Below are positions 1 to 64,000 of a stretch of DNA of 64,000 nucleotides, piece after piece. Below the pieces are notes generated by a model that saw only the letters and a program-made list of their open reading frames with translations, did no database searches and had not been told where the DNA came from. The stretch covers positions 1 to 64,000 of the forward strand of contig NZ_VCQU01000016.1 in assembly GCF_012932915.1 (NCBI RefSeq). The letters run 5' to 3'. Position 1 is the stretch's first letter. Every line of letters begins with the position of its first letter. Made by a program: the position numbers and the translations under genes. The DNA is from Antrihabitans stalactiti. GTDB lineage: Bacteria; Actinomycetota; Actinomycetes; Mycobacteriales; Mycobacteriaceae.

Positions 1-119
1 AGTTACGGCGGCCATAGCGGTGGGGAAACGCCCGGTCCCATTCCGAACCCGGAAGCTAAGCCCACCAGCGCCGATGGTACTGCACCCGCCAGGGTGTGGG
101 AGAGTAGGACACCGCCGAA
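1..119 (+). rRNA. rrf: 5S ribosomal RNA
   Basis: The sequence has the standard bacterial 5S layout: a 5' strand beginning GTTACGGCGGCC that pairs with the 3' GGACACCGCCGAAC, the conserved CCGAACCCGGAAGCTAAG loop, and GGGAGAGTAGG near the 3' end. It is the last gene of an rRNA operon whose 16S and 23S genes would lie before the window. A terminator follows within 15 bases. The exact ends are uncertain by a few bases. Confidence 0.96.
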
Positions 120-130
120 CATACTTACCG

Positions 131-165
131 AAAGGGGACCCATATTATGGGTCCCCTTTCGTCGT
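131..165 (+). terminator. rRNA operon terminator
   Basis: A perfect 13-bp stem is formed by AAAGGGGACCCAT (131-143) and ATGGGTCCCCTTT (147-159) with a 3-base loop. The T-rich end of the right arm lies directly after the 5S gene. This is the expected intrinsic terminator of the rRNA operon. Confidence 0.9.
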
Positions 166-233
166 TTGTGCCGAATAATTGCTGTGCCGGATAGTTTCTG
201 CGGACAGCCATATCCATGCGAAGGGAAATTGCT

Positions 234-1097
234 TTGACGGACAGCAGCGGCGACCGCAAATCCTTCCGTGGCGGTGGCAATCCGAACAAGCCACCAGCGC
301 GCCAAGGGCAAGGATCGGGCGCCCCGCGCCGTCGTGGCGGCGAAGGCAGTTTCGCCGGCGGACGGCCGAGCGACCGTCCAGGAGGCAGCGCCCCCGGTCG
401 GCGGCCACCTCGCCCCGAAGAGCCGGACCTTCCCGACGACGTTCAGGCGACCGACCTCGAACCGAGCGTTCGACGCGATCTGCTCAGCCTCGACAAAACC
501 AACGCCGACGCAGTCGCACGCCACCTCGTGATGGCTGCCCGACTCGTCGACGACGACCCCGTTTCGGCACTCGGTCATGCACGCGCCGCACGGCAGCGCG
601 CGGGTCGTATTGCCGTCGTCCGCGAGACCGCTGGGCTCACCGCCTACCACGCAGGCGAATGGGCCGAGGCCTTGTCCGAACTGCGGGCAGCACGCCGGAT
701 GTCCGGCGGTCCAGGACTTTTGGCCGTCATGGCAGATTGCGAGCGCGGTCTCGGCCGTCCCGAGCGTGCCATCGAACTTGGCCGCAGTGACGAGGCGCGA
801 GCGTTGAAAGGTGACGACGCGAGCGAGCTTCGCATCGTCGTCGCCGGTGCCCGCATGGACCTCGGCGAATACGAACAGGCTGTCGTCACATTGCAGACGG
901 CCGACCTCGATCCCGCGCGGACCGGTCCGGGTGCAGCACGCCTCTTCTATGCCTACGCGGACGCGCTCGTCGCTGCCGGACGCACCGACGACGGCGTCAA
1001 ATGGTTCCTGAACGCGGCTGCCGCCGACGACGAGGGCGACACCGACGCCGAGGAGCGGGTGGCTGAATTGAGTGGTGGAATCGAGGGCGAGCAGTGA
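234..1097 (+). CDS. TPR-type protein, Rv1691-like
   Basis: The function is unknown. The first 70 residues are a basic, Gly/Arg/Pro-rich disordered tail. The rest, about 210 residues, is alanine-rich helical sequence with TPR-like features (HARAARQRAG, YHAGEWAEALSELRAAR, LGEYEQAV, YADALVAAGRTDDGVKWF). Position and character match the TPR protein next to the HAD phosphatase in M. tuberculosis (Rv1691). I chose TTG 234 because an AAGGGA ribosome site sits 7 bases before it; ATG 216 in the same frame has no such site and would add six residues. The stop overlaps the next start by 4 bases (GTGA), so translation is probably coupled. Confidence 0.8.
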   Translation: MTDSSGDRKSFRGGGNPNKPPARQGQGSGAPRRRGGEGSFAGGRPSDRPGGSAPGRRPPRPEEPDLPDDVQATDLEPSVRRDLLSLDKTNADAVARHLVMAARLVDDDPVSALGHARAARQRAGRIAVVRETAGLTAYHAGEWAEALSELRAARRMSGGPGLLAVMADCERGLGRPERAIELGRSDEARALKGDDASELRIVVAGARMDLGEYEQAVVTLQTADLDPARTGPGAARLFYAYADALVAAGRTDDGVKWFLNAAAADDEGDTDAEERVAELSGGIEGEQ

Positions 1098-2119
1098 CTC
1101 TGCTTCGCGACGCGTACGACACGCTCCTGCTCGATCTCGACGGCACGCTCTACAAGGGGCCCGATGCTATTCCTGGGGCAGCGCAGGCCCTCGCCTCCCT
1201 GCCACAGCGCCTGATCTACGTCACGAACAATGCGAGCCGTAGCCCGCTCGACGTCGCCAAGCACCTCGACGAACTCGGGTTCGTGGCGGACGAGGACGCC
1301 GTGGTGGCGAGCTCGCAGGCAGCGGCCCGAGTTCTTGCAGAGCGGCTGGACGCGGGATCCGCCGTCCTCGTCATCGGAACGGATGCATTGGCCGCCGAGA
1401 TCGAGTTGGTCGGTCTGCGGCCGGTGCGCACAGCGGACGAGAAGCCTGTCGCGGTCGTCCAAGGACACTCGACAGCGACCGCATGGCCGAACTTGGCCGA
1501 AGCGTGCCTCGCCATCCGCGCTGGCGCCATCTGGGTTGCGTCCAACGCCGACACCACGCTGCCGACCGAGCGCGGACTTGCCCCGGGCAACGGTTCGATG
1601 GTTGCGGCGTTGCGCGCGGCGACGGACCAGGAACCCGTTATCGCAGGCAAGCCCTACGTGCCGATCATGGAAGATGCACTGCGTCGCAGTGGATCCCGCG
1701 TGGCGCTCGTTATCGGCGACCGGATGGACACCGATATCGCAGGCGCGAATGCGGTGGGGCTGGATTCACTGCTCGTGCTGACCGGCGTCAGTACAGTCGA
1801 CAACCTGCTGCGCGCCAAACCGGAACAGCGCCCGACGTTCGTGTCGTTCGCGCTGGACTCGTTGAGTTCGCCGGTCGCAAGCAGCGACACCGAGTGGCGC
1901 GCCGAATTCGACGGAACCGATATCGTCCTGTCCGGCAGCGGCGATCCGATTTCCGCATTGACCGCCGCAGCAGCAGTTGCCTGGGCGAATCCCGGCTTCG
2001 GGACAGTCCAAGCGAAGGGTGATGCGGCCGGTCGCGCAGTGCGGGTGTGGAACGAATCATTCGAACGTGTGACCGATGGCGCGGTCGCGTCTCGCGCGTC
2101 TCGTACCGAAATCCGCTAG
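1094..2119 (+). CDS. HAD-family phosphatase (NagD-like, subfamily IIA)
   Basis: The 341-residue protein opens with the HAD motif I, LLLDLDGTLYKG; Asp14 is the nucleophile and Asp16 the acid/base. VTNNAS follows as motif II, then a cap domain. Later come the conserved Lys in AGKP and the motif IV region ALVIGDRMDTDIAGA. The size and the extra C-terminal domain of about 80 residues fit the mycobacterial orthologue Rv1692, described as a glycerol-3-phosphate phosphatase of lipid recycling. The synteny supports the same role, but the substrate cannot be read from the sequence. It is coupled by GTGA overlap to the TPR gene. Confidence 0.9.
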   Translation: MTLLRDAYDTLLLDLDGTLYKGPDAIPGAAQALASLPQRLIYVTNNASRSPLDVAKHLDELGFVADEDAVVASSQAAARVLAERLDAGSAVLVIGTDALAAEIELVGLRPVRTADEKPVAVVQGHSTATAWPNLAEACLAIRAGAIWVASNADTTLPTERGLAPGNGSMVAALRAATDQEPVIAGKPYVPIMEDALRRSGSRVALVIGDRMDTDIAGANAVGLDSLLVLTGVSTVDNLLRAKPEQRPTFVSFALDSLSSPVASSDTEWRAEFDGTDIVLSGSGDPISALTAAAAVAWANPGFGTVQAKGDAAGRAVRVWNESFERVTDGAVASRASRTEIR

Positions 2120-2130
2120 CGTTGTCGCCG

Positions 2131-2328
2131 ATGAGTACCCCGATGCCACGACCCGGACAGCACATCCCTGGCCCGTCGCCGACCGTCGAACCACAGCACA
2201 TTCATGCCGAGGTCGACGGGTTACTCGCGCGGCTCGATAGAGACGAGGCGATCCCACACCAGGCGCGGATTCTCGAGCAGGCACACGATGTACTGGTGCG
2301 TGCTTTGGCTGCCGTCGACAAGATCTGA
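2131..2328 (+). CDS. small conserved protein, Rv1693-like
   Basis: A 65-residue protein with a Pro-rich start (MSTPMPRPGQHIPGP) and a helical C-terminal half (HAEVDGLLARLDRDEAIPHQARILEQAHDVLVRALAAVD). It fills the place of the small unknown gene found between the HAD phosphatase and tlyA in mycobacteria. No motif indicates a function. It ends 1 base before the tlyA start, so it is probably translated in the same operon. Confidence 0.75.
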   Translation: MSTPMPRPGQHIPGPSPTVEPQHIHAEVDGLLARLDRDEAIPHQARILEQAHDVLVRALAAVDKI

Positions 2329-2329
2329 G

Positions 2330-3133
2330 GTGGTTCGGCGGGCGCGCGTGGACGCCGAGCTGGTTCGCCGCGGACTTGCCCGATCCCGCGAACACGCGGT
2401 CGAGTTGATCGGCGCGGGACGGGTGTTGATTGCAGGTGCGGTCGCCAGCAAGCCGGCGACGGCGGTCGAGCCGGGTACGCCGCTGCTGGTTCGCGAGGTA
2501 CCTGACGAGGTCGTCTGGGCGTCGCGAGGAGCGCACAAGCTGATCGGCGCACTCGATGCATTCGGGCTGGACGTGACCGGCCGCCGATGTCTGGATGCGG
2601 GCGCGTCCACCGGCGGTTTCACCGACGTCTTGTTGCAGCGCGGGGCGACCGAGGTCGTCGCAGTCGACGTCGGCTACGGGCAATTGGTATGGCGGCTGCA
2701 ATCCGACGACCGAGTGAAGGTCATCGACCGAACGAACGTGCGGACTCTCACCGTCGATGCCATTGGCGGTCCGGTCGACCTGGTCGTCGCGGATTTGTCG
2801 TTCATCTCCCTTAGTCTCGTGCTGCCGGCGTTGGCCGCATGTGTCACGCCGAACGCAGACCTGGTTCCGATGGTGAAGCCGCAGTTCGAGGTCGGTAAGG
2901 ACCGCGTCGGTACGGGCGGGGTGGTGCGCGATCCGGCGCAGCGCGCTGCCGCAGTGCTCGGTGTTGCCAACGCCGCAGCAACGCTAGGGCTGCGCACGGT
3001 CGGCGCAGTCGCGAGCCCGTTGCCGGGCCCGTCAGGCAATGTCGAATACTTTCTGTGGCTGCGTCCGGACACGGGGGACGAGGTCAACGTGCCGGAGATC
3101 ATCGAACGAGCTGTCGAGGAGGGTCCGCAATGA
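2330..3133 (+). CDS. tlyA: TlyA 2'-O-methyltransferase
   Basis: TlyA methylates the 2'-OH of specific 16S and 23S rRNA riboses and determines capreomycin susceptibility in mycobacteria. The protein has an N-terminal S4 RNA-binding domain (residues about 3-60: [22 protein letters not shown]) and an FtsJ-type SAM-binding domain with [19 protein letters not shown], then [10 protein letters not shown] and MVKPQFEVG. The length of 267 residues equals the family norm. The GTG start at 2330 was chosen because it begins exactly at the S4 domain; longer in-frame starts overlap the preceding gene. The stop overlaps the NAD kinase start (ATGA). Confidence 0.95.
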
Positions 3134-4047
3134 GTAGTACGGAAGAGGACCGGCGCGAGATTCTGATCGTCGCGCACCCGGGTCGTGACGAAATTGCCGA
3201 GACCGCCCTTCGCGCCGCGAAGATCTTCGCCGACGCGGGTATCGCGCTGCGGGTTATCGAAGACGAGTCCTACAGCACCCAGATCGAGCCGACGCCCACG
3301 CAGGTCACGGTCGTCGAAGCAGGCCCGGAAGCGGCAGTCGGCTGCGAAATGGTGTTGGTCCTCGGTGGCGACGGCACCTTCCTCCGCGCGGCCGATCTGG
3401 CTCGCAGCGCGTCGGTGCCGGTTCTCGGAATCAACCTGGGACGCATCGGTTTCCTGACCGAAGCCGAGGCAGAGCACCTCGACGAAGCATTGGATCATGT
3501 CGTTCGGCGCGACTACCGCATCGAGAACCGGATGACCCTCGACGTCGTCGTCACCCTCGACGATGTCGTCCTCGACACTGGTTGGGCGCTGAACGAAGCA
3601 AGCATCGAAAACGAGTCACGGCTCGGCGTTCTCGAGGTCGTGCTCGAGGTCGACGGTCGGCCGGTGTCAGCATTCGGCTGCGATGGAGTACTGATCTCCA
3701 CGCCTACCGGTTCCACCGCGTATGCGTTCTCGGCGGGTGGCCCGGTCGTGTGGCCGGAACTCGAAGCCTTGCTGGTGATTCCGAGCAACGCGCATGCGTT
3801 GTTCGCCCGGCCGCTGGTGACGAGCCCCGAATCGGTGATCGCGGTCGAGTCCGTCGCATCCGGTCACGCTGCGCTCGTTTTCTTGGACGGTCGCCGAACT
3901 CTGGCATTGCCGCGTGGGGGCAGGGTCGAAGCGCGCCGCGGGAGTCGGCCCGTGCGATGGGTGCGACTGGACTCTGCGCCTTTCGCAGACAGGATGGTTC
4001 GCAAGTTCGAGCTGCCCGTCACGGGTTGGCGCGGAAAGAGGATCTGA
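3130..4047 (+). CDS. ppnK: NAD kinase
   Basis: It phosphorylates NAD to NADP with ATP or polyphosphate. The diagnostic [14 protein letters not shown] motif is present, followed by [14 protein letters not shown] and the conserved C-terminal SVFGCDG / [18 protein letters not shown] type sequence. The length of 305 residues is normal. It is coupled by ATGA overlap to tlyA and lies 2 bases before recN, matching the tlyA-ppnK-recN order of mycobacteria. Confidence 0.96.
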
Positions 4048-4049
4048 TA

Positions 4050-5801
4050 GTGCTCGCGGAAATTCGCATCGACGGGCTGGGCGTCATCTCGAAGGCCAGC
4101 GCGCAGTTCCACGAAGGCCTGACTGTCCTCACCGGTGAAACGGGCGCGGGCAAGACGATGGTCGTCACCAGTCTGCATCTGCTCAGCGGAGCCCGGGCAG
4201 ATCCTGGGCGGGTCCGGCTCGGAGCCGCTCGCGCTGTCGTCGAAGGCAGGTTCACAACGGACGACGTCCACCAGGCTGCACAGACCGAGGTCGGCCGGGT
4301 GCTCGAGGCGGCCGGGTCGGATCGCGACGAGGACGGCAGCGTCATCGCCGTCAGGACCGTAGGCAGTGACGGACGGTCGCGCGCGCATCTGGGTGGGCGA
4401 AGCGTGCCCGCAGGCGTGCTCGGCGAGTTCACGGATCCGTTGTTGACCGTGCACGGTCAGAACGATCAGCTGCGACTGCTGCGTCCCGACCAACAGCGAA
4501 ACGCACTGGACCAGTTCGCGGTCGACACCGTCGCGCCCCTGCTGGCGCGCTATTCGAAGCTGCGTCGCGAATGGCTCGACGCACGGACCGCGCTGCTCGA
4601 GCGCACCGAGAAGAGTCGCGAGCTCGCGCAGGAAGCGGACCGGCTGCAGTTCGGTTTGAACGAGATCGACACTGTCGCACCGCTACCAGGTGAGGACACG
4701 GCGATCGTCGCGGATGTTCGGCGTTTGTCCGATCTCGATTCGCTGCGTGAGGCGGCGACGGGTGCCATGAGTGCCATCGCGGCGGATTCCGATGGTGCGC
4801 TGGATCTGCTCGGCACCGCGCGGTCGCGAGTCGAGACGTCCGACGACGTGGCGTTGTCGTCGCTCGGGCCGCGGCTCGACGAGGCAATCGCGATAGTTAT
4901 CGATGTTTCGTCCGAGCTGAGCAACTATCTATCGGGGCTACCGTCCGACCCGAATGCACTCGACTCGCTGCTGACCCGGCAAGCCGAATTGAAGCAGCTG
5001 ACACGCAAGTACGCAGCCGACGTCGATGGCGTCCTTGCCTGGGCCGACAAGGCGCGGGCGCGTCTGTCGAAAATCGATGTCTCTGCGGACGCGCTGGCTG
5101 AGTTGGCGACACGGGTGGAGACCACGCAGGCCGCCGTAGCTGCTGCGGCCGCGAAGCTGACCGCCGCGCGCGTGAAAGCAGCAGCGAAGCTTGCCAAGGC
5201 GGTCAGCACGGAACTGAGCGGGCTGGCCATGGGTAAGGCGACGCTCGAGGTCAACGTTCGCGAAGTTCTTGCAGGACCACAGGACTCGGCGCCGCTGACC
5301 GTCGGCGACAAAGTGCTGCATGCCGGTTCGGCAGGCGTCGACGAGGTCGAGTTGCGGCTGTCGGCGCACTCGGGCGCGCAGTCCTTGCCGATTTCGAAAA
5401 GTGCATCCGGCGGCGAGCTGTCACGCGTGATGCTGGCGTTGGAAGTCGTCCACGCCGGCAACGAAAAAGGCTCGACGATGGTGTTCGACGAAGTCGATGC
5501 CGGAGTCGGCGGTCGGGCTGCCGTGGAGATCGGAAAGCGCCTCGCAAGGCTTGCGCGCACCCATCAGGTGATCGTCGTGACGCACCTTCCGCAGGTCGCC
5601 GCCTTCGCGCACACCCACCTCGTCGTCGACAAGAGCGACAACGGCAAGGGTGTCGTGAACAGTGGCGTCAAAACATTGACCGACGACGAGCGTGTCGTCG
5701 AACTCGCCCGGATGCTCGCCGGTCTCGACGATACCGAGACCGGCCGAGCACACGCGGAGGAACTGCTGGCTACCGCGGCTGCCGAGCGGCTTCGCGCTTG
5801 A
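4050..5801 (+). CDS. recN: DNA repair protein RecN
   Basis: An SMC-like ATPase acting in double-strand break repair. The Walker A motif GETGAGKT is near residue 29, a coiled coil spans about residues 155-360 (LERTEKSRELAQEADRLQ and later helices), and the ABC signature SASGGELSRVMLALE with Walker B TMVFDEVDAGVGGRAA lies in the C-terminal part. The length of 583 residues is typical. The GTG start at 4050 puts LAEIRIDGLGVI at the N-terminus as in other RecN proteins. Its 3' end overlaps the convergent SRPBCC gene by 32 bases. Confidence 0.96.
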   Translation: MLAEIRIDGLGVISKASAQFHEGLTVLTGETGAGKTMVVTSLHLLSGARADPGRVRLGAARAVVEGRFTTDDVHQAAQTEVGRVLEAAGSDRDEDGSVIAVRTVGSDGRSRAHLGGRSVPAGVLGEFTDPLLTVHGQNDQLRLLRPDQQRNALDQFAVDTVAPLLARYSKLRREWLDARTALLERTEKSRELAQEADRLQFGLNEIDTVAPLPGEDTAIVADVRRLSDLDSLREAATGAMSAIAADSDGALDLLGTARSRVETSDDVALSSLGPRLDEAIAIVIDVSSELSNYLSGLPSDPNALDSLLTRQAELKQLTRKYAADVDGVLAWADKARARLSKIDVSADALAELATRVETTQAAVAAAAAKLTAARVKAAAKLAKAVSTELSGLAMGKATLEVNVREVLAGPQDSAPLTVGDKVLHAGSAGVDEVELRLSAHSGAQSLPISKSASGGELSRVMLALEVVHAGNEKGSTMVFDEVDAGVGGRAAVEIGKRLARLARTHQVIVVTHLPQVAAFAHTHLVVDKSDNGKGVVNSGVKTLTDDERVVELARMLAGLDDTETGRAHAEELLATAAAERLRA

Positions 5802-6201
5802 CCCCGTTGACGAACGTTCCGATCAACTGCTTCAGGCCTGCCTTCAACACGGCCTCCGGTACAGGAAGCTTCGGCGTCGAATCCATCGTGTAGACGACCC
5901 GGGTGCCCTTGCCGGAATCGCTGAAGAGGATCGTTCCGGTGTGGCTCTTGACGGGCGCACCCGCGACGATCTTGTACTCGATGCGCTCGCCCGGTACGAG
6001 CTTGGTGATCTGCTCGGAGACGCCGACCGGGCCGAGGCCCAGGAAGTGCACCGCGCCTTCGCCTTGGCGTTCGGTTTTGCCTTCGGACTTGAGGCGGGTC
6101 TTGATCGGCAGGAACTTGCCGTTGTTTTCGCGGTCGGCGAATATGCCGTACACGACGTCGCGGGGAGCGTCGATGACGGTGTCGACGGTGTAACTAGCCA
6201 T
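5770..6201 (-). CDS. SRPBCC-family protein
   Basis: A 143-residue START/Bet v1-like protein (MASYTVDTVIDAPRDVVYGIFAD, then GERIEYKIVAG and FVNGVKREAARQ). This fold makes a hydrophobic pocket for lipid or polyketide ligands, but no ligand can be inferred here. It has no catalytic motif. It is alone on the - strand, convergent with and overlapping recN, and divergent from steA across a 163-base gap that must contain both promoters. Confidence 0.85.
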   Translation of the reverse strand: MASYTVDTVIDAPRDVVYGIFADRENNGKFLPIKTRLKSEGKTERQGEGAVHFLGLGPVGVSEQITKLVPGERIEYKIVAGAPVKSHTGTILFSDSGKGTRVVYTMDSTPKLPVPEAVLKAGLKQLIGTFVNGVKREAARQPR

Positions 6202-6364
6202 GTCAAACCTTTCGGAAGATCACACATGCGTGTGGGTCCTAGGCAGCATATCGGGCGCCATTTCGCTGGCAGTTCGGGTCCAACTGGTGCCGATGTGACT
6301 GATGTGGCTATTGTTTCGGCGCGCCTCCACGCTCTGAGATAGCGGCGGGGCCATCATCGGACAC

Positions 6365-7549
6365 ATGAAAATTGCGGCATTGTTGTCCAGGAGCACGGAG
6401 TCGCTGCCCGGCATCAGCGGCATGGCCAGAGTCGATCGCAACACCGCCAGGTTGCTGCGCCGGGTCGGACCCGGCGACATCGTGGTGCTGGACGAACTCG
6501 ACCTCGACCGCATCACGGCCGACGCATTGGTGGAGGCGGGCGTGCTCGCAGTCATCAACGGGTCGCCGTCCATTTCGGGTCGCTACCCCAACCTCGGTCC
6601 GGAAGTCGTTGTGGCCAACGGCATCACGTTGATCGATGCGGAGGCGTCCGAACTTTTCAAGAAGGTGAAGGACGGCACCAAGATTCGGCTCGACGAAGGC
6701 GTCATCTATTCGGGTGAGCGCAAACTCGTCGACGGGCGTGAACTGCGCGAGGCGGAGATCTCCGACCGGATGATCGAGGCCAAGAACGGTCTTGCCACCC
6801 ACCTGGAAGCGTTCACGGGTAACGCAATCGAGTTCATCCGAACCGAAAGTCCGCTGCTCATCGACGGTATCGGTGTGCCGGACGTCGACTTGGACATGAA
6901 GGACCGCCACGTTGTGGTCGTCGCCGACGGACCGGACCACGCGGCGGACCTCAAGAATCTGCGACCGTTCATCAAGGAATACGCACCGATCCTGATCGGT
7001 GTGAACGCGGGTGCGGACACGCTGTGCAAAGCCGGTTACCGCCCGGACCTCATCGTCGGCGATCCCGAGAACATCACCGCCTCGACGTTGAAATGCGGCG
7101 CGGAGGTTGTTCTTCCTGCCGATTCCGATGGGCACGCGAAGGGCCTGGAGCGAATCCAGGACCTCGGCATCGGAGCGGTGACGTTCCCGGCGTCGGGTGC
7201 GCCTGCCGACCTCGCGCTGCTGCTCGCTGATCACCACGGTGCAGCTCTGATCGTCACGGCAGGTGCCGCAGCGTCGCTGGACGAGTTCTTCGACCGCAGC
7301 CGTCGCAACACCAACCCCGCGACCTTCTTGACCAGGCTGAAGGTCGGCACGAAGCTCGTCGATGCGAAGGCGGTCGCGACGCTGTACCGCAGCCGGGTTT
7401 CCGGCGGTGCGATCGCGTTCCTCATCCTCGCTGCGCTGCTCGCCGTCATCGTTGCCCTCGTGGCGTCGAACATGGGCGGCGAAGTGCTGGACTGGGCTAT
7501 CGCAACCTGGAATCACTTCGCGCTGTGGGTGCAGGGGCTGCTCGAGTGA
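6365..7549 (+). CDS. steA: SteA-like cell-division protein
   Basis: The 394-residue protein matches the Rv1697/SteA family that lies between recN and mctB in mycobacteria and corynebacteria. It has a thiamin-pyrophosphokinase-like core (LIGVNAGADTLCKAGYRPDLIVGDPENI) and one C-terminal membrane helix (GGAIAFLILAALLAVIVALVAS, about residues 343-365). In Corynebacterium glutamicum SteA acts with SteB at the division ring to promote cell separation. The stop overlaps the next start (GTGA), consistent with the two products forming a complex. Confidence 0.9.
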   Translation: MKIAALLSRSTESLPGISGMARVDRNTARLLRRVGPGDIVVLDELDLDRITADALVEAGVLAVINGSPSISGRYPNLGPEVVVANGITLIDAEASELFKKVKDGTKIRLDEGVIYSGERKLVDGRELREAEISDRMIEAKNGLATHLEAFTGNAIEFIRTESPLLIDGIGVPDVDLDMKDRHVVVVADGPDHAADLKNLRPFIKEYAPILIGVNAGADTLCKAGYRPDLIVGDPENITASTLKCGAEVVLPADSDGHAKGLERIQDLGIGAVTFPASGAPADLALLLADHHGAALIVTAGAAASLDEFFDRSRRNTNPATFLTRLKVGTKLVDAKAVATLYRSRVSGGAIAFLILAALLAVIVALVASNMGGEVLDWAIATWNHFALWVQGLLE

Positions 7550-8487
7550 TCTCGATGAAGCAACACGCGATTTCGATTGCCGCGATCTTTCTGGCGCTGG
7601 CAATCGGAGTCGTGCTCGGATCGCAGACCCTGGCATCCGGTGTGCTGTCAGGGCTGCGAGACGACAAAGACGACCTGTCCCACAAGGTCGACGAACTGCA
7701 GAACGCGAACAACCAGCTCGAAGTGCAAATTGGCGCAGCCGACAGCTTCGACGCCACCATCGCGGATCGGACCGTCAAAGATGTGCTGGCACAGCGGTCC
7801 GTCATCATCGTGACGACGCCCGACGCCGACGCCGGCGACGTAGACGCCGTCACCAAGCTGATTCAGGCCGCGGGAGCGGCTGTGACCGGCAAGGTCGGCC
7901 TCACCACGGCCTTTGTCGACAACGTCAACGGCGAACGCCTCAAGACATCGCTCACCAACATCGTCCCTGCCGGAATTCAGTTGAAGACCGGTGCAGTCGA
8001 CACGGGCAGCATCGCAGGTGATCTGCTCGGTTCGGTCCTGCTCCTGAATCCCACGACAGCGCAGCCCCAAAGCACGCCCGAAGAGCTCGCGCTTGCGCTC
8101 GACACGTTGCGTAGCGGTGGCTTCATCGAATACGACCAGGTGCGGCCGGCTCAGCTTGCTGTCGTCCTGACCGGCAACCCGACCGGCACCGACGAGGGCA
8201 ACCGCGGCAGCTTGGTCGCACGGTTCGCCGGTGCGCTGGACGCACGCGGTGCCGGAGTCGTCGTTGCAGGCCGTGCCGGGTCTGCGGATCGCAACGGTCC
8301 CGTCGCGGTCGTGCGATCGGATGCGGGGCTGTCGTCGGCAACGTCGACGGTCGACAACGTCGATCGCCAGTCCGGCCGAATCACCACAGTCCTTGCGCTG
8401 CAGGAGCAACTGGCCGGGGGCGCAGGACGGTACGGCACCGGCACAAAAGCCACAGCAGTCACAGTCGGTGGTGCACCACACAGCTAG
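7546..8487 (+). CDS. mctB: MctB/SteB outer-envelope protein
   Basis: A 313-residue protein with an uncleaved or cleaved N-terminal hydrophobic segment (ISIAAIFLALAIGVVLGSQ), a coiled-coil stretch (LRDDKDDLSHKVDELQNANNQLEVQI) and a periplasmic domain. It is the Rv1698 family, described as mycobacterial copper transport protein B and, in corynebacteria, as the SteA partner SteB. The start could be GTG 7546, coupled to steA, or ATG 7555; I kept 7546 because of the overlap. Its coiled coil and coupling to steA favour the division role at least as strongly as copper efflux. Confidence 0.88.
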   Translation: MISMKQHAISIAAIFLALAIGVVLGSQTLASGVLSGLRDDKDDLSHKVDELQNANNQLEVQIGAADSFDATIADRTVKDVLAQRSVIIVTTPDADAGDVDAVTKLIQAAGAAVTGKVGLTTAFVDNVNGERLKTSLTNIVPAGIQLKTGAVDTGSIAGDLLGSVLLLNPTTAQPQSTPEELALALDTLRSGGFIEYDQVRPAQLAVVLTGNPTGTDEGNRGSLVARFAGALDARGAGVVVAGRAGSADRNGPVAVVRSDAGLSSATSTVDNVDRQSGRITTVLALQEQLAGGAGRYGTGTKATAVTVGGAPHS

Positions 8488-8565
8488 TTACGTTCGCGCG
8501 TCGTTTGCCGCAGATGGTGGTCGAAGTGTTACCGTGAAGTCCCGTGGGACGGCAGGCCCCAGTAG

Positions 8566-10970
<2,405 letters not shown>

Positions 10971-10971
10971 C

Positions 10972-11895
10972 GTGCTCGATCGCGAACTGCAGGCCTATCT
11001 CGACCACCTCACCGTGGAACGCGGCGTGGCGGGAAACACCCTCAGTTCGTATCGGCGTGACCTCTCGCGCTACCTGGGCTTCCTGACCGATCTCGGCATC
11101 GACTCGCTTGCGAAGGTGCGTGAAGCCGATATCACCGCGTTCGTGGTCGGTCTGCGCCGCGGTGATCCCGAGGCGAAACTGCCTGCGCTTGCGGCAAGTT
11201 CGGCTGCGCGCGCGTTGGTTGCTGTCCGCGGACTGCACAAGTTCGCGACCTCGGAAGGCATGACCGACGCCGACGTCGCACATGCGGTGAAACCCCCGAC
11301 ACCTGGTCGGCGGCTGCCGAAGTCCTTGCCGTTCGACCAGGTGCTCACGCTGATCGAAGCCGCAGGAGGCTCCAGCGAGACCGACGGACCGCGCTCACTG
11401 CGCGACCGCGCCATGCTGGAGCTGCTGTATTCGACCGGTGCGCGGATCTCGGAGGCCGTCGGGCTCGATGTCGACGACATCGACGTCGAGGAACGCTGCG
11501 TCATCCTGCACGGCAAAGGCGGCAAGCAGCGGCTGGTACCGATCGGGCGACCGGCGGTCGCTGCTATCGACGCTTATCTGGTTCGTGGCAGGCCCGCACT
11601 GGTGTCGCGCTCGAATCCCGCGCTGTTCTTGAACGTCCGCGGCGGTCGGCTTTCGCGGCAGAGCGCCTGGCAAGTGTTGCAATCGTCGGCCGAGCGCGCA
11701 GGAATCTCGACGGGGGTCTCACCGCACACGTTGCGGCACTCGTTTGCGACGCACCTGCTCGATGGTGGCGCGGACGTTCGGGTCGTTCAGGAACTGCTCG
11801 GTCATGCTTCGGTGACCACGACGCAGATCTACACGCTTGTGACGATCAATTCACTTCGCGAAGTATGGGCAGGCGCACATCCGCGGGCGCGCTAA
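10972..11895 (+). CDS. xerD: tyrosine recombinase XerD
   Basis: It resolves chromosome dimers at dif together with XerC. The catalytic set is complete: Arg in TGARISE, Lys in [28 protein letters not shown] with the Tyr nucleophile. The N-terminal SAM-like DNA-binding domain spans about residues 1-95. The length of 307 residues is typical. The GTG start 1 base after the Nudix stop begins exactly at the domain. The conserved place after pyrG-Nudix and before parA shows that it is the housekeeping enzyme and not the integrase of the island. Confidence 0.95.
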
Positions 11896-12000
11896 GGTCG
11901 TGCATCGAGACATGGGATGCGTGTCCGTCCACGCTTGATCGAGTGAGACGGTAGCGTTTACGCGACGTGGGGAACGACCATTGGACGAGGAGTACGGACC

Positions 12001-12897
12001 GTGAAGGCACCGCAGCGTAGCGCAGCGGCGGCCGAGCAGCCCGCCGGACTACAACCCGGTGATATGGGCCCGACCGGTCGGCCCTTGCGCGCGATTCCGA
12101 TACCCGAACCGCTGCGCAGCCATGGCCCGGCTCAGATCATCGCGATGTGCAATCAGAAGGGTGGCGTCGGCAAGACGACGTCGACCATCAACCTCGGTGC
12201 TTCGCTGGCCGAATACGGCCGTCGGGTGTTGCTCGTCGACCTCGACCCGCAGGGTGCGCTGTCTGCAGGCCTCGGCGTCGCACATCACGACCTCGAACTG
12301 ACCGTCCACAATCTGCTGATCGAGCGCAAGGTCGGCGTCGACGACGTGTTGATGCGTACTCGCGTCGAAAACCTGGACCTCCTGCCGAGCAACATCGACC
12401 TGTCGGCCGCCGAGATTCAGCTGGTCAACGAAGTGGGCCGCGAGAATGCGCTGGGTCGCGCGCTGCACCCGATCCTCGACCGCTATGACTACGTCCTGAT
12501 CGACTGCCAGCCCTCGCTCGGACTGCTGACGGTCAATGCGCTGGCGTGCGCCGAAGGCGTCATCATTCCGATGGAATGCGAGTACTTCAGCTTGCGTGGC
12601 CTTGCGTTGCTCAACGACACGGTCGACAAGGTCCGCGACCGGTTGAACCCGCGTTTGGAGATGTCGGGCATCGTTGTCACGATGTTCGACCCACGGACCC
12701 TGCATGCGCGCGAAGTGATGCAGCGAGTCGTCGAGGTGTTCGGCGACATGGTCTACGACACCGTGATCAACCGGACTGTCCGGTTCCCGGAGACGAGCGT
12801 CGCCGGCGAACCGATCACCACCTGGGCGCCCAAATCCACTGGGGCAGAGGCCTATCGAGCTTTGGCGCGCGAGGTAATCTACCGGTCGACACAGTGA
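12001..12897 (+). CDS. parA: ParA-family ATPase
   Basis: A 298-residue MinD/ParA ATPase with the deviant Walker A NQKGGVGKTTSTINLG near residue 51, the A' motif LLVDLDPQG and Walker B YVLIDCQPSLG. The disordered N-terminal 40 residues are usual for the Rv1708-like protein encoded before scpA. It is not next to a parB gene; with ScpA/ScpB it may link segregation to condensation. The GTG start is preceded by GAGGAG. A promoter probably lies in the 105-base gap after xerD. Its stop overlaps scpA (GTGA). Confidence 0.93.
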   Translation: MKAPQRSAAAAEQPAGLQPGDMGPTGRPLRAIPIPEPLRSHGPAQIIAMCNQKGGVGKTTSTINLGASLAEYGRRVLLVDLDPQGALSAGLGVAHHDLELTVHNLLIERKVGVDDVLMRTRVENLDLLPSNIDLSAAEIQLVNEVGRENALGRALHPILDRYDYVLIDCQPSLGLLTVNALACAEGVIIPMECEYFSLRGLALLNDTVDKVRDRLNPRLEMSGIVVTMFDPRTLHAREVMQRVVEVFGDMVYDTVINRTVRFPETSVAGEPITTWAPKSTGAEAYRALAREVIYRSTQ

Positions 12898-13709
12898 CAG
12901 CGGTGGTCGAGCCCGAGGTGGCCGAATCTTCGAAGCAGGGCTTCCATGTGTCGCTGCGCAACTTCGAAGGACCGTTCGACCTGCTGCTGAGCTTGATCAA
13001 TCAGCACCGGCTCGACGTCACCGAGGTTGCGCTGCACCAAGTGACCGACGACTTCATCCGGTACACGAAAGAACTCGGCAGCGAGTTGCCGCTGGATCAG
13101 ACGACGGAGTTCCTCGTCGTCGCCGCGACCTTGCTGGATCTCAAGGCCGCGCGGCTGTTGCCGTCCGGCGATGTCGAAGACGCCGAGGACCTGGCGCTGC
13201 TCGAAGCTCGCGACTTGCTCTTCGCTCGCCTTCTGCAATACCGCGCGTACAAGCAGGTCGCGGAACTGTTCGGCGAACTCGAAGCCGCTGCACAACGTCG
13301 TTATCCGCGGTCGGTGTCGTTGGAGGACCGATTCGCGTGCTTGTTGCCCGAGGTGATGCTGGGCGTCGGGCCGCGTCAGTTCGCCGAAATCGCGGCAACC
13401 GCATTCACCCCGCGACCTGTTCCGACTGTCGGCCTGGAGCACCTGCATTCGCCTGTCTCTATCGCCGAACAGGCGCTGGTGGTCCTCGCCATACTGCAGG
13501 AACGTGGACCGGACACGTGGTCGACCTTCACCGAACTCGTCTCGGCGTGTGAGTTGCCTCTCGAGATCGTTGCTCGGTTCATGGCGCTGCTCGAGCTGTT
13601 TCGCGAGGACAAGGTCGAATTCGAGCAGCCGGAAGCACTGGCTCCGCTTTCGGTCCGGTGGACCGGCGAACATGGGTCTATCCGTGTCAGTGACGAGGAT
13701 TACGCGTGA
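12894..13709 (+). CDS. scpA: segregation and condensation protein ScpA
   Basis: The kleisin subunit of the SMC-ScpAB condensin. The N-terminal kleisin domain (FHVSLRNFEGPFDLLLSLINQHRLDVTEVALHQVTDDF) binds the SMC neck, the middle (LEARDLLFARLLQYRAYKQVAELF) binds ScpB, and the C-terminal winged helix (EIVARFMALLELFREDKVEFEQ) binds the SMC cap. The length is 271 residues. The start GTG 12894 overlaps the parA stop, and the stop overlaps the scpB start. Confidence 0.95.
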   Translation: MTAVVEPEVAESSKQGFHVSLRNFEGPFDLLLSLINQHRLDVTEVALHQVTDDFIRYTKELGSELPLDQTTEFLVVAATLLDLKAARLLPSGDVEDAEDLALLEARDLLFARLLQYRAYKQVAELFGELEAAAQRRYPRSVSLEDRFACLLPEVMLGVGPRQFAEIAATAFTPRPVPTVGLEHLHSPVSIAEQALVVLAILQERGPDTWSTFTELVSACELPLEIVARFMALLELFREDKVEFEQPEALAPLSVRWTGEHGSIRVSDEDYA

Positions 13710-14380
13710 CAGAAAACAACGTGGTCGACGAGGAATCGCCGCAGCTCGAGCTGCTGTCAGACACCGAGTTGCAGGCCGCTCTGGAAGCAATGTTGCTGGT
13801 AGTCGACTCGCCGGCGGCAACAGACCAGCTCGCAGCCGCGGTAGGTGACGGTGTCGAGCGGGTGGAGGCGATGCTGCGCCGTATGGCTGCCGACCTCACC
13901 GAACGCAACAGCGGAATCGACCTCAGATACGTCGGTGACGGCTGGCGTTTCTACACGCGCAGCGAATTCGCCCCGTACGTCGAACGCATGTTGCTCGACG
14001 GCGCTCGGTCGAAGCTGACGCGCGCGGCTTTGGAGACTTTGGCAGTTGTTGCGTACCGTCAACCATTGACGCGGGCTCGGATCAGCGGTGTTCGAGGTGT
14101 CAACGTCGATGGCGTGATCCGAACCTTGCTGGCGAGAGGGCTTATCGCCGAGTCCGGAACAGATGTCGATTCCAACGGGACGTTGTACGTCACGACGGAG
14201 CTTTTTCTGGAACGACTCGGTTTGGCTTCCCTCACCGACCTGCCCGCGTTGGCGCCGTTGTTGCCCGATGTCGACTTGATCGACGAGATCAATGACAGTG
14301 CTGAAATGGATACTCGAGTGGCCAGAATGCGTAAGACACCCGCATCGGCGACCGAGCCACCGATCGAAACCGAAGATTAA
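13706..14380 (+). CDS. scpB: segregation and condensation protein ScpB
   Basis: The accessory subunit of the condensin complex. It has two winged-helix domains: ELQAALEAMLLVVDSPAATDQLAAAVGDGVERVEAMLRRM, then LTRAALETLAVVAYRQPLTRARISGVRGVNVDGVIRTLLARGLI, the strongly conserved ScpB signature. The length of 224 residues is typical. It is coupled to scpA by a GTGA overlap. Confidence 0.95.
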   Translation: MTENNVVDEESPQLELLSDTELQAALEAMLLVVDSPAATDQLAAAVGDGVERVEAMLRRMAADLTERNSGIDLRYVGDGWRFYTRSEFAPYVERMLLDGARSKLTRAALETLAVVAYRQPLTRARISGVRGVNVDGVIRTLLARGLIAESGTDVDSNGTLYVTTELFLERLGLASLTDLPALAPLLPDVDLIDEINDSAEMDTRVARMRKTPASATEPPIETED

Positions 14381-14392
14381 CAGGAAGAAAAA

Positions 14393-15433
14393 GTGAAAAC
14401 TCCCGCTCGCCGAGATGGCACACCGGACAGAAATAGACGAAACGAACCCAAGCGGTCGGATGGCGACAGGCCAGATCGCCGCAGGTCCGACGCAGCGCCC
14501 AAGGCGGCGCGCGCGGCCAAGCCGACCGAGGGTGGCAAGCCCGCACGACCAGCGCGTTCGGCGAATCCGAAGCCGGCAACCAATCCGACGAAGTCGACGA
14601 AACCGCAGCGCAAGCAGGTCCAGGCGCCGAAATTGAGCAACGCAAAGCCTGCCCGTCAGCAGAACCCGGAAGCCGGGCCCAAGAAGCGGCTCGCGTGGGG
14701 CGAGGGCATTCGGTTGCAGAAGGTCCTCGCGCAGGCCGGCGTCGCGTCGCGCCGCGCGGCCGAGGAAATGATCGATCAGGGGCGCGTCGAAGTCGATGGC
14801 CTGATTGTTCGAGAACAAGGCATGCGCATCGATCCTGCGACCGCGATCGTTCGCGTCGACGGCACTCGCGTCGTCGTGCAGGAAGAACTCGTCCACGTTG
14901 CGCTGAACAAGCCGCGCGGCTGGCAATCGACAATGGCCGACGACTTGGGCCGTCCATGCGTCGGCGACATTGTCGCCGAGCGGATCGCGGCAGGTCAGCG
15001 GCTGTTCCATGTCGGGCGACTCGACGCTGACACCGAGGGTTTGCTGCTGCTGACCAACGACGGTGACCTCGCCCATCGGCTCATGCACCCGTCGTTCGAA
15101 GTGTCGAAGACCTACATGGCGACCGTGCAAGGCATCGTCGCCAGGGGAGTGAACCGACAACTCAAGGACGGCGTCGAGCTCGAAGACGGTCCGGCGAAGG
15201 TCGACCAGTTCACGATCGTCGACGTCGGCGACGGCATCACGCTGGTCAGGGTTGTGCTGCACGAAGGTCGCAAGCACATCGTCCGCAGGCTCCTCGAGGC
15301 TGTGGGGCACCCAGTGATCCGACTCGTGCGCACGGATATCGGTCCCGTCGCGCTCGGTGACCAAAGGCCGGGGACGCTGCGCGTTCTGGGTCGAGACGAA
15401 GTCGGCAAGCTCTACGAGGGGGTTGGGCTGTGA
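14393..15433 (+). CDS. rluB: 23S rRNA pseudouridine synthase RluB-like
   Basis: It converts a uridine of helix 80 of 23S rRNA to pseudouridine; the exact position is inferred from the family. The first 100 residues are a Lys/Pro/Ala-rich disordered tail, common in actinobacterial members. The S4 domain ([31 protein letters not shown]) follows, then the catalytic domain with [17 protein letters not shown], in which the first Asp of GRLDADTEG is the nucleophile. The GTG start has an AGGAAG site 5 bases upstream. The stop overlaps cmk. Confidence 0.93.
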
Positions 15434-16110
15434 AGCTTGTAGTTGCCATGGACGGACCGTCGGGGACGGGCAAATCCAGTGTTTCGCGCAAACTCGCGAC
15501 CCGGCTGAATGCAAGTTACCTGGATACCGGCGCGATGTATCGTGTTGCGACGCTTCAGGTTCTGCGCGCAGGCGTCGACCTCGATGATGCCGAGGCAATC
15601 GCGGCCGCGGTCGCCGATTTGCCGCTGACGATCGGTACGGACCCGAGCGGGGAGGTCGTGCTGCTGAACGGCGAAGACGTCTCCTCGGAGATTCGTGGTG
15701 GCGACGTCACCAAGGCCGTGTCCGCGGTGTCGGCAGTCGGTCCGGTCCGCGAACAGTTGGTCGCGCTGCAACGTGAGTTGGCGGCGTCGGCAGAGCGGAT
15801 CGTCGTCGAGGGTCGCGACATCGGGACCGTCGTGCTGACCAACGCCGACGCGAAGATCTACCTGACCGCATCCGCCGAGGCCCGCGCGCAGCGCCGCAAC
15901 GAGCAGAACATCGCCGAGGGTCGGGGTGACGACTATGAGGCAGTGCTTGCCGACGTAGAGCGCCGCGACAACCTCGACTCCACCCGCAAGGTCTCGCCGC
16001 TGCGTCCCGCCGAGGATTCGGTGACGGTCGACACCAGCGAGCTGGGCATAGACCAGGTCATCGACCGGTTGTACGAAATCGTGTTCGAACAAGCGAGAGT
16101 TTCACCATGA
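15430..16110 (+). CDS. cmk: cytidylate kinase
   Basis: It phosphorylates CMP and dCMP. The P-loop [14 protein letters not shown] is near the N-terminus, YLDTGAMYR and [12 protein letters not shown] are diagnostic for the family, and the lid region has RAQRRNEQN. The length is 226 residues. The gene overlaps both rluB and der by 4 bases, giving the conserved rluB-cmk-der order. Confidence 0.96.
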
Positions 16111-17531
16111 GTGACGAAGTGCAGTACGCCGGCGACGGCATTTGGAACGAGGAAGCCGACTGGGCACTCGTCGATTCAGGCGAGGATGCGGACGGCGAGT
16201 CGTTCGTCCCGATGCCGACCCTTGCCGTGGTCGGTCGCCCGAACGTGGGCAAATCGACCTTGGTGAACCGAATCATCGGGCGCCGCGAAGCTGTCGTCGA
16301 AGACGTTCCCGGCGTCACGCGCGACCGAGTTTCCTACGAAGCCAACTGGTCCGGACGTAAGTTCATGGTCCAGGACACCGGCGGCTGGGAGCCCGACGCC
16401 AAGGGGCTGCAGCAGTCCGTCGCGAGGCAGGCCGAGTTGGCCATGCAGACCGCCGACGCGATCCTGCTGGTCGTCGACGCGGTGGTCGGTGCGACGGCAA
16501 CGGATCAGGCGGTAGCGCGGGTTCTCCGGAAGTCGAAGACACCGGTGATCCTGGTAGCCAACAAGGTCGACAACGAACGTGGCGAGTCCGATGCGAGCGC
16601 ACTGTGGTCGCTCGGGCTGGGGGAGCCGCGGCCGGTCAGCGCGACGCACGGTCGAGGCACCGGCGACTTGCTCGACGACGTCCTCGCTGTGCTGCCAGAG
16701 ACGCCTCGCGAGGATTCTGGCGCGGTGGGCGGGCCCCGTCGAGTTGCGTTGGTCGGCAAGCCGAACGTCGGCAAGTCGAGCCTGATCAACAAGCTGTCCG
16801 GCGACGAGCGCGCGGTCGTGCACGACGTCGCGGGCACGACCGTCGACCCAGTCGATTCGCTCGTCGAACTCGGTGGCAAGACATGGCGTTTCGTCGACAC
16901 CGCGGGACTGCGCAAACGCGTGTCCCACGCCAGTGGTGCCGAGTTCTACGCGTCGTTGCGGACGAAGTCGTCCATCGACGCCGCCGAGGTCGTCATCTTG
17001 CTGATCGACGCGTCCGAACCGCTGACCGAGCAGGACCAGCGAGTCCTCAGCATGATCGCCGACGCAGGTCGGGCGCTGGTGATCGCGTTCAACAAATGGG
17101 ATCTCGTCGACGAAGACCGCAGGCTGCAGCTCGAGAAGGAAATCGACCGCGAGCTGGCGCGCGTGCCGTGGGCGCAGCGTGTCAACATCTCGGCGAAAAC
17201 CGGTCGGGCCGTGCAGAAGCTGGTCCCTGCGCTAGAGACTGCGTTGGAATCGTGGGACAAGCGCATTTCTACCGGTCCGTTGAACACCTGGCTCAAGGAA
17301 GTCATCGCCGCGACGCCGCCGCCGATGCGTGGTGGACGCCTGCCTCGCGTGAAGTTCGCGACGCAAGCCGCGACGCGCCCGCCGACGTTCGTGCTGTTCA
17401 CGACCGGCTTCCTCGAGGCCGGTTACCGCCGGTTCCTGGAGCGACGTTTGCGCGAGGAATTCAACTTCGACGGTTCGCCGGTGCGCATCTCGGTTCGCGT
17501 GCGCGAGAAGCGGGACCGCGGCGGGCGTTGA
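16107..17531 (+). CDS. der: ribosome-assembly GTPase Der
   Basis: A tandem GTPase for 50S subunit maturation. The first G domain has GRPNVGKS (residues 43-50) and DTGGWEPD; the second has [16 protein letters not shown] and NKWDLVD. A KH-like C-terminal domain follows ([20 protein letters not shown], then [13 protein letters not shown]). The length is 474 residues. The 40-residue acidic N-terminal extension is usual in actinobacteria. Confidence 0.96.
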
Positions 17532-17554
17532 TTTCGGTCTGACATCATCGTCGG

Positions 17555-18307
17555 ATGGTTATCGCGAACCCGCTGCCCGACTGTCCCGAGGGCGCAACGC
17601 CGTTCGAAACCTCGTGGCCGGTACGACTCGGCGATACCGACGGTGATGAACGGCTGCGGCTCGACGCGGTCGCGCGGTACTTGCAGGACATCGGCTACGA
17701 GCATCTAGAGGCGTCCGTCGAGGGCCATCTTCATCGCGGCTGGGTGGTGCGGCGCAACGTCATCGATGTGCTGAAGCCGATCGAATTCGGCGAGCGAGTG
17801 GTGTTGCGGCGCTGGTGTTCTGCACTGTCCAATCGTTGGTGCAATATGCGCATCCAGATCAGCGGTAGCGGGGGAGGGCTGATCGAAACCGAGGCCTTCC
17901 TGATCCATTTCGGTGAGGAATCGGGCGTGCCCACCCGGATGAGCGACGCGTTCATGGCGCCGATGCTTGCGACCACCACCGAGCACCGGCTCCGGTGGAA
18001 GGCCGCGCTGTCGCCAGTGTTGCCGGAAGGCGACGATGTCGAGGTCATGGCTTACGGCCTGCGGGTCATCGACATCGATCGACTCGGTCACGTCAACAAT
18101 GCCGTCCATTTCGCGGGGATCGAGGAGATGCTTGCGCACCACGTCGACGTCATGGCTATCCCGTACCGCGCAGTGTTGGAGTACTCGAAGCCGTTGATGG
18201 CGGGCGACGCTGTACGGCTGCACGGACGGCGGGACGGATCGTCGTTGGACGTCTGGTTCGAGGTCGGCGGCGAGGTCCGTGCGGTGGCGAAAGTCGCTGC
18301 GCTTTAG
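17555..18307 (+). CDS. acyl-ACP thioesterase-like double hot-dog protein
   Basis: The 250-residue protein has two hot-dog repeats. The first (VRLGDTDGDERLRLDAVARYLQDIGYEHLE ... WVVRRNVIDVLKPIEFGERV) and the second (LRVIDIDRLGHVNNAVHFAGIEEML) carry the Asp/His-Asn pattern of FatA/acyl-ACP thioesterases. It probably releases fatty acids from ACP or CoA; chain length is unknown. It follows der after 23 bases and overlaps the convergent lipase by 4 bases. Confidence 0.85.
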   Translation: MVIANPLPDCPEGATPFETSWPVRLGDTDGDERLRLDAVARYLQDIGYEHLEASVEGHLHRGWVVRRNVIDVLKPIEFGERVVLRRWCSALSNRWCNMRIQISGSGGGLIETEAFLIHFGEESGVPTRMSDAFMAPMLATTTEHRLRWKAALSPVLPEGDDVEVMAYGLRVIDIDRLGHVNNAVHFAGIEEMLAHHVDVMAIPYRAVLEYSKPLMAGDAVRLHGRRDGSSLDVWFEVGGEVRAVAKVAAL

Positions 18308-19445
18308 GGTTTGTCGAAAATCTTGTGCATGAAGGCAATCGCGTCGGGTTGTGACGAGAACACCGTGTCAAGGTGATTGTCCGGATAGACGCGAATGGTG
18401 ACGTCCACGCCGTTGGCGATCAATTCCGCGCCGAAGTCGGCTGTCAGTGGGGGTGGAACGACGTCGTCGTTCAGACCCTGCGCGAGCATTAGCGGTCGGT
18501 CGTACCCCGATGTCGGGACCTCCACCATCTGGCGAAATGCGGAGACCAGCGCGGGGTCGTTCAGCGGCCGTGAGAGCAGGTCTCCGATGCCGCCGATATT
18601 CAACTTCTGCTCGGCATCGGCGTAACACGTCTCTTCGAGACCATCCAGTACCTCGACACCGTGTGGCGTCAGATAGCTGTCCAGGTTCAGTTCTGGGTGA
18701 GCTGCGCGAAGGGCGGTCAGAATCAGCGCGAAGAACGTCGTCGTACCCGAGAACGGGACTTTCGGAACGTACGGGCCCGCTAGCGGAAGCAGGCGCTCGA
18801 GCCTTGTCGGCGGAGCGATGGCGACTCCACCGCGATAGTCGAGATCCGGAGCCGTCGCGTTCGCCAGGTGCGCGGCGAACAGTGTTGCGTGCCCGCCCTG
18901 CGAATATCCGGTCGCCGCCCACTTTGTCGACAACCTCGGATCTACGGCGCGAGCAGCGCGTACGCCGTCGATCAAGCTGTGCGCTTCCGACGGCCCGTCC
19001 AAGTACGGATGAACACCCGGCGTACCGAGCCCGGCATAGTCGGTCGCCATGACGGCGAATCCCTCGTGCAAGAACCGGCCGACGTAATCGCGAGCTGTTG
19101 CCCCCACCCGAGGTACGTCGGAGCGCATTCGTCACCGATTCCCGTCGTCCCGTGTGCTCGTGCGATGACCGGCCAGCCGCCTGGTGGAGGATCGCCCTCG
19201 GGGATGTAGAGCGCGGCGTTGGAGAGCATCGGTTCGCCGTTCGCCCCCACGGTCCAATAGGTGACTTTCTGCGATGACGATGCCCAGGGGGTCCACTGGT
19301 CGTTTCGAAGGGCTCCGACGAATTCGACTGTGCCGGGGGCGGTTGTTGGTTCGGCATTCGCGGTCGCCTGCGTGGCGAGTAGTGCGACGAGCGCGAGGAT
19401 GGCAAGTAGCCTGCGAAATGCGAACACAGCACGAGCGTTGCACAT
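18304..19445 (-). pseudogene. secretory lipase (LIP family), frameshifted
   Basis: Two overlapping reading frames on the - strand make one gene. The 5' part (19445 down to about 19100) encodes a signal peptide (FRRLLAILALVALLATQATANA) and the start of a lipase (VIARAHGTTGIGDECAPT). The 3' part (about 19125 down to 18304) continues as ARDYVGRFLHEGFAVMATDYAGLGTPGVHPYLDG, with the nucleophile in GYSQGGHA and later QGLNDDVVPPP and DNHLDTV. The frame offset equals one missing base (or two extra), somewhere between 19093 and 19125, where a run of five G lies. It could be a true mutation or a sequencing error. If intact the protein would be secreted and hydrolyse acylglycerols. Confidence 0.8.
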
Positions 19446-19489
19446 TCTTGTCGGCCACAGGCGCCTGCCCTGGTAATGACCTTGCGTGG

Positions 19490-20914
19490 CTATGGTTTTC
19501 GGGGTTCGTCATCGTCGATTCCTTCGAGTAGGTATTCGCCGGGGTGGTGGTAGTGGTTGATCCGCGGTTTCTGTTGCGGGTCGATGTGTTTCGGCGGGAT
19601 CCAGAGGGTCCGGCCGGGGTAGCGGTGCCCGGGTGGGGCGACGATGGTTTCCCAGTCGGTGTCGTTGACCCCGACCAGCGGGTGGTGGATCGGGCAGGCG
19701 AAGGTCAGCTCATCGACGTTGGTCAGGCCGTGTTGGGCTTCCCATTCTCGGCAGTGATGACAGTCGCAGTGGCTGGCCGGGCGCGAACACCCCGGGAAGG
19801 TGCAGCCTTTGTGTTGAGCGAAGATCACGATCCGTTGATCGGGTTGCGCGAGACGTTCGCTGCGGCCGAGGTAGAGCGGGCGGCCGTCGTCATCGAAGAT
19901 CGCCAGGTAGTGGTGGGCGTGGGCGGCGACGCGGATGGCGTCGCGCATCGGCAGCAGTGATCCGGTGTGGGTGGTGGCGTTGCCGGTCGCGTCTTGGAGT
20001 TCTGTGAGGGTCATGGTGACGACGACGGTGACGGGGAGGCCGCGGTGTTGGCCGAGGTCGCCGGAGGCGAGCATCGCCCGCGACATCGCTTTCAGCGCGT
20101 CGTGTTGGCGTTGTCCGGTGGTGCGGGTGTCGCGTTTGGCGACGTCGTCGGTGGGGTCACCGTCGACGATGGGGGCGTCGTCGTCGGGGTTGCACATCCC
20201 GGGTTTGGCCCATTTGGCGAACACCGCCTCCAGATACGCCCGCAGTTCGGGGTCGGCGCAGAACGAGCCTTTCGTCATCTTGTCGGGGCCTTGTTTGCCG
20301 AGGTCGAAGGACCGGCGGCGGGCGCGGTCTTTCTCGTCGGTCAGGGTGCCGTCGGGGTTGAGGTGGGCCAGCATCCGGTTGGCTGCGGCGCGGAGTTCGT
20401 CGGGTCGTAGCGTGCGTGCCAGTGTCGCCAACGCGGCTTCGGCCTGCTCGCGGGTGTCGATGTCGATCGTGTGCGGGAGGTTCTTGAAGAATTCGCGAAT
20501 GACCTTGATGTGCGGGTCGCCGATCTGACCGGCTTTCTGCCCGGCGGCGGTTTCGGTGTAGATCGGGTCCAACGGTTGGCCGGTGATCGTTTGGCGTGGT
20601 CCGAGTTCGTCGGCGAGGTGGGTGCGTAACCGGGCATCGCCGGGGGTGATGCGCAGGGCGTCGGCGAGGACCCAGGTGAGGTTGCCGTTGCCGAGTTCGC
20701 GGTACACCCATTGTTGTTGGATCTGCGCGATCAGGGTGTGCCCGACCGAGGGGATCATCCGCGCCACCGTTTCCAGGCGTTGCAACACGATCACCCGTTC
20801 CGGGTTGGACAACGCCTCGAAGTTCAGATCGTGCAGTGCGGTGGCGGCGTTTTCGAGCGCGGTGAGGGCGGCGTCGACGGTGGTGTCGGCTACTCCGGTC
20901 GCGGTCGCAAGCAT
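19490..20914 (-). CDS. DUF222 / HNH endonuclease-domain protein
   Basis: A 474-residue protein with an N-terminal DUF222 helical region and a C-terminal HNH motif (CTFPGCSRPASHCDCHHCREWEAQHGLTNVDELTFACPIHH). It belongs to the multi-copy 13E12-repeat-like family that is abundant in mycobacteria and rhodococci. The role is not known; nuclease activity is likely from the motif but the first His of the usual HCDxHH pattern is kept while the third position is Cys-flanked. It is the last gene before the tRNA-Pro and may itself be mobile. Confidence 0.88.
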   Translation of the reverse strand: MLATATGVADTTVDAALTALENAATALHDLNFEALSNPERVIVLQRLETVARMIPSVGHTLIAQIQQQWVYRELGNGNLTWVLADALRITPGDARLRTHLADELGPRQTITGQPLDPIYTETAAGQKAGQIGDPHIKVIREFFKNLPHTIDIDTREQAEAALATLARTLRPDELRAAANRMLAHLNPDGTLTDEKDRARRRSFDLGKQGPDKMTKGSFCADPELRAYLEAVFAKWAKPGMCNPDDDAPIVDGDPTDDVAKRDTRTTGQRQHDALKAMSRAMLASGDLGQHRGLPVTVVVTMTLTELQDATGNATTHTGSLLPMRDAIRVAAHAHHYLAIFDDDGRPLYLGRSERLAQPDQRIVIFAQHKGCTFPGCSRPASHCDCHHCREWEAQHGLTNVDELTFACPIHHPLVGVNDTDWETIVAPPGHRYPGRTLWIPPKHIDPQQKPRINHYHHPGEYLLEGIDDDEPRKP

Positions 20915-21133
20915 GTTCGTAGTGTATCGGGACCCACTGACACGTTTCGGTGAGCGATCAACGGCACCAACGGTTTTCGTGACAGATGTGACTGGACGGG
21001 TTGTTGTCTCCGGAGGGTCGGAAGTGACCCACGCTCCATCGCATCGACGCTTCGAGGGTCGCGGTAGGAAGTGATTAGTAACCGAGACATCGGCTGAGGT
21101 AGTCTCATCGAGCGCTCGCGGTGCGGGCGTGAA

Positions 21134-21207
21134 CGGGCTGTGGCGCAGCTTGGTAGCGCACCTGACTGGGGGTCAGGTGGTCGCAGGTTCAAATCCTGTC
21201 AGCCCGA
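21134..21207 (+). tRNA. tRNA-Pro (anticodon GGG)
   Basis: The 74-base cloverleaf is complete: acceptor CGGGCTG with CAGCCCG, a D arm, the anticodon stem CCTGA/TCAGG with loop CTGGGGG (anticodon GGG at 21168-21170), and the T arm GCAGG TTCAAAT CCTGT. The discriminator is A and the CCA is not encoded. Everything downstream is accessory DNA, so its 3' end is the probable attachment site of the island. Confidence 0.97.
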
Positions 21208-21745
21208 CAAAGTTTGTGCAGGTCGGACGTCCTGGTAGCTAGACAACTCGGACTCTGTGCAGAATTCATGCAGAATGCGTCACCGCCAGTGCGGGCTGGC
21301 ATGAGCGCCGAGCGGTGCCAAGAACCGAACGTAATTAGCGTCTACACACTCGCCGATGAATGGACAACCCTGAGACCTTGCCGACCGGACCAATCGGGAT
21401 GTCGAAACTTCACGATCAGCGGATTGCGAGCTGGCCTGTCCTCGGGCAGCAAGTCACCGCACACACCGCGCTTGGCGGGTTGGGATTGACAGCATCAAAG
21501 CCGCCGTCGTCCCTTCACCACAGCGAGCTGCTCACCGACGCGGTATGCGGAATCACGAACGATGCAATCGTCCTCGAAGACGGCGAACCCTTCGCTCGAC
21601 TCGACCAGCGTGACATGGGCTTAGGCTCAAATCGAACCACCGACGCTTATTAGTGGGGGTCTGTGGCCTACATCCCGGGGGAAGGCGTATGTCGATCGCC
21701 GATCCTGACGCTGCAGTTGGTTGTCGCTATGGGTGACAATACGGT
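21208..21745. other. 538-base gap at the presumed left island end
   Basis: No gene can be supported here. Short open frames (21214-21489, 21360-21653) have no recognisable similarity, no clear ribosome site and overlap each other. No integrase fragment is visible. If the island inserted in the tRNA-Pro, this stretch would be its left end and would hold the attachment-site arm and the promoter of the following gene. Confidence 0.5.
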
Positions 21746-22627
21746 GTGCCCTTCAATTGCCTCGCTCTCAACGTCATGTTGTCGGGACCCGGCGACGTGT
21801 CAGTTCCGATCGAAACGATCGAAAATGTGCTCTACGACTGGAACCGAGAACGTGCTACGAGTAGCAGTATTGTTCTGCTCCCTCGGCATTGGTCCACTGA
21901 CGGCGTGTCTTCGTTCTCGCTCGGCGCAGACGGACAGGCGGAGATAAATAACCAACTCGTCGAACAAGCGGATATCATCTTTTCGGTTTTTCACGCCCGA
22001 ATCGGCAGTGCCACAGCGCGATCCGTATCGGGAACAGCCGAGGAAATAGACAAAGCGATCGAGCGAGGCATCCGAGTGCACGTGTTCTTCTCGACAGCGG
22101 CGATTCCCCATAGCCATGATGCCGACCAATTCGCAGCTCTCAAGCGGTTCAAGGCTTCACTTGGCGCGCGCGGGCTGTACCGAGAGTTTCTCACAGACGA
22201 CGATCTGCGTGGTCTCGTTCGGCAATCGTTGGAGGCAGACATCGTCGCGTTCAATTCAGCAGATCAAGTTTCGACATCGCGTGACGGGGTCCGCCTCATA
22301 TCACGCTACGAGTATCGAGACGTCGTCGAAACCGATTCAAGCGGTCGTGTTCAAACTCGAAAGCACAGTCAGCGAATAGTGATTCGAAACGAAGGCGGTG
22401 CGACCGCTAGCGACGTTACATTGAGGTTCGACCCCGTGAGTGACGGCTCTGTTCCGATCTTGTTGACACAGGACCAATCCGCAGCACATTTCGCGGCTAT
22501 GGACCCTGAATCGGAGGTTTCGGTGCCGATTGCACTCCCGTGGGGGACGGCATCAAACCAGCGCGCGACTCTTACGTGGTTCGAAGGGGGCACGCGAAAA
22601 TCGCGAACGCAGACGCTGACCTTTTGA
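21746..22627 (+). CDS. DUF4062-type protein with C-terminal beta domain
   Basis: A 293-residue protein. Residues 1-175 carry the DUF4062 pattern: NVMLSGPGDVS at the first strand, IVLLPRHWSTDG, then INNQLVEQADIIFSVFHARIGS and SGTAEEIDKAIERGIRVHVFFS. DUF4062 is a Rossmann-like domain that I recall being grouped with TIR-type domains, often in conflict systems; enzymatic activity here is inferred. The C-terminal part (about 185-293) has an immunoglobulin-like pattern (IVIRNEGGATASDVTLRFDP). The protein at 41177-42094 has the same two-part build. The GTG start places the first strand at the N-terminus. The next gene, a TPR protein, follows on the same strand. Confidence 0.72.
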   Translation: MPFNCLALNVMLSGPGDVSVPIETIENVLYDWNRERATSSSIVLLPRHWSTDGVSSFSLGADGQAEINNQLVEQADIIFSVFHARIGSATARSVSGTAEEIDKAIERGIRVHVFFSTAAIPHSHDADQFAALKRFKASLGARGLYREFLTDDDLRGLVRQSLEADIVAFNSADQVSTSRDGVRLISRYEYRDVVETDSSGRVQTRKHSQRIVIRNEGGATASDVTLRFDPVSDGSVPILLTQDQSAAHFAAMDPESEVSVPIALPWGTASNQRATLTWFEGGTRKSRTQTLTF

Positions 22628-22760
22628 TACGAGGTGTATCGGCGCGGGACTCCGGCGGACATGCGCGTAATTGCCTGATTTTGGTGCGTGCTGCGCGTTT
22701 GGCGGGTTGAATTGCGCACAGGCTGTTGCGACTCGGCTACGGGCGGCTGCTAGGAGATGG

Positions 22761-25394
22761 ATGGTCGTGCGGACTCGGGGAGCCTTGGTGCGGTCGTTGC
22801 GGGGTTTGCCGCGCGGAGTGCTGCTCGCGGTTGTGGTGGCGTTCGCGGCGCTATCTTGGCAGTTGCTGGGCTTGCTCGATGCACACGTGTGGATTCGAGC
22901 TGCGGTTGCGGTTATGGCGTTTGTCGTCGCGGGCGCGGTGGAAGTGGATAAGGAATTGCTCCGCCGGCGTGAGGCGAGAGAAGTTAACGAGTCTGAGCAG
23001 AAGGAACGAGAAGAAGCGGAATTCCGCTGGCTACACGACGTGCGGGATTCGTTGCGTTGTTGGCCGCTGCCGACGGTCGATGATGTCGATCCGTACGCGT
23101 TGGGGGTGACGCGGTCGCGGCTGGCAGATAGATACACGTCGTCGGGGGAAGGTGTTGCGGAGTACATCGGTCGCGATGTCGATCGTCGCTGCGCCGAGCG
23201 GTTGCGGGGTAGTGGGCTTTTGCTCTTGGTGGGAGTGCCCGCCAGCGGTGTCACACGGAGCGCGTTCGAGTGCGCGCGGGGTGTCCGGTCAGGTGCGGTG
23301 GTACTCGCGCCGCGATCCCCGGATGGTCTGCGGGTTGCGCTCAACGACCTGGATGTGGTGTCACGATTGGCGGCTGGAACGCAGGTCTTAGTGTGGCTCG
23401 ATCGAATCGACATGTTTAGCGAGAGCGGTTTAACGGCGGCGATGTTAGAGCTGCTGCGCGAGCAAACAGTGGGATTGCGGGTCGTGGCGACGATTGCCTC
23501 GACTCGGTACGAGATGTGGGTGACCGGCCACTCTGAGTTGGCGGAGTTGTTCGGCGAACCTGTGACTCTGGGCCGCGCGCTCTCGGCTTCCGAGCGGCAC
23601 CGTGCGGAAAATAGGTACCCGAGTGTCGATTTCGGCGAGGGCATTGCAGGAGCGTTCACCGCGGTGACGGCGTTACTTCGCCGCTCGCGGGCGGGGCACT
23701 CCGGGTGTCCGTTCGAACCCGCTGGTGGTGATTGCGGATTATCCCGGGCGATGATTGCGCTCGCCGCGGACTGGCGAGCCACCGGGACAACTAGACCGTT
23801 GAGTGTCCATACCTTGCTACAGCTTGTGACACAGCCACTCGGTTCCAATCGGTCTGTCGATCCGGCGCACGCGGCCGAAGCGTTGCAGTGGGGGTTGGAG
23901 CCCCTTGTCGAGGGGCCCTCTTTGCTGTGTCAGGTCGCCGATTCCGATGGCGGCCAGTACGTGGCTATGAACGAGCAACTCGCCGAGGTGCTAATGGTCA
24001 ATTCTGAGGGACCGTCGTACGAGGCGTGGTGCGGTGCGATAGCCGACGCGGAGAGCCGGCGTGATTCCGAAGCTGTGGGTCAAATTGGCTTCCGTGCGCA
24101 CATGACTGGTTGCAACGTGATCGCGGGTTACGCGTGGGCCGCAATAACTGATCTCGATGAACCAGCCGCCGAATGGCTAAGCAAAGCCGCTGCATACAGC
24201 TTCACACACCGCGACCCGGCTGGTGAGTTACAACCCCACTATCGACTCCTAGACCTGATCGAAGCCACGTCGGGGCCTGACTCTCCGCGTGTAGCGATGA
24301 CGCTCGACCAGTTAGGAAACGCATGGCGAAAATGTGGACAAGCCGCGACAGCTCGCGACTTGCACGAGCGGGCGTTGCGCATCGCCGAGACGACATACGG
24401 CCCTAGACATGTCAATGTCGCAGTCACCCTGGAAAGGCTTGGCAATGCATGGTTCGACCTCGGGCGACCAGACATCTCCCGCGACATGCACGAACGGGCG
24501 CTGCAGATAAAGGAGCACTTCTATGGGGTAGACCATGTTGAGATCGCTACTAATCTCGGGGAACTCGGCGGTGCATGGACATTCCTCGGGGAACCCGACA
24601 AAGCCCGCATTTTCTACGAACGGGTGCTGGTAATTCAAGAGCGGGAATATGGACCCGACCATCCAGACGTTGCGATTACTTTGGATAATCTCGGAATAGC
24701 ATGGAGGAAACTCGCGCAGCCCGATACGGCCCGCAGCATGCTTGAGCGCGCTTTGCAAATACAAGAGCGGGCATTCGGGGATGATGACCGAGAGGTAGGC
24801 GCCACAGTTGCTAATCTCGGCGGAGCATGGTTTGACCTCGGGCAGGTCGCAATCGCCCGCGAAATGCTTGAGCGAGCATTGCGTATCGCGGTGCGTGAAT
24901 ATGGACATGATCACGCGAAAGTAGCGGGTTTGCTAGCGAACATCGCCAGCACCTGGAACACGAGCGGCGACCCCGGCGCTGCGCTCGGAATGTACGAGCG
25001 GGCGTTGCGAATCCAAGAGCGCGAATATGGCTCAACACATCCGGTGGTTGGCGCCACCATCGCCAATCTCGGAAGCACGTTATTTCAACTCGGCCGTCAT
25101 TCGAACGCGTGCGAAAAGTTTGAGCGAGCGTTGCAAATTCAAGAAGGCGCATATGGGCCCGATCACCCCGAGCTCGCCACCATCCTGTTCAATCTCGGTA
25201 CTGCACGTGGCGCTCTCGGACAACTTGCCGCGGCGCGCGACATTCTGCAGCGCGCGTTACAAATTCTGGCCATTCATTTCCCGGATGGGCATCCCGTTGG
25301 CAAGGCCATCGCGGAGAATCTTCGCATAATCGCGCCAGACCTAATCGTGTATGACAACGGTCGGATCTACAGTCAAACGGACACGACAATCTGA
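22761..25394 (+). CDS. membrane-anchored degenerate P-loop / TPR protein
   Basis: An 877-residue protein. A hydrophobic N-terminal pair of segments (GVLLAVVVAFAALSWQLLGLL, then IRAAVAVMAFVVAGAV) is followed by a charged helix and an NTPase-like region with GVPASGVTRS near residue 158, where the P-loop Lys is replaced, and a Walker B-like VLVWLDRIDMF. About nine 42-residue kinesin-light-chain-type TPRs (for example LDQLGNAWRKCGQAATARDL) fill residues 490-870. This is the layout of a STAND-like sensor with TPR recognition repeats, here with a probably inactive P-loop. ATG 22761 has an AGGAG site. The neighbour upstream is DUF4062, a likely effector partner. Confidence 0.75.
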   Translation: MVVRTRGALVRSLRGLPRGVLLAVVVAFAALSWQLLGLLDAHVWIRAAVAVMAFVVAGAVEVDKELLRRREAREVNESEQKEREEAEFRWLHDVRDSLRCWPLPTVDDVDPYALGVTRSRLADRYTSSGEGVAEYIGRDVDRRCAERLRGSGLLLLVGVPASGVTRSAFECARGVRSGAVVLAPRSPDGLRVALNDLDVVSRLAAGTQVLVWLDRIDMFSESGLTAAMLELLREQTVGLRVVATIASTRYEMWVTGHSELAELFGEPVTLGRALSASERHRAENRYPSVDFGEGIAGAFTAVTALLRRSRAGHSGCPFEPAGGDCGLSRAMIALAADWRATGTTRPLSVHTLLQLVTQPLGSNRSVDPAHAAEALQWGLEPLVEGPSLLCQVADSDGGQYVAMNEQLAEVLMVNSEGPSYEAWCGAIADAESRRDSEAVGQIGFRAHMTGCNVIAGYAWAAITDLDEPAAEWLSKAAAYSFTHRDPAGELQPHYRLLDLIEATSGPDSPRVAMTLDQLGNAWRKCGQAATARDLHERALRIAETTYGPRHVNVAVTLERLGNAWFDLGRPDISRDMHERALQIKEHFYGVDHVEIATNLGELGGAWTFLGEPDKARIFYERVLVIQEREYGPDHPDVAITLDNLGIAWRKLAQPDTARSMLERALQIQERAFGDDDREVGATVANLGGAWFDLGQVAIAREMLERALRIAVREYGHDHAKVAGLLANIASTWNTSGDPGAALGMYERALRIQEREYGSTHPVVGATIANLGSTLFQLGRHSNACEKFERALQIQEGAYGPDHPELATILFNLGTARGALGQLAAARDILQRALQILAIHFPDGHPVGKAIAENLRIIAPDLIVYDNGRIYSQTDTTI

Positions 25395-25763
25395 CAGATC
25401 GGTCCGTAGATACGCCGCCGTCATGTCGACGTTTCACCTTCGATGCCAAATTCAACTTCAGGCGTGTCCTAGACGACGCTCGCCACTGACCGCCCGCGCG
25501 AACGTTCCATGGGCCACCGCAACTGCTTACTCAGCCGAGGCTGGAGTGCCTTAAGGGCTTCGAGGCACCCCGCACTGACGACGCCGACGCGAAATCGGCC
25601 GCAGCAGACGACTTGCAATTGGGCGCTCCGCGACGGACTGGTGTACGCGGGCAACGTCGAGGCGTGCCAGCCAGTCGCGAAGATCGGTGATGGCGCCTCG
25701 CTGATGCGGCCGATCTAATACTACTGTGGTGCGCACGATCGTTGCTCCAACGAAGGGGGAAGG
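25395..25763. other. 369-base gap, no gene seen
   Basis: Open frames in this stretch are short and lack ribosome sites or recognisable products. It must contain the promoter for the gene at 25764. A GAAGGGGGAAG ribosome-site-like stretch ends just before that start. Confidence 0.5.
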
Positions 25764-26603
25764 GTGGCCGCCGCCGAGATCGATCTCAAAGCAGCTATTA
25801 ATGCCGTGTCGGATGTAATTCAGAACCGTCCGCGTCCTATCCGCGAGTTCGACCAGATCTATATGAAGACTGGCGACATAGTGATGCAAAGCGAGTTCGT
25901 CGCCAACTGGGCTCGGGACAAGCAGCTCGCATTCATTGGCGATGGAGACGCAATCAGTGTTTGCGTTGCCTACTTGCACAATCGCGGGATAATCGACTAT
26001 GGACCGTCGCGCATCACCGTGTTCGATTTCGACGAGCGAATTGTCGGGGCGATTAATCGATTTGCTGACCGCGAGCGCCTCGCCACGCTGGAGGGTGTTC
26101 TGTATAACTGTCTCGATCCATTCCCAGTTACTCGACAATTTGACAACTTCTATACGAATCCGCCGTGGGGCGCCAGCAATAACGGTGAAAGCGTCAATGT
26201 ATTTGTGAAGCGCGGGATCGAGGCTGTCGGTTACTCAGGGGAAGGGCTCGTCGTCATAGCCGACGACGAAGAACTCGACTGGCCCAAGCAAGTGTTAGCG
26301 CAGGTCCAGGGCTACGCAGCCCAAAATGGATTCTTTGTGAGCAGAATGATGCCGCGCCTACATGAGTATCATCTCGACGACAATCCGGGACTCAGGTCTT
26401 GCAATCTCATCTTCGGCTCGTTACCAGGAAATAGCCGCAGCTTTGAAAGCGCGGAGGTGACGGACCCCGCGGTACTGGCTAACTTTTACGGTCGCTCCCA
26501 AGAGCCGCGCGTGCACTACGTCCGGGAAAAGAAGCGACTTGATTACGGTAAGGCGAACGACGGCGAGTATGAATTTGAATTGATTGAGAGAGGTAGTCAA
26601 TAA
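25764..26603 (+). CDS. BpsA (DUF43)-like Rossmann enzyme
   Basis: A 279-residue protein. Residues 57-62 (FIGDGD) and 87-94 (FDFDERIV) match the glycine loop and the acidic loop of branched polyamine synthase BpsA (DUF43), and NPPWG at 132-136 follows strand 4 as in BpsA and amino-methyltransferases. Known BpsA transfers aminopropyl groups from decarboxylated SAM to spermidine; SAM-dependent methyl transfer is the main alternative because of the N/DPPW motif. There is no thermophile context here, so a nucleic-acid or nucleotide substrate is more plausible, but this is inference. The GTG start has a strong purine-rich ribosome site. The stop lies 1 base before the next gene, so the pair is a transcriptional unit. 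Confidence 0.65.
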   Translation: MAAAEIDLKAAINAVSDVIQNRPRPIREFDQIYMKTGDIVMQSEFVANWARDKQLAFIGDGDAISVCVAYLHNRGIIDYGPSRITVFDFDERIVGAINRFADRERLATLEGVLYNCLDPFPVTRQFDNFYTNPPWGASNNGESVNVFVKRGIEAVGYSGEGLVVIADDEELDWPKQVLAQVQGYAAQNGFFVSRMMPRLHEYHLDDNPGLRSCNLIFGSLPGNSRSFESAEVTDPAVLANFYGRSQEPRVHYVREKKRLDYGKANDGEYEFELIERGSQ

Positions 26604-26604
26604 G

Positions 26605-27162
26605 TTGTTAGAACCCGGAGATGCGTTGCTTTTCATGAAGATTGGAACACACGCGCAGGAGGACCTGCGCGAGATCATCGCGCGGAAGCGACTAGAGATT
26701 GAGCAGGAAGGCCTTGCGATGTGGGGGTATGGGGGAAACACGTGCCATCCGACCACCATGGTGCAACCGTTCGCGCGCGATCAAGCCAATTCTGGCCATA
26801 GGATCGTGCTTGCAATGGAGCCGATGGATTCCAAGCATTTCGCGGAGCCAATCAGGGCCGAGGAATACTCAGTTGATGGACTCCAGTGGGCCCCCGTTCC
26901 CGACGGAATTAACGTTTTAGGTTCGCGATATGCACTGTGCGTTCGCGACTTACGCGAGGTCGAGGACGAAGTGGACTTAAGCATGACGCGTGTCGCGTTG
27001 GGAAACAGCAAGGGAAAGATTGGAAGCCGTTACGTTCGTGGCAGGGTTGACAAAGCTTGTCTCGAGGTCACGGCCGGCGCTGGCCCGGACGGCTCTGCGC
27101 TGAAGCGGATCGGGCTTGTCGCGGAGTTGATCGAACCGTACGCGGTCTTTCTCAAGAACTAG
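26605..27162 (+). CDS. unknown family, copy A (GTHA / WGYGG protein)
   Basis: A 185-residue protein that I do not recognise. It starts with LEPGDALLFMKIGTHAQEDL, followed by IIARKRLEIEQEGLAMWGYGG and CHPTTMVQPFA; the C-terminus reads GKIGSRYVRGRVDKACLEV and LVAELIEPYAVFLKN. It is clearly related along its whole length to copy B at 28963-29622. The TTG 26605 was chosen because it reproduces the N-terminus of copy B (M-L-x-P); TTG 26584 in the same frame would overlap the upstream gene. It is probably co-translated with the BpsA-like gene. A beta-rich, PUA-like ligand-binding fold would fit the spacing of motifs but is a guess. Confidence 0.65.
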   Translation: MLEPGDALLFMKIGTHAQEDLREIIARKRLEIEQEGLAMWGYGGNTCHPTTMVQPFARDQANSGHRIVLAMEPMDSKHFAEPIRAEEYSVDGLQWAPVPDGINVLGSRYALCVRDLREVEDEVDLSMTRVALGNSKGKIGSRYVRGRVDKACLEVTAGAGPDGSALKRIGLVAELIEPYAVFLKN

Positions 27163-27826
27163 GAAAAGAATCGCCTGGATGTAGCAATGTGGGTGCTGCG
27201 TTACGTAAGTTCTGTATGTAGCTTCTAAAGGCTCGGGCAACCGTCGCGTCATCGGGGAGAGACGGGTTCCAGCAAGAGAAGCAGATTGATAGTGCCGTGT
27301 CTACCGCCCTTTCCGCGCATACCTTGCTGCGACTTGTGCCGTACCCCGTGGCGTTCGATATTCCAACGATGACTTGTTCTAGGCATACCACGCGACCCGC
27401 CAAGGACTCAAGCGCAGGACAAAATACCTTAAGTTCTTCCGCAGCTTGAATTGCGCGTTTATCGCCCGTAATCAGTGTCTCAAAGCCGCGGGTAATGACG
27501 ATGGCGCAGAGTTGACTTTCTCCCAAATCTAGGCCGACGGATTGCCGGTTTGCAAGCTCCTCAAGTTCAGTAGCTAGGTCGATTTCGGATGCAGTCGGCT
27601 CAAGCTCCTCGACGTCGGCGAGGAATGTCGTGAATTCGACCAAAGCCGCTGCGCGATCTTCGATCCCGAACTTGCGTGCAAGAACCTGCCTGACTACGAA
27701 TCGCGCGGCCCCTAGGATCCCGACCGAATAGGCGCCGTCCGACAGGGCCGTGAGCTCGGATAACAGGCGATAACAGCTCATCTTGATGATTACGTCGTTG
27801 TCGACTGCACGTCGTGCCGTTGTCAT
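27152..27826 (-). CDS. PIN-type nuclease
   Basis: A 224-residue protein with a PIN-like arrangement: AVDNDVIIKMSCY (Asp9, Asp11) at the N-terminus, then LDLGESQLCAIVITRG, and ETLITGDKRAIQA as the third acidic site. PIN nucleases cleave RNA with Mg or Mn and are often toxins. It starts 6 bases after the ImmA/IrrE gene on the same strand, and its 3' end overlaps copy A by 11 bases (convergent). The upstream peptidase probably controls it. Confidence 0.7.
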   Translation of the reverse strand: MTTARRAVDNDVIIKMSCYRLLSELTALSDGAYSVGILGAARFVVRQVLARKFGIEDRAAALVEFTTFLADVEELEPTASEIDLATELEELANRQSVGLDLGESQLCAIVITRGFETLITGDKRAIQAAEELKVFCPALESLAGRVVCLEQVIVGISNATGYGTSRSKVCAERAVDTALSICFSCWNPSLPDDATVARAFRSYIQNLRNAAPTLLHPGDSFPSS

Positions 27827-27832
27827 TTCATC

Positions 27833-28828
27833 TCACTTTGACAAAATCCGACGCAAGTAGTCAGCGCGATCGAACCCGATGCTGCCCCATTGCAGTTGCC
27901 TGGCTGCGATGCTATTGATTGCGATACCGACATCCTCCGGCGATTGCTGACCGGGGATTATCTTGAGCGCACCTATTGATTCTCTCCAGCGGCCGGATGA
28001 GTAGGCTAAGCAAAGCGCGATGGTGCCTGGATCGATTCGTGTTGACTCCGCAGCGACCATCGCGGCATTCGCCACTTGCGTCGCATTATAGGTATCAACA
28101 TCGGCGACAACGTCGACTGTGTCGTGGCCTGTAAGAAGGGCGAGGGCGTACCCATCGGCCTGTAGCTCCTCATCGTCACGTTCGGTTGATTCCAGAGGAT
28201 TGTCTATATCAAGAATAGCGGCTGTGTCTGTGATATGTCCTGCGGCAATATGCCCCAATTCGTGCGCAATTATGAATGCTACCTGCGCGGGAAACCGCGA
28301 GTTTAGACCGATGAGTATCGCGTATCGATCGCCGAGTCGGATGCTCATGGCGTGCATCCGTTTCCGCCTCAATGGAAGGACATTCGTTTTGACGACCGGT
28401 ATACCGATTCCCCAGCATGCAGCAAGTAGGTCGCTCAGTTGGATATACTGAGCCGAAGCCAGAATCGCTTCGCGGAGGCCAATCGCAGATCCTGGTAAGG
28501 CTACAGCGCTATCTGGCGCGGCCGAGATTAGCGCTCGACCGACCGCGACACCGAACGAAGTGAGGACAAGCTGCTCGTTTGGCGTTGTGCCGCCGAGGTT
28601 CTTGAACTTCGCCTCGTCCCTCCACATGAATACTGGTGGACCGTCGAAGAGCGATCGAGGCGAGATGCCGAGCCGGCGTGCAACCGTGTACCTTAGCTCG
28701 GCGGAAGCGGATGTAGACGATTCCGCGTCAGAACTCCACCACTCGGGCCAGACGGCATCGATTGCAGCCCGTGTTAGCCCGGTGTTCGTTAGCTCGCGTC
28801 TAAGCGACCTCTCAAGATTCGATGTCAT
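27833..28828 (-). CDS. ImmA/IrrE-family metallopeptidase
   Basis: A 331-residue protein. The zinc site HELGH is at residues 189-193 (VAFIIAHELGHIAAGH) and the third ligand region is DEELQADGYALAL. The N-terminal part has a small helical segment (LRRELTNTGLTRAAIDAVWPEWW). ImmA/IrrE enzymes cleave repressors or antitoxins on stress signals. The gene precedes and is 6 bases from the PIN gene, so together they look like a toxin with its protease-type regulator. It is divergent from copy B, with a 134-base shared promoter region. Confidence 0.82.
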   Translation of the reverse strand: MTSNLERSLRRELTNTGLTRAAIDAVWPEWWSSDAESSTSASAELRYTVARRLGISPRSLFDGPPVFMWRDEAKFKNLGGTTPNEQLVLTSFGVAVGRALISAAPDSAVALPGSAIGLREAILASAQYIQLSDLLAACWGIGIPVVKTNVLPLRRKRMHAMSIRLGDRYAILIGLNSRFPAQVAFIIAHELGHIAAGHITDTAAILDIDNPLESTERDDEELQADGYALALLTGHDTVDVVADVDTYNATQVANAAMVAAESTRIDPGTIALCLAYSSGRWRESIGALKIIPGQQSPEDVGIAINSIAARQLQWGSIGFDRADYLRRILSK

Positions 28829-28962
28829 CGCCCCACTTTCTCTGTCGTAGTGCCGGCTTTAACCGGAACTCTATCGGCGTGGCGTTCGCGAAAGAGCAGT
28901 TCCCTGCGTGTCGCACGACTTATGATTCGGGCGACACATCGAACAACGCTTAGGAGCCGCCG

Positions 28963-29622
28963 TTGCTACATCCAGATGCCTTCTGTTGGAGCAAGTTTGG
29001 TACTGAAGCCGGAGAGCCGGCCGAGAAGATTCTTGCGCGCAAGGAGCTGGAGCGGCAACGAAACGGCGGAACATTCTTGTGGGGTATCGGCACGAGCATT
29101 CGGCCGTCGTTGATGGCCCTGCTTCAAGAAACTAGCGATCCCCAAGTGCTCTTCACGCCGATGTTGTCCGCGCCGTCTCGTGTCGACGTCGCCCCAGACC
29201 AGGTTGTCCTCTGGACCGCCGGAATCGGCATGGATGGCACGAAGTACGAACTTCCGGCATATTCGAGGGTTACAAGTCGCGCTAGCCGGAGGGGTCATTT
29301 CGCCCTAGTTTGTTCGAACGATATTGGGTTGGACGAGTCGGGCCGGTCCGTGGGTTCGATAGATCGATCGGGAGTATGCAACTTGCTGACTGGCAGCGCT
29401 GTCGGATCGTCGCAAGTCACCTCGGTCGTAAGGCGGGTAGCTGGATCGCGCCGAATGCAACGACCGTACTGCGTCGCGTTCACCGCACGACTTACGTACC
29501 CGTATTTGGTTTCTCTACACTCGCCGGTCGATGTACCTGGACCTTCACCACGTCATCGGCTTGTGCGACGAGACGAATCGCCGGCTCGCCTGGCCTCGAT
29601 TCCAGAGGTCGTCCGTCGCTGA
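28963..29622 (+). CDS. unknown family, copy B (GTEA / WGIG protein)
   Basis: A 219-residue protein related to copy A: LHPDAFCWSKFGTEAGEP, ILARKELERQRNGGTFLWGIG, HFALVCSN, AVGSSQVTSVVRRV and VAFTARLTYPYLVSL line up with the same blocks of A in the same order. The remaining C-terminal 30 residues are basic and absent from A. TTG 28963 is preceded by TAGGAG with 6 bases spacing, which fixes the start. No function is known. It is divergent from the ImmA-PIN pair and followed after 16 bases by an HD protein. Confidence 0.68.
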   Translation: MLHPDAFCWSKFGTEAGEPAEKILARKELERQRNGGTFLWGIGTSIRPSLMALLQETSDPQVLFTPMLSAPSRVDVAPDQVVLWTAGIGMDGTKYELPAYSRVTSRASRRGHFALVCSNDIGLDESGRSVGSIDRSGVCNLLTGSAVGSSQVTSVVRRVAGSRRMQRPYCVAFTARLTYPYLVSLHSPVDVPGPSPRHRLVRRDESPARLASIPEVVRR

Positions 29623-29638
29623 GTTCGATGGAATCGCT

Positions 29639-30199
29639 ATGCCGGTAGAATCGGCCCTCATGGTAGCGGTTGGTGCTCGCGAACTTGCGATGGTAGCGCT
29701 CGCTGGTCCATTGCCGCGACGCTGGTTGCATGTGCAAAGTGTGGGCGCCCACGCGGAACAAATCGCTGCAGCGTTCGGTGACGACGCCGAAGACTTGATT
29801 TCCGCTTGCTGGCTCCACGACGTCGGTTACGCACCTGCATTGGCGCACACAGGTTTTCATCCTCTAGACGGTGCGAGGTTCTTGCGATCCGAAGGCTGGT
29901 CCGAGCGCATTTGTGGCTTCGTTGCGCACCATTCATTTGCCGACCTTGAGGCCAACCTTCGTGGGATCGAGGGTCTGGACGAGTTCGAAAACGAGGACTC
30001 GGCGATTCGCGACGCCGTCTGGTACTGCGACATGACAACTGGTCCAAGTGGCGAGCGGGTCGATGTAGACCAGCGCCTGGAAGAGATCGTGTCTCGCTAC
30101 GGCCCTGCAGATGTGGTGTCGCAGTTCGTAAGTCGTGCGCGAGGTGAGCTCGTCGCCGCGGTGGAGCGTACGGAGCGCAAGCTCCGCGCGGCGAGTTGA
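29639..30199 (+). CDS. HD-domain phosphohydrolase
   Basis: A 186-residue protein with the HD motif in CWLHDVGYAP (His60, Asp61), an upstream His31 in RRWLHVQSV, and FVAHHSF (His97/98). This is the metal-dependent HD fold that hydrolyses phosphate esters of nucleotides. Two starts are possible: ATG 29639 (used here) or ATG 29660, which gives an N-terminus closer to common homologues. It converges on a Nudix gene with no gap. HD, Nudix and XRE/DUF5919 genes recur together in actinobacteria, as here. Confidence 0.8.
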   Translation: MPVESALMVAVGARELAMVALAGPLPRRWLHVQSVGAHAEQIAAAFGDDAEDLISACWLHDVGYAPALAHTGFHPLDGARFLRSEGWSERICGFVAHHSFADLEANLRGIEGLDEFENEDSAIRDAVWYCDMTTGPSGERVDVDQRLEEIVSRYGPADVVSQFVSRARGELVAAVERTERKLRAAS

Positions 30200-30670
30200 T
30201 CAGCCGATATAAGGCTCAGCCGACTTGGCGTATCCGTGATCGATCCGAAGTCGCACTGACGGATGGATATCGAGACCGTCCAGTTCATCTTTATCCACCC
30301 AACGAACGATCTTTGACTCGTCAGATGGTCGGAGCTCTCCGCCAACAGGCTTGGCGCGCAAACAGATCGAGAACTGCTGTCGGACTTCGCCGTTGGAGTA
30401 CGCCATGACGTGGTTGGGGTTAGTGTAAAGGCCGACAATGCCAATGACCTCGGTGTCAATGCCAGTTTCCTCGCGCGTCTCGCGTACTGCGGTCTCTGAG
30501 ATGTACTCGCCGACGTCCTGGCCACCGCCGGGAATCGCCCACAGACCATTGTCGGTCCGCTGAATCAACAGCACCCGGTCTTGGTCGTCGAGTACGAATG
30601 CCGTCGCAGCAACGACGATGCTGTTGGCCGTAGGTGCGTCGGGGTCGTAGTAGTGCTCGATGCGTGCCAT
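30200..30670 (-). CDS. Nudix hydrolase
   Basis: A 156-residue protein with a full Nudix box at residues 49-71 (GGQDVGE ... AVRETREETGI). It hydrolyses a nucleoside diphosphate linked to another group; the substrate is not evident. FSICLRAKPVGGELRPSDE is typical of the MutT-like branch. It lies 14 bases after the XRE/DUF5919 gene on the same strand and is likely co-transcribed with it. Confidence 0.88.
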   Translation of the reverse strand: MARIEHYYDPDAPTANSIVVAATAFVLDDQDRVLLIQRTDNGLWAIPGGGQDVGEYISETAVRETREETGIDTEVIGIVGLYTNPNHVMAYSNGEVRQQFSICLRAKPVGGELRPSDESKIVRWVDKDELDGLDIHPSVRLRIDHGYAKSAEPYIG

Positions 30671-30684
30671 CGAAACGATTCTAG

Positions 30685-31449
30685 CTAGTTCCGTCGAGTC
30701 AGCAGCTCGGATGGCAACGGCTTCGAATCACCCCACACGGAGTTGAAGCTGTCGGCGTACGTATCGAAGAGGTCGCCGCCGGCTAGCTGGCGCAGATGTA
30801 GCACGGGGGAGTGTGCGGCCATGAGTCCGTAAACGTGAGTGTTGACAAGCATTTCGCTGTCGAAACGATATATCGAGTTGTACAAGGTGGTCTCGTGCAG
30901 CCGGAGCTCAACACCGGGCTCGTCCGAGAGTGACTGGAAGAAGAAAATCGCGTTGCGGATCTTCGCGGCGATTGCTTCTGGACCGATCTTCTCTTCTTTG
31001 CTGCGACTCGTGACGTTCAGGCTGTCTGGATCGCCGAATAGGAATCGGATTTTCGTTCCGGCTTGCGCCTTAGCGCGAAGCGTCTTGATCAGCTTGTGGT
31101 TCTCCGTCAGGAACAATCCAGCGTAGACGAGAATATCTAGTTGATTTGCAGCACTGTCTATTAGCCGAGACCAAACCTCACGCGGCATCTCGTGCCGATG
31201 GGGGTAGACGGCGACAACCTCGGACGTAGCCACTTCTGCTGCGCGTTCTGGCCCGAGCGCGTCCGGCCACAGGAAAGACTCTGATTCGCGGAGCAACGCT
31301 GCGAGCGCGTGCCTGTGTTTTGGATACGGCGTTCGGTCCTTCGTGATCCATCGTTCGATGGTCTTTGCGTCGACGCGAATCGCTTCCGCTGCCGTGTCGG
31401 GTGTCAATCCTTGGCGAAGTAGCGCGTCGCGTAGCCGGTCGTTCGTCAC
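30685..31449 (-). CDS. XRE-type HTH with DUF5919-like domain
   Basis: A 254-residue protein. The HTH is at residues 4-50 (LRDALLRQGLTPDTAAEAIRVDAKTIERWI). The remainder has a phospholipase-D-like/DUF5919 pattern: LDILVYAGLFLTENHKLIKTLRAKAQAGTKIRFLFGDP, later VNTHVYGLMAAHSPVLHLRQ. Such proteins are common regulators in streptomycetes and rhodococci; a nucleotide-sensing role has been suggested by association with Nudix and HD genes, which is also seen here. The repeat region upstream may be its own operator. Confidence 0.78.
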   Translation of the reverse strand: MTNDRLRDALLRQGLTPDTAAEAIRVDAKTIERWITKDRTPYPKHRHALAALLRESESFLWPDALGPERAAEVATSEVVAVYPHRHEMPREVWSRLIDSAANQLDILVYAGLFLTENHKLIKTLRAKAQAGTKIRFLFGDPDSLNVTSRSKEEKIGPEAIAAKIRNAIFFFQSLSDEPGVELRLHETTLYNSIYRFDSEMLVNTHVYGLMAAHSPVLHLRQLAGGDLFDTYADSFNSVWGDSKPLPSELLTRRN

Positions 31450-31466
31450 TGTTCCCCCTAGGAGTC

Positions 31467-31513
31467 GGGACGTCTAGGGACGAGTTTACCACAGGGACGT
31501 CTTGAGACGTCAC
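31467..31513. promoter_or_regulatory. GGGACGTCT repeats upstream of the XRE gene
   Basis: GGGACGTCT occurs at 31467-31475 and again at 31494-31502, exactly 27 bases apart, with GGGACG at 31477 and GAGACGTC at 31504-31511 as partial copies. The repeats lie between the divergent XRE/DUF5919 gene and the excisionase-like gene. They look like operator half-sites for one of the two HTH proteins. Confidence 0.5.
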
Positions 31514-31628
31514 ATCATGTGGTGCTGTCGTCCCGTCTGCGCGCGCGAATCTGGTTGTGCCCGAACCGATCCAAATGCGACCGATCAGGTCACGCGGCCG
31601 GGCGTATTCGCAGAAGGGACTTCATCCA

Positions 31629-31844
31629 ATGAGGACGCGTAATCGATCCGGCGGCGGGGCGCCAGTTTTGATCAGCATTCAGGAGGGTGCCGAACTTGTA
31701 AGAATTCATCCGAGAACTTTGCGCCGATGGATCGCGGAGGGCCGGCTGACGGGCTATCGATTGGGTACCCGCGCAATCCGCGTCGACCAGGGCGAGTGCC
31801 TCGCGCTCGCACAACCATTCGCGACTGCGGGTGGTGCATGGTGA
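31629..31844 (+). CDS. excisionase-like HTH protein
   Basis: A 71-residue protein with a MerR-type/HTH_17 motif (LISIQEGAELVRIHPRTLRRWIAEGRLTGYRLGTRAIRVD). It is the kind of DNA-binding protein that serves as excisionase or as regulator in actinobacterial integrative elements. I used ATG 31629, which begins just before the domain. It is the first gene of an overlapping operon that runs to 38101; its stop overlaps the next start. Confidence 0.78.
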   Translation: MRTRNRSGGGAPVLISIQEGAELVRIHPRTLRRWIAEGRLTGYRLGTRAIRVDQGECLALAQPFATAGGAW

Positions 31845-32245
31845 ACGCCGACGAGATGAAGTTCCGCGATCTCGGGCGGCTGTTCGACCTGTTCGAAGAT
31901 ATGGCGGCATCGGCCCAGTCAATAAGCCCCGATGGCAGGAAGCGTGAGTCTCAATTCTCTAACCAGCGGCTCATGCTCGCGGTCAGTGCGATGGTGGGCG
32001 TCGCCAACGATCAAACGGCAGTCTTGAATATCCTCCGCGAGCGCGCCAGAACCGGAGGGAACGCAGCGCGTGTGAGTCGAGGTGGGGCTGGCATCAGTCG
32101 CGGCGCGCAGCAGGGGACCGGCGAATTACGCGGGCTGCTCACAGAATTCGGCCGCGGACTTCGCTACGCCGACAGAGGTCCTCGCCCAGATCGCCGCCTT
32201 GGCGGTTCGGCGCGGGGCGTCACGCAGACTGGGTCCTTCCGATGA
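31838..32245 (+). CDS. hypothetical protein of the mobilisation operon
   Basis: A 135-residue protein with a helical first half (MKFRDLGRLFDLFEDMAASAQS) and an Arg/Gly-rich C-terminal half. There is no recognisable family. ATG 31838 overlaps the upstream stop, and its TGA overlaps the next ATG (ATGA at 32242), so it is very likely translated despite its low-complexity end. Confidence 0.6.
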   Translation: MVNADEMKFRDLGRLFDLFEDMAASAQSISPDGRKRESQFSNQRLMLAVSAMVGVANDQTAVLNILRERARTGGNAARVSRGGAGISRGAQQGTGELRGLLTEFGRGLRYADRGPRPDRRLGGSARGVTQTGSFR

Positions 32246-32763
32246 TCGGGCCAGTACCCGCGAGCTGGCGGGAATTCAAGGAAGACCCGACGGGGGAGCG
32301 GCATCATGGGGTGCCGTTGCATTTCTGGCGCAATGTCCCGACTGGTCTCGCGACAAGACGGCAGCTCGATCGAATGGGGTTGCGCCGCAATGGACAAGAC
32401 ATCGCCGCTCAGGCCGTCTTGCTGCGGAAGCGCCGAGTCCCTCTGGTCGCCTATTTCTACCGGGTCGACCAAGCCGCGCCGAAACGAACCCCGAGCCAGC
32501 GCCAGCTTGAGGCCCTGACTTTGGCAACATGGACTCGGCAGGCCGACGCGATGGAACGCCACGGGCTCGACGCGACAGGTTTGCGTCAGCAGATCGAAGG
32601 TGCTCGCGCGGACATCGCTGAGCGAGCTGAATCTCGTTTGACAACAACGGACCTCGACTGCAGGGCGCCGAAGTCGGCGAGGACCAACACCATGACTCGT
32701 CCGTTTGCATCCGGTGACGGATTCGACGAGGTGACCCACCACGGTCAGGAGTGGGACCGATGA
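32242..32763 (+). CDS. RRQRL-like small protein
   Basis: A 173-residue protein. GLATRRQLDRMGLRRNGQDIAAQAVLLRKRR, then AYFYRVDQAAPKRTPSQRQLEALTLATWTRQADAMERHG, resemble the RRQRL-motif zinc-binding proteins found in actinobacterial mobile elements. The usual cysteine cluster is not obvious here, so this is a distant or altered member. It overlaps both neighbours by 4 bases. Confidence 0.6.
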   Translation: MIGPVPASWREFKEDPTGERHHGVPLHFWRNVPTGLATRRQLDRMGLRRNGQDIAAQAVLLRKRRVPLVAYFYRVDQAAPKRTPSQRQLEALTLATWTRQADAMERHGLDATGLRQQIEGARADIAERAESRLTTTDLDCRAPKSARTNTMTRPFASGDGFDEVTHHGQEWDR

Positions 32764-33488
32764 CCGGCGACATGAGCAGCGACGGAGGAGAGTTTGTCCG
32801 CGATCCGTACGTCGATCTGCCGCCGGCCGAACGTATTTCGCAACTGGCCTGCGACCTGCACGACGCGCGGACACGGTTGGAGGAACTGCAGAGTCTGCTC
32901 ACCCCAGGCGCTGAGGCAGGACGCCACTTCGTCGCAGCGCAACCCGAGATCGACCGGCTCGCCCATGAGGCGGATCGTCAGCGTCCGTATTGGCTTGCCG
33001 TCGAAGACGGCTGGGAACGCCTCTCCGACGCCGAGGAAGCGAATCTTGATGCCCGCCGACACTTCCACACCCTCCTCACCCGAATCGAGCAAGACCGCAC
33101 CGATGGCGGCGAGACGGCAGTGCCTTGGTTGGACTCGCAGCTATCTGAGGCAGCCCGTGCGATTGGGGACGCGGAATCACGCCGAGACCAGGCCACGTCC
33201 GACTTGGCCGCGGCGTCGGAGACGTTGCTCGATCAGGTCGGGCTGGGCGGGTTGATAACCCACGACGACGTCGATAAGGCCCGCAACGACGCTATGGATC
33301 TCGACTACATCGAACGCAACCTCGCTCGTGAACGGGTCGAGGCGATCGAAGGGCAGCTGTTGCGCGCGAACGGAACGCTGCAGCGCTCCTCGCCGGGAAG
33401 TGAGCTGATCGAGGGCCACCCGTTCGCGCACGCCGCTAGCCGTACCTTCGGTGCCGAGTCTGGCCACGCCCACGAATGGGAGCGGTGA
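32760..33488 (+). CDS. coiled-coil protein of the mobilisation operon
   Basis: A 242-residue, highly charged helical protein (DLHDARTRLEELQSLL, HFHTLLTRIEQD, LSEAARAIGDAESRRDQATSDLAAASETLLDQVG). It reads like the C-terminal coiled-coil part of large relaxases, but no relaxase catalytic motif is present, so this is only a resemblance. ATG 32760 overlaps the previous stop; its own stop overlaps the next start by one base (TGATG). Confidence 0.55.
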   Translation: MTGDMSSDGGEFVRDPYVDLPPAERISQLACDLHDARTRLEELQSLLTPGAEAGRHFVAAQPEIDRLAHEADRQRPYWLAVEDGWERLSDAEEANLDARRHFHTLLTRIEQDRTDGGETAVPWLDSQLSEAARAIGDAESRRDQATSDLAAASETLLDQVGLGGLITHDDVDKARNDAMDLDYIERNLARERVEAIEGQLLRANGTLQRSSPGSELIEGHPFAHAASRTFGAESGHAHEWER

Positions 33489-34222
33489 TGAACACTCAAA
33501 TCAACCTCGGCCCCCGCGACATGGACGCCTTGCTATGGCTCGCCGAAATGTACGGCCAACCGATGACCGTCGTCGCCGGACTGCTCGACGTGGACATTCA
33601 CAACGCGTATCGGATCGTGCGGCGGTGGCGTGCAGCCGGCATGGTTGCGAAAGCGGGGTACCGGCCGGTGCCTGGACCGTCTTGGGTGTTTCCGACGCGA
33701 TCGGCAGCGGAGGGTCTACTCGATTCGTATGTGCGGTACTGGATTCCAACCGCAAAGATGGCTGCTCATCACTCGACCGTCGGGTGGGTGAGGCTCGCGT
33801 TGACCGGGCCGAGCCTCGACCGATGGACCTCGGAGCGGTTGCTTCGGCTCGAGGTGGGACCGGCCAAAGCGGGGGAGACCCGCAAGCACATCCACGATGG
33901 CCGCTACACCGATGATCTCGGTAAGCGCTGGGCCGTCGAGGTCGAGCTGACTGAAAAGTCAAAAACAGCAGGCGAATTAGCGGTGCGGATGGCGTACGAG
34001 ACCGCACGCGATGCCGGCCTGGACGGCCTCATCTACTACTACCGAACCACGGCCGTGAAGAAGGCGGTCACACGGGCAGCGGCATTGCTGGACGGTCCGG
34101 GGAAGGAGGGCGCACCGAAATTCTTCACCGTTGATCTGCAGGATCTGCTCGCGGACAGGACTTCGGCCCGCTCCTCGCAGGACGTCGCTCTCGACGAAGC
34201 CGATGGGGCGATGTCGTCATGA
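33488..34222 (+). CDS. replication-relaxation family protein
   Basis: A 244-residue protein. Residues 1-75 form a winged helix (LGPRDMDALLWLAEMYGQPMTVVAGLLDVDIHNAYRIVRRWRAAGMV). The C-terminal part has KRWAVEVELTEKSKTAGELAVRM, a nuclease-like or PD-(D/E)xK-like strand-helix pattern seen in replication-relaxation proteins of integrative elements. They are thought to open or process the transfer origin. It sits directly before the coupling ATPase, coupled by ATGA overlap. Confidence 0.75.
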   Translation: MNTQINLGPRDMDALLWLAEMYGQPMTVVAGLLDVDIHNAYRIVRRWRAAGMVAKAGYRPVPGPSWVFPTRSAAEGLLDSYVRYWIPTAKMAAHHSTVGWVRLALTGPSLDRWTSERLLRLEVGPAKAGETRKHIHDGRYTDDLGKRWAVEVELTEKSKTAGELAVRMAYETARDAGLDGLIYYYRTTAVKKAVTRAAALLDGPGKEGAPKFFTVDLQDLLADRTSARSSQDVALDEADGAMSS

Positions 34223-36273
34223 CAGCGCAGACGCTAGTGGTCCCGCCGAATGGCCCACCTAGTGATCTCGTCAGACGGGGTAATGAGTTGCTGGACAAGC
34301 TATCCAGCTTGCACATCGGCGACATCCTGCACGTGATCGGGATTATCGCCGCGACATGGTTGGCGGTGCTCATCCTGGTGCTCGTCGCGGCCACCGTGTT
34401 CGGTTGGTCGCCGGCGCGGCTGCGGAACTGGAGCGTCGGATCGCTACTGATACCAAGCGTGGCCATGCTGACCGATGTCGGCTGGACCGCACCCATCCTG
34501 CAATTCCATGGCGGCACGGCCGAAGTGCTTCATGGCACGCTCTCGAACGGCATCTCCTCGATGGCGGTGTTGATTGTCCCAGCCGCCTGGATCGCAGCGA
34601 CCGCGCTGTACACGCACAAGCGGGTCAAGCTCGCCACGACCGGCTATCAGAACGCGGCCCACACCGAACGTGCAGTGTGGGCGCACACACAACGTCAGTT
34701 GCGGTCGGCGGGGCGGATGTCGCGCCACGGAGTGCCATTTACTACCGGTGGTTTGAATCCTCAGCCCGTGCTCGGTCGTTTGGCGAGCGAGGATTCCTCG
34801 GCGCCACCCAAGTCGATGCTGCGGGAGTTGTTCGGCCGCAACGAATCGCTCCTTGTCATGCCGTTGATCAAATTCGCCGAACACCTGATCAGCGTGGGCA
34901 ACACCGGGTCCGGAAAGACAACGTTGATGTTCAGGGCGATCCTGTCCTGGTACGTGACGGTGTGGACGCGGCATGGCCAGTGGTGGCGCACCAACCGCCA
35001 AGGTCGCCCGCTGGCGATCATCGTTGACTGCAACGGCGGCCCGAAGAGTGTTGATGCCGCGGAAGCGCTCCGTGACGTGTTCGTCAGCCGTCTGGGCGTC
35101 CCGGCGGATCGGTTCGGGATCTTCCCGCGCGACGTGCAGCTCGACCTGTGGAACATGGACCGTGACGACATGCGCGTCGTTTTGGGGTCGATGATCTCGG
35201 GTGGCAATACCCCGACCACGGACACCGAGAAGTACTTCCACGAGATCCGGGAAACGCTGATCCACCTGATCGTCGACGCCCCCAAGGAGTTTGACGCGGA
35301 CCGGACGCCGATAGGGGAGAACCCACCCAGGGACGGGATCGAATTCTTATCCCGGTTCGAGCCGAACAAATTGGCCCGTCTGTGGGGCGGGGTGTTCGAC
35401 GCGAGGGTGCCGTGGGGTGGCGCACCTGGGGTGGACTTGGAGATCGGCTCCTTGCTCGCGGGCAAGCAACCGGTGCTCCATTCCGCGAGAGCGGAATTCG
35501 GCAATCTGCTCCGGGTCATCGGCGCCGGATTCGACGGCGCCACGACGTTCACCGATTTCGACGTCCTCTACTGCGTGTTGGAAGGAACCAGCCAACCCGA
35601 CCGCGCACGCGCCCAATTCGGCGCCCTCGGTTGCATGTTGGAGCAACTCGCCACCAAACAACATGGCCGCACGTGCCAGGTGTTCTTCGACGAGTTCTCC
35701 GCGGTGTCCGACGGCAAATCTCGTGCGGCGGCGTGGGTGCAACGATTCCGCAAGGCCTCGATCGGCACCGTCTGGTTCGCGCAAAACTGGATCGGCCTCG
35801 GCCCCGACGACGACAACCGAGAGAGCCTGGTCGACGCCGGGGCCGGCGGTGCACTGTTGGCCCGCCAAGAAGGTGGGGACAAGCTGTGCAAAAAGTTCGG
35901 TACCAAACGCGGTTTCGAGCTGTCCCGCAAGCTGATCCGCGGCGCCGCCCACGGCGACGAGGGAAATATGCAAGCCCACGATGGGTGGTTGGTCGACCCG
36001 AACCGACTGCGCACTCTGTCCAAAGGCGACATCGCCCATGCGTCCGCGGGCAGGGTCCGTTGGGGCCACATCACCCCGCTCGACCACGCCGCGCTCGCCG
36101 CACTGCGGCCCCTCGTCGGGATCGAGGCAATGGAAACCCGTCCCGTACAACCGCAAACGTCCGCCCCATCGGCCGCAGAGAACGTGATCGATCTGGCCTA
36201 TCGACGCAAATCCGGCAGCCCAGAGTTCGAGAAACCATTCAACACTGACGAACAAGAAGGTGGCCGGTCATGA
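34219..36273 (+). CDS. VirD4/TraG-type coupling ATPase
   Basis: A 684-residue type IV coupling protein that would pump DNA into the transfer channel. Membrane helices lie at about residues 36-62 and 112-130. Walker A is GNTGSGKT (227-234), and Walker B is QVFFDEFSAV with a TraM-recognition-like C-terminal part (FRKASIGTVWFAQNW). The gene overlaps its neighbours by 4 bases and is the central energy component of the mobilisation operon; the T4SS-like channel genes are 11 kb downstream. Confidence 0.88.
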   Translation: MTAQTLVVPPNGPPSDLVRRGNELLDKLSSLHIGDILHVIGIIAATWLAVLILVLVAATVFGWSPARLRNWSVGSLLIPSVAMLTDVGWTAPILQFHGGTAEVLHGTLSNGISSMAVLIVPAAWIAATALYTHKRVKLATTGYQNAAHTERAVWAHTQRQLRSAGRMSRHGVPFTTGGLNPQPVLGRLASEDSSAPPKSMLRELFGRNESLLVMPLIKFAEHLISVGNTGSGKTTLMFRAILSWYVTVWTRHGQWWRTNRQGRPLAIIVDCNGGPKSVDAAEALRDVFVSRLGVPADRFGIFPRDVQLDLWNMDRDDMRVVLGSMISGGNTPTTDTEKYFHEIRETLIHLIVDAPKEFDADRTPIGENPPRDGIEFLSRFEPNKLARLWGGVFDARVPWGGAPGVDLEIGSLLAGKQPVLHSARAEFGNLLRVIGAGFDGATTFTDFDVLYCVLEGTSQPDRARAQFGALGCMLEQLATKQHGRTCQVFFDEFSAVSDGKSRAAAWVQRFRKASIGTVWFAQNWIGLGPDDDNRESLVDAGAGGALLARQEGGDKLCKKFGTKRGFELSRKLIRGAAHGDEGNMQAHDGWLVDPNRLRTLSKGDIAHASAGRVRWGHITPLDHAALAALRPLVGIEAMETRPVQPQTSAPSAAENVIDLAYRRKSGSPEFEKPFNTDEQEGGRS

Positions 36274-36803
36274 CGAGCCCGGACGAGCACGGCGAAGAGT
36301 TCCGGAACAACGACGCGAACGAGATCGTCAACCGGATCATTGTCGACCAGTTCGAACCCGAGATGCACGGCACCGAAGCCGCCGACCTCGCGACCAAACT
36401 GGTCGCGGTCCCGATCATTCCGGACGGCGGATGCATCGGTCGGACGTTCGGAACCCGACTCCGCGAGACGAGCAGTGTCCGCGACGTATTGCGGGTGTGG
36501 TCGCCAGGTCTGAGCGCGACGGCCTTGTTCGTGTTGTGTGCGTTGGTGTTTCCGCTGACTCCGCCATTGGTGGCCTACGGGATCGCGATGGTCGGGTTCG
36601 GGTGGTGGCACGCCGCTGGGCGACCGCGGCTGGTCGCAGTCCTTCGAATGCTCTTCCACGCGTCCAAGTTGACTTTGCGACTCGGCGCGCAGGTCGGGCT
36701 GTTCCTGGTCCGCCTGGCCCGCGTCACGGGGCGGGCGATCGCTCGTAAGAAGAACGCCCGCCGCATCGCGTTCGGAGCCCGCCTCCGCCGCAGCACGAAT
36801 TGA
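36270..36803 (+). CDS. small membrane protein of the mobilisation operon
   Basis: A 177-residue protein with one or two membrane segments (SATALFVLCALVFPLTPPLVAYGIAMVGFGWW, residues about 76-110) and a basic C-terminus ending in ARKKNARRIAFGARLRR. It overlaps the coupling ATPase gene and probably assists it at the membrane. No family is recognised. Confidence 0.65.
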   Translation: MTSPDEHGEEFRNNDANEIVNRIIVDQFEPEMHGTEAADLATKLVAVPIIPDGGCIGRTFGTRLRETSSVRDVLRVWSPGLSATALFVLCALVFPLTPPLVAYGIAMVGFGWWHAAGRPRLVAVLRMLFHASKLTLRLGAQVGLFLVRLARVTGRAIARKKNARRIAFGARLRRSTN

Positions 36804-36828
36804 CCGAACCCGACAGGAAGGAATTGCC

Positions 36829-37335
36829 ATGTCAGAGAACGATGCCGATGAATACAGCACTGAAGTTGCTCGCGGGAGACTGGGGCCAACCTCCGACCGG
36901 GAAGTCGGTGTTGCGGCTGCCGACGCCGAGAAACTCAGCACCGCAACGGAATCGATCACCGACTCGGGGGGCGTCGATTCCGCCGTCGAGAGGAATGCGC
37001 TCCAGACCCGAAATGATCACCTTGCACAACAAGTGGAGGCCTTGACCCGGCAGAACGAGCGCCTCGTCGCGGCGCTGAAGTCCCAGAGCATCGAGCGCAA
37101 TCAACTCACGACGACCGTCGCAGAACAAAGCCGAGCGTTCGCGTACCTGCAGGCCCGATTCGATCGTGTTACTACCGAGCTCCACCGGTTCGGCGATGAA
37201 CTAGGAGGCGACTGGTCCGCGCAAGCCGAACCGCCCGGAACAGCCGATGAGCACGTCAACGGCTTCGCTGCCGCCGCATCGGAATCGGGCCGCGGATTTG
37301 GCGTTGGCCGCGACAGGGAGGGGATGGGGGAATGA
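36829..37335 (+). CDS. coiled-coil protein
   Basis: A 168-residue acidic protein with a clear coiled coil (NDHLAQQVEALTRQNERLVAALKSQS, then RNQLTTTVAEQSRAFAYLQARFDRVTTELHRFGDELG) at residues about 62-125. No catalytic motif is present. A GGAAGGA ribosome site lies 7 bases before ATG 36829. It may be a scaffold for transfer or plasmid-like maintenance. Confidence 0.65.
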   Translation: MSENDADEYSTEVARGRLGPTSDREVGVAAADAEKLSTATESITDSGGVDSAVERNALQTRNDHLAQQVEALTRQNERLVAALKSQSIERNQLTTTVAEQSRAFAYLQARFDRVTTELHRFGDELGGDWSAQAEPPGTADEHVNGFAAAASESGRGFGVGRDREGMGE

Positions 37336-37388
37336 GCACTGACGGTGAGCACGCCGACCGTCTGCTCCTCGTCGGGTGCGCGCTGTGA
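37332..37388 (+). CDS. 18-residue linking ORF
   Basis: ATG 37332 overlaps the preceding stop (ATGA) and the ORF stop at 37386-37388 overlaps the GTG of the next gene. It would encode MSTDGEHADRLLLVGCAL. Such perfect chaining suggests it is translated and couples the DUF2637 gene to the operon; the peptide itself may have no function. Confidence 0.4.
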   Translation: MSTDGEHADRLLLVGCAL

Positions 37389-38101
37389 CCGCCCCGGAGC
37401 GAGCTGCCCGCTACAGCGCTGTCACGACGACTGTCACCATCGGCGCCGCCAGCTTCGTGTTGTCGTTCGAGGCATTGCGTGACCTGGCGGCAATGGCCGG
37501 CCAACCATCGGGGTTGGCCTGGCTGTGGCCAGTCATTGTCGACGGCTCGATTTTGCAAGCGACTGTCGCGGTCGTCGCATCGTCCGGGCACGCCGTCGCA
37601 GCAGGATCGCGACGCTTCTTCTGGACAGTCCTGGGTGTCGCCGCGTGCGTGTCGGTCATTGGGAATGCACTGCACGCGACCGTGTCCGACGGGCGAGTAC
37701 TCGCGCCGGTCGTCGCGGCTGGTGTCGCGACTGTCGCACCGGTGTCGTTGATGGCCGCAACGCACGGTCTTGCCGTACTGGTCAGGAACCCTGCGACAAC
37801 GCGCGACAGTTGCGCGACGGGCATTGCGACAGCTGCCGACTCGGATCGGGCGGTCGACGACGCAACCGCGACGGGCGACGACGACGGCGCGTCGCGAAAC
37901 GACACCGATCCGTCTGGTCCGGTTGATCGTGTCGCGCGCGTGCTCCAACTCGGCCGTGAAGGGTTGTCGTCTCGCCAGATCGCGGCTCGGATCGGTATCC
38001 ATCACTCCACGGCCGCGCGCATTCTCGCCGACAACCGCGACACCAGCGGCGCCAGTTTCCGTCTCATCTCCGGCGAACGCGACGACGACCAACATCAGTG
38101 A
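37385..38101 (+). CDS. DUF2637 membrane protein with HTH
   Basis: A 238-residue protein. The DUF2637 part has four membrane segments (for example SFVLSFEALRDLAAMAG and LAWLWPVIVDGSILQATVAVVAS). The C-terminal third is disordered and then ends with an HTH (GLSSRQIAARIGIHHSTAARIL). DUF2637 proteins are typical of actinobacterial mobile elements and resemble plasmid-spread proteins. The start GTG 37385 is chosen because it overlaps the linking ORF; GTG 37376 is the alternative. Confidence 0.78.
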   Translation: MTAPERAARYSAVTTTVTIGAASFVLSFEALRDLAAMAGQPSGLAWLWPVIVDGSILQATVAVVASSGHAVAAGSRRFFWTVLGVAACVSVIGNALHATVSDGRVLAPVVAAGVATVAPVSLMAATHGLAVLVRNPATTRDSCATGIATAADSDRAVDDATATGDDDGASRNDTDPSGPVDRVARVLQLGREGLSSRQIAARIGIHHSTAARILADNRDTSGASFRLISGERDDDQHQ

Positions 38102-38111
38102 ACGCACATTT

Positions 38112-38139
38112 GTCGTCTGGAATCCAAATGAGACGACAC
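38112..38139. promoter_or_regulatory. inverted repeat TGTCGTCT...AGACGACA
   Basis: An 8-bp perfect inverted repeat, 38112-38119 and 38132-38139, with a 12-base spacer, lies 10 bases after the DUF2637 stop. It is a candidate operator or a weak hairpin before the terminator at 38220. Confidence 0.4.
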
Positions 38140-38219
38140 CTCGGCGGCGTCGATGTGAAATGGCATGCGTGCCGCCCATCGTCTCGAAAAGTAAGCCCGT
38201 GAGCGCTTTTCGCCGACTG

Positions 38220-38260
38220 GACGACCCCCGACGCTCCACAAGTCGGGGGTCGTCTTGTTT
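38220..38260 (+). terminator. terminator of the mobilisation operon
   Basis: A perfect 13-bp stem, GACGACCCCCGAC (38220-38232) and GTCGGGGGTCGTC (38242-38254), with a 9-base loop, is followed by TTGTTT. It lies 120 bases after the last operon gene. Confidence 0.85.
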
Positions 38261-38471
38261 GTCGCGAAGAGTCTCATTCGCAGTCAGCGTGCTGAATCAC
38301 ACCGGATACACGGTCGGGCTCGCGAAGTTGGCGGCACCCACCGGACCCGGTGTTGATCTTGCTTACCGGTGCGAATCGATGGTCCCTCGATGGTCAATCT
38401 ATTGACACAACTTGTATCACCGAATGGCACCCGATTCTCGCCAATTTATTGGCCTGACCTGCGTCAACGCG

Positions 38472-38562
38472 CAGCCCCCACCCACCCACCCGAGTCCGGT
38501 ATCTCATACCCACTTCGTGAACAGGCATGAGATACCGGACTCAGGTGGGTGGGTGGGGGCTG
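38472..38562. repeat. 36-bp near-perfect inverted repeat
   Basis: The left arm (38472-38507, starting CAGCCCCCACCC and ending GGTATCTCAT) pairs with the right arm (38527-38562, starting ATGAGATACCGG and ending GGGGGCTG) at 35 of 36 positions. The loop is 19 bases. The outer half is a run of C- and G-triplets and the inner half contains CCGGTATCTCAT. It lies in a gene-free stretch between the mobilisation operon and the next genes and has no T-tail. It may be a transfer or replication origin element. Confidence 0.85.
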
Positions 38563-39168
38563 GAAAAGACGAAGAGATCAGAAGCGGAGGACGAAACGAT
38601 AAAGCGACAAATGACTGAGTTTGGTTGGGTTGGGTACTGAGCTTGCGTTTTGTCGGTGCTTGCGTTGGGAAGGCGCGAGCTTCGCCGCGCCGTCGCGGGT
38701 GGACGAACGTACAAGGCGGCGGTCTACTGACGGCGCGGACGCGGTGTTGAGGGTTAGGTCGCGTGAACGCAGCGACGCTGAGGCGGGGCGCGCACGACAG
38801 CGTGGTGGCGCGGCGCGTGTCGGATTGACCTGCCGCGGTTGACGTGTCGGACGGGCAGTAGGGAATGCGCCGCCTTCGGCGGCGTGGGGTTGGGAGCGTG
38901 GTCGGGAGGGTCGTCGTCCGAGTCGCCCAAGCCCACCATGCCGGGGGCCCGTCCCGTCAACCCACGCTCCCGGGCCCTTCCGCGTGTTCTCCTTCGTCGC
39001 CCACGCGCTCCGACCACTTTCACCCAGCCTGCCGGCTGCGGTCGGCTGCATGTTCTCGCGAGGGAGAAAGTGGCCGACGACGGCCCTCCGCTCTTCGGGG
39101 TTGACGGGCCACCCTCGACCTGGTGTCCGTGTGCGTCTCTACCGACTCGCAGAAAGGCACCTACCGAA
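38563..39168. other. 606-base gene-free stretch
   Basis: Open frames exist in all directions because of high GC, but none has a recognisable product or ribosome site. Apart from the inverted repeat just before it and the ribosome site AGAAAGG at 39151, which serves the gene at 39169, I see no clear feature. Confidence 0.5.
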
Positions 39169-39765
39169 ATGACCAAGAAAACTGCCCCGCAGATTGCCCC
39201 CCACGCTCCGCGCGCTGGCATCATCACCGACATCACCTTCACCCTTGCGGGTGAACAACGCGGCACTGTCGATGGATTCAATATCGGGACCTACGAAGCG
39301 AGGGTTGTGCTCCGTTTAGGCAAGCTGCGAATGACCTTCACCAGCGCGCAGCAAGCCCAGCATGTGCGCGGGTACTTCGCGATGGCGCGCCAAGGGATGC
39401 TGCTGGCTCCGCAGTTCGCGCCGATGCCGCGGGTCGAACTCGATGAGCACACCCAAACGAGCATCGTCGCGGTGGAGTGGGTTGCCACCCCCACCGGGAG
39501 TGCCAGCATCGAGCAGTTCCGCAATCCGCGCAGCGGGAAGGTGTCCAACTATGTGGCGCTTCGGATCGGGAATCTCACCTTCCGAATCCTGGACCGGATC
39601 GCGCTCGACAGGGTGACCGAGCTGCTCGCAAAAACTCACGGGCTGGCGTGCGTCGCCTTCCCCAGCGGTGAGGAGTTCACGGTTGATCCGACCGCCGCTG
39701 ATTGGCACGAGCGAAAGGACGTGCGGTTCGCCCGGATGGGGACGGGGTGGGTGCCTACCCGCTAA
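39169..39765 (+). CDS. hypothetical protein
   Basis: A 198-residue protein of unknown family. Sequence such as GIITDITFTLAGEQRGTVDGFNIGTYEARVVLRLGKLRMTFTSAQQAQHVRGYFAMARQ suggests a mixed alpha/beta protein without membrane segments. ATG 39169 has an AGAAAGG site 11 bases upstream; the long open frame before this ATG is not likely to be coding. It is the first gene after the inverted-repeat region. Confidence 0.65.
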   Translation: MTKKTAPQIAPHAPRAGIITDITFTLAGEQRGTVDGFNIGTYEARVVLRLGKLRMTFTSAQQAQHVRGYFAMARQGMLLAPQFAPMPRVELDEHTQTSIVAVEWVATPTGSASIEQFRNPRSGKVSNYVALRIGNLTFRILDRIALDRVTELLAKTHGLACVAFPSGEEFTVDPTAADWHERKDVRFARMGTGWVPTR

Positions 39766-39774
39766 GCGGGGCTC

Positions 39775-39802
39775 TTATCCACAGGCCCGGGGCTTATCCC
39801 CA
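39775..39802. promoter_or_regulatory. two DnaA-box-like sites
   Basis: TTATCCACA (39775-39783) matches the DnaA box consensus perfectly, and TTATCCCCA (39794-39802) differs by one base. They are direct repeats 19 bases apart, flanked by short GC palindromes (GCCCGGGGC, GTCCCGGG). This could be a DnaA-dependent origin or a regulatory site. Confidence 0.5.
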
Positions 39803-39903
39803 AGTCCCGGGTCTTTCTCGGTCACGGCCATGGCCGAGAGCCAAAGCGGGGAAATACTCAAGACAGCTGCAACCGCAACCACTCACACGCAGGAGCGCAC
39901 CTG

Positions 39904-40227
39904 ATGACCACGACCGAATGGCAACTCACGGTTACAACCTTCGCCGGCGATCTCATCGACGCCCAGCGCGGATGCAGCAACGATCGCAATACCGCGATCT
40001 GCGAACTCTTCGCTGCCGCGCATGATCACGTCGTCGAGCGCGACACCGACATCTTGCCCGTGTACACCCTGATCCTCGCCGGCCAGATGATCGGCTTCGT
40101 GGCAACAGGTCAGACACCAAGAACCAGGCACCCCGATCTCGGCGGTGTGATCGATCAGCTGCAGGTAGTCGAGACCGCAGTGCGAACTGTCACTTTAGAA
40201 CGGCGTGAGTTGATTCGGCGCCGATAG
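39904..40227 (+). CDS. small hypothetical protein
   Basis: A 107-residue helical protein (MTTTEWQLTVTTFAGDLIDAQRGCSNDRNTAICELFAAAHDHVVERDTDIL) with no known family. ATG 39904 follows a GGAG site. It lies between the DnaA-box-like pair and the HNH gene on the opposite strand. Confidence 0.6.
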   Translation: MTTTEWQLTVTTFAGDLIDAQRGCSNDRNTAICELFAAAHDHVVERDTDILPVYTLILAGQMIGFVATGQTPRTRHPDLGGVIDQLQVVETAVRTVTLERRELIRRR

Positions 40228-40271
40228 TGCCCGCGCACCCACGAGAGCCGTCTCGGGGTCGAAACGGCGGT

Positions 40272-41123
40272 CTACCGGTGCATTGTGAAGGTGATCGGCC
40301 GGTGTTGCCAGCGGTCATTCCAGCGGAACTGGATGGTCTTCGGCACTCCGTCCAATATCCATGTCAACGAATCGGGACGTTGAAGCACACCGAGCAGAGG
40401 ATTGATCTTGTCGTCGTGTAGCAGGGCTTCGGACTGGTTAAAGATGCACATGGTGAAGCTAACTCCCGCGAGATCTACGATCCCTCCCAACAACGTCCGT
40501 GGATCGTGCTTGATGAGCGGCTGAGCGGACCACCATTCGTTGATCACAACTTCAGCCCGGGTGAACGGATCGAACTTCAGATGCGAGTTCGATAGGTTGC
40601 CTGTGACACCCAACCCCCAGGTTCGGGGCCACTCAGCGCGGTCCAACAGCAAATCGATCGACTCGTCGGGAATGATCGTGGTGACGCGCTTTCCGTCGCC
40701 CTCGGTAAAGACATCCGCGGCGGCGTGAGTGATGATTAGCTTAAGCACCCATCGCTGAAAGTCGTCCCCCGATACCTCGATCGTTTCCGCTGGGCCCCAC
40801 TCGCCGCCGCCGTTCTTATATCGAATCGCTATGTCCCGAAGGAACGTTGCGAAATCTAGCGCCGTGCTGTCTGCGTCGGAAAGGTCGTTGTTGTGCCGTG
40901 TGCATAGCACGTTGGCGACAAAGTTCTTGGGCTTAATGTCGACAGGGATGCGATAGTTCGCGGTGGGCTTGATCACCACACTTGGATCGTCGAACGTGTA
41001 GAGCTTGATAAGAGCATGGGAGACGTAGTGTTCGCCCGATATCTTAGTCGAGCACCCGCCTCGCGAATTCGCATAACACTTCGGGTGCTTGTAGGTCAGG
41101 TCGGGCGGTTGCCGAACGGTCAT
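40272..41123 (-). CDS. HNH-like nuclease
   Basis: A 283-residue protein. A treble-clef HNH pattern is visible: CYANSRGGCSTKISGEH (Cys16, Cys24, His32) followed by VLCTRHNNDLSDADSTALD. The rest has no recognised domain. HNH enzymes of this type cut DNA and are common in restriction and phage-defence systems. It is on the same strand as, and 53 bases after, the DUF4062 gene, so the two are probably one unit. Confidence 0.68.
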   Translation of the reverse strand: MTVRQPPDLTYKHPKCYANSRGGCSTKISGEHYVSHALIKLYTFDDPSVVIKPTANYRIPVDIKPKNFVANVLCTRHNNDLSDADSTALDFATFLRDIAIRYKNGGGEWGPAETIEVSGDDFQRWVLKLIITHAAADVFTEGDGKRVTTIIPDESIDLLLDRAEWPRTWGLGVTGNLSNSHLKFDPFTRAEVVINEWWSAQPLIKHDPRTLLGGIVDLAGVSFTMCIFNQSEALLHDDKINPLLGVLQRPDSLTWILDGVPKTIQFRWNDRWQHRPITFTMHR

Positions 41124-41176
41124 GTGATCCCTTGTCGAGCGTGCGGTGCGCGTGCTGCCGTGTTCAGCGGCTCGCC

Positions 41177-42094
41177 CTATGTGTTAAGCCATGTCTGACC
41201 GGTCAATTGATCAAAGTCGAGAACGGTTGTCGTCTCGATTTCCTTCCCGGACACGTCGCGATAGGTGAGATTTGCGGTGTGTTTAGTGGGGAGATCGGTT
41301 GTGCTTCGTTTGGGCCCGTAGTCCCAGACAGCCTTCCATTCTTGGCCCGGAACCAAGCAACTGAGAGTGTCTGGAATCGGCAAGTCTTGGATCGGTCGGC
41401 CTTCGCTATCGGGGCTCGTTTGCGGTCGTGGATCGATGTTCGGGCGAATGTCGAAGGCCGGCGCAGTACCGAAATTCCTGATGATGAGGTTTGTGAAGTG
41501 CCGATTCTGTGGCTCAAGTTCGAGGTACGCCATTACGTAGGGCGCTAGGCCGCTTTGCGGCTCAGGGGCATTGGCTTCGAGTCGCAGGCCGTCCCGGACC
41601 TTCGCGACGATATCTTGTACTGCACGTCGCGCAAACTCTTCCGGGTCGTCGAATTCGTGGTAGATCGACGAACTGCCCATGCGATCTTTGTACTTTCGCA
41701 GAAGCTTCATCTGCTTTTCGTCGAACGTTTCCGGGGCCACTGGACGGCGCGAGAAGTACAACAGCGCTGGTTTCTTCGCGGCGACCACGCGGTCGATTTC
41801 GTGCTCACTCGCCGCTGTCTTCTTGTCGGGCATTAGTTGGCCAATTCGGGTCCAGAAGATCCCGACTACGAGGTCGCACGTGTCGACTAGTTGCTCGTCG
41901 AGGATGTCCTGAGGAAGCTGGCCGACCGTCGGGATGCTGTCTGTCTCCCACATTCTGGGAAGCAAGACAACTTTGCTAGTCGGAGTGTTGCGCGCGTTGT
42001 GTTCCCACATTTCGCGGCGGAGTGCGTCCCGCTCTTCGTGGACGTCGCCAGGCGACGCGATGAACACATGGACGACGTGGGCTGTGTAAGTCAC
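41177..42094 (-). CDS. DUF4062 protein, second copy
   Basis: A 305-residue protein. VHVFIASPGDVHEERDALRREMWEHNA, VVLLPRMWETDSIP, ILDEQLVDTCDLVVGIFWTRIG and SEHEIDRVVAAKKPALLYFS are the DUF4062 pattern, better preserved than in the 21746 copy. The C-terminal part (LIIRNFGTAPAFDIRPNID) matches the C-terminal part of that copy, so both share the same two-domain build. The GTG start is the only one before the first strand. DUF4062 often belongs to conflict systems; an NAD- or nucleotide-directed activity is possible but not shown. Confidence 0.75.
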   Translation of the reverse strand: MTYTAHVVHVFIASPGDVHEERDALRREMWEHNARNTPTSKVVLLPRMWETDSIPTVGQLPQDILDEQLVDTCDLVVGIFWTRIGQLMPDKKTAASEHEIDRVVAAKKPALLYFSRRPVAPETFDEKQMKLLRKYKDRMGSSSIYHEFDDPEEFARRAVQDIVAKVRDGLRLEANAPEPQSGLAPYVMAYLELEPQNRHFTNLIIRNFGTAPAFDIRPNIDPRPQTSPDSEGRPIQDLPIPDTLSCLVPGQEWKAVWDYGPKRSTTDLPTKHTANLTYRDVSGKEIETTTVLDFDQLTGQTWLNT

Positions 42095-42438
42095 GTCGAC
42101 CGTTCTACTCGGCCGCTGCCTGCGTGAAGTTCTCGGGCATACCGATTTACATGGAAATGTCCCAAACTAACCAGTCCTGGTTGACACAAGATGCTCGTCG
42201 GCTCGCAGAATGTAGCCACGGAAGGCGCGCGCGAGCCATGTGTGCACCACCGCAAAGGGATCGTTGCGAGGTCCGCTGAAGGATTCCTACGTCCATTGGG
42301 CGCCGTTGTCGGAAACAACGAGCGAGGCGCGGGCGTCGCGAGTCAACCTCCCATATTGTGAGGGTTCGACACCAAGAAGTATGTGGTGCTAACTCGTTTG
42401 CAGCTGATTGATGTCGCAGCCTTGAAGGGGATGGTTCT
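42095..42438. other. 344-base divergent intergenic region
   Basis: It separates the divergent DUF4062 and NRDE genes and must hold both promoters. TTGACA at 42181 could be a -35 box for the + strand gene, but no convincing -10 box is found at the usual distance. No gene is supported here. Confidence 0.5.
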
Positions 42439-43227
42439 GTGTGTCTGGTCCTGGTCGCATGGCAGGCGCATCCGGAGTTCCCTCTGGTCGTCGCGGCCAA
42501 TCGCGACGAATTTTATTGGCGCGCAACAGACTCACTCGGATGGTGGGATGAACCCCGGCGCATCCTGGCAGGTCGCGACAGGTCCAGCGCAGGAACTTGG
42601 ATGGGAATCACGTCGAACCTGAGGTTCGCAGCTGTCACCAATGTACGGAGCGGACCACGCAGCGGCGGTGATAAACCGTTGAAGTCACGCGGAAACCTGC
42701 CCACCGACTTCATGCGTGCCGACACGACTCCGCAGGACCAGGCTTCCGCCGTGCACGCCGAGGGTGGCGAGTATGGCGGGTTCAACATGATTTGCTCAGA
42801 CCTGCGCGACCTGTGGTGGGTGTCGAACCGCTCGCCGAGGTCACCGCAGAACGTCGAGCCGGGTATCCATGGAATCTCGAACGCGGCATTGAACACGCCG
42901 TGGCCCAAAGTAACTGGCGGGAAGGCCGAGTTCGCGGCTGCGCTCGCGGCGGACGACGGCTCGGACTCAGCGGTCACTAGTTACTTAGATCTGTTGCACG
43001 ACAAGAGGTATGCACCTCGAGCTGAGCTTCCACACACCGGCGTCGATCCCGTCTCGGAGAAGCTGCTGTCTTCTCGCTTCGTTCGGATGGGGTTCTACGG
43101 GACCAGGTCGTCGACAGTGCTACGCGTTCGTCGGGACGGGTCCTTCGATGTGACCGAGCGCCGGTTCGGGCCGCTCCGGCAGATTGGTGAAGCGCGGTTT
43201 ACGAGCGCGGAGACGCAGCGCTTGTAG
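42439..43227 (+). CDS. NRDE/TANGO2-family protein
   Basis: A 262-residue NRDE protein: MCLVLVAWQAHPEFPLVVAANRDEFYWRAT is the diagnostic start, with Cys2 as the probable Ntn-type nucleophile after Met removal, and NVRSGPRSGGDKPLKSRGNLPTDF follows. The family may act in lipid or heme metabolism; the activity is unproven. GTG 42439 is chosen so that the conserved Met-Cys-Leu is the N-terminus. The 3' end overlaps the convergent DUF3068 gene by 29 bases. Confidence 0.88.
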   Translation: MCLVLVAWQAHPEFPLVVAANRDEFYWRATDSLGWWDEPRRILAGRDRSSAGTWMGITSNLRFAAVTNVRSGPRSGGDKPLKSRGNLPTDFMRADTTPQDQASAVHAEGGEYGGFNMICSDLRDLWWVSNRSPRSPQNVEPGIHGISNAALNTPWPKVTGGKAEFAAALAADDGSDSAVTSYLDLLHDKRYAPRAELPHTGVDPVSEKLLSSRFVRMGFYGTRSSTVLRVRRDGSFDVTERRFGPLRQIGEARFTSAETQRL

Positions 43228-44305
43228 TTACCTGCCCGTCGGCCGCTGCCACTTCGCTATCGAAGCCTGGCTCCGGAACGCGGCCTCCCGATCGCCGGGT
43301 GAGGACCGCCGCGGCCGCGAACGACAGCAGACCGATGCCCGCGAGACCTATTGGTCCGTAACGATTTACGAGTAGCAAGTTCGAACGCGCCTCCTTAGCG
43401 ACGCTCGTGAGGTGTTGGAGCGTTGTGTCGCCGAATTTCGTCCTCGCATCCAACGTCGTCAATGCGTGCGGGTCGTCGATGCTTCGTGCGAGGTAGCGAT
43501 GCAGGTGTTCTTCGACCGCCACGATTGCGCCGGAGACCGGTTCTACCCAGAGGTCGCGTTCGTTCTCGTACCACAAATCGAATGTGACCTGCTGATCCCC
43601 GCCGGGGATGCCCCAGTTCGATGCCGCGAGAGTGAGTTTCGCGTCGGGCTGTCCAATCCTGAGGTTGATTGGATCGAGCTTCTGGTGGAAGTGGTAGAGC
43701 TGCATGCCACCTTCGACGCGGTCGTCGTCGGTATAGTCGATCGGTCGAGTGACCCGGGCGATGGTGTCGAAGTACGGGTATGACGTCCGCTCAGTGTCGA
43801 ATGGAAATTTGTACTGAAAGCCTTTCCTGACAGCGGAATCCGGTGGCTTGTTCTGCACCGTCTGGAGGAAACCGGGTGGGTCGGCGACGGGCACCCCCGT
43901 CGATCGGTCGAGGGTGACTCGGTCGACCGAGGCGCTAATCGGGTCGTTGTCGGGCCGGTCGGCGCGATTCATCGACGTCGCCGCTTGCAGGGTGACGACG
44001 TCAGCGTCGGACGGGTCTTGAACGGTGACATACACGCGGAAGATCAGGGGGACACCGGTTTCAGTGGCGGCATGGCCGTTCGAGGTCTGGGTGATATCGA
44101 CCAACGAGGACCCGGGCGCGACGGACAGCGTGTTTGCCTCGATGTCGAGTGGGATCTTTTCGAGCTTCGGAACGGCGTAAGTCGGAAGGAGAATTGCCGC
44201 TGTCAATGTGAACGCACCCAACGCAATCAGCGCACAAACGCCGGTGCGACGTCGTCGCGATGTGAAGGTCGTCCGGTCGCCGTCTGCGGCCGAGTGTCTG
44301 GTCAT
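43199..44305 (-). CDS. DUF3068 (PorA-type) membrane protein
   Basis: A 368-residue protein with an N-terminal helix (RRRTGVCALIALGAFTLTAAILLPTYAVPKLEKIPLD), a large extracytoplasmic domain and a C-terminal helix (YGPIGLAGIGLLSFAAAAVLTRR). The motif IPLDIEANTLSVAPGS and the spacing are typical of the mycolata DUF3068 proteins. The role is unknown, perhaps envelope lipid or porin related. The start ATG 44305 was chosen because it overlaps the upstream stop (ATGA); a longer frame to 44377 exists. Confidence 0.82.
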   Translation of the reverse strand: MTRHSAADGDRTTFTSRRRRTGVCALIALGAFTLTAAILLPTYAVPKLEKIPLDIEANTLSVAPGSSLVDITQTSNGHAATETGVPLIFRVYVTVQDPSDADVVTLQAATSMNRADRPDNDPISASVDRVTLDRSTGVPVADPPGFLQTVQNKPPDSAVRKGFQYKFPFDTERTSYPYFDTIARVTRPIDYTDDDRVEGGMQLYHFHQKLDPINLRIGQPDAKLTLAASNWGIPGGDQQVTFDLWYENERDLWVEPVSGAIVAVEEHLHRYLARSIDDPHALTTLDARTKFGDTTLQHLTSVAKEARSNLLLVNRYGPIGLAGIGLLSFAAAAVLTRRSGGRVPEPGFDSEVAAADGQVTTSAASPRS

Positions 44306-45213
44306 GGCGTGACTCCAGCGTCGAGAATTTCGATCATCATGCGATGGGCGGCGAGCGGGTTTCGGCTCGCTTGCCACGCCGCGTGCCGGGTCCGGGGGAT
44401 GAGACCGGTTTCGAGTACGGCGTTGGATTTCGGCGTCACGGCGTGCCAGTGCATCGTCAGTTGTCGAATCTGGCGGTACCGGCGCAGCCGCTCAGGCAGT
44501 TGGGTGCGCGCGTATATGACTGCGACACAGCAGAAGAGCAGTGCAGTCAATGACAATAGCGATCGAGATATGAGGATCGTGTGGTCGGTGTACCAGTTGG
44601 TGAAACCGAGATCGTCGAGGACGAAGAAGCTGACCTTGTGTACACACCACAGGATCAAGCTCCAACACGTTCCTGCGACAGCGATCAGAACTGTCCGGAT
44701 AGGGCCATTCTCGACCAGCCGCCAGACCCGACGAAGATAGAAGAGGCACACAATTGGCGTTGCCGCAGTTGTCGCGAGTATCGCCGCCCAGAACACAGCG
44801 AGAGGTCCCGTCGCCCGCAATGGTTCTGTGGGCGCCTCGATGTCCGGTGCAGGCGAAAGCATGAAGGTCACGATCAGGATCGTCCACAGGATCAGCGTGC
44901 CTGCCACGACTCGCCGCATCGATAGTTGATGGCCGGCGACGCGCAGCACGAGCGTCAATCCATTCCACAAGGCCGCCGTAAGTAGCAGCCAGGCGACAAG
45001 ACCGGAGATGCCCCAGACACTAGTCAGGGTGTGAAATCGGGGGTCGATCTGCCCGTACGCGATCGGTTCGATTTGCAAGAGGCTGAAACCCGCCAGCAGC
45101 ATGAGCAGGTTGGTGAAAGTTCGTGTGTTCGGTCTGTCCCGATAGGTCGGCAACCGCAGAGCGATTATCGCAACCAGCATTGTCGGAGCGAGCCACTGAA
45201 TGAGTCCGTTCAT
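44302..45213 (-). CDS. MAB_1171c-like multi-pass membrane protein
   Basis: A 303-residue protein with about seven membrane segments (for example WLAPTMLVAIIALRLPTYR, VWGISGLVAWLLLTAALWNGLTL, GTLILWTILIVTFMLS) and a cytosolic basic tail. It fits the family annotated as putative transporter MAB_1171c/DUF6545, often next to XRE and ImmA genes. The substrate is unknown. ATG 45213 overlaps the ImmA stop; ATG 45222 is an alternative start. Confidence 0.75.
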   Translation of the reverse strand: MNGLIQWLAPTMLVAIIALRLPTYRDRPNTRTFTNLLMLLAGFSLLQIEPIAYGQIDPRFHTLTSVWGISGLVAWLLLTAALWNGLTLVLRVAGHQLSMRRVVAGTLILWTILIVTFMLSPAPDIEAPTEPLRATGPLAVFWAAILATTAATPIVCLFYLRRVWRLVENGPIRTVLIAVAGTCWSLILWCVHKVSFFVLDDLGFTNWYTDHTILISRSLLSLTALLFCCVAVIYARTQLPERLRRYRQIRQLTMHWHAVTPKSNAVLETGLIPRTRHAAWQASRNPLAAHRMMIEILDAGVTP

Positions 45214-45764
45214 ACTCGCCACCCGATCAGAGCCGCGACCCGACGTACCAACTCCCTGTCACGTTGCTCGGCTGGTTCGCTATACAACTCTTGGCGTAGC
45301 TCGTCGGCGTGCCCCATGATGAGGGTGGCTAGCCATTCCGCTTCGCGTTCGATCGGATGGGTGAAGTCGGTGCGGGCCAAGCACACTGGGGTGCCTGCGA
45401 GGCGCTCGACCATTTCCGGGGTGATTCCCGGTGCGGCTCGCGACAGTGTCTGTTCGATGTAGGACTTCAGGCGGGCGGAGTCGGCTCGATGCGCCATCAC
45501 CACATGCGCGATTTCGTGGCAGATGATGTGTTCTCGGTACTTTCCGGCGGCGCCCTGTTTGACCAAGACGACATCAACGAGGTCGGTCGGAACCCACAGG
45601 CCGGAGATCTCGCCGCGTTCGGAGATGGCGCGGGGGAGTTCTTCGACCTTGATCAACCTGCCAAGTTGGAATCCGAGGTCGGCGATGAAACGTTCGATCG
45701 ACCAGGGACGCGAGAACGGCAGTCGTTGGAGTGCAACGGCCGCTCGGTTGTACGCGGGATCCAT
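45210..45764 (-). CDS. ImmA/IrrE-family peptidase
   Basis: A 184-residue metallopeptidase with the zinc motif HEIAH in HIICHEIAHVVMAH and the third ligand in REAEWLATLIMG. It lacks an HTH of its own. The upstream XRE gene overlaps by one base and is the probable target or regulator. The downstream products are membrane proteins, so the system may sense an envelope signal. Confidence 0.87.
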   Translation of the reverse strand: MDPAYNRAAVALQRLPFSRPWSIERFIADLGFQLGRLIKVEELPRAISERGEISGLWVPTDLVDVVLVKQGAAGKYREHIICHEIAHVVMAHRADSARLKSYIEQTLSRAAPGITPEMVERLAGTPVCLARTDFTHPIEREAEWLATLIMGHADELRQELYSEPAEQRDRELVRRVAALIGWRV

Positions 45765-46261
45765 CAGCTCGGCGATGGTGGCGGACTCGCGTATTTTGCT
45801 CGGACATTTTTGATGAGAGCACAGAGGTCAGCGACGGTGTCAGTGCTCAAGCCGTCCGTTCTGCTTCTCAGACCGAGCATGGCCATGTCCTCGTCACGAA
45901 GAACGAGGTAGAGGTCCAAGTTTCGATCGATGAGCAATTGGTCGTCGATCGTGCCGACGAGGTAGTTCTCGTCGGCTGCGAAGTGCCGCGCGATCGCGGA
46001 CAGCATCGTTGGGTCGGCCTTATCGGTCGCCCCGGACCGTAACGCTGCGATCGTTTGCGGAATGACAGGTTTGCCTAGGAGCGTCGAGACCCCTGCGGCG
46101 ACCTCGGAATCGGTCGGAATGGGCTCATCTCGACGCCGGCTGACCTCGAAGAGTCGGCTGATGCGGTAGGACAGGGCAAGACCGCCTTGCGGCAGATCGA
46201 TTGATGTTCTCTTTTGGCTCACAACGGACCTCCGGAAATCTCTCCGAATGACAATTGGCAT
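45764..46261 (-). CDS. XRE-type regulator of the ImmA operon
   Basis: A 165-residue protein with a helical N-terminal domain (LSYRISRLFEVSRRRDEPIPTDSEVAAGVSTLLGKPVIPQTIAALRSG) like the XRE HTH of actinobacterial BldB-neighbour proteins, and a C-terminal half of unknown type. The stop overlaps the ImmA start (TGATG). The start ATG 46261 is preferred to 46309, which lacks conserved sequence. Confidence 0.72.
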   Translation of the reverse strand: MPIVIRRDFRRSVVSQKRTSIDLPQGGLALSYRISRLFEVSRRRDEPIPTDSEVAAGVSTLLGKPVIPQTIAALRSGATDKADPTMLSAIARHFAADENYLVGTIDDQLLIDRNLDLYLVLRDEDMAMLGLRSRTDGLSTDTVADLCALIKNVRAKYASPPPSPS

Positions 46262-46366
46262 GGTGGAGATTGGTACCAGCAACGTTGCCGCAATCTCGAA
46301 TGAACTCACCGACTGCGCTCAGGCAGTCGATGTCTGTGCTTACTCCACCGGGCGACGTTCCGCCAC

Positions 46367-47074
46367 TTATCGGGTCGCCGTCGAGTCGTCTCGCTGTGAT
46401 TCCTCCCATCGTTTCCGAAACGAAGTCTCCATCTCGTCGTCGACATCGAGCAGTCGACCAGCCAGCCATCTGCGATAGAGCCGCTGCTCACGTTCGTGTG
46501 GATCGTCAGAGTCAGGTGGGGAGTCCAATAGGTGTCCGACTGCGAACTCTACGATCGGATGCAACGCGACGCCCGGGCCTCCGTTCCGTTCGAGAAGCAC
46601 TGTGACGTACGCGCCGGAGACGCGAGAGGTGAACCGGTTCAGGTCTTCGCGGGCGGCCGCCAATTTCGGAATCAAGCCGCCGTTCAACGCTTCTTGTTCA
46701 GCGAGGCTGTCATTCAGCACACGTTGGAGTTTGAGCAAATCCGTGAGGTCGCGGTCCGTCATCACCATTTCGCGGGGACCCAGCGCCAAGGTTTTCACCG
46801 CCGACGATGGTTGCTGCGAGTCCTCGATTCGCATGGGCGTTCCTCCGGCCCAAGTCCGCGCTGCGCTGCCGGGCACCCACTGAAGACTTTCGTCTAACTT
46901 TCGGAGCGTGCTGTGATTGGGCCTCTGGCCCGCGCCGGATTCAATCTTCCGCAGCGTCGGCCCACTCGGCCCACCGGCTTCCGCGACCTCGTCCTGCGAT
47001 AGGCCCAAATCCTCACGCCGTGCCTTTGTGACCTGGCCGAAGTGGATCGGTGAGGGCGCACCAGGGTCGTCCAT
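46367..47074 (-). CDS. XRE-type transcription factor
   Basis: A 235-residue protein with a clear HTH (FGQVTKARREDLGLSQDEVAEAGGPSGPTLRKIESGAGQRPNHSTLRKLDESLQW, residues about 12-66) and a C-terminal helical region. ATG 47074 begins just before the HTH; 47086 is the alternative. It lies before and on the same strand as the XRE/ImmA operon, with a 105-base gap, and is divergent from the transfer operon, which it may regulate. Confidence 0.8.
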   Translation of the reverse strand: MDDPGAPSPIHFGQVTKARREDLGLSQDEVAEAGGPSGPTLRKIESGAGQRPNHSTLRKLDESLQWVPGSAARTWAGGTPMRIEDSQQPSSAVKTLALGPREMVMTDRDLTDLLKLQRVLNDSLAEQEALNGGLIPKLAAAREDLNRFTSRVSGAYVTVLLERNGGPGVALHPIVEFAVGHLLDSPPDSDDPHEREQRLYRRWLAGRLLDVDDEMETSFRKRWEESQRDDSTATR

Positions 47075-47421
47075 GAACGCCAGCATACGACACCCGGGGG
47101 CGTATGTGGGAAAGCTAACCGAAAGTTTCAGGCCGATTAAGTAAACAAGCGAGGAGTTTGTTTCGTAGTTTTTTCGTTGCATTTACGTATTCGGCTGCTT
47201 AGGGTCCTGGTGTGCAGGGAGTTCAGCCAAGGGTTCAAGGCGGCAGAGCTTACGCACGGTAGACAGCGCAGTTTGCTTTCGATGAGCGGGAACGCCGCGG
47301 AATTGGCGATCGAGCGGCTTCCCGAAAGAGGCTCCCCGGCCGTTGGCACGACCGGGGAGCCCCAGTACCGACCGGGTTACAGCCCGATCAGTGTTTCAGG
47401 CGCAGAAATGAGGCTTCTGCA
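47075..47421. other. 347-base region before the transfer operon
   Basis: This divergent intergenic region is AT-richer than its surroundings. AAACAA and TTTGTTT (47143-47163) form an inverted repeat of operator size, a candidate site for the XRE protein. A 10-bp perfect hairpin, GGCTCCCCGG (47330-47339) and CCGGGGAGCC (47352-47361), lies 60 bases before the first operon gene and lacks a T-tail. It may be a regulatory stem or the end of an earlier transcript. Confidence 0.55.
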
Positions 47422-49038
47422 GTGACTATTTTAGCGTCGGCCGAGGTGATCCCGGCCTATGACGAGAACATCCTGCCGCCGCATCGCGAATTGGTCGCGG
47501 CGATGGGCGCCGGCTACGTGTCGGCTGCGGTATGGCTGGCCGTGTTGTGCGCCAATGCATTCGGCGAGTGCGGCACGCGGGTATCAGGGTCGTGCGCGCT
47601 CGACATCGGGTCGTTATTCGTCCTGTTTGCGCCGGAAACACCCACCGCTGCAATCACATACGTCGAACTCACCAGCCGTCATCACGGCGTGCAGATCGCG
47701 TCCGACGAGGTAAGGCGCATAGCGCACGCTCTTCTTGTCGCCCTCGACAAGAGCCCTCACGCGCTGCGGCCACCTCGCAACCCAGGATCCAAACATGTTT
47801 CCTCGCAAACCCATTCATCGATCGCGTCGATGCGCGATGTACCGGAAGGACACATTCGTTTGAAGAACTACCGATCAGCCCTACCGATTGCGCTGCCGTT
47901 GTTGGCGGCAGTGACGGCGGCGGGAGTCGCCGGAGCCGTTCCGGGTCAGCCCGGTATCGCGGTGCCATCGCCGGATCAACCGGGGGTGACCTCGCCATCT
48001 CCAACACCACCACCTCCGACTCCTCCTCTGCCCGCGCCGGAACCGCCCTCGTACGTGGCCCCGTATGTGCCGGCTCCGCCCCCGAGGGCTGTGCCGACCC
48101 GCCCGATCCCGCAGTATTCGAACCCTGGCCCGGCGGAGGAAGTCGACTCTGATGTCTCCACCGCTCCTCCGGGCCCGGTGCCCGAAATCGAGCCTCCTGC
48201 AGGAAAGGTCCGGGTCGGCGCCTACACCGCGGACAAACCGGACTGGATGTCAACCGCGGACAAAGACCTGGTCAACCGGTGGGCCAGCTTCACCGAGGCG
48301 AAGTTTTCAGAAGGATGGCGTGCGACGGGCTTGTCGCCGAGCGAGGCCGACAAGCGCGCGGCAGCCGCTGTTGCCGCGGGGACGCTCGGTGCGGGCGTGA
48401 CCGCGACGGTCGCCGGAACCACGGCTGGCGTGATCGGCTGTGCGGGCGGCGCCGCGACCGGCGCAATAGTAGGCGCGATTGTCGGCACCTCAGTTACGCC
48501 CTTTGTCGGTGTCGGACCGGGTGCTGGCGTTGGCGCCTTGGTTGGCTGCGCGGGCGGTGCAGCTCTGCTCGGCGTGCCAGTCGCGCTTGCTGGTGCGGTT
48601 GCGGGCGGAGTCGGTGGAGCCGCATTCGGATCCGCATTCGGCGCCGGCGACGACAATGCGGACGCGAGCCTTCCGCCGATTCCAGGATTGACGATAGGCC
48701 CCGCCTTGCCGGCCGCCGACCTCGCGAAGCCGGTTGTGGACGCTGCTCGTTCGGCACTTGTAGACGTCGCCGACCGGAGCGCGCCCGCGGTTGAGACCGC
48801 TGCGCCGATACTGAATGCGGCTCTCGCGCCAGCCGTTTCGACAACGCTCGAAGCGGCGCAGCCAGTACTTGATGCGGCGCGGCCGGTTATCGAGCAGACG
48901 CAACCGACCTGGCAACCGATCGTAGACAACGTCGCTACCGTCGCCGCGCCGTTGGTCGAGGCCGCGCAGCCGTTGCTGTCACCGTTCCAATCGATGGTGG
49001 CTCAGATACCGCCGCTGATGCCGCAGGTCGCGCAATGA
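47422..49038 (+). CDS. proline-rich, glycine-zipper protein of the transfer operon
   Basis: A 538-residue protein of composite build. Residues 1-130 are a hydrophobic segment with HRELVAAMGAGYVSAAVWLAVLCANAFG. Residues 137-172 look like a second signal sequence (MRDVPEGHIRLKNYRSALPI, then LPLLAAVTAAGVAGAV). A Pro-rich linker follows (180-245), then an Ala/Gly-rich region with glycine-zipper repeats (GAIVGAIVGTSV) and finally repeated AAPVLDAARPV-like helices. An internal ATG at 47830 could start a secreted form. No family is recognised. It begins a 14-kb operon. Confidence 0.6.
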   Translation: MTILASAEVIPAYDENILPPHRELVAAMGAGYVSAAVWLAVLCANAFGECGTRVSGSCALDIGSLFVLFAPETPTAAITYVELTSRHHGVQIASDEVRRIAHALLVALDKSPHALRPPRNPGSKHVSSQTHSSIASMRDVPEGHIRLKNYRSALPIALPLLAAVTAAGVAGAVPGQPGIAVPSPDQPGVTSPSPTPPPPTPPLPAPEPPSYVAPYVPAPPPRAVPTRPIPQYSNPGPAEEVDSDVSTAPPGPVPEIEPPAGKVRVGAYTADKPDWMSTADKDLVNRWASFTEAKFSEGWRATGLSPSEADKRAAAAVAAGTLGAGVTATVAGTTAGVIGCAGGAATGAIVGAIVGTSVTPFVGVGPGAGVGALVGCAGGAALLGVPVALAGAVAGGVGGAAFGSAFGAGDDNADASLPPIPGLTIGPALPAADLAKPVVDAARSALVDVADRSAPAVETAAPILNAALAPAVSTTLEAAQPVLDAARPVIEQTQPTWQPIVDNVATVAAPLVEAAQPLLSPFQSMVAQIPPLMPQVAQ

Positions 49039-49613
49039 ACGCCGAGGAGGCGTCGCCTCGTAGCTCGGCAGCAAAGAGTGCATGGCGACTATCGTCGACC
49101 CTCCTCGCGCTGGCACTCGTCCCGGTCGCGGGTGTCGCTGCAGCATTGGCACTGGTGTTTGGCACTGGTGATTCATGGCCCGATGGACCGACCGCGCTCC
49201 TTCCGGAGACGTCGAATGATGCGAGGTCGGCGACGTGGTGCCCCGAGACTGTCGTTGGCGCGTTGATCACCGGTGCCGGTCGAGGTGATTTCGAAAGTGG
49301 TCCAGGTCTGATCTTGCGGATGAACCACGCCATCTACGTCGAGCGAGATGCGGATGCGGCCCGCTCGGTATTCGCTCAGGGAGCCGCGGTCGCTTCACCT
49401 GCCGAAACGCGGTCGGCACTCGCGGCCTTGCCAGCAGGTGTGCAGCACTGCGTGCGCATCAGTCCGCTGGTAGGTGATCGGTTCGCCGTGTCGGTGGAAG
49501 AGCGATATCCGAGTGGGCGAAACCAGTTGTGGGACACAGTCGTTTCTATCGGGCGCCAGAGCGACGGGCGGTTGCTGATCACTGCCGTCACGCCAGCAGG
49601 GGGCGACGGATGA
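49035..49613 (+). CDS. single-pass membrane protein, paralogue of 50527 gene
   Basis: A 192-residue protein: one N-terminal membrane helix (LSSTLLALALVPVAGVAAALALVF) and an outer domain with WCPETVVGALITGAGRG, ALPAGVQHCVRISPLVGDRFAVSVEERYP. The same blocks (WCPE, TVPAGTRHCVAMTALAADRF) appear in the C-terminal domain of the gene at 50527. The pair may form an envelope component of the transfer channel. It overlaps both neighbours (ATGA). Confidence 0.65.
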   Translation: MNAEEASPRSSAAKSAWRLSSTLLALALVPVAGVAAALALVFGTGDSWPDGPTALLPETSNDARSATWCPETVVGALITGAGRGDFESGPGLILRMNHAIYVERDADAARSVFAQGAAVASPAETRSALAALPAGVQHCVRISPLVGDRFAVSVEERYPSGRNQLWDTVVSIGRQSDGRLLITAVTPAGGDG

Positions 49614-50530
49614 GCGTCGTCGACGTCAGCACGAGCGGGTCGGCACCCGGCGACCGAGAAGACCTCGCCTGGTTGTACGGCCCGGCGCCGACGAGATCAC
49701 CTACAGATTTGCCACCCCGCCTGTCTGGACCCGATCGGCCGGACACGCTTCGAGGATGGCCATCGCCAACGCCGGGCGGAGGTTTGGTCCGAGTTCCCCC
49801 GACCCTGTTGCTCGGGGCCAGTGGTGGCGCAGGCGTCACGACCACTGCATACGGCGTGGCCTCGGCTGCGGCGGAGGAGCATTGCCCCGAGGTCGCGCCC
49901 GTCATCGTGGATGCGACACCAGCGGGAGGCAGTGACCTCGCATCCCGCACAGCGGATCATCGCCCGCCGTCCGCGACAGTCCAGTCCTGGCTGGCGTCAG
50001 ATCATCCAGGCGTCGGACTTCCTTCGGCGGTGGATGCAGTGTGTGGACTGTCGTCGTCCGGTGCGCGCGTTCTTGCGAGAGACGATCGGCCACTGCCGCG
50101 ACGCGAGTCGCTGGTCTCAGTGCACCGCATTGTGTGCAATGCGGGCTTTACTCCGGTTTACGACGGGGGTTCACCGGTGGGATCGCCTGCAGTGCAACCA
50201 CTCCTGGCTGACGGTCGGATCTCGGTCGGCATCGTCGTCGCGGGACGGCCCGACGCCGCGAACAGGCTCCGGCCCGTCCTGAGCTGGCTCGACGACCACT
50301 ACGGCGACTACCTGCTGGCGAACACCGTGATCGTGGTTGCGCAGCAAACGCCGTTCGGCGGCGGCGCCGTCGTGAACCATCTGCGTGCTCACCTTGGTCG
50401 CTGGGTGCGATCGGTGGTGGAGATCCCATGCGATCCACATCTTGCGATCGGCGAGGCCATCAGGTGGGACATACTCGCCGAAGCGACGAAGGAAGCGTAT
50501 CGACTCCTGCTCAAGGAGCTGTCGTCGTGA
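49610..50530 (+). CDS. degenerate MinD/ParA-like protein
   Basis: A 306-residue protein with a Pro-rich N-terminus and an ATPase-like core: PTLLLGASGGAGVTTTAYGVA where ParA proteins have KGGVGKTT, then APVIVDATPAGGSDLA. Both signature lysines are missing, so ATP hydrolysis is doubtful. It resembles pilus- or secretion-associated ParA-like proteins. ATG 49610 overlaps the previous stop. Confidence 0.65.
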   Translation: MSVVDVSTSGSAPGDREDLAWLYGPAPTRSPTDLPPRLSGPDRPDTLRGWPSPTPGGGLVRVPPTLLLGASGGAGVTTTAYGVASAAAEEHCPEVAPVIVDATPAGGSDLASRTADHRPPSATVQSWLASDHPGVGLPSAVDAVCGLSSSGARVLARDDRPLPRRESLVSVHRIVCNAGFTPVYDGGSPVGSPAVQPLLADGRISVGIVVAGRPDAANRLRPVLSWLDDHYGDYLLANTVIVVAQQTPFGGGAVVNHLRAHLGRWVRSVVEIPCDPHLAIGEAIRWDILAEATKEAYRLLLKELSS

Positions 50531-51441
50531 CGCTGATCAATGACGAAATACTCGATGATCCAGTACCCCTGCCCGCGGGTTGCGAAGTTCCCGCCGGCGG
50601 TGCCGATCTTCCTCCCCAAACAGCATCCGCCCTCGTCCCCGGGGAAGACGGTGCGCGCTGGTATCCGCGACTGGGCACGGCACCTGGGGTGTGCGAAACC
50701 GCTGCGGTGTCGTCGGTGGCAGATGCGGTCGCGCCTCCAGACTCTGTGGCGGATTGGTGGGCGTCGTGGGGGCACGGTGTCGCAGCTGCCGTGAATGTCA
50801 CCAAGCCGACCGAAGATTCCGAGGGGATCGACCGGTTGGCGGAATTAGACGCTCGGCCAACGATTCCGGACCCGATCGCGGAGGCGCTGCGACCCGTTCG
50901 TTCGCGGCGTTCGCTTTCGGAGCGCCGTTATTTGGTCCCGGTCGTAGCTGTTGTTCTGTTGGTTGTAACCACCGCGATCACACGCGCCGTCCTTGTCGGC
51001 GATGACGAAACGCCGCCGACGGCTACCGCGTCACCCGTTGTGCCCGATGGCTGGTGCCCCGAAGAGTCGTCCGGCGCATTCATGCGCAGCGCGCGCGAGG
51101 GCAGCGACCGCACCGGCATGGACGCGTTCGTGAAACTGCAGTGGTCCTATTTCCAGCTCCGCTCGGCGGACGCCGCATGGACAGTGATTGCGCCGGACGC
51201 GCAGCTCCCACCCAAGGCGGAATTCGCCAGTGCCGCAGCAACAGTGCCAGCCGGAACCCGGCATTGCGTTGCGATGACAGCACTCGCGGCCGACCGCTTC
51301 TCTGCCGAAGTAACCGAAGAGCGTCCCGGCCAGCCAGCCGTCGTGCACCGGGAGCTTGTGACCACTCGGGCAACACCGGACGGGCGATCGGTAATTGTCG
51401 CGATCACGGCCGCACCCACACCCGAGGGGGGAGCGCGATGA
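50527..51441 (+). CDS. single-pass membrane protein, paralogue of 49035 gene
   Basis: A 304-residue protein with a disordered first 130 residues, one membrane helix (RYLVPVVAVVLLVVTTAITRAVLV) and an outer domain related to that of the 49035 gene (WCPEESSGAFMRSARE ... VPAGTRHCVAMTALAADRFSAEVTEERP). The ATPase-like gene lies between the two. GTG 50527 overlaps the previous stop. Confidence 0.68.
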   Translation: MTLINDEILDDPVPLPAGCEVPAGGADLPPQTASALVPGEDGARWYPRLGTAPGVCETAAVSSVADAVAPPDSVADWWASWGHGVAAAVNVTKPTEDSEGIDRLAELDARPTIPDPIAEALRPVRSRRSLSERRYLVPVVAVVLLVVTTAITRAVLVGDDETPPTATASPVVPDGWCPEESSGAFMRSAREGSDRTGMDAFVKLQWSYFQLRSADAAWTVIAPDAQLPPKAEFASAAATVPAGTRHCVAMTALAADRFSAEVTEERPGQPAVVHRELVTTRATPDGRSVIVAITAAPTPEGGAR

Positions 51442-53360
51442 CAACAATCCGCACGAGAACATTTGCAGCCATTATTGTTTCGACCGCAGTGTCGGCAGCG
51501 ACAATGGCTTATCCGACCTCGGCTCCCGCGACCCCGGCCGGCGGGTGCCCAGCAGTTGTGGCCGAGTTCATGGCTGGGACGTGGGAGACAAATCCCGCAG
51601 CCGATCCGACCGTGCCCGTGGGTGTGTTGAAGTCGGTGGCCGATCCGATCGCCGCAGCGACCAATAGGCAAGTGACGATTCGGTTTCCGGGATACGAGGC
51701 GCGTGCGTTCGACAACTCCGACACGTATGCCGGATCCAAAGCGACCGGAGTAACGGCCCTGACTCGCGATCTTGCCGAGCAGTTGGCAGGGTGCCCGCAG
51801 ACCAAGGTCACGATCGCCGGATTCTCCCAGGGCGCGGACGCCGCCGGCGACGTCGCGGCGGCGATCGGCGCGGGTCGCGGGCCGGTCACACCGGATCGAG
51901 TGTTGGGTGTTGCATTGCTCGCCGATCCCCATCGCGGCACACAAGGCGCGCAGGACATTTCGAACAATCCCGTCGCGACCGGGATCGCGGGGCCGCGGTC
52001 GGCGGGTTTCGGCTCCCTATCGGGAAGAGTTGTTCAACTCTGCTTAGGCGGCGACCAACCAGACCTTTACTGCGCAACAGACACCAGCAAGACACCCATC
52101 ATCGCCGCGCTCGGCAAAACGCTCTCCGGCTCGACACCGTCGGGACCAGGAACACCAGGGCTGTCGGAGGCACTCGTCTCGGACTATTCGGGTGCCAATG
52201 TCGAAGACCTAGCGACGAACTTGGCCACAATCGAGGATCAAACCCACGAAGCGACGCCTTCTAGCCCGACGACATTGAGCTCGGCGGCGACAGCAGTCGC
52301 GAATACCCTTCTGCCGCTGGTCGACACAGCGACCTGGTCGCGAAATAACCCTGCGGTCGCCACCCAGCTCAGTAACGCATCGCCCGGTTCCCCGGAATCG
52401 GCGGCGAAGAACGTCTTGGACACAGTCAGCAACATGGACCTCACCGGTGCGGTCAACAACGCGATCAGTCTTGCGAATTCGGCGCAAGCACTCCTCACAG
52501 GCGGGAATGTTCCGGCAGGCTCGCTGACCGGGACCGGGCAGCAGCTGCAATCTCAAACGGCACCACTCACCGCCACGCCACTCGATCTGCTCAGCACCGG
52601 CACCAGCGCATTGTCACTCCTCAAACCGTCGGTACTTGTTGGTCAAGTGGTGAACGCGGCTACCAATGGCGTGAGCTTCGCTGAGAATCTGCCCAAAATC
52701 ATCGCCGCGTTCGGCCAGCTCGGCGGGCTAGTGCTCGAACCGAACCTGGATATCGCGGGCAAAATCCATCGAGCACACGGGATCGTTCAAGACCTGAACA
52801 ACCTGTTCAGTCCGATCATCGACCTCGCTGCGGGTGTGGATCTTCATCTGGCGTCGTCGCTGCTGTCGGCGTTGGCTCCGTTGGACCCCTCACCGACCAC
52901 GTCGATCGCGTCGCTGGTCGTCGGTCTGATCGGAAACCTCGACATCAAAAGGTTGGCCGACGATATCGGCGGCCTGCAGGAAGCGTTGTGGAAAATACTC
53001 GACGGTGGCGACTGGCTCGGCGCCGGTTTGAAGGTGTTGACGACAGTGCCGGACCTTATCGCCGTCGCGGTGGGGACGCTTTCCGGAGAAGCGAAAACGT
53101 CGTCGGGGACACCTCGTTCGTCCACGGCAACCCCGACAACACTCCGGGACGCTGCGACGTCGCTGGTGTCCACAGCCGGGACACAAGGTGCCGATCAGCT
53201 GAGCAAGCTTGCATCCGAAGGTTTGACGGCGGTCAGCTTCTTTGCTTCCCACACCCACGACCAGGGCTACAACACCCGTGCCATCAACTCTGCCGGTGAC
53301 ACAGCGGCGGCGTACGCGACGAAATTTTTGCTCGGCAAGATCCAGCCGGTCCTGGGATGA
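51438..53360 (+). CDS. cutinase-family hydrolase with large insertion
   Basis: A 640-residue secreted protein. The signal peptide is TFAAIIVSTAVSAATMAYPTSAPA. The cutinase core follows: FPGYEARAFDNSD, TIAGFSQGADAAGD with nucleophile Ser130, and LCLGGDQPDLYC with Asp206 or Asp209. About 380 residues rich in Ala/Ser/Leu then intervene, and the expected final His appears only at the C-terminus (FFASHTHDQGYNTRAINSAGDTAAAYATKFLLG, His605 or His607). Normal cutinases have about 220 residues. It is in the middle of the transfer operon and could act on envelope esters during mating; the substrate is inferred. Confidence 0.78.
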   Translation: MTTIRTRTFAAIIVSTAVSAATMAYPTSAPATPAGGCPAVVAEFMAGTWETNPAADPTVPVGVLKSVADPIAAATNRQVTIRFPGYEARAFDNSDTYAGSKATGVTALTRDLAEQLAGCPQTKVTIAGFSQGADAAGDVAAAIGAGRGPVTPDRVLGVALLADPHRGTQGAQDISNNPVATGIAGPRSAGFGSLSGRVVQLCLGGDQPDLYCATDTSKTPIIAALGKTLSGSTPSGPGTPGLSEALVSDYSGANVEDLATNLATIEDQTHEATPSSPTTLSSAATAVANTLLPLVDTATWSRNNPAVATQLSNASPGSPESAAKNVLDTVSNMDLTGAVNNAISLANSAQALLTGGNVPAGSLTGTGQQLQSQTAPLTATPLDLLSTGTSALSLLKPSVLVGQVVNAATNGVSFAENLPKIIAAFGQLGGLVLEPNLDIAGKIHRAHGIVQDLNNLFSPIIDLAAGVDLHLASSLLSALAPLDPSPTTSIASLVVGLIGNLDIKRLADDIGGLQEALWKILDGGDWLGAGLKVLTTVPDLIAVAVGTLSGEAKTSSGTPRSSTATPTTLRDAATSLVSTAGTQGADQLSKLASEGLTAVSFFASHTHDQGYNTRAINSAGDTAAAYATKFLLGKIQPVLG

Positions 53361-53387
53361 CTACGACTGTCGAGAGGACTGAACCGG

Positions 53388-54947
53388 ATGGGAAAAGCGA
53401 TCGTCGCGTCGCTCGGGTTCATGGCAATCGTGGTGGCGATCCCGCTCGCGATCGTCTTGGCGACTGCGCAACACGAATCATCGAAATGCGCAGCACCGCA
53501 GATGAATTTGGCGGCACTGCCGCAACTTCAGCCCGGAGCGACCTCTCCGCTGTCGCAGTCGGGGACCCGCACGTTCCCAATCGCTGCCGACCAGTACACG
53601 CTGACGCAGCACTTTCGTGGCGACGCGCATCGAGGCGTGGACCTGGCGGCAACCGACGGAACCCAGATCTACGCGGCCGCAGACGGGAACGTGGTCGATG
53701 CAGGCCCCGCTTCCGGGTTCGGACAATGGATTGTGGTGGATTCACTCGACATGGCGGGCACCAAGTTCTCGACCGTCTACGGCCATATGTGGGAACACGG
53801 TCTGCACGTGAAGACCGGAGACACGGTCAGGGCCGGCCAGCACATTGCCGACGTTGGGAACAACGCCGATTCCAGTGGTCCGCACCTGCATTTCGAGGTG
53901 TGGCAGGGCGGGCGCACCAACGGCCAGGCAATCGATCCGGAAGGGTGGCTGACTGGCGCCGCCGCACCGACACCCGATGCTCCTTCTACTCCAGGGCCAC
54001 TGTCCACCGCGTGCCCGGACGGGTTCGGGACACCTGGTGGCCAGCTGGCCGCCGGGACAGTGCCGCCGGAGCTCGAGATGTGGTACCGGCAGGCAGGTTC
54101 GCTGTGCCCACAGATCAGTGCGTCGCTCTTGGCTGCGCAAGGCAAGCAGGAGAGCGGATTTCGCCGGGGCCTGACATCACCCGACGGTGCGGAGGGGTTG
54201 GCGCAGTTCATGCCGAGCACGGCGACGAGCATCGACCCACTAGACGGGCAACCGTATGTGATCGATGCCGACCACGACGGGCAGGCATCTGTGCGGGAAG
54301 ACGGGGACGCGATCATCGGCCAAGGCCGGTACATGTGCGCGTTGGCTGCGGTCATCGACAGGTGGAAAGCCAGCGGCGAAGTGCAGGGCGACACTGCCGC
54401 GTTGGCGTTGGGTGCCTACAACGCAGGCGAGGGCGCGGTGCACGACTCACATGGCATCCCGAATCAGATTCCACGTCACTTCACCGAGACCCAGCCCTAC
54501 ATCACGGCGATTCTGTCGGACGAGCCGAACTTCCGTGCGGCAGGCGCGTCAGGCGAATTCGTGCCGAATCCTTCCTCGCCCAAGGGCACTCAGATTGTGG
54601 CAGCGTCGCGGCAGTGGCTGGGCACCCCGTACGTCTGGGGAGGGGGAGGACCGCAGGGGCCATCCAACGGCGGTCTCGACTGTTCAGGATTGACGTCCGC
54701 CGCGGTGTTTGCGGCGACCGGGATCTCGTTGCCGCGCACCTCGGAGGAGCAGTGGACGGTCGGGGAGGAAATTCCGATCGATCAAGTACAGCCGGGGGAT
54801 TTGCTGTTCGGCGAATGGTCCGGCGGCCGGCCTGGCCATGTCGCGATCGCGACCGGAGGCGGGCAGATGATCCACGCACCTCAGACGGGCGAGGTCGTCA
54901 AAGAGGCGCCAATTCAATCCGGCATGAAGGCCCGGCGGGTTTCGTGA
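53388..54947 (+). CDS. three-domain peptidoglycan hydrolase
   Basis: A 519-residue protein with one N-terminal membrane helix (FMAIVVAIPLAIVLATA). Domain 1 is an M23 peptidase: HRGVD (His81, Asp85) and GPHLHFE (His166, His168). Domain 2 is a lytic transglycosylase: GKQESGF with Glu255 and GLAQFMPST. Domain 3 is NlpC/P60: GGLDCSGLT with Cys432, GRPGHVAI with His484, and His496. It would cut peptide bridges and glycan strands to open the wall for the channel. All active residues are present. Confidence 0.92.
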   Translation: MGKAIVASLGFMAIVVAIPLAIVLATAQHESSKCAAPQMNLAALPQLQPGATSPLSQSGTRTFPIAADQYTLTQHFRGDAHRGVDLAATDGTQIYAAADGNVVDAGPASGFGQWIVVDSLDMAGTKFSTVYGHMWEHGLHVKTGDTVRAGQHIADVGNNADSSGPHLHFEVWQGGRTNGQAIDPEGWLTGAAAPTPDAPSTPGPLSTACPDGFGTPGGQLAAGTVPPELEMWYRQAGSLCPQISASLLAAQGKQESGFRRGLTSPDGAEGLAQFMPSTATSIDPLDGQPYVIDADHDGQASVREDGDAIIGQGRYMCALAAVIDRWKASGEVQGDTAALALGAYNAGEGAVHDSHGIPNQIPRHFTETQPYITAILSDEPNFRAAGASGEFVPNPSSPKGTQIVAASRQWLGTPYVWGGGGPQGPSNGGLDCSGLTSAAVFAATGISLPRTSEEQWTVGEEIPIDQVQPGDLLFGEWSGGRPGHVAIATGGGQMIHAPQTGEVVKEAPIQSGMKARRVS

Positions 54948-55504
54948 ACCGCCGGAGCCGGCTGGTCGCCGCGTTGCTGACAGGACTCGCGCTCGTCGGG
55001 TGCGCGACCGACCACACCGCTCCCGGACCGTCGTCGCCTGCAGTCGCAGACCCATCGCCGCTGTTAGACGAATCGGAAGACCCAGGCGATGGCGAGGCTG
55101 TCGCAGCGGAAGCGATGCGGCGCATTTTCACGTGGCGCCCAGCACTGGACACGAACCCGGAATCGGCGCTGCCCCGCGCTCGGGACCTGCTCGGCCCGAC
55201 CCTCCTCGCGGTCCTGGATCGAGCAGCTGCCGCGCAAGCGACCCTCGTCCCACCACGGCGCGGACTCCAATGGGGCCAATGGACACAGGAACGCGCGTGG
55301 GTAGACGCGCAGGCATGGGTCTCGCGCGAACGAGAAGCCCCGACTGATCCCGACCTCGACCACCTGAATCGAAAGGTCGGGATCGCTCAGACAGTCACCT
55401 GGCCGAACGGGCGCAGCGAGATCCTGCCATCGACAACCGTTCTCGCGCAACTGATTCACACCGCCGCCGGATGGCGGCTCGACTCCTACGAGGTGTTGAA
55501 GTGA
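54944..55504 (+). CDS. lipoprotein of the transfer operon
   Basis: A 186-residue protein with a lipobox (LLTGLALVGCATDH, Cys at about residue 20) and an outer domain with MRRIFTWRPALDTNPESALPRARDLLGPTLLAV and IAQTVTWPNGRSEILPSTTVLAQLIHTAAGWRLDSYEVL, which resembles the outer part of VirB8/DUF4878-like proteins. It may link the channel to the membrane. GTG 54944 overlaps the hydrolase stop. Confidence 0.72.
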   Translation: MNRRSRLVAALLTGLALVGCATDHTAPGPSSPAVADPSPLLDESEDPGDGEAVAAEAMRRIFTWRPALDTNPESALPRARDLLGPTLLAVLDRAAAAQATLVPPRRGLQWGQWTQERAWVDAQAWVSREREAPTDPDLDHLNRKVGIAQTVTWPNGRSEILPSTTVLAQLIHTAAGWRLDSYEVLK

Positions 55505-56022
55505 CGTCCCACGATTCTTTTCAAGATCCAAGTGCCCCGAGACGGTGGCCGATCGTCGCCGGCATCACCGGTGGTGCTGGCGTCTCGACGGTGCTGGCGT
55601 TGCTCCGGCTACCCACCCACTGCGACGCGGGTGTGTTGGTTCCGGATGAACCTGTCGACGTGCTGGTGACGCGGTCCACATGCGCGGCGGTCGCGGCCGC
55701 GATCGACGCCGCAGCAGCGCTGAGTCCGGCCCCCGTGCTGGTCGTGGTGGCCGACCGGCCCGGCCCCGTCCCGCGCACTGTGCGGCAACGAATCCGGATG
55801 ACCGAACCCCATCTGCCCGCTGTGGTCAGCCTCGACTGGATAGACCCGCTACGCCACCACGATGAACCCTTGGCACTGCTTGGCCACGAAGTGCACGAAA
55901 CCCCCAGCCAAGAACGCACCAAATGGGCGCGCGCCGCGCTCGATGCGGCGCAAAGAATCGTCGACACCCTCGCCATTGCACTGACCGCGGCTCCGCAACC
56001 AAACCAGGAGGTTACCCCCTGA
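55501..56022 (+). CDS. second degenerate P-loop protein
   Basis: A 173-residue protein with WPIVAGITGGAGVSTVLALL, the same lysine-free P-loop pattern as the 49610 protein, and LVVVADRPGPVP at the position of a Walker B strand. It may be a truncated relative. It is too short for a full MinD fold. GTG 55501 overlaps the previous stop and the next ATG overlaps by one base. Confidence 0.6.
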   Translation: MTSHDSFQDPSAPRRWPIVAGITGGAGVSTVLALLRLPTHCDAGVLVPDEPVDVLVTRSTCAAVAAAIDAAAALSPAPVLVVVADRPGPVPRTVRQRIRMTEPHLPAVVSLDWIDPLRHHDEPLALLGHEVHETPSQERTKWARAALDAAQRIVDTLAIALTAAPQPNQEVTP

Positions 56023-56339
56023 TGTCTGTATTCCTCAGTACAGCAAACGATTTGTTGGCAGTCGCGTGGCATACCGGCGACACAATCTTGGCAGAGCCCG
56101 GAGTTCCGAACCCGCCGGCGAAAGATCTGCCGGGGGACCTCGGAACGACCTTGGATACCTGGCTCGGCTACGGCAAGACCATCTGCAACTACGCCGCCGC
56201 CGCGGGGATTCTCGCGATCGTCGTCATGCTTTTCGTCGGCGTCCGTGGCCGCTCGACGCTGGCCAAAGACGCGCTGACACACCTGCCGTGGGTGATCTTG
56301 GGTGAAGTCCTTCTCGTCAGCGGCGCCACGCTCTTCTGA
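56022..56339 (+). CDS. small membrane protein, VirB2/TrbC-like
   Basis: A 105-residue protein with two membrane segments (ICNYAAAAGILAIVVMLFVG, then LTHLPWVILGEVLLVSGATLF). The size and place next to VirB6- and VirB4-like genes fit a pilin-like or VirB3-like channel component. The AGGAGG site before ATG 56022 is strong, suggesting high expression, as expected of a pilin. Confidence 0.62.
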   Translation: MSVFLSTANDLLAVAWHTGDTILAEPGVPNPPAKDLPGDLGTTLDTWLGYGKTICNYAAAAGILAIVVMLFVGVRGRSTLAKDALTHLPWVILGEVLLVSGATLF

Positions 56340-56383
56340 AACCCAATGCGTCCCGGCCTATTAGAGACAAGGAGACAAGAACG

Positions 56384-57145
56384 ATGGCACGTAACAAGCT
56401 GATCGACCCGGCGTACGCACACTCACGAGCATTGCCGCGTCCGGTCGGGGTTTGGGTTGCGGGCGTCGTGGCGGTGGTGGTCGTCATCGCCACACTCGTC
56501 GCACTCACATCCCGAGGTGGAGAACAGGAATCGGCCACCCCACCGACCGACCCAGGTCCCACGAATGCGCAGAATCCAGCGATCCCCGCCCCTGATCCCA
56601 GCAAAGTCCACAAGCCAACGGATCCCGACTGGCTGACGGCCGCACCCACGGGCTTGGTATGGCGCTCGGTCCCAAATGTGGTTCTACAGCTACCGTTTTC
56701 ACCAGCGGATGGCCCGCTGAAGGTAGACGAAGCCAAGGGCACGGCGACCGGCTACAGCCACACCCCGCAAGGGGCAGTGATCGCCGCCGACCAGATCACC
56801 CGGCGCCTTGTGATGGACAGCACCAACTATACGAACGTCCTTGCAGCGACGACCGGACTTAGTGCAACGGCCCGAGCAAATCTCGAAAAGGTCCACGCAA
56901 ACTCGGACGCACTGCGCCCACAACTCGGACCGGACACCCCGAAGCACTTCACGGCGTTCAAGGTCGTGTCCTATCTTCCCAACCAGGCGACCATCCAGTA
57001 CGCATTCCCTGCGCCATTCGCGGGCTCGTTCAGTAGCAACCAAGTGACAGTCGTGTGGGCGGATAACGATTGGAAGGTCGCCGCGGAACCCACTGACAGC
57101 AAGGTGATCAACGATCTGAACGGTTTCACCCCGGTGGGGGGTTGA
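56384..57145 (+). CDS. VirB8-like bitopic protein
   Basis: A 253-residue protein: a membrane helix at residues 22-43 (VGVWVAGVVAVVVVIATLVAL), a Pro-rich linker, and an outer domain (TPQGAVIAADQITRRLVMDS, ATIQYAFPAP, QVTVVWADNDWKVAAEP). The final TVVWADNDWKV block is like the nuclear-transport-factor fold of VirB8 proteins. It would bridge channel parts across the wall. Confidence 0.7.
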   Translation: MARNKLIDPAYAHSRALPRPVGVWVAGVVAVVVVIATLVALTSRGGEQESATPPTDPGPTNAQNPAIPAPDPSKVHKPTDPDWLTAAPTGLVWRSVPNVVLQLPFSPADGPLKVDEAKGTATGYSHTPQGAVIAADQITRRLVMDSTNYTNVLAATTGLSATARANLEKVHANSDALRPQLGPDTPKHFTAFKVVSYLPNQATIQYAFPAPFAGSFSSNQVTVVWADNDWKVAAEPTDSKVINDLNGFTPVGG

Positions 57146-57152
57146 TGCGGCG

Positions 57153-58601
57153 ATGGGATGGACTGATCAGATCGGTCCGGGCTGCATCGCGCTTCCGGTG
57201 CTCTGTTTGGGAGGTGCTGCCAAGGAAGCAGTGACCGATGTAGCCGACGGTTGGTTCGGCAAATTCTTGGGATGGCTGGGCAGTGCGGCAGGCGACATGC
57301 TGCAGAGCTCGATGACGTGGTGGGTGAACACCGATTCAGTGGATGTGTCGCCGGCAACGGCGCTGGGGGAGGACCCAATCATCCTGGCGTGGATCGGGTT
57401 TCTCGTCGCGGCTGGCATCATCGTCGCTGCGACGACGATGGTGTACACGCGACGATCTAGGCCGTTTTTCGACCTGATCACTGGCGCGATCAAATGGATT
57501 CTGGTCTCTGGCATGGGGATCACCGTGCTCGGCCAGTTGTTGCACGTCGCTGACGACACCGCGCAGGGTCTGGTGGACTCGGGGGCCAACGACTTCGGCC
57601 CGAACATGTCGAAGATGCTCGGGGCGGCGGTGGTGACGAATCCGGCAGCGCTTCTCCTGCTGACCCTTCTGTGCTGGGTCCTCGCATTCATCCAGTTCTT
57701 GTTCGGATTTCTGCGTCAAGCCGGAATTCTGGTGCTGGCAGCAATGATCCCGATCGCCGCCGCCGGATACATCGGGCCGTTCGGCCGCCAGTGGTTCCCC
57801 CGGTTGGCGGGGTCTCTGGTCGCTCTTGCCTTCTACAAACCCCTTGCCGCCCTGATCTATTCGGTCGGGTTCAGGTTCATGGGCCAAGAGCAGTCACTGG
57901 CTGCGGTGATGACGGGTATGGCGGTGCTCGTCATCGGGGTTATCGCGCTGCCGTCGATGATGGCGTTCTTCTCGTGGATGGGTCTCCAGACCGCTCCCGG
58001 CGTATCTTCAGGCACCGCGCTCGCTGGTGGTGTGGCCGGGTTTGCCCTCTCCGGCGAGATTTTCGATCGAGTCATGCCGTCGGGTGGTGGTTCGTCCTCG
58101 TCGTCAGGGTCGAGCCTGACCGCGGATCCGCTCGGGTCCTACATGGAAAGCAACGGTCCCGGGACCGGTAATCCCGATCCGGGACGACCGGGAGAACTGG
58201 GTGCCGGACAGTCCCACAACGGGTTCCAGGCCGACGACGCTGGGGACGCCGACCAGTACGCCGCGCAGATGCCGCCGCAGCACCCCGATTCCACCGGCGG
58301 AGCGGGCGTCGGAACACCAGCCGCCGGAGACGGACTGATCGGTGCAGGGGTCGGCTCCGACACTGCCGCGTCATCGGCTGCAGCGACCGGAGCGAGCGGC
58401 ACAGCGGCTGCAACAGGTGCAGGAACGTCTGCCAGCGCTGCCGGTGCCAGCGGCGCTGCAGCCGCAGGTGCCGGTGCTGCCACTGGCGGAATCGCCACGG
58501 CGGCTCTGCTCGCCAAAGACGTCGTGGACGGCGCGATCGACAAAGTGGAGGCAGCGACCGACGCAGCCGGCGCCGTCATGACCGGAGAGGACCCGACCTG
58601 A
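57153..58601 (+). CDS. VirB6/TrbL-like polytopic protein
   Basis: A 482-residue protein. Residues 70-310 hold about six membrane segments (IILAWIGFLVAAGIIVAATTMV, AALLLLTLLCWVLAFIQFLFGFL, AVLVIGVIALPSMMAFFSWM). The C-terminal 170 residues are Ala/Gly/Ser-rich and disordered. It is the inner-membrane channel protein type of T4SS. The stop overlaps the next ATG by one base. Confidence 0.82.
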   Translation: MGWTDQIGPGCIALPVLCLGGAAKEAVTDVADGWFGKFLGWLGSAAGDMLQSSMTWWVNTDSVDVSPATALGEDPIILAWIGFLVAAGIIVAATTMVYTRRSRPFFDLITGAIKWILVSGMGITVLGQLLHVADDTAQGLVDSGANDFGPNMSKMLGAAVVTNPAALLLLTLLCWVLAFIQFLFGFLRQAGILVLAAMIPIAAAGYIGPFGRQWFPRLAGSLVALAFYKPLAALIYSVGFRFMGQEQSLAAVMTGMAVLVIGVIALPSMMAFFSWMGLQTAPGVSSGTALAGGVAGFALSGEIFDRVMPSGGGSSSSSGSSLTADPLGSYMESNGPGTGNPDPGRPGELGAGQSHNGFQADDAGDADQYAAQMPPQHPDSTGGAGVGTPAAGDGLIGAGVGSDTAASSAAATGASGTAAATGAGTSASAAGASGAAAAGAGAATGGIATAALLAKDVVDGAIDKVEAATDAAGAVMTGEDPT

Positions 58602-60103
58602 TGGCCAGCGCGCCATTGTTCGGCGGACTGCGCCAGGAGACCGGCTTTCGACTCGGCTCCTCGTGGTCACTGACACAGACAGCATTTGTTCTCGGCGCAG
58701 GGCTCGGGCTCTTGATCCTCGTGCAGTACTCCCTCGCGGCCGCAGGTGGATTGTTGGCGGTGTCGGTCCCAGTCATCGGACTGTGGGTGTTGCCGTTCGG
58801 CTCGGCGCGTCGCACGGTCGCGGCGCGGGTGGCGTGGCGGACACGCGCGTGGTGGGCCGCCTACCGCAACACAGACGCCTATGCGGCGGCACCTCTGGCG
58901 CCCATCGATCGCGGAATGGATCTACCAGGAGTGTTGGGCCCGTTGCTGCTGCTGGACGCCGAGGATGGGCGCGGCGGCCGACAGGCGCTGATCTACAACC
59001 GGGCGACCGGGATCGTGTCAGCGATTCTCCGGGTCGCTCCGGTCGGGATCGCCTTGGCCGACCAGGTCGAAGCGAACAGTTGGGTAGCCAACTATGGCGG
59101 GATGCTCGCCGACCTCGGCTACAAGTCGTTCGTCGACGCCATCATGTTCGTCACTGAGACGTCGCCGACCGGGGGAGTGAATCTTCGCTCCTATACCCAG
59201 TCGCGGATCGCCACCGATGCCCCTGCGGTATGTCGGGACACCCTCACCGAGTTGGTTCCTCGCGGTGCGTCGACCACCGCTGATGTGTCGGCGACTGTCA
59301 CGATCAATTTCGATCCATCTCAGATGACTCCCGTGCCAACCGATTTGAGCGATGCGGTCACCGAGGTGGTCCGGTGGTTGCCGACGTTCGAATCCGCGCT
59401 GTCGAACGCAGGTGCTCCGGTGCTGGCGCGTGCCACGCCGGGTTGGCTGATCCGCAGGGTCCGAGCCTGCTTCGACCCTGCGATCCGTACCGATATCACC
59501 GGTGACGAGGTCGAATCGGCCGATGAGATCGACGAGGTTGCGTCGTGGCGCGATGCGGGTCCGTTGCGGAGTGAACGCAGCGACGACGTGTATTGGACCG
59601 ACTCCGGCTACCACGCGTCGTGGTGTTTCGAGGCACCGCCGTCGGGCACATTTAGACAAACGGTGCTGATGCCGATGCTCACACCGGGTCCCTACTATCG
59701 CCGGTTCGCCCTGGTCTATCGCCCGTACTCGGGGGAGCAGGCCGCCAAGGTCGTCGAAGACGAGGTGACCAGTGGGCGACTTCGCGCGATCTGGGCGCGC
59801 CAGACCAAGAAAGACGAGACCGAACGCGACCGGCGCGATCGGGCCAAGGCTGCCCAAGCGGCGAAGGAGGAAAGCCTCGGGGCAGGCGTCGGCCGACTCA
59901 CCGCATATGTCACAACGACAGTGCGCCGGCGCGAGAACCTCGACGCGGCGTGCGCGAACGTGGAGCAGCGGATCTCGACAAGCAAGCTGCGCTTCAGGCG
60001 TGCCTCCGGAGCACAGGAAGCAGTGTTCGCGGTATCGCTGCCGCTCGGTGTGGACCCGACCAAGTCGCTATCGCGCCGCGCGAGCGACCGTTGGGACGGG
60101 TAG
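58601..60103 (+). CDS. SCO6880-family T4SS protein
   Basis: A 500-residue protein with two N-terminal membrane helices (TAFVLGAGLGLLILVQYSLAAAGGLLAVSVPVIGLWVLPF) and then a soluble domain (WRTRAWWAAYRNTDAY, ALADQVEANSWVANYGGMLADLGY). The protein fits the SCO6880 family of actinobacterial conjugative elements, which fuse PrgI/VirB3-like and VirB4 N-terminal-like parts. It probably docks the ATPase encoded downstream to the membrane. Confidence 0.82.
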   Translation: MASAPLFGGLRQETGFRLGSSWSLTQTAFVLGAGLGLLILVQYSLAAAGGLLAVSVPVIGLWVLPFGSARRTVAARVAWRTRAWWAAYRNTDAYAAAPLAPIDRGMDLPGVLGPLLLLDAEDGRGGRQALIYNRATGIVSAILRVAPVGIALADQVEANSWVANYGGMLADLGYKSFVDAIMFVTETSPTGGVNLRSYTQSRIATDAPAVCRDTLTELVPRGASTTADVSATVTINFDPSQMTPVPTDLSDAVTEVVRWLPTFESALSNAGAPVLARATPGWLIRRVRACFDPAIRTDITGDEVESADEIDEVASWRDAGPLRSERSDDVYWTDSGYHASWCFEAPPSGTFRQTVLMPMLTPGPYYRRFALVYRPYSGEQAAKVVEDEVTSGRLRAIWARQTKKDETERDRRDRAKAAQAAKEESLGAGVGRLTAYVTTTVRRRENLDAACANVEQRISTSKLRFRRASGAQEAVFAVSLPLGVDPTKSLSRRASDRWDG

Positions 60104-60109
60104 GTCCTC

Positions 60110-61750
60110 ATGCTGTTCGTTGATCCGAGTCCGGCGGTCGTCGCCGGGGCTGATGATCCGGAGGAACGGAAAACTGTTAAGACTGTGCATGCTTCGGCGC
60201 CATGGGTCGAGCGGGCACTGTCGAAAGTTGGGCTGACACCGGCCTACCGGCGAGTCGAGTCGGCGACTGAGCGCCGGGTCGCTCGCCGTGGCGGGCTGGC
60301 CTTCGAGCTCCCCACCGGACACGACCCGTCGGCTCCGGTGCCGTCATCGCGCGGGGTCGATGCGCCATTCGCCGGGTACACCCCGAACGTCGAGTCGGGC
60401 GTGTTGTGGCAAGGCACCACGACGCAGGTGGCTGGGTTTTATCCGTTCGCGGCGGCGTCGGGTGCGCAGGTCGTCGGGGTACCGATCGGTCGGCACCTGC
60501 ACACCGCCGAGCCGATCGGCCTCGACCCTGCGCAGTGGCTCAAGGACGGTCTAGTCACCAACACCGGGATCTGGGTGCAGCTGCAGCCCGGTGCCGGGAA
60601 GTCCGCGATCATGAAACGGCTCGGGCTTGGCTTGGTCGGGTTCGGGTTCATGATGTGCGTTCCCGGTGACCTCAAGGACGAATACACCCCGCTGGTGAAT
60701 GCCATGGGCGGGCAGGTGTTCCGGATCGGACGCGGGTTGCATTGTGTGAACCCACTCGATGTCGGTCCGATGCGCGACGCCATTGCGGCTGCGGTCGGCG
60801 GGGAGAAAGAGCGGCTGCTATCTGTCGCGCGCGCTCGTCGGGTCGCGCTGCTCGAAGCGTTGCTGCTCATCGCGGGCCGGTCTGCGCTGAGTGCAACTGA
60901 ACTGTTGGTGCTCGAACTCGCAATCGATCTGGCTAACGACGCGACGGCCGGAGACCCCACCATCCCCGATGTCGTCGACGTGCTGACCGCGGCGCCGGCG
61001 GTGTTGTGCGACGTGGTAGTCGCCGACGATCCCCGCGACTTCCTGCGTCAGACGCGAGAGATGCGGAATGCGTTGGGCCGCTTGGTGGGCCGCGGCCTGC
61101 TCGGCGGAATGTTCGACCGCAAGTCAAGCTTCGCGATCCCCGGCAATACTCCCGCTTTGTCACTGTCTTTGAGTGCGTTGGAGAAGGAGCCCGACGACGT
61201 CATGGCTGCCGCCATGCTCTGCGCATGGGCGTGGACCGCGGCCGTCGTCGAGGGCCAACACACCGCAGGACGACGTCGCAACATTTACCTTCCGCAGGAT
61301 GAACTGTGGCGCGGATTGCGAGTCGCGCCCGGCCTTGTTGAGGCCGGCGACCGGGTGACTCGGTTGGGCCGCTACGACGGGATCGTGTCAGCGCAGTCGA
61401 CTCACTCGCTGTTGGATGCCGAAGCGCTGCCCACACCGGAGGACCGCGCCAAGGCGAAAGGTCTTGCAGCGCGCAGCGGAATCAAGATCATCGGTGCCCT
61501 GGACCACGAAGAAGTCGGTCGCCTCGACAAAATCGTGCCCTTCACAGATCGTGAACGGGCGTTGGTGACGTCCTGGTCGGCGCCGCCGGGCTGGACTCGC
61601 GGGCTGGTCCATCCGGGACGCGGAAAGTACCTAATCAAATCTGGACCCCGGATGGGGTTGCCGGTGGTGCTCGAACTCACTGCCCGCGAACGCGTCCTAT
61701 ATGACACCGACAACGCATTCGCCGGTGTCGAATCGAGCATCCTACGATAA
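60110..61750 (+). CDS. VirB4-like conjugation ATPase
   Basis: A 546-residue ATPase with the P-loop QLQPGAGKSA (residues 157-166), where the usual first Gly is replaced, then CVPGDLKDEYTPLVNAMGGQVFRIGRGLHCVNPLD, typical of VirB4/TraG-type ATPases, and IYLPQDELWRGL as Walker B region. It powers channel assembly or substrate transfer. It starts 6 bases after the SCO6880 gene and is the last gene of the operon. Confidence 0.85.
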   Translation: MLFVDPSPAVVAGADDPEERKTVKTVHASAPWVERALSKVGLTPAYRRVESATERRVARRGGLAFELPTGHDPSAPVPSSRGVDAPFAGYTPNVESGVLWQGTTTQVAGFYPFAAASGAQVVGVPIGRHLHTAEPIGLDPAQWLKDGLVTNTGIWVQLQPGAGKSAIMKRLGLGLVGFGFMMCVPGDLKDEYTPLVNAMGGQVFRIGRGLHCVNPLDVGPMRDAIAAAVGGEKERLLSVARARRVALLEALLLIAGRSALSATELLVLELAIDLANDATAGDPTIPDVVDVLTAAPAVLCDVVVADDPRDFLRQTREMRNALGRLVGRGLLGGMFDRKSSFAIPGNTPALSLSLSALEKEPDDVMAAAMLCAWAWTAAVVEGQHTAGRRRNIYLPQDELWRGLRVAPGLVEAGDRVTRLGRYDGIVSAQSTHSLLDAEALPTPEDRAKAKGLAARSGIKIIGALDHEEVGRLDKIVPFTDRERALVTSWSAPPGWTRGLVHPGRGKYLIKSGPRMGLPVVLELTARERVLYDTDNAFAGVESSILR

Positions 61751-62079
61751 CCAATCGCGGGGTCCCGTCCAATCATGATTTGAACCTCGAACCCGCTGAG
61801 CGGGAATCCAAGTGCTGTACTGTTCGTTGATTCGGTAATTGTTCTGTCTGCCTTGTGTTTTGGCAATCCAAGTCCGGTGAAGATCGACTGCCACGACCAC
61901 ACCTCGAGTTTTTCTCGACGTACTGGTCCATGCTGTTCGGAACGGGTTGAGTGTGCTGACGTCCGCAAGTCGAGCGCCGCTCGCCCATTCTCGCGACGGG
62001 ATACCCCATGGGGTACTTGCATACCCCGGTAGGTATATGCGATTGTAAGGAAAGCTGATCGCGTCCCAGGAGGTTCTCC
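61751..62079. other. 329-base gap with two CsoR-like operators
   Basis: No gene is seen. Near its end two palindromes lie side by side: ATACCCCATGGGGTAC (62001-62016) and ATACCCCGGTAGGTAT (62021-62036). They match the TACCC-GGGTA pattern of CsoR/CstR-family repressor sites and lie 44-79 bases before the small cysteine-rich gene. Transcription of the transfer operon probably ends here, but no clear terminator is visible. Confidence 0.65.
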
Positions 62080-62247
62080 GTGTGCTATCCCGTTGCCTGT
62101 GCCGACTGCGGCAAAATTACCTGGGATGGGTGCGGGCTCCACGTGAGCAGCGTGATGAACTCGGTTGACCCCGCGGATCGATGCGGTTGCGCGCCCGCGG
62201 AGGAGTCGCCGCCACGGCGGGGAATTCGATCGCTCTTCAAGCGCTGA
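62080..62247 (+). CDS. small zinc-ribbon-like protein
   Basis: A 55-residue protein, MCYPVACADCGKITWDGCGL at the start, with six cysteines in CxxC-like spacing (ADCGK, DGCG, DRCGC) and a basic end. Similar small proteins are found next to metal- or sulfur-responsive operons in actinobacteria. GTG 62080 follows an AGGAGG site. It is too short for the usual ORF cut-off. Confidence 0.72.
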   Translation: MCYPVACADCGKITWDGCGLHVSSVMNSVDPADRCGCAPAEESPPRRGIRSLFKR

Positions 62248-62284
62248 AAATTGCGCTCAGGAGTGGCTTTCTGCGCCGCAAATA

Positions 62285-62300
62285 ATACCCCTACCCGTAT
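62285..62300. promoter_or_regulatory. third CsoR-like operator
   Basis: ATACCCCTACCCGTAT is a near-palindrome of the same type as the two sites at 62001 and 62021. It lies just before the AGGAGG site (62301) of the MMPL gene, so a CsoR-type repressor could control both the small protein and the transporter. Confidence 0.6.
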
Positions 62301-62408
62301 AGGAGGTTGTCATGGGATTGCCTGACACCGCACCGCCCCGCACCACGCCGGACCAGGCTGTCTCCGGACCATCTTCGGCGGGCCCGCTCGGGCAGATTGG
62401 GTTCGGTG

Positions 62409-64000
62409 ATGGTTGCGCGTCGCCGGTGGGTCTTTGGGGTGTGGGTGGCGCTGCTGATCGTGCTCGGCGCACTTGCCCCCTCGGTGTTTTCCTCGTTGGC
62501 AGGTGCAGGGTGGCAGGCGAACGGGTCGGAATCGGTGCAGGTCCGTGAGCTGGCTCAGCAACATTTCGGTGGAAACTCTTCGGCCGCAGTCCAAGTCGTG
62601 GTGCACTCCGACACTGCGGTCATCACTGACCCGACGATGCAGCAGACTCTGCTCGATGTCGGCGGTGTTTTTGCCGGCGACTCCCGGTTCGGCACCGTTG
62701 TCCCGCCGCAGCCGGGAATGACGATCAGCGCCGACGGTCATACCGGCCTTCTTATCGCGGGCGCGAATGCGAGTACCGACGAGATGGTCGCAGCGGTCGA
62801 CGAACTCAAAGATGAGCTGACCGCTCTGTCCAACGACACCGTGCAGGTCTACCCGACCGGCTCCTCTGCGCTGTGGTCGGACTTCAACAAAGCCAATCAT
62901 GACGCGATGATCAAGGCCGAATTGTTCTCCTGGCCAGTGACATTGGCGATCATGGTGTTGGCATTCGGCTCGCTGGTTGCCGCCGGATTGCCGTTGCTGC
63001 TGACCGTGGCCGGGCTCGTCGCATCGGCAGGCGGTCTGGTGCTGCTCAACGGCGTGACACCGATCTCGGTGTGGGCGATGAACTTCGCGATGATGTTCGC
63101 GCTCGCGCTCGGTATCGACTACGCCCTGTTCATCGTCTCCCGGTTCCGCGACGCGCTGCGTCGCGGCGACCCTCCTTCGGCCGTGTCCGAGACCATGGAC
63201 ACCGCGGGTAAAGCTGTTGTGTTGTCCGGTCTCACTGTCCTGGTGAGCCTCTCGGCCGTCCTTCTGGTCCCGGCACCGGCGGTACGGACGATGGCTGTCG
63301 GAATCATGTTCGCCGTGTTCTTCGTCTTGCTCGCGACGATGACCCTGCTACCGGCAGTCCTCGGTGCGCTCGGCCCGAAGGTCAACGCGGGATCGCTTCC
63401 CTACGCCAAACGCCAAGAACACCGCTCCCCGCTGTTCGCTGCGTGGGGTGAGCTGCTGCACAAACATCCGTGGCCGTTCACGGTTGCGGCTGTCGGAATC
63501 CTTGTCGCCCTTGCCTTGCCGGTGTTCGGGTTGAAGGTGGCGATGCCCTCGATCACCGTCGTTCCCGCGGACGCCGCCGTCCGGCAGGGCTACGACCTGG
63601 TGCAAGCCCAGTTCGGCGACGGTGCGCCCGGCGCATTGCAGATCGTCGTTCCCAGCGGGGACCGGGATGTCAGCGCTGCGGCGGCGCGGGGCGTCGACGG
63701 GATCGAGATGGTCTCCCCACCCCAATCCGCCGGCGACGGGTCGGACTACGCTCTGCTGCAAGCTATTCCGCGGGTCGATCCGTCCGATGAGGCGATGGCC
63801 ACCATCCTGCGCGATCTGCGAGCGCAATTGCCCGACAGTGCGCTGGTGGGCGGTGCACCGGCCGAAAACCTGGACCTGCAGCAGGCGTTGAACGACTACC
63901 TTCCGCTCGTTGTCGCCATCATTCTGGTCCTCGGTTTCCTGCTGCTGCTCGTCGCGCTGCAGGCTCCGCTGATCGCGGTTATCGGCACCCTGGTCAGCCT
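62409..64000 (+). CDS. MMPL-family transporter, partial, possible frameshift
   Basis: The frame runs off the window end. MVARRRWVFGVWVALLIVLGA is the first membrane helix, followed by an outer domain (VYPTGSSALWSDFN), then TLAIMVLAFGSLVAAGLPLLLTV and LGIDYALFIVSRFRDALRRGD, the proton-relay signature of MMPL/RND transporters. A strong AGGAGG site at 62301 points to ATG 62312, but that ATG is in another frame. In the transporter frame the sequence before 62409 (ARSGRLGSV) still looks like an MMPL N-terminus, so a one-base shift between 62312 and 62409 is likely. Otherwise the start is GTG 62406 or ATG 62409. Lipid or drug export is the family role. Confidence 0.8.
   Translation, partial: MVARRRWVFGVWVALLIVLGALAPSVFSSLAGAGWQANGSESVQVRELAQQHFGGNSSAAVQVVVHSDTAVITDPTMQQTLLDVGGVFAGDSRFGTVVPPQPGMTISADGHTGLLIAGANASTDEMVAAVDELKDELTALSNDTVQVYPTGSSALWSDFNKANHDAMIKAELFSWPVTLAIMVLAFGSLVAAGLPLLLTVAGLVASAGGLVLLNGVTPISVWAMNFAMMFALALGIDYALFIVSRFRDALRRGDPPSAVSETMDTAGKAVVLSGLTVLVSLSAVLLVPAPAVRTMAVGIMFAVFFVLLATMTLLPAVLGALGPKVNAGSLPYAKRQEHRSPLFAAWGELLHKHPWPFTVAAVGILVALALPVFGLKVAMPSITVVPADAAVRQGYDLVQAQFGDGAPGALQIVVPSGDRDVSAAAARGVDGIEMVSPPQSAGDGSDYALLQAIPRVDPSDEAMATILRDLRAQLPDSALVGGAPAENLDLQQALNDYLPLVVAIILVLGFLLLLVALQAPLIAVIGTLVS

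Follow-up and report, generated by a model that had tools for sequence, protein, structure and literature searches.

Genes of the locus

The window (the whole 64,000-nucleotide stretch of contig NZ_VCQU01000016.1 of Antrihabitans stalactiti that was analysed) carries a compact set of five genes between positions 25764 and 29622. The gene for a methyltransferase-like protein with a BpsA_C domain (PF01861) and an invariant NPPWG motif (25764-26603, forward strand) lies directly upstream of copy A (26605-27162, forward strand), the first of two related family proteins. The 3' end of A overlaps, tail to tail, the gene of a PIN-like nuclease candidate (27152-27826, reverse strand), which is followed by that of an M78/ImmA-IrrE-type metallopeptidase (27833-28828, reverse strand) and by copy B, a homologue of A (28963-29622, forward strand). 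Intact open reading frames (ORFs) for both copies were confirmed at the positions given by the initial annotation; B is read from a TTG, and A may start at the TTG at 26605 or at the in-frame TTG at 26584, both of which are possible. The last ~25 residues of B are not conserved and have a mean pLDDT below 60. An HD-domain ORF overlapping the end of B (29531-30199) was left out of the cassette, having no relative in the other stretches (E ≤ 1e-4).

Several other genes of the window were noted in passing. Directly upstream of the cassette, a 907-residue ORF (22671-25394) has C-terminal TPR repeats and, by eye, an N-terminal membrane stretch. The proteins at 21746-22627 and 41177-42094 have starts that appear similar by eye, and the former matches DUF4062 weakly (0.048) and the PADLOC candidate PDC-S60 at 4.6e-19. 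An HTH-like protein (30685-31449; DUF5919, 23.9 bits against a cut-off of 23.5) adjoins a NUDIX gene, and at 45210-46309 a small gene pair looks by eye like an HTH protein with a peptidase of the HExxH (M78-like) type.

A and B are homologous proteins without a family name

The initial annotation described ordered blocks common to A and B, together with a low similarity spanning their whole length, and both observations hold. BLASTP finds significant similarity in residues 1-52 only (E 1e-7). A profile of 15 A sequences (alignment A1) matches one of 12 B sequences (A2) over nearly the full length with E 2.7e-8 and probability 95, the best of 200 versions with shuffled B columns giving 0.0054 and the reversed profile 0.21. 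Against a profile of 20 diverse B sequences (A6), A1 reaches E 4.3e-12 (best of 200 column shuffles, 0.0029), and comparisons of A1 and A2 with the other cassette proteins (A3, A4 and A5) give 0.038 or worse. The proposed profile check thus returned a significant match, with shuffles and cassette-protein controls far weaker, and chance similarity is ruled out by the column shuffles. Across the 35 A and B sequences compared, seven positions do not vary: R27, K28, E31, G36, W40, G41 and A110 in A numbering. An intermediate is provided by the B protein encoded alone, away from the cassette, on a 411,618-base virus-collection contig (L060), which matches A residues 6-185 with 28% identity. A and B are homologous over nearly their whole length.

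Searching the window's own genome with A (E ≤ 10) finds two places only, A and B themselves. Comparison of the A and B genes of the window with those of two Mycobacterium relatives gives pS of 0.74-0.81, which is saturated, and pN of 0.18-0.28, so that both genes look to be under purifying selection. The values of pN below pS, together with a confident structural model, rule out B as a pseudogene in the window.

Family libraries gave chance matches at best. Pfam returned chance matches only for the 15 A and 12 B sequences, NCBIfam and PADLOC gave no match to the two window proteins, and PHROGs offered the 12 B sequences of A2 three families, hit by one member each, the best at 0.067. Sequence-profile searches of the PDB found nothing with A2, one match at 1.7 with A6, and 26 matches with A1, all at 0.19 or worse and nearly all antibodies. 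In the plasmid records, relatives of A, where annotated, are called hypothetical protein. A search of 396 Actinomycetota genomes with P0002 alone gave matches in 53 of them at E ≤ 1, its own included; the matches outside its own genome were partial, many with internal stops, and were not counted as relatives. Judged by its sequences, the A/B family is without a name in the libraries searched, and no housekeeping family (Pfam, NCBIfam, PADLOC) matches either copy. Profile homology combined with the lack of any family match beyond chance bears out the original view of A and B as old paralogues of an unrecognised family.

Partner proteins of the cassette

The methyltransferase-like protein matches BpsA_C with E 6.5e-19 (68.6 bits against a cut-off of 27; 90.2 and 64.4 bits for two relatives), and its family profile finds N4-bis(aminopropyl)spermidine synthase BpsA (5xnc) in the PDB at 1.6e-13 and, weakly, METTL5 at 0.007. 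Three plasmid records annotate it as a bis-aminopropyl spermidine synthase family protein and a fourth as a putative methyltransferase. One reading of these matches is that the protein is a genuine aminopropyltransferase in a polyamine or metabolite stress module, with A and B binding its product or acting as its partners. Homology with BpsA extends to the catalytic domain, but the match starts at about BpsA residue 125, the N-terminal part being missing in the cassette protein. Moreover, NPPWG is invariant in the 15 family sequences and stands in place of the acidic D-P motif of the BpsA chains (DPP in 5xnc and 2qm3, DPV in 6j27 and 6j28), which is absent from all 15, and it matches the NPPFG aligned in METTL5, an rRNA N6-adenosine methyltransferase according to its PDB title. 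We infer that NPPWG is an amino-methyltransferase-type site. Plasmid carriage, sparse spread and the company of a protease and a PIN-like protein also suit conflict better than metabolism, and the polyamine reading appears very doubtful.

The initial annotation placed A and B on both sides of an ImmA-PIN pair. The peptidase half of this description stands: HExGH is invariant in 15 sequences (alignment A4), and the window protein matches Peptidase_M78 (PF06114) with E 0.00027 and 21.2 bits, just below the cut-off of 22, Peptidase_M48 with 22.3 bits against a cut-off of 20.3, and PADLOC capP at 6e-6, CapP (7t5t) being its nearest PDB profile match (2.8e-4). By the HExGH motif, the M78 profile and the CapP match, the protein can be assigned to the M78/ImmA-IrrE-type peptidases. 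The PIN half is better worded as a candidate, as it comes solely from invariant acidic motifs. DND, DxGE and TGDKR are invariant in 15 sequences (alignment A3), with acidic residues D9, D11, D100, E103 and D122; the Pfam PIN model matches 0 of 15 members, and a PDB profile search gave one chance match at 7.7.

The cassette recurs in 26 loci

A check of the genomic neighbours of family members, as initially proposed, revealed the same cassette in 26 loci: a BpsA/METTL5-like methyltransferase, A, a PIN-like nuclease, an M78 (ImmA) peptidase, B and often an AAA_17 P-loop protein. The A loci comprise 16 from genome contigs, four from plasmids, two from virus contigs and three further genome loci, plus the window; the plasmid collection held five records with A, two of them from one strain, and four were used. 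Counts were made by hand from a gene-order table (tblastn, E ≤ 1e-4), and with near-duplicates among the loci (L012/L013/L015 and L053/L054) the 26 do not equal independent events. In the phage collection there was no match for A (E ≤ 0.1) or for the lone B of L060 (E ≤ 1). Both the recurrence of the whole cassette and the inclusion of 25764-26603 in the unit go beyond the initial annotation, as does the YTH/EVE-like fold predicted below.

In 25 of the 26 loci the methyltransferase-like gene adjoins A; the exception is L087, whose contig breaks off within A. A PIN-like gene occurs in 25 loci and a peptidase gene in 24, contig ends cutting L015 and L018. B was seen in 22 loci, truncated by the end of the contig in L006; of the four others, L008, L015 and L018 stop before B could appear, and L017 continues for ~6 kb past the peptidase without it. 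In the genome of L008, a B lies beside a P-loop gene at the end of another contig (L091). Two loci, L049 and L052, have a fragmented B, and the A of L018 is likewise broken up. The AAA_17 P-loop protein, identified by Pfam with E 2e-18 to 9e-13 in the four proteins tested, is encoded by 14 of the 26 loci. Its gene lies upstream of that for the methyltransferase-like protein in 11 of them and adjoins A or B in three. None was found in the window, and the two Mycobacterium relatives gave no more than a 33-residue match at 0.001, in L004. As side observations, L008 has a second methyltransferase-like gene, 36% identical, upstream of its cassette (5691-6506), and L012 and L013 carry metal-resistance-like genes, identified by eye, between A and the PIN-like gene (~8900-10100), the convergent halves staying together despite the insertion.

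The peptidase gene followed by the PIN-like gene was seen in all 24 cassette loci showing the peptidase, an HTH gene precedes the peptidase in 4 of 26, and A and B adjoin the pair. These features would fit a toxin-antitoxin system of the Xre-COG2856-PIN kind, in which the PIN-like toxin is regulated by the M78 peptidase, A and B act as antitoxins or neutralising subunits by binding the toxin rather than modified bases, and the methyltransferase-like protein tunes the antitoxin. M78 (COG2856) is indeed tied to PIN toxins and Xre proteins (PMC2701414). Against this stand the failure to find an HTH gene beside the cassette in the window and 21 other loci (two HTH queries, E ≤ 1e-4), the 10 stretches in which B occurs without PIN-like gene or peptidase, and the resemblance of the A and B models to base readers. 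We regard such a toxin-antitoxin system as unlikely.

The cassette could also consist of two functional units that travel together but do separate jobs, the methyltransferase-like protein and A on one strand, and B, ImmA and the PIN-like protein on the other. B can indeed lie on either strand independently of the rest, and it stands alone with a divergent HTH gene in several records (below). Yet the PIN-like gene lies near A in 25 of 26 loci, the contig of the exception, L015, ending about 1.1 kb past A. Pairwise distances of the five proteins are, moreover, congruent (r 0.82-0.93; for none of the 10 protein pairs did any of 2000 permutations reach the observed value), as computed from 10 of the 11 common loci, one near-duplicate having been dropped. 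We accordingly give little weight to a pair of separate units.

B outside the cassette

B occurs without the four other cassette genes in 10 of the stretches examined. Six of these records pair B with a divergent HTH gene and lack the rest of the cassette: four from Burkholderia (L077-L080), L089 and a Methylomonas plasmid (L081), which look like a minimal HTH-B pair. On a Rhizobium phaseoli plasmid (L076, 7983-10891), a lone B lies by genes for TcmP, DUF5131 and a 330-residue hypothetical protein, and three virus-collection contigs carry a lone B (L055, L056 and L060), L055 and L056 being almost identical, with contigs that end 2-3 kb downstream. In L061, B is accompanied by a peptidase gene of which no more than the first ~57 residues are present. 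The contig of L058 encodes B, the peptidase and the PIN-like protein before it ends. Since B also stands without the cassette, and every A seen belonged to one, B is the more broadly used of the two. The lone B of L060 (8001-8579) may be a counter-defence protein or a decoy.

Spread and mobility

Cassette hosts fall in Actinomycetota, Pseudomonadota, Deltaproteobacteria and Acidobacteria; among those named are Mycobacterium, Pseudomonas and Alphaproteobacteria (Sphingomonas, Rhizobium, Sinorhizobium, Agrobacterium, Rhodopseudomonas, Oceanicola and others). Genome counts show a sparse spread: within the class, A is present in 2 of 394 genomes, its own included, and B in 4 of 398 Pseudomonadota genomes, counting the centre genome. 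Two of the four plasmids examined were typed as conjugative. In the window, the cassette has a G+C content of 0.55-0.58, against about 0.62-0.67 on either side, and lies near genes that by eye resemble a conjugative element. From these data the cassette bears the marks of a mobile, conditionally useful module, and a housekeeping role is rejected as it is sparse and mobile. The conflict-system role suggested initially is supported by the genomic context (co-conservation across phyla, plasmids, sparse spread, and protease, PIN-like and methyltransferase-like partners), and it is at this level of context that the suggestion stands.

Predicted fold of A and B

AlphaFold models of A and B, built from separate alignments, are confident (pLDDT 87 and 86). 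The PDB entries listed, 50 per model, are all YTH, EVE or McrB N-terminal domains, with low structure-comparison Z scores of at most 4.2 (A) and 4.0 (B). Like YTH and EVE domains, which are PUA-like readers of modified bases, the models begin with strand-helix-strand-helix-strand and have an invariant tryptophan in the second strand; they differ from them in their further C-terminal strands. The tryptophan, W40, invariant in all 35 A and B sequences, is a candidate cage residue, at what we take to be a place like that of the aromatic-cage tryptophan of YTH. A PUA-like fold of the YTH/EVE type is probable on the models.

Sequence profiles do not add to this resemblance. None of the 15 A and 12 B sequences matches YTH (PF04146) or EVE (PF01878) at E ≤ 1. 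A comparison with EVE by hhalign (13 sequences of 16 found) gave E 0.26 for A1 and 0.87 for A6, and the best of 100 shuffles each (0.0003 and 0.0088) fell below these real values. Among 299 Pseudomonadota genomes, none had a YTH match over the cut-off, and one sub-threshold match contained internal stops. With low Z scores and no sequence support, the models hint at base readers and provide a lead, not a proof.

A possible conflict module acting on modified nucleic acid

The homology of A and B, the co-occurrence of the five genes, their mobility and the agreement of distances are computed results. Our best explanation, to which we lean with slightly less than even confidence, is that the five genes at 25764-29622 form one mobile conflict module, for defence or addiction, acting on modified nucleic acid, with A and B as readers and the PIN-like protein as effector. 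Specifically, the NPPW methyltransferase-like protein would mark RNA or DNA, or consume a substrate, and A, encoded right behind it, would read the mark or its absence. The second reader would be B, working with the arm formed by peptidase and PIN-like protein, in some cases through an HTH repressor. Upon a wrong mark, caused by an invader, phage takeover or loss of the element, the M78 peptidase may remove a repressing or inhibitory protein, for which B, A and the HTH protein are candidates; RNA would then be cut by the PIN-like nuclease. The AAA_17 P-loop protein of many relatives would be an accessory. We favour this explanation because of the homology with its controls, the gene set shared by 26 loci, the distance congruence, the sparse spread and the plasmid carriage, and also because of the YTH/EVE-type model matches, the METTL5-like NPP[WF]G motif, the M78 peptidase nearest to CapP and the parallel with (PIN)-GNAT-EVE operons discussed below.

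A far more specific version can be envisioned, in which the METTL5-like enzyme methylates adenine in RNA (or DNA), A and B inspect the mark as stand-alone YTH-like readers, and a missing or foreign mark leads to cell killing by a PIN RNase under protease control, the lone B of phages serving as decoy or counter-defence. We consider such a writer-reader immune cassette rather improbable.

The cassette is compact, recurrent across phyla and open to direct laboratory test. If A and B do read methylated bases, they would represent a bacterial stand-alone relative of the eukaryotic m6A-reader fold in a mobile conflict module, with its putative writer adjoining. One could then test where YTH readers originated and what part RNA methylation plays in phage defence.

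Comparison with known systems

No description of the cassette was found in the open-licence papers searched, and absence there is not absence from print. The cassette peptidase is nearest by profile to CapP of the CapP/CapH regulators of CBASS, but the 10 window proteins scanned with PADLOC include no CBASS gene beyond the weak capP match. Makarova and others (2009) predicted M78-Xre-PIN systems (PMC2701414), and the cassette shares with them the neighbouring M78 peptidase and PIN-like genes and, in 4 of 26 loci, an HTH gene; it differs in its additional methyltransferase-like protein and A/B twin, and in that 22 of 26 loci gave no HTH match.

Bell and others described (PIN)-GNAT-EVE operons with a second PUA-like protein (ASCH), an AAA_17 ATPase and sometimes an HTH protein, predicted to act in toxin-antitoxin or defence (PMC7641849). 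The cassette likewise combines a PIN-like protein, two likely PUA-like proteins, AAA_17 (14 of 26 loci) and HTH (4 of 26) with mobility and sparse spread. It is not a member of this group because GNAT is missing, Pfam giving no match to GNAT or EVE in 10 window proteins; instead it has the BpsA/METTL5-like protein and the M78 peptidase, and its putative readers are stand-alone paralogues from a family without a name. By analogy with these operons, the cassette seems to repeat the (PIN)-GNAT-EVE logic, with a methyltransferase-like protein taking the place of GNAT and a peptidase added.
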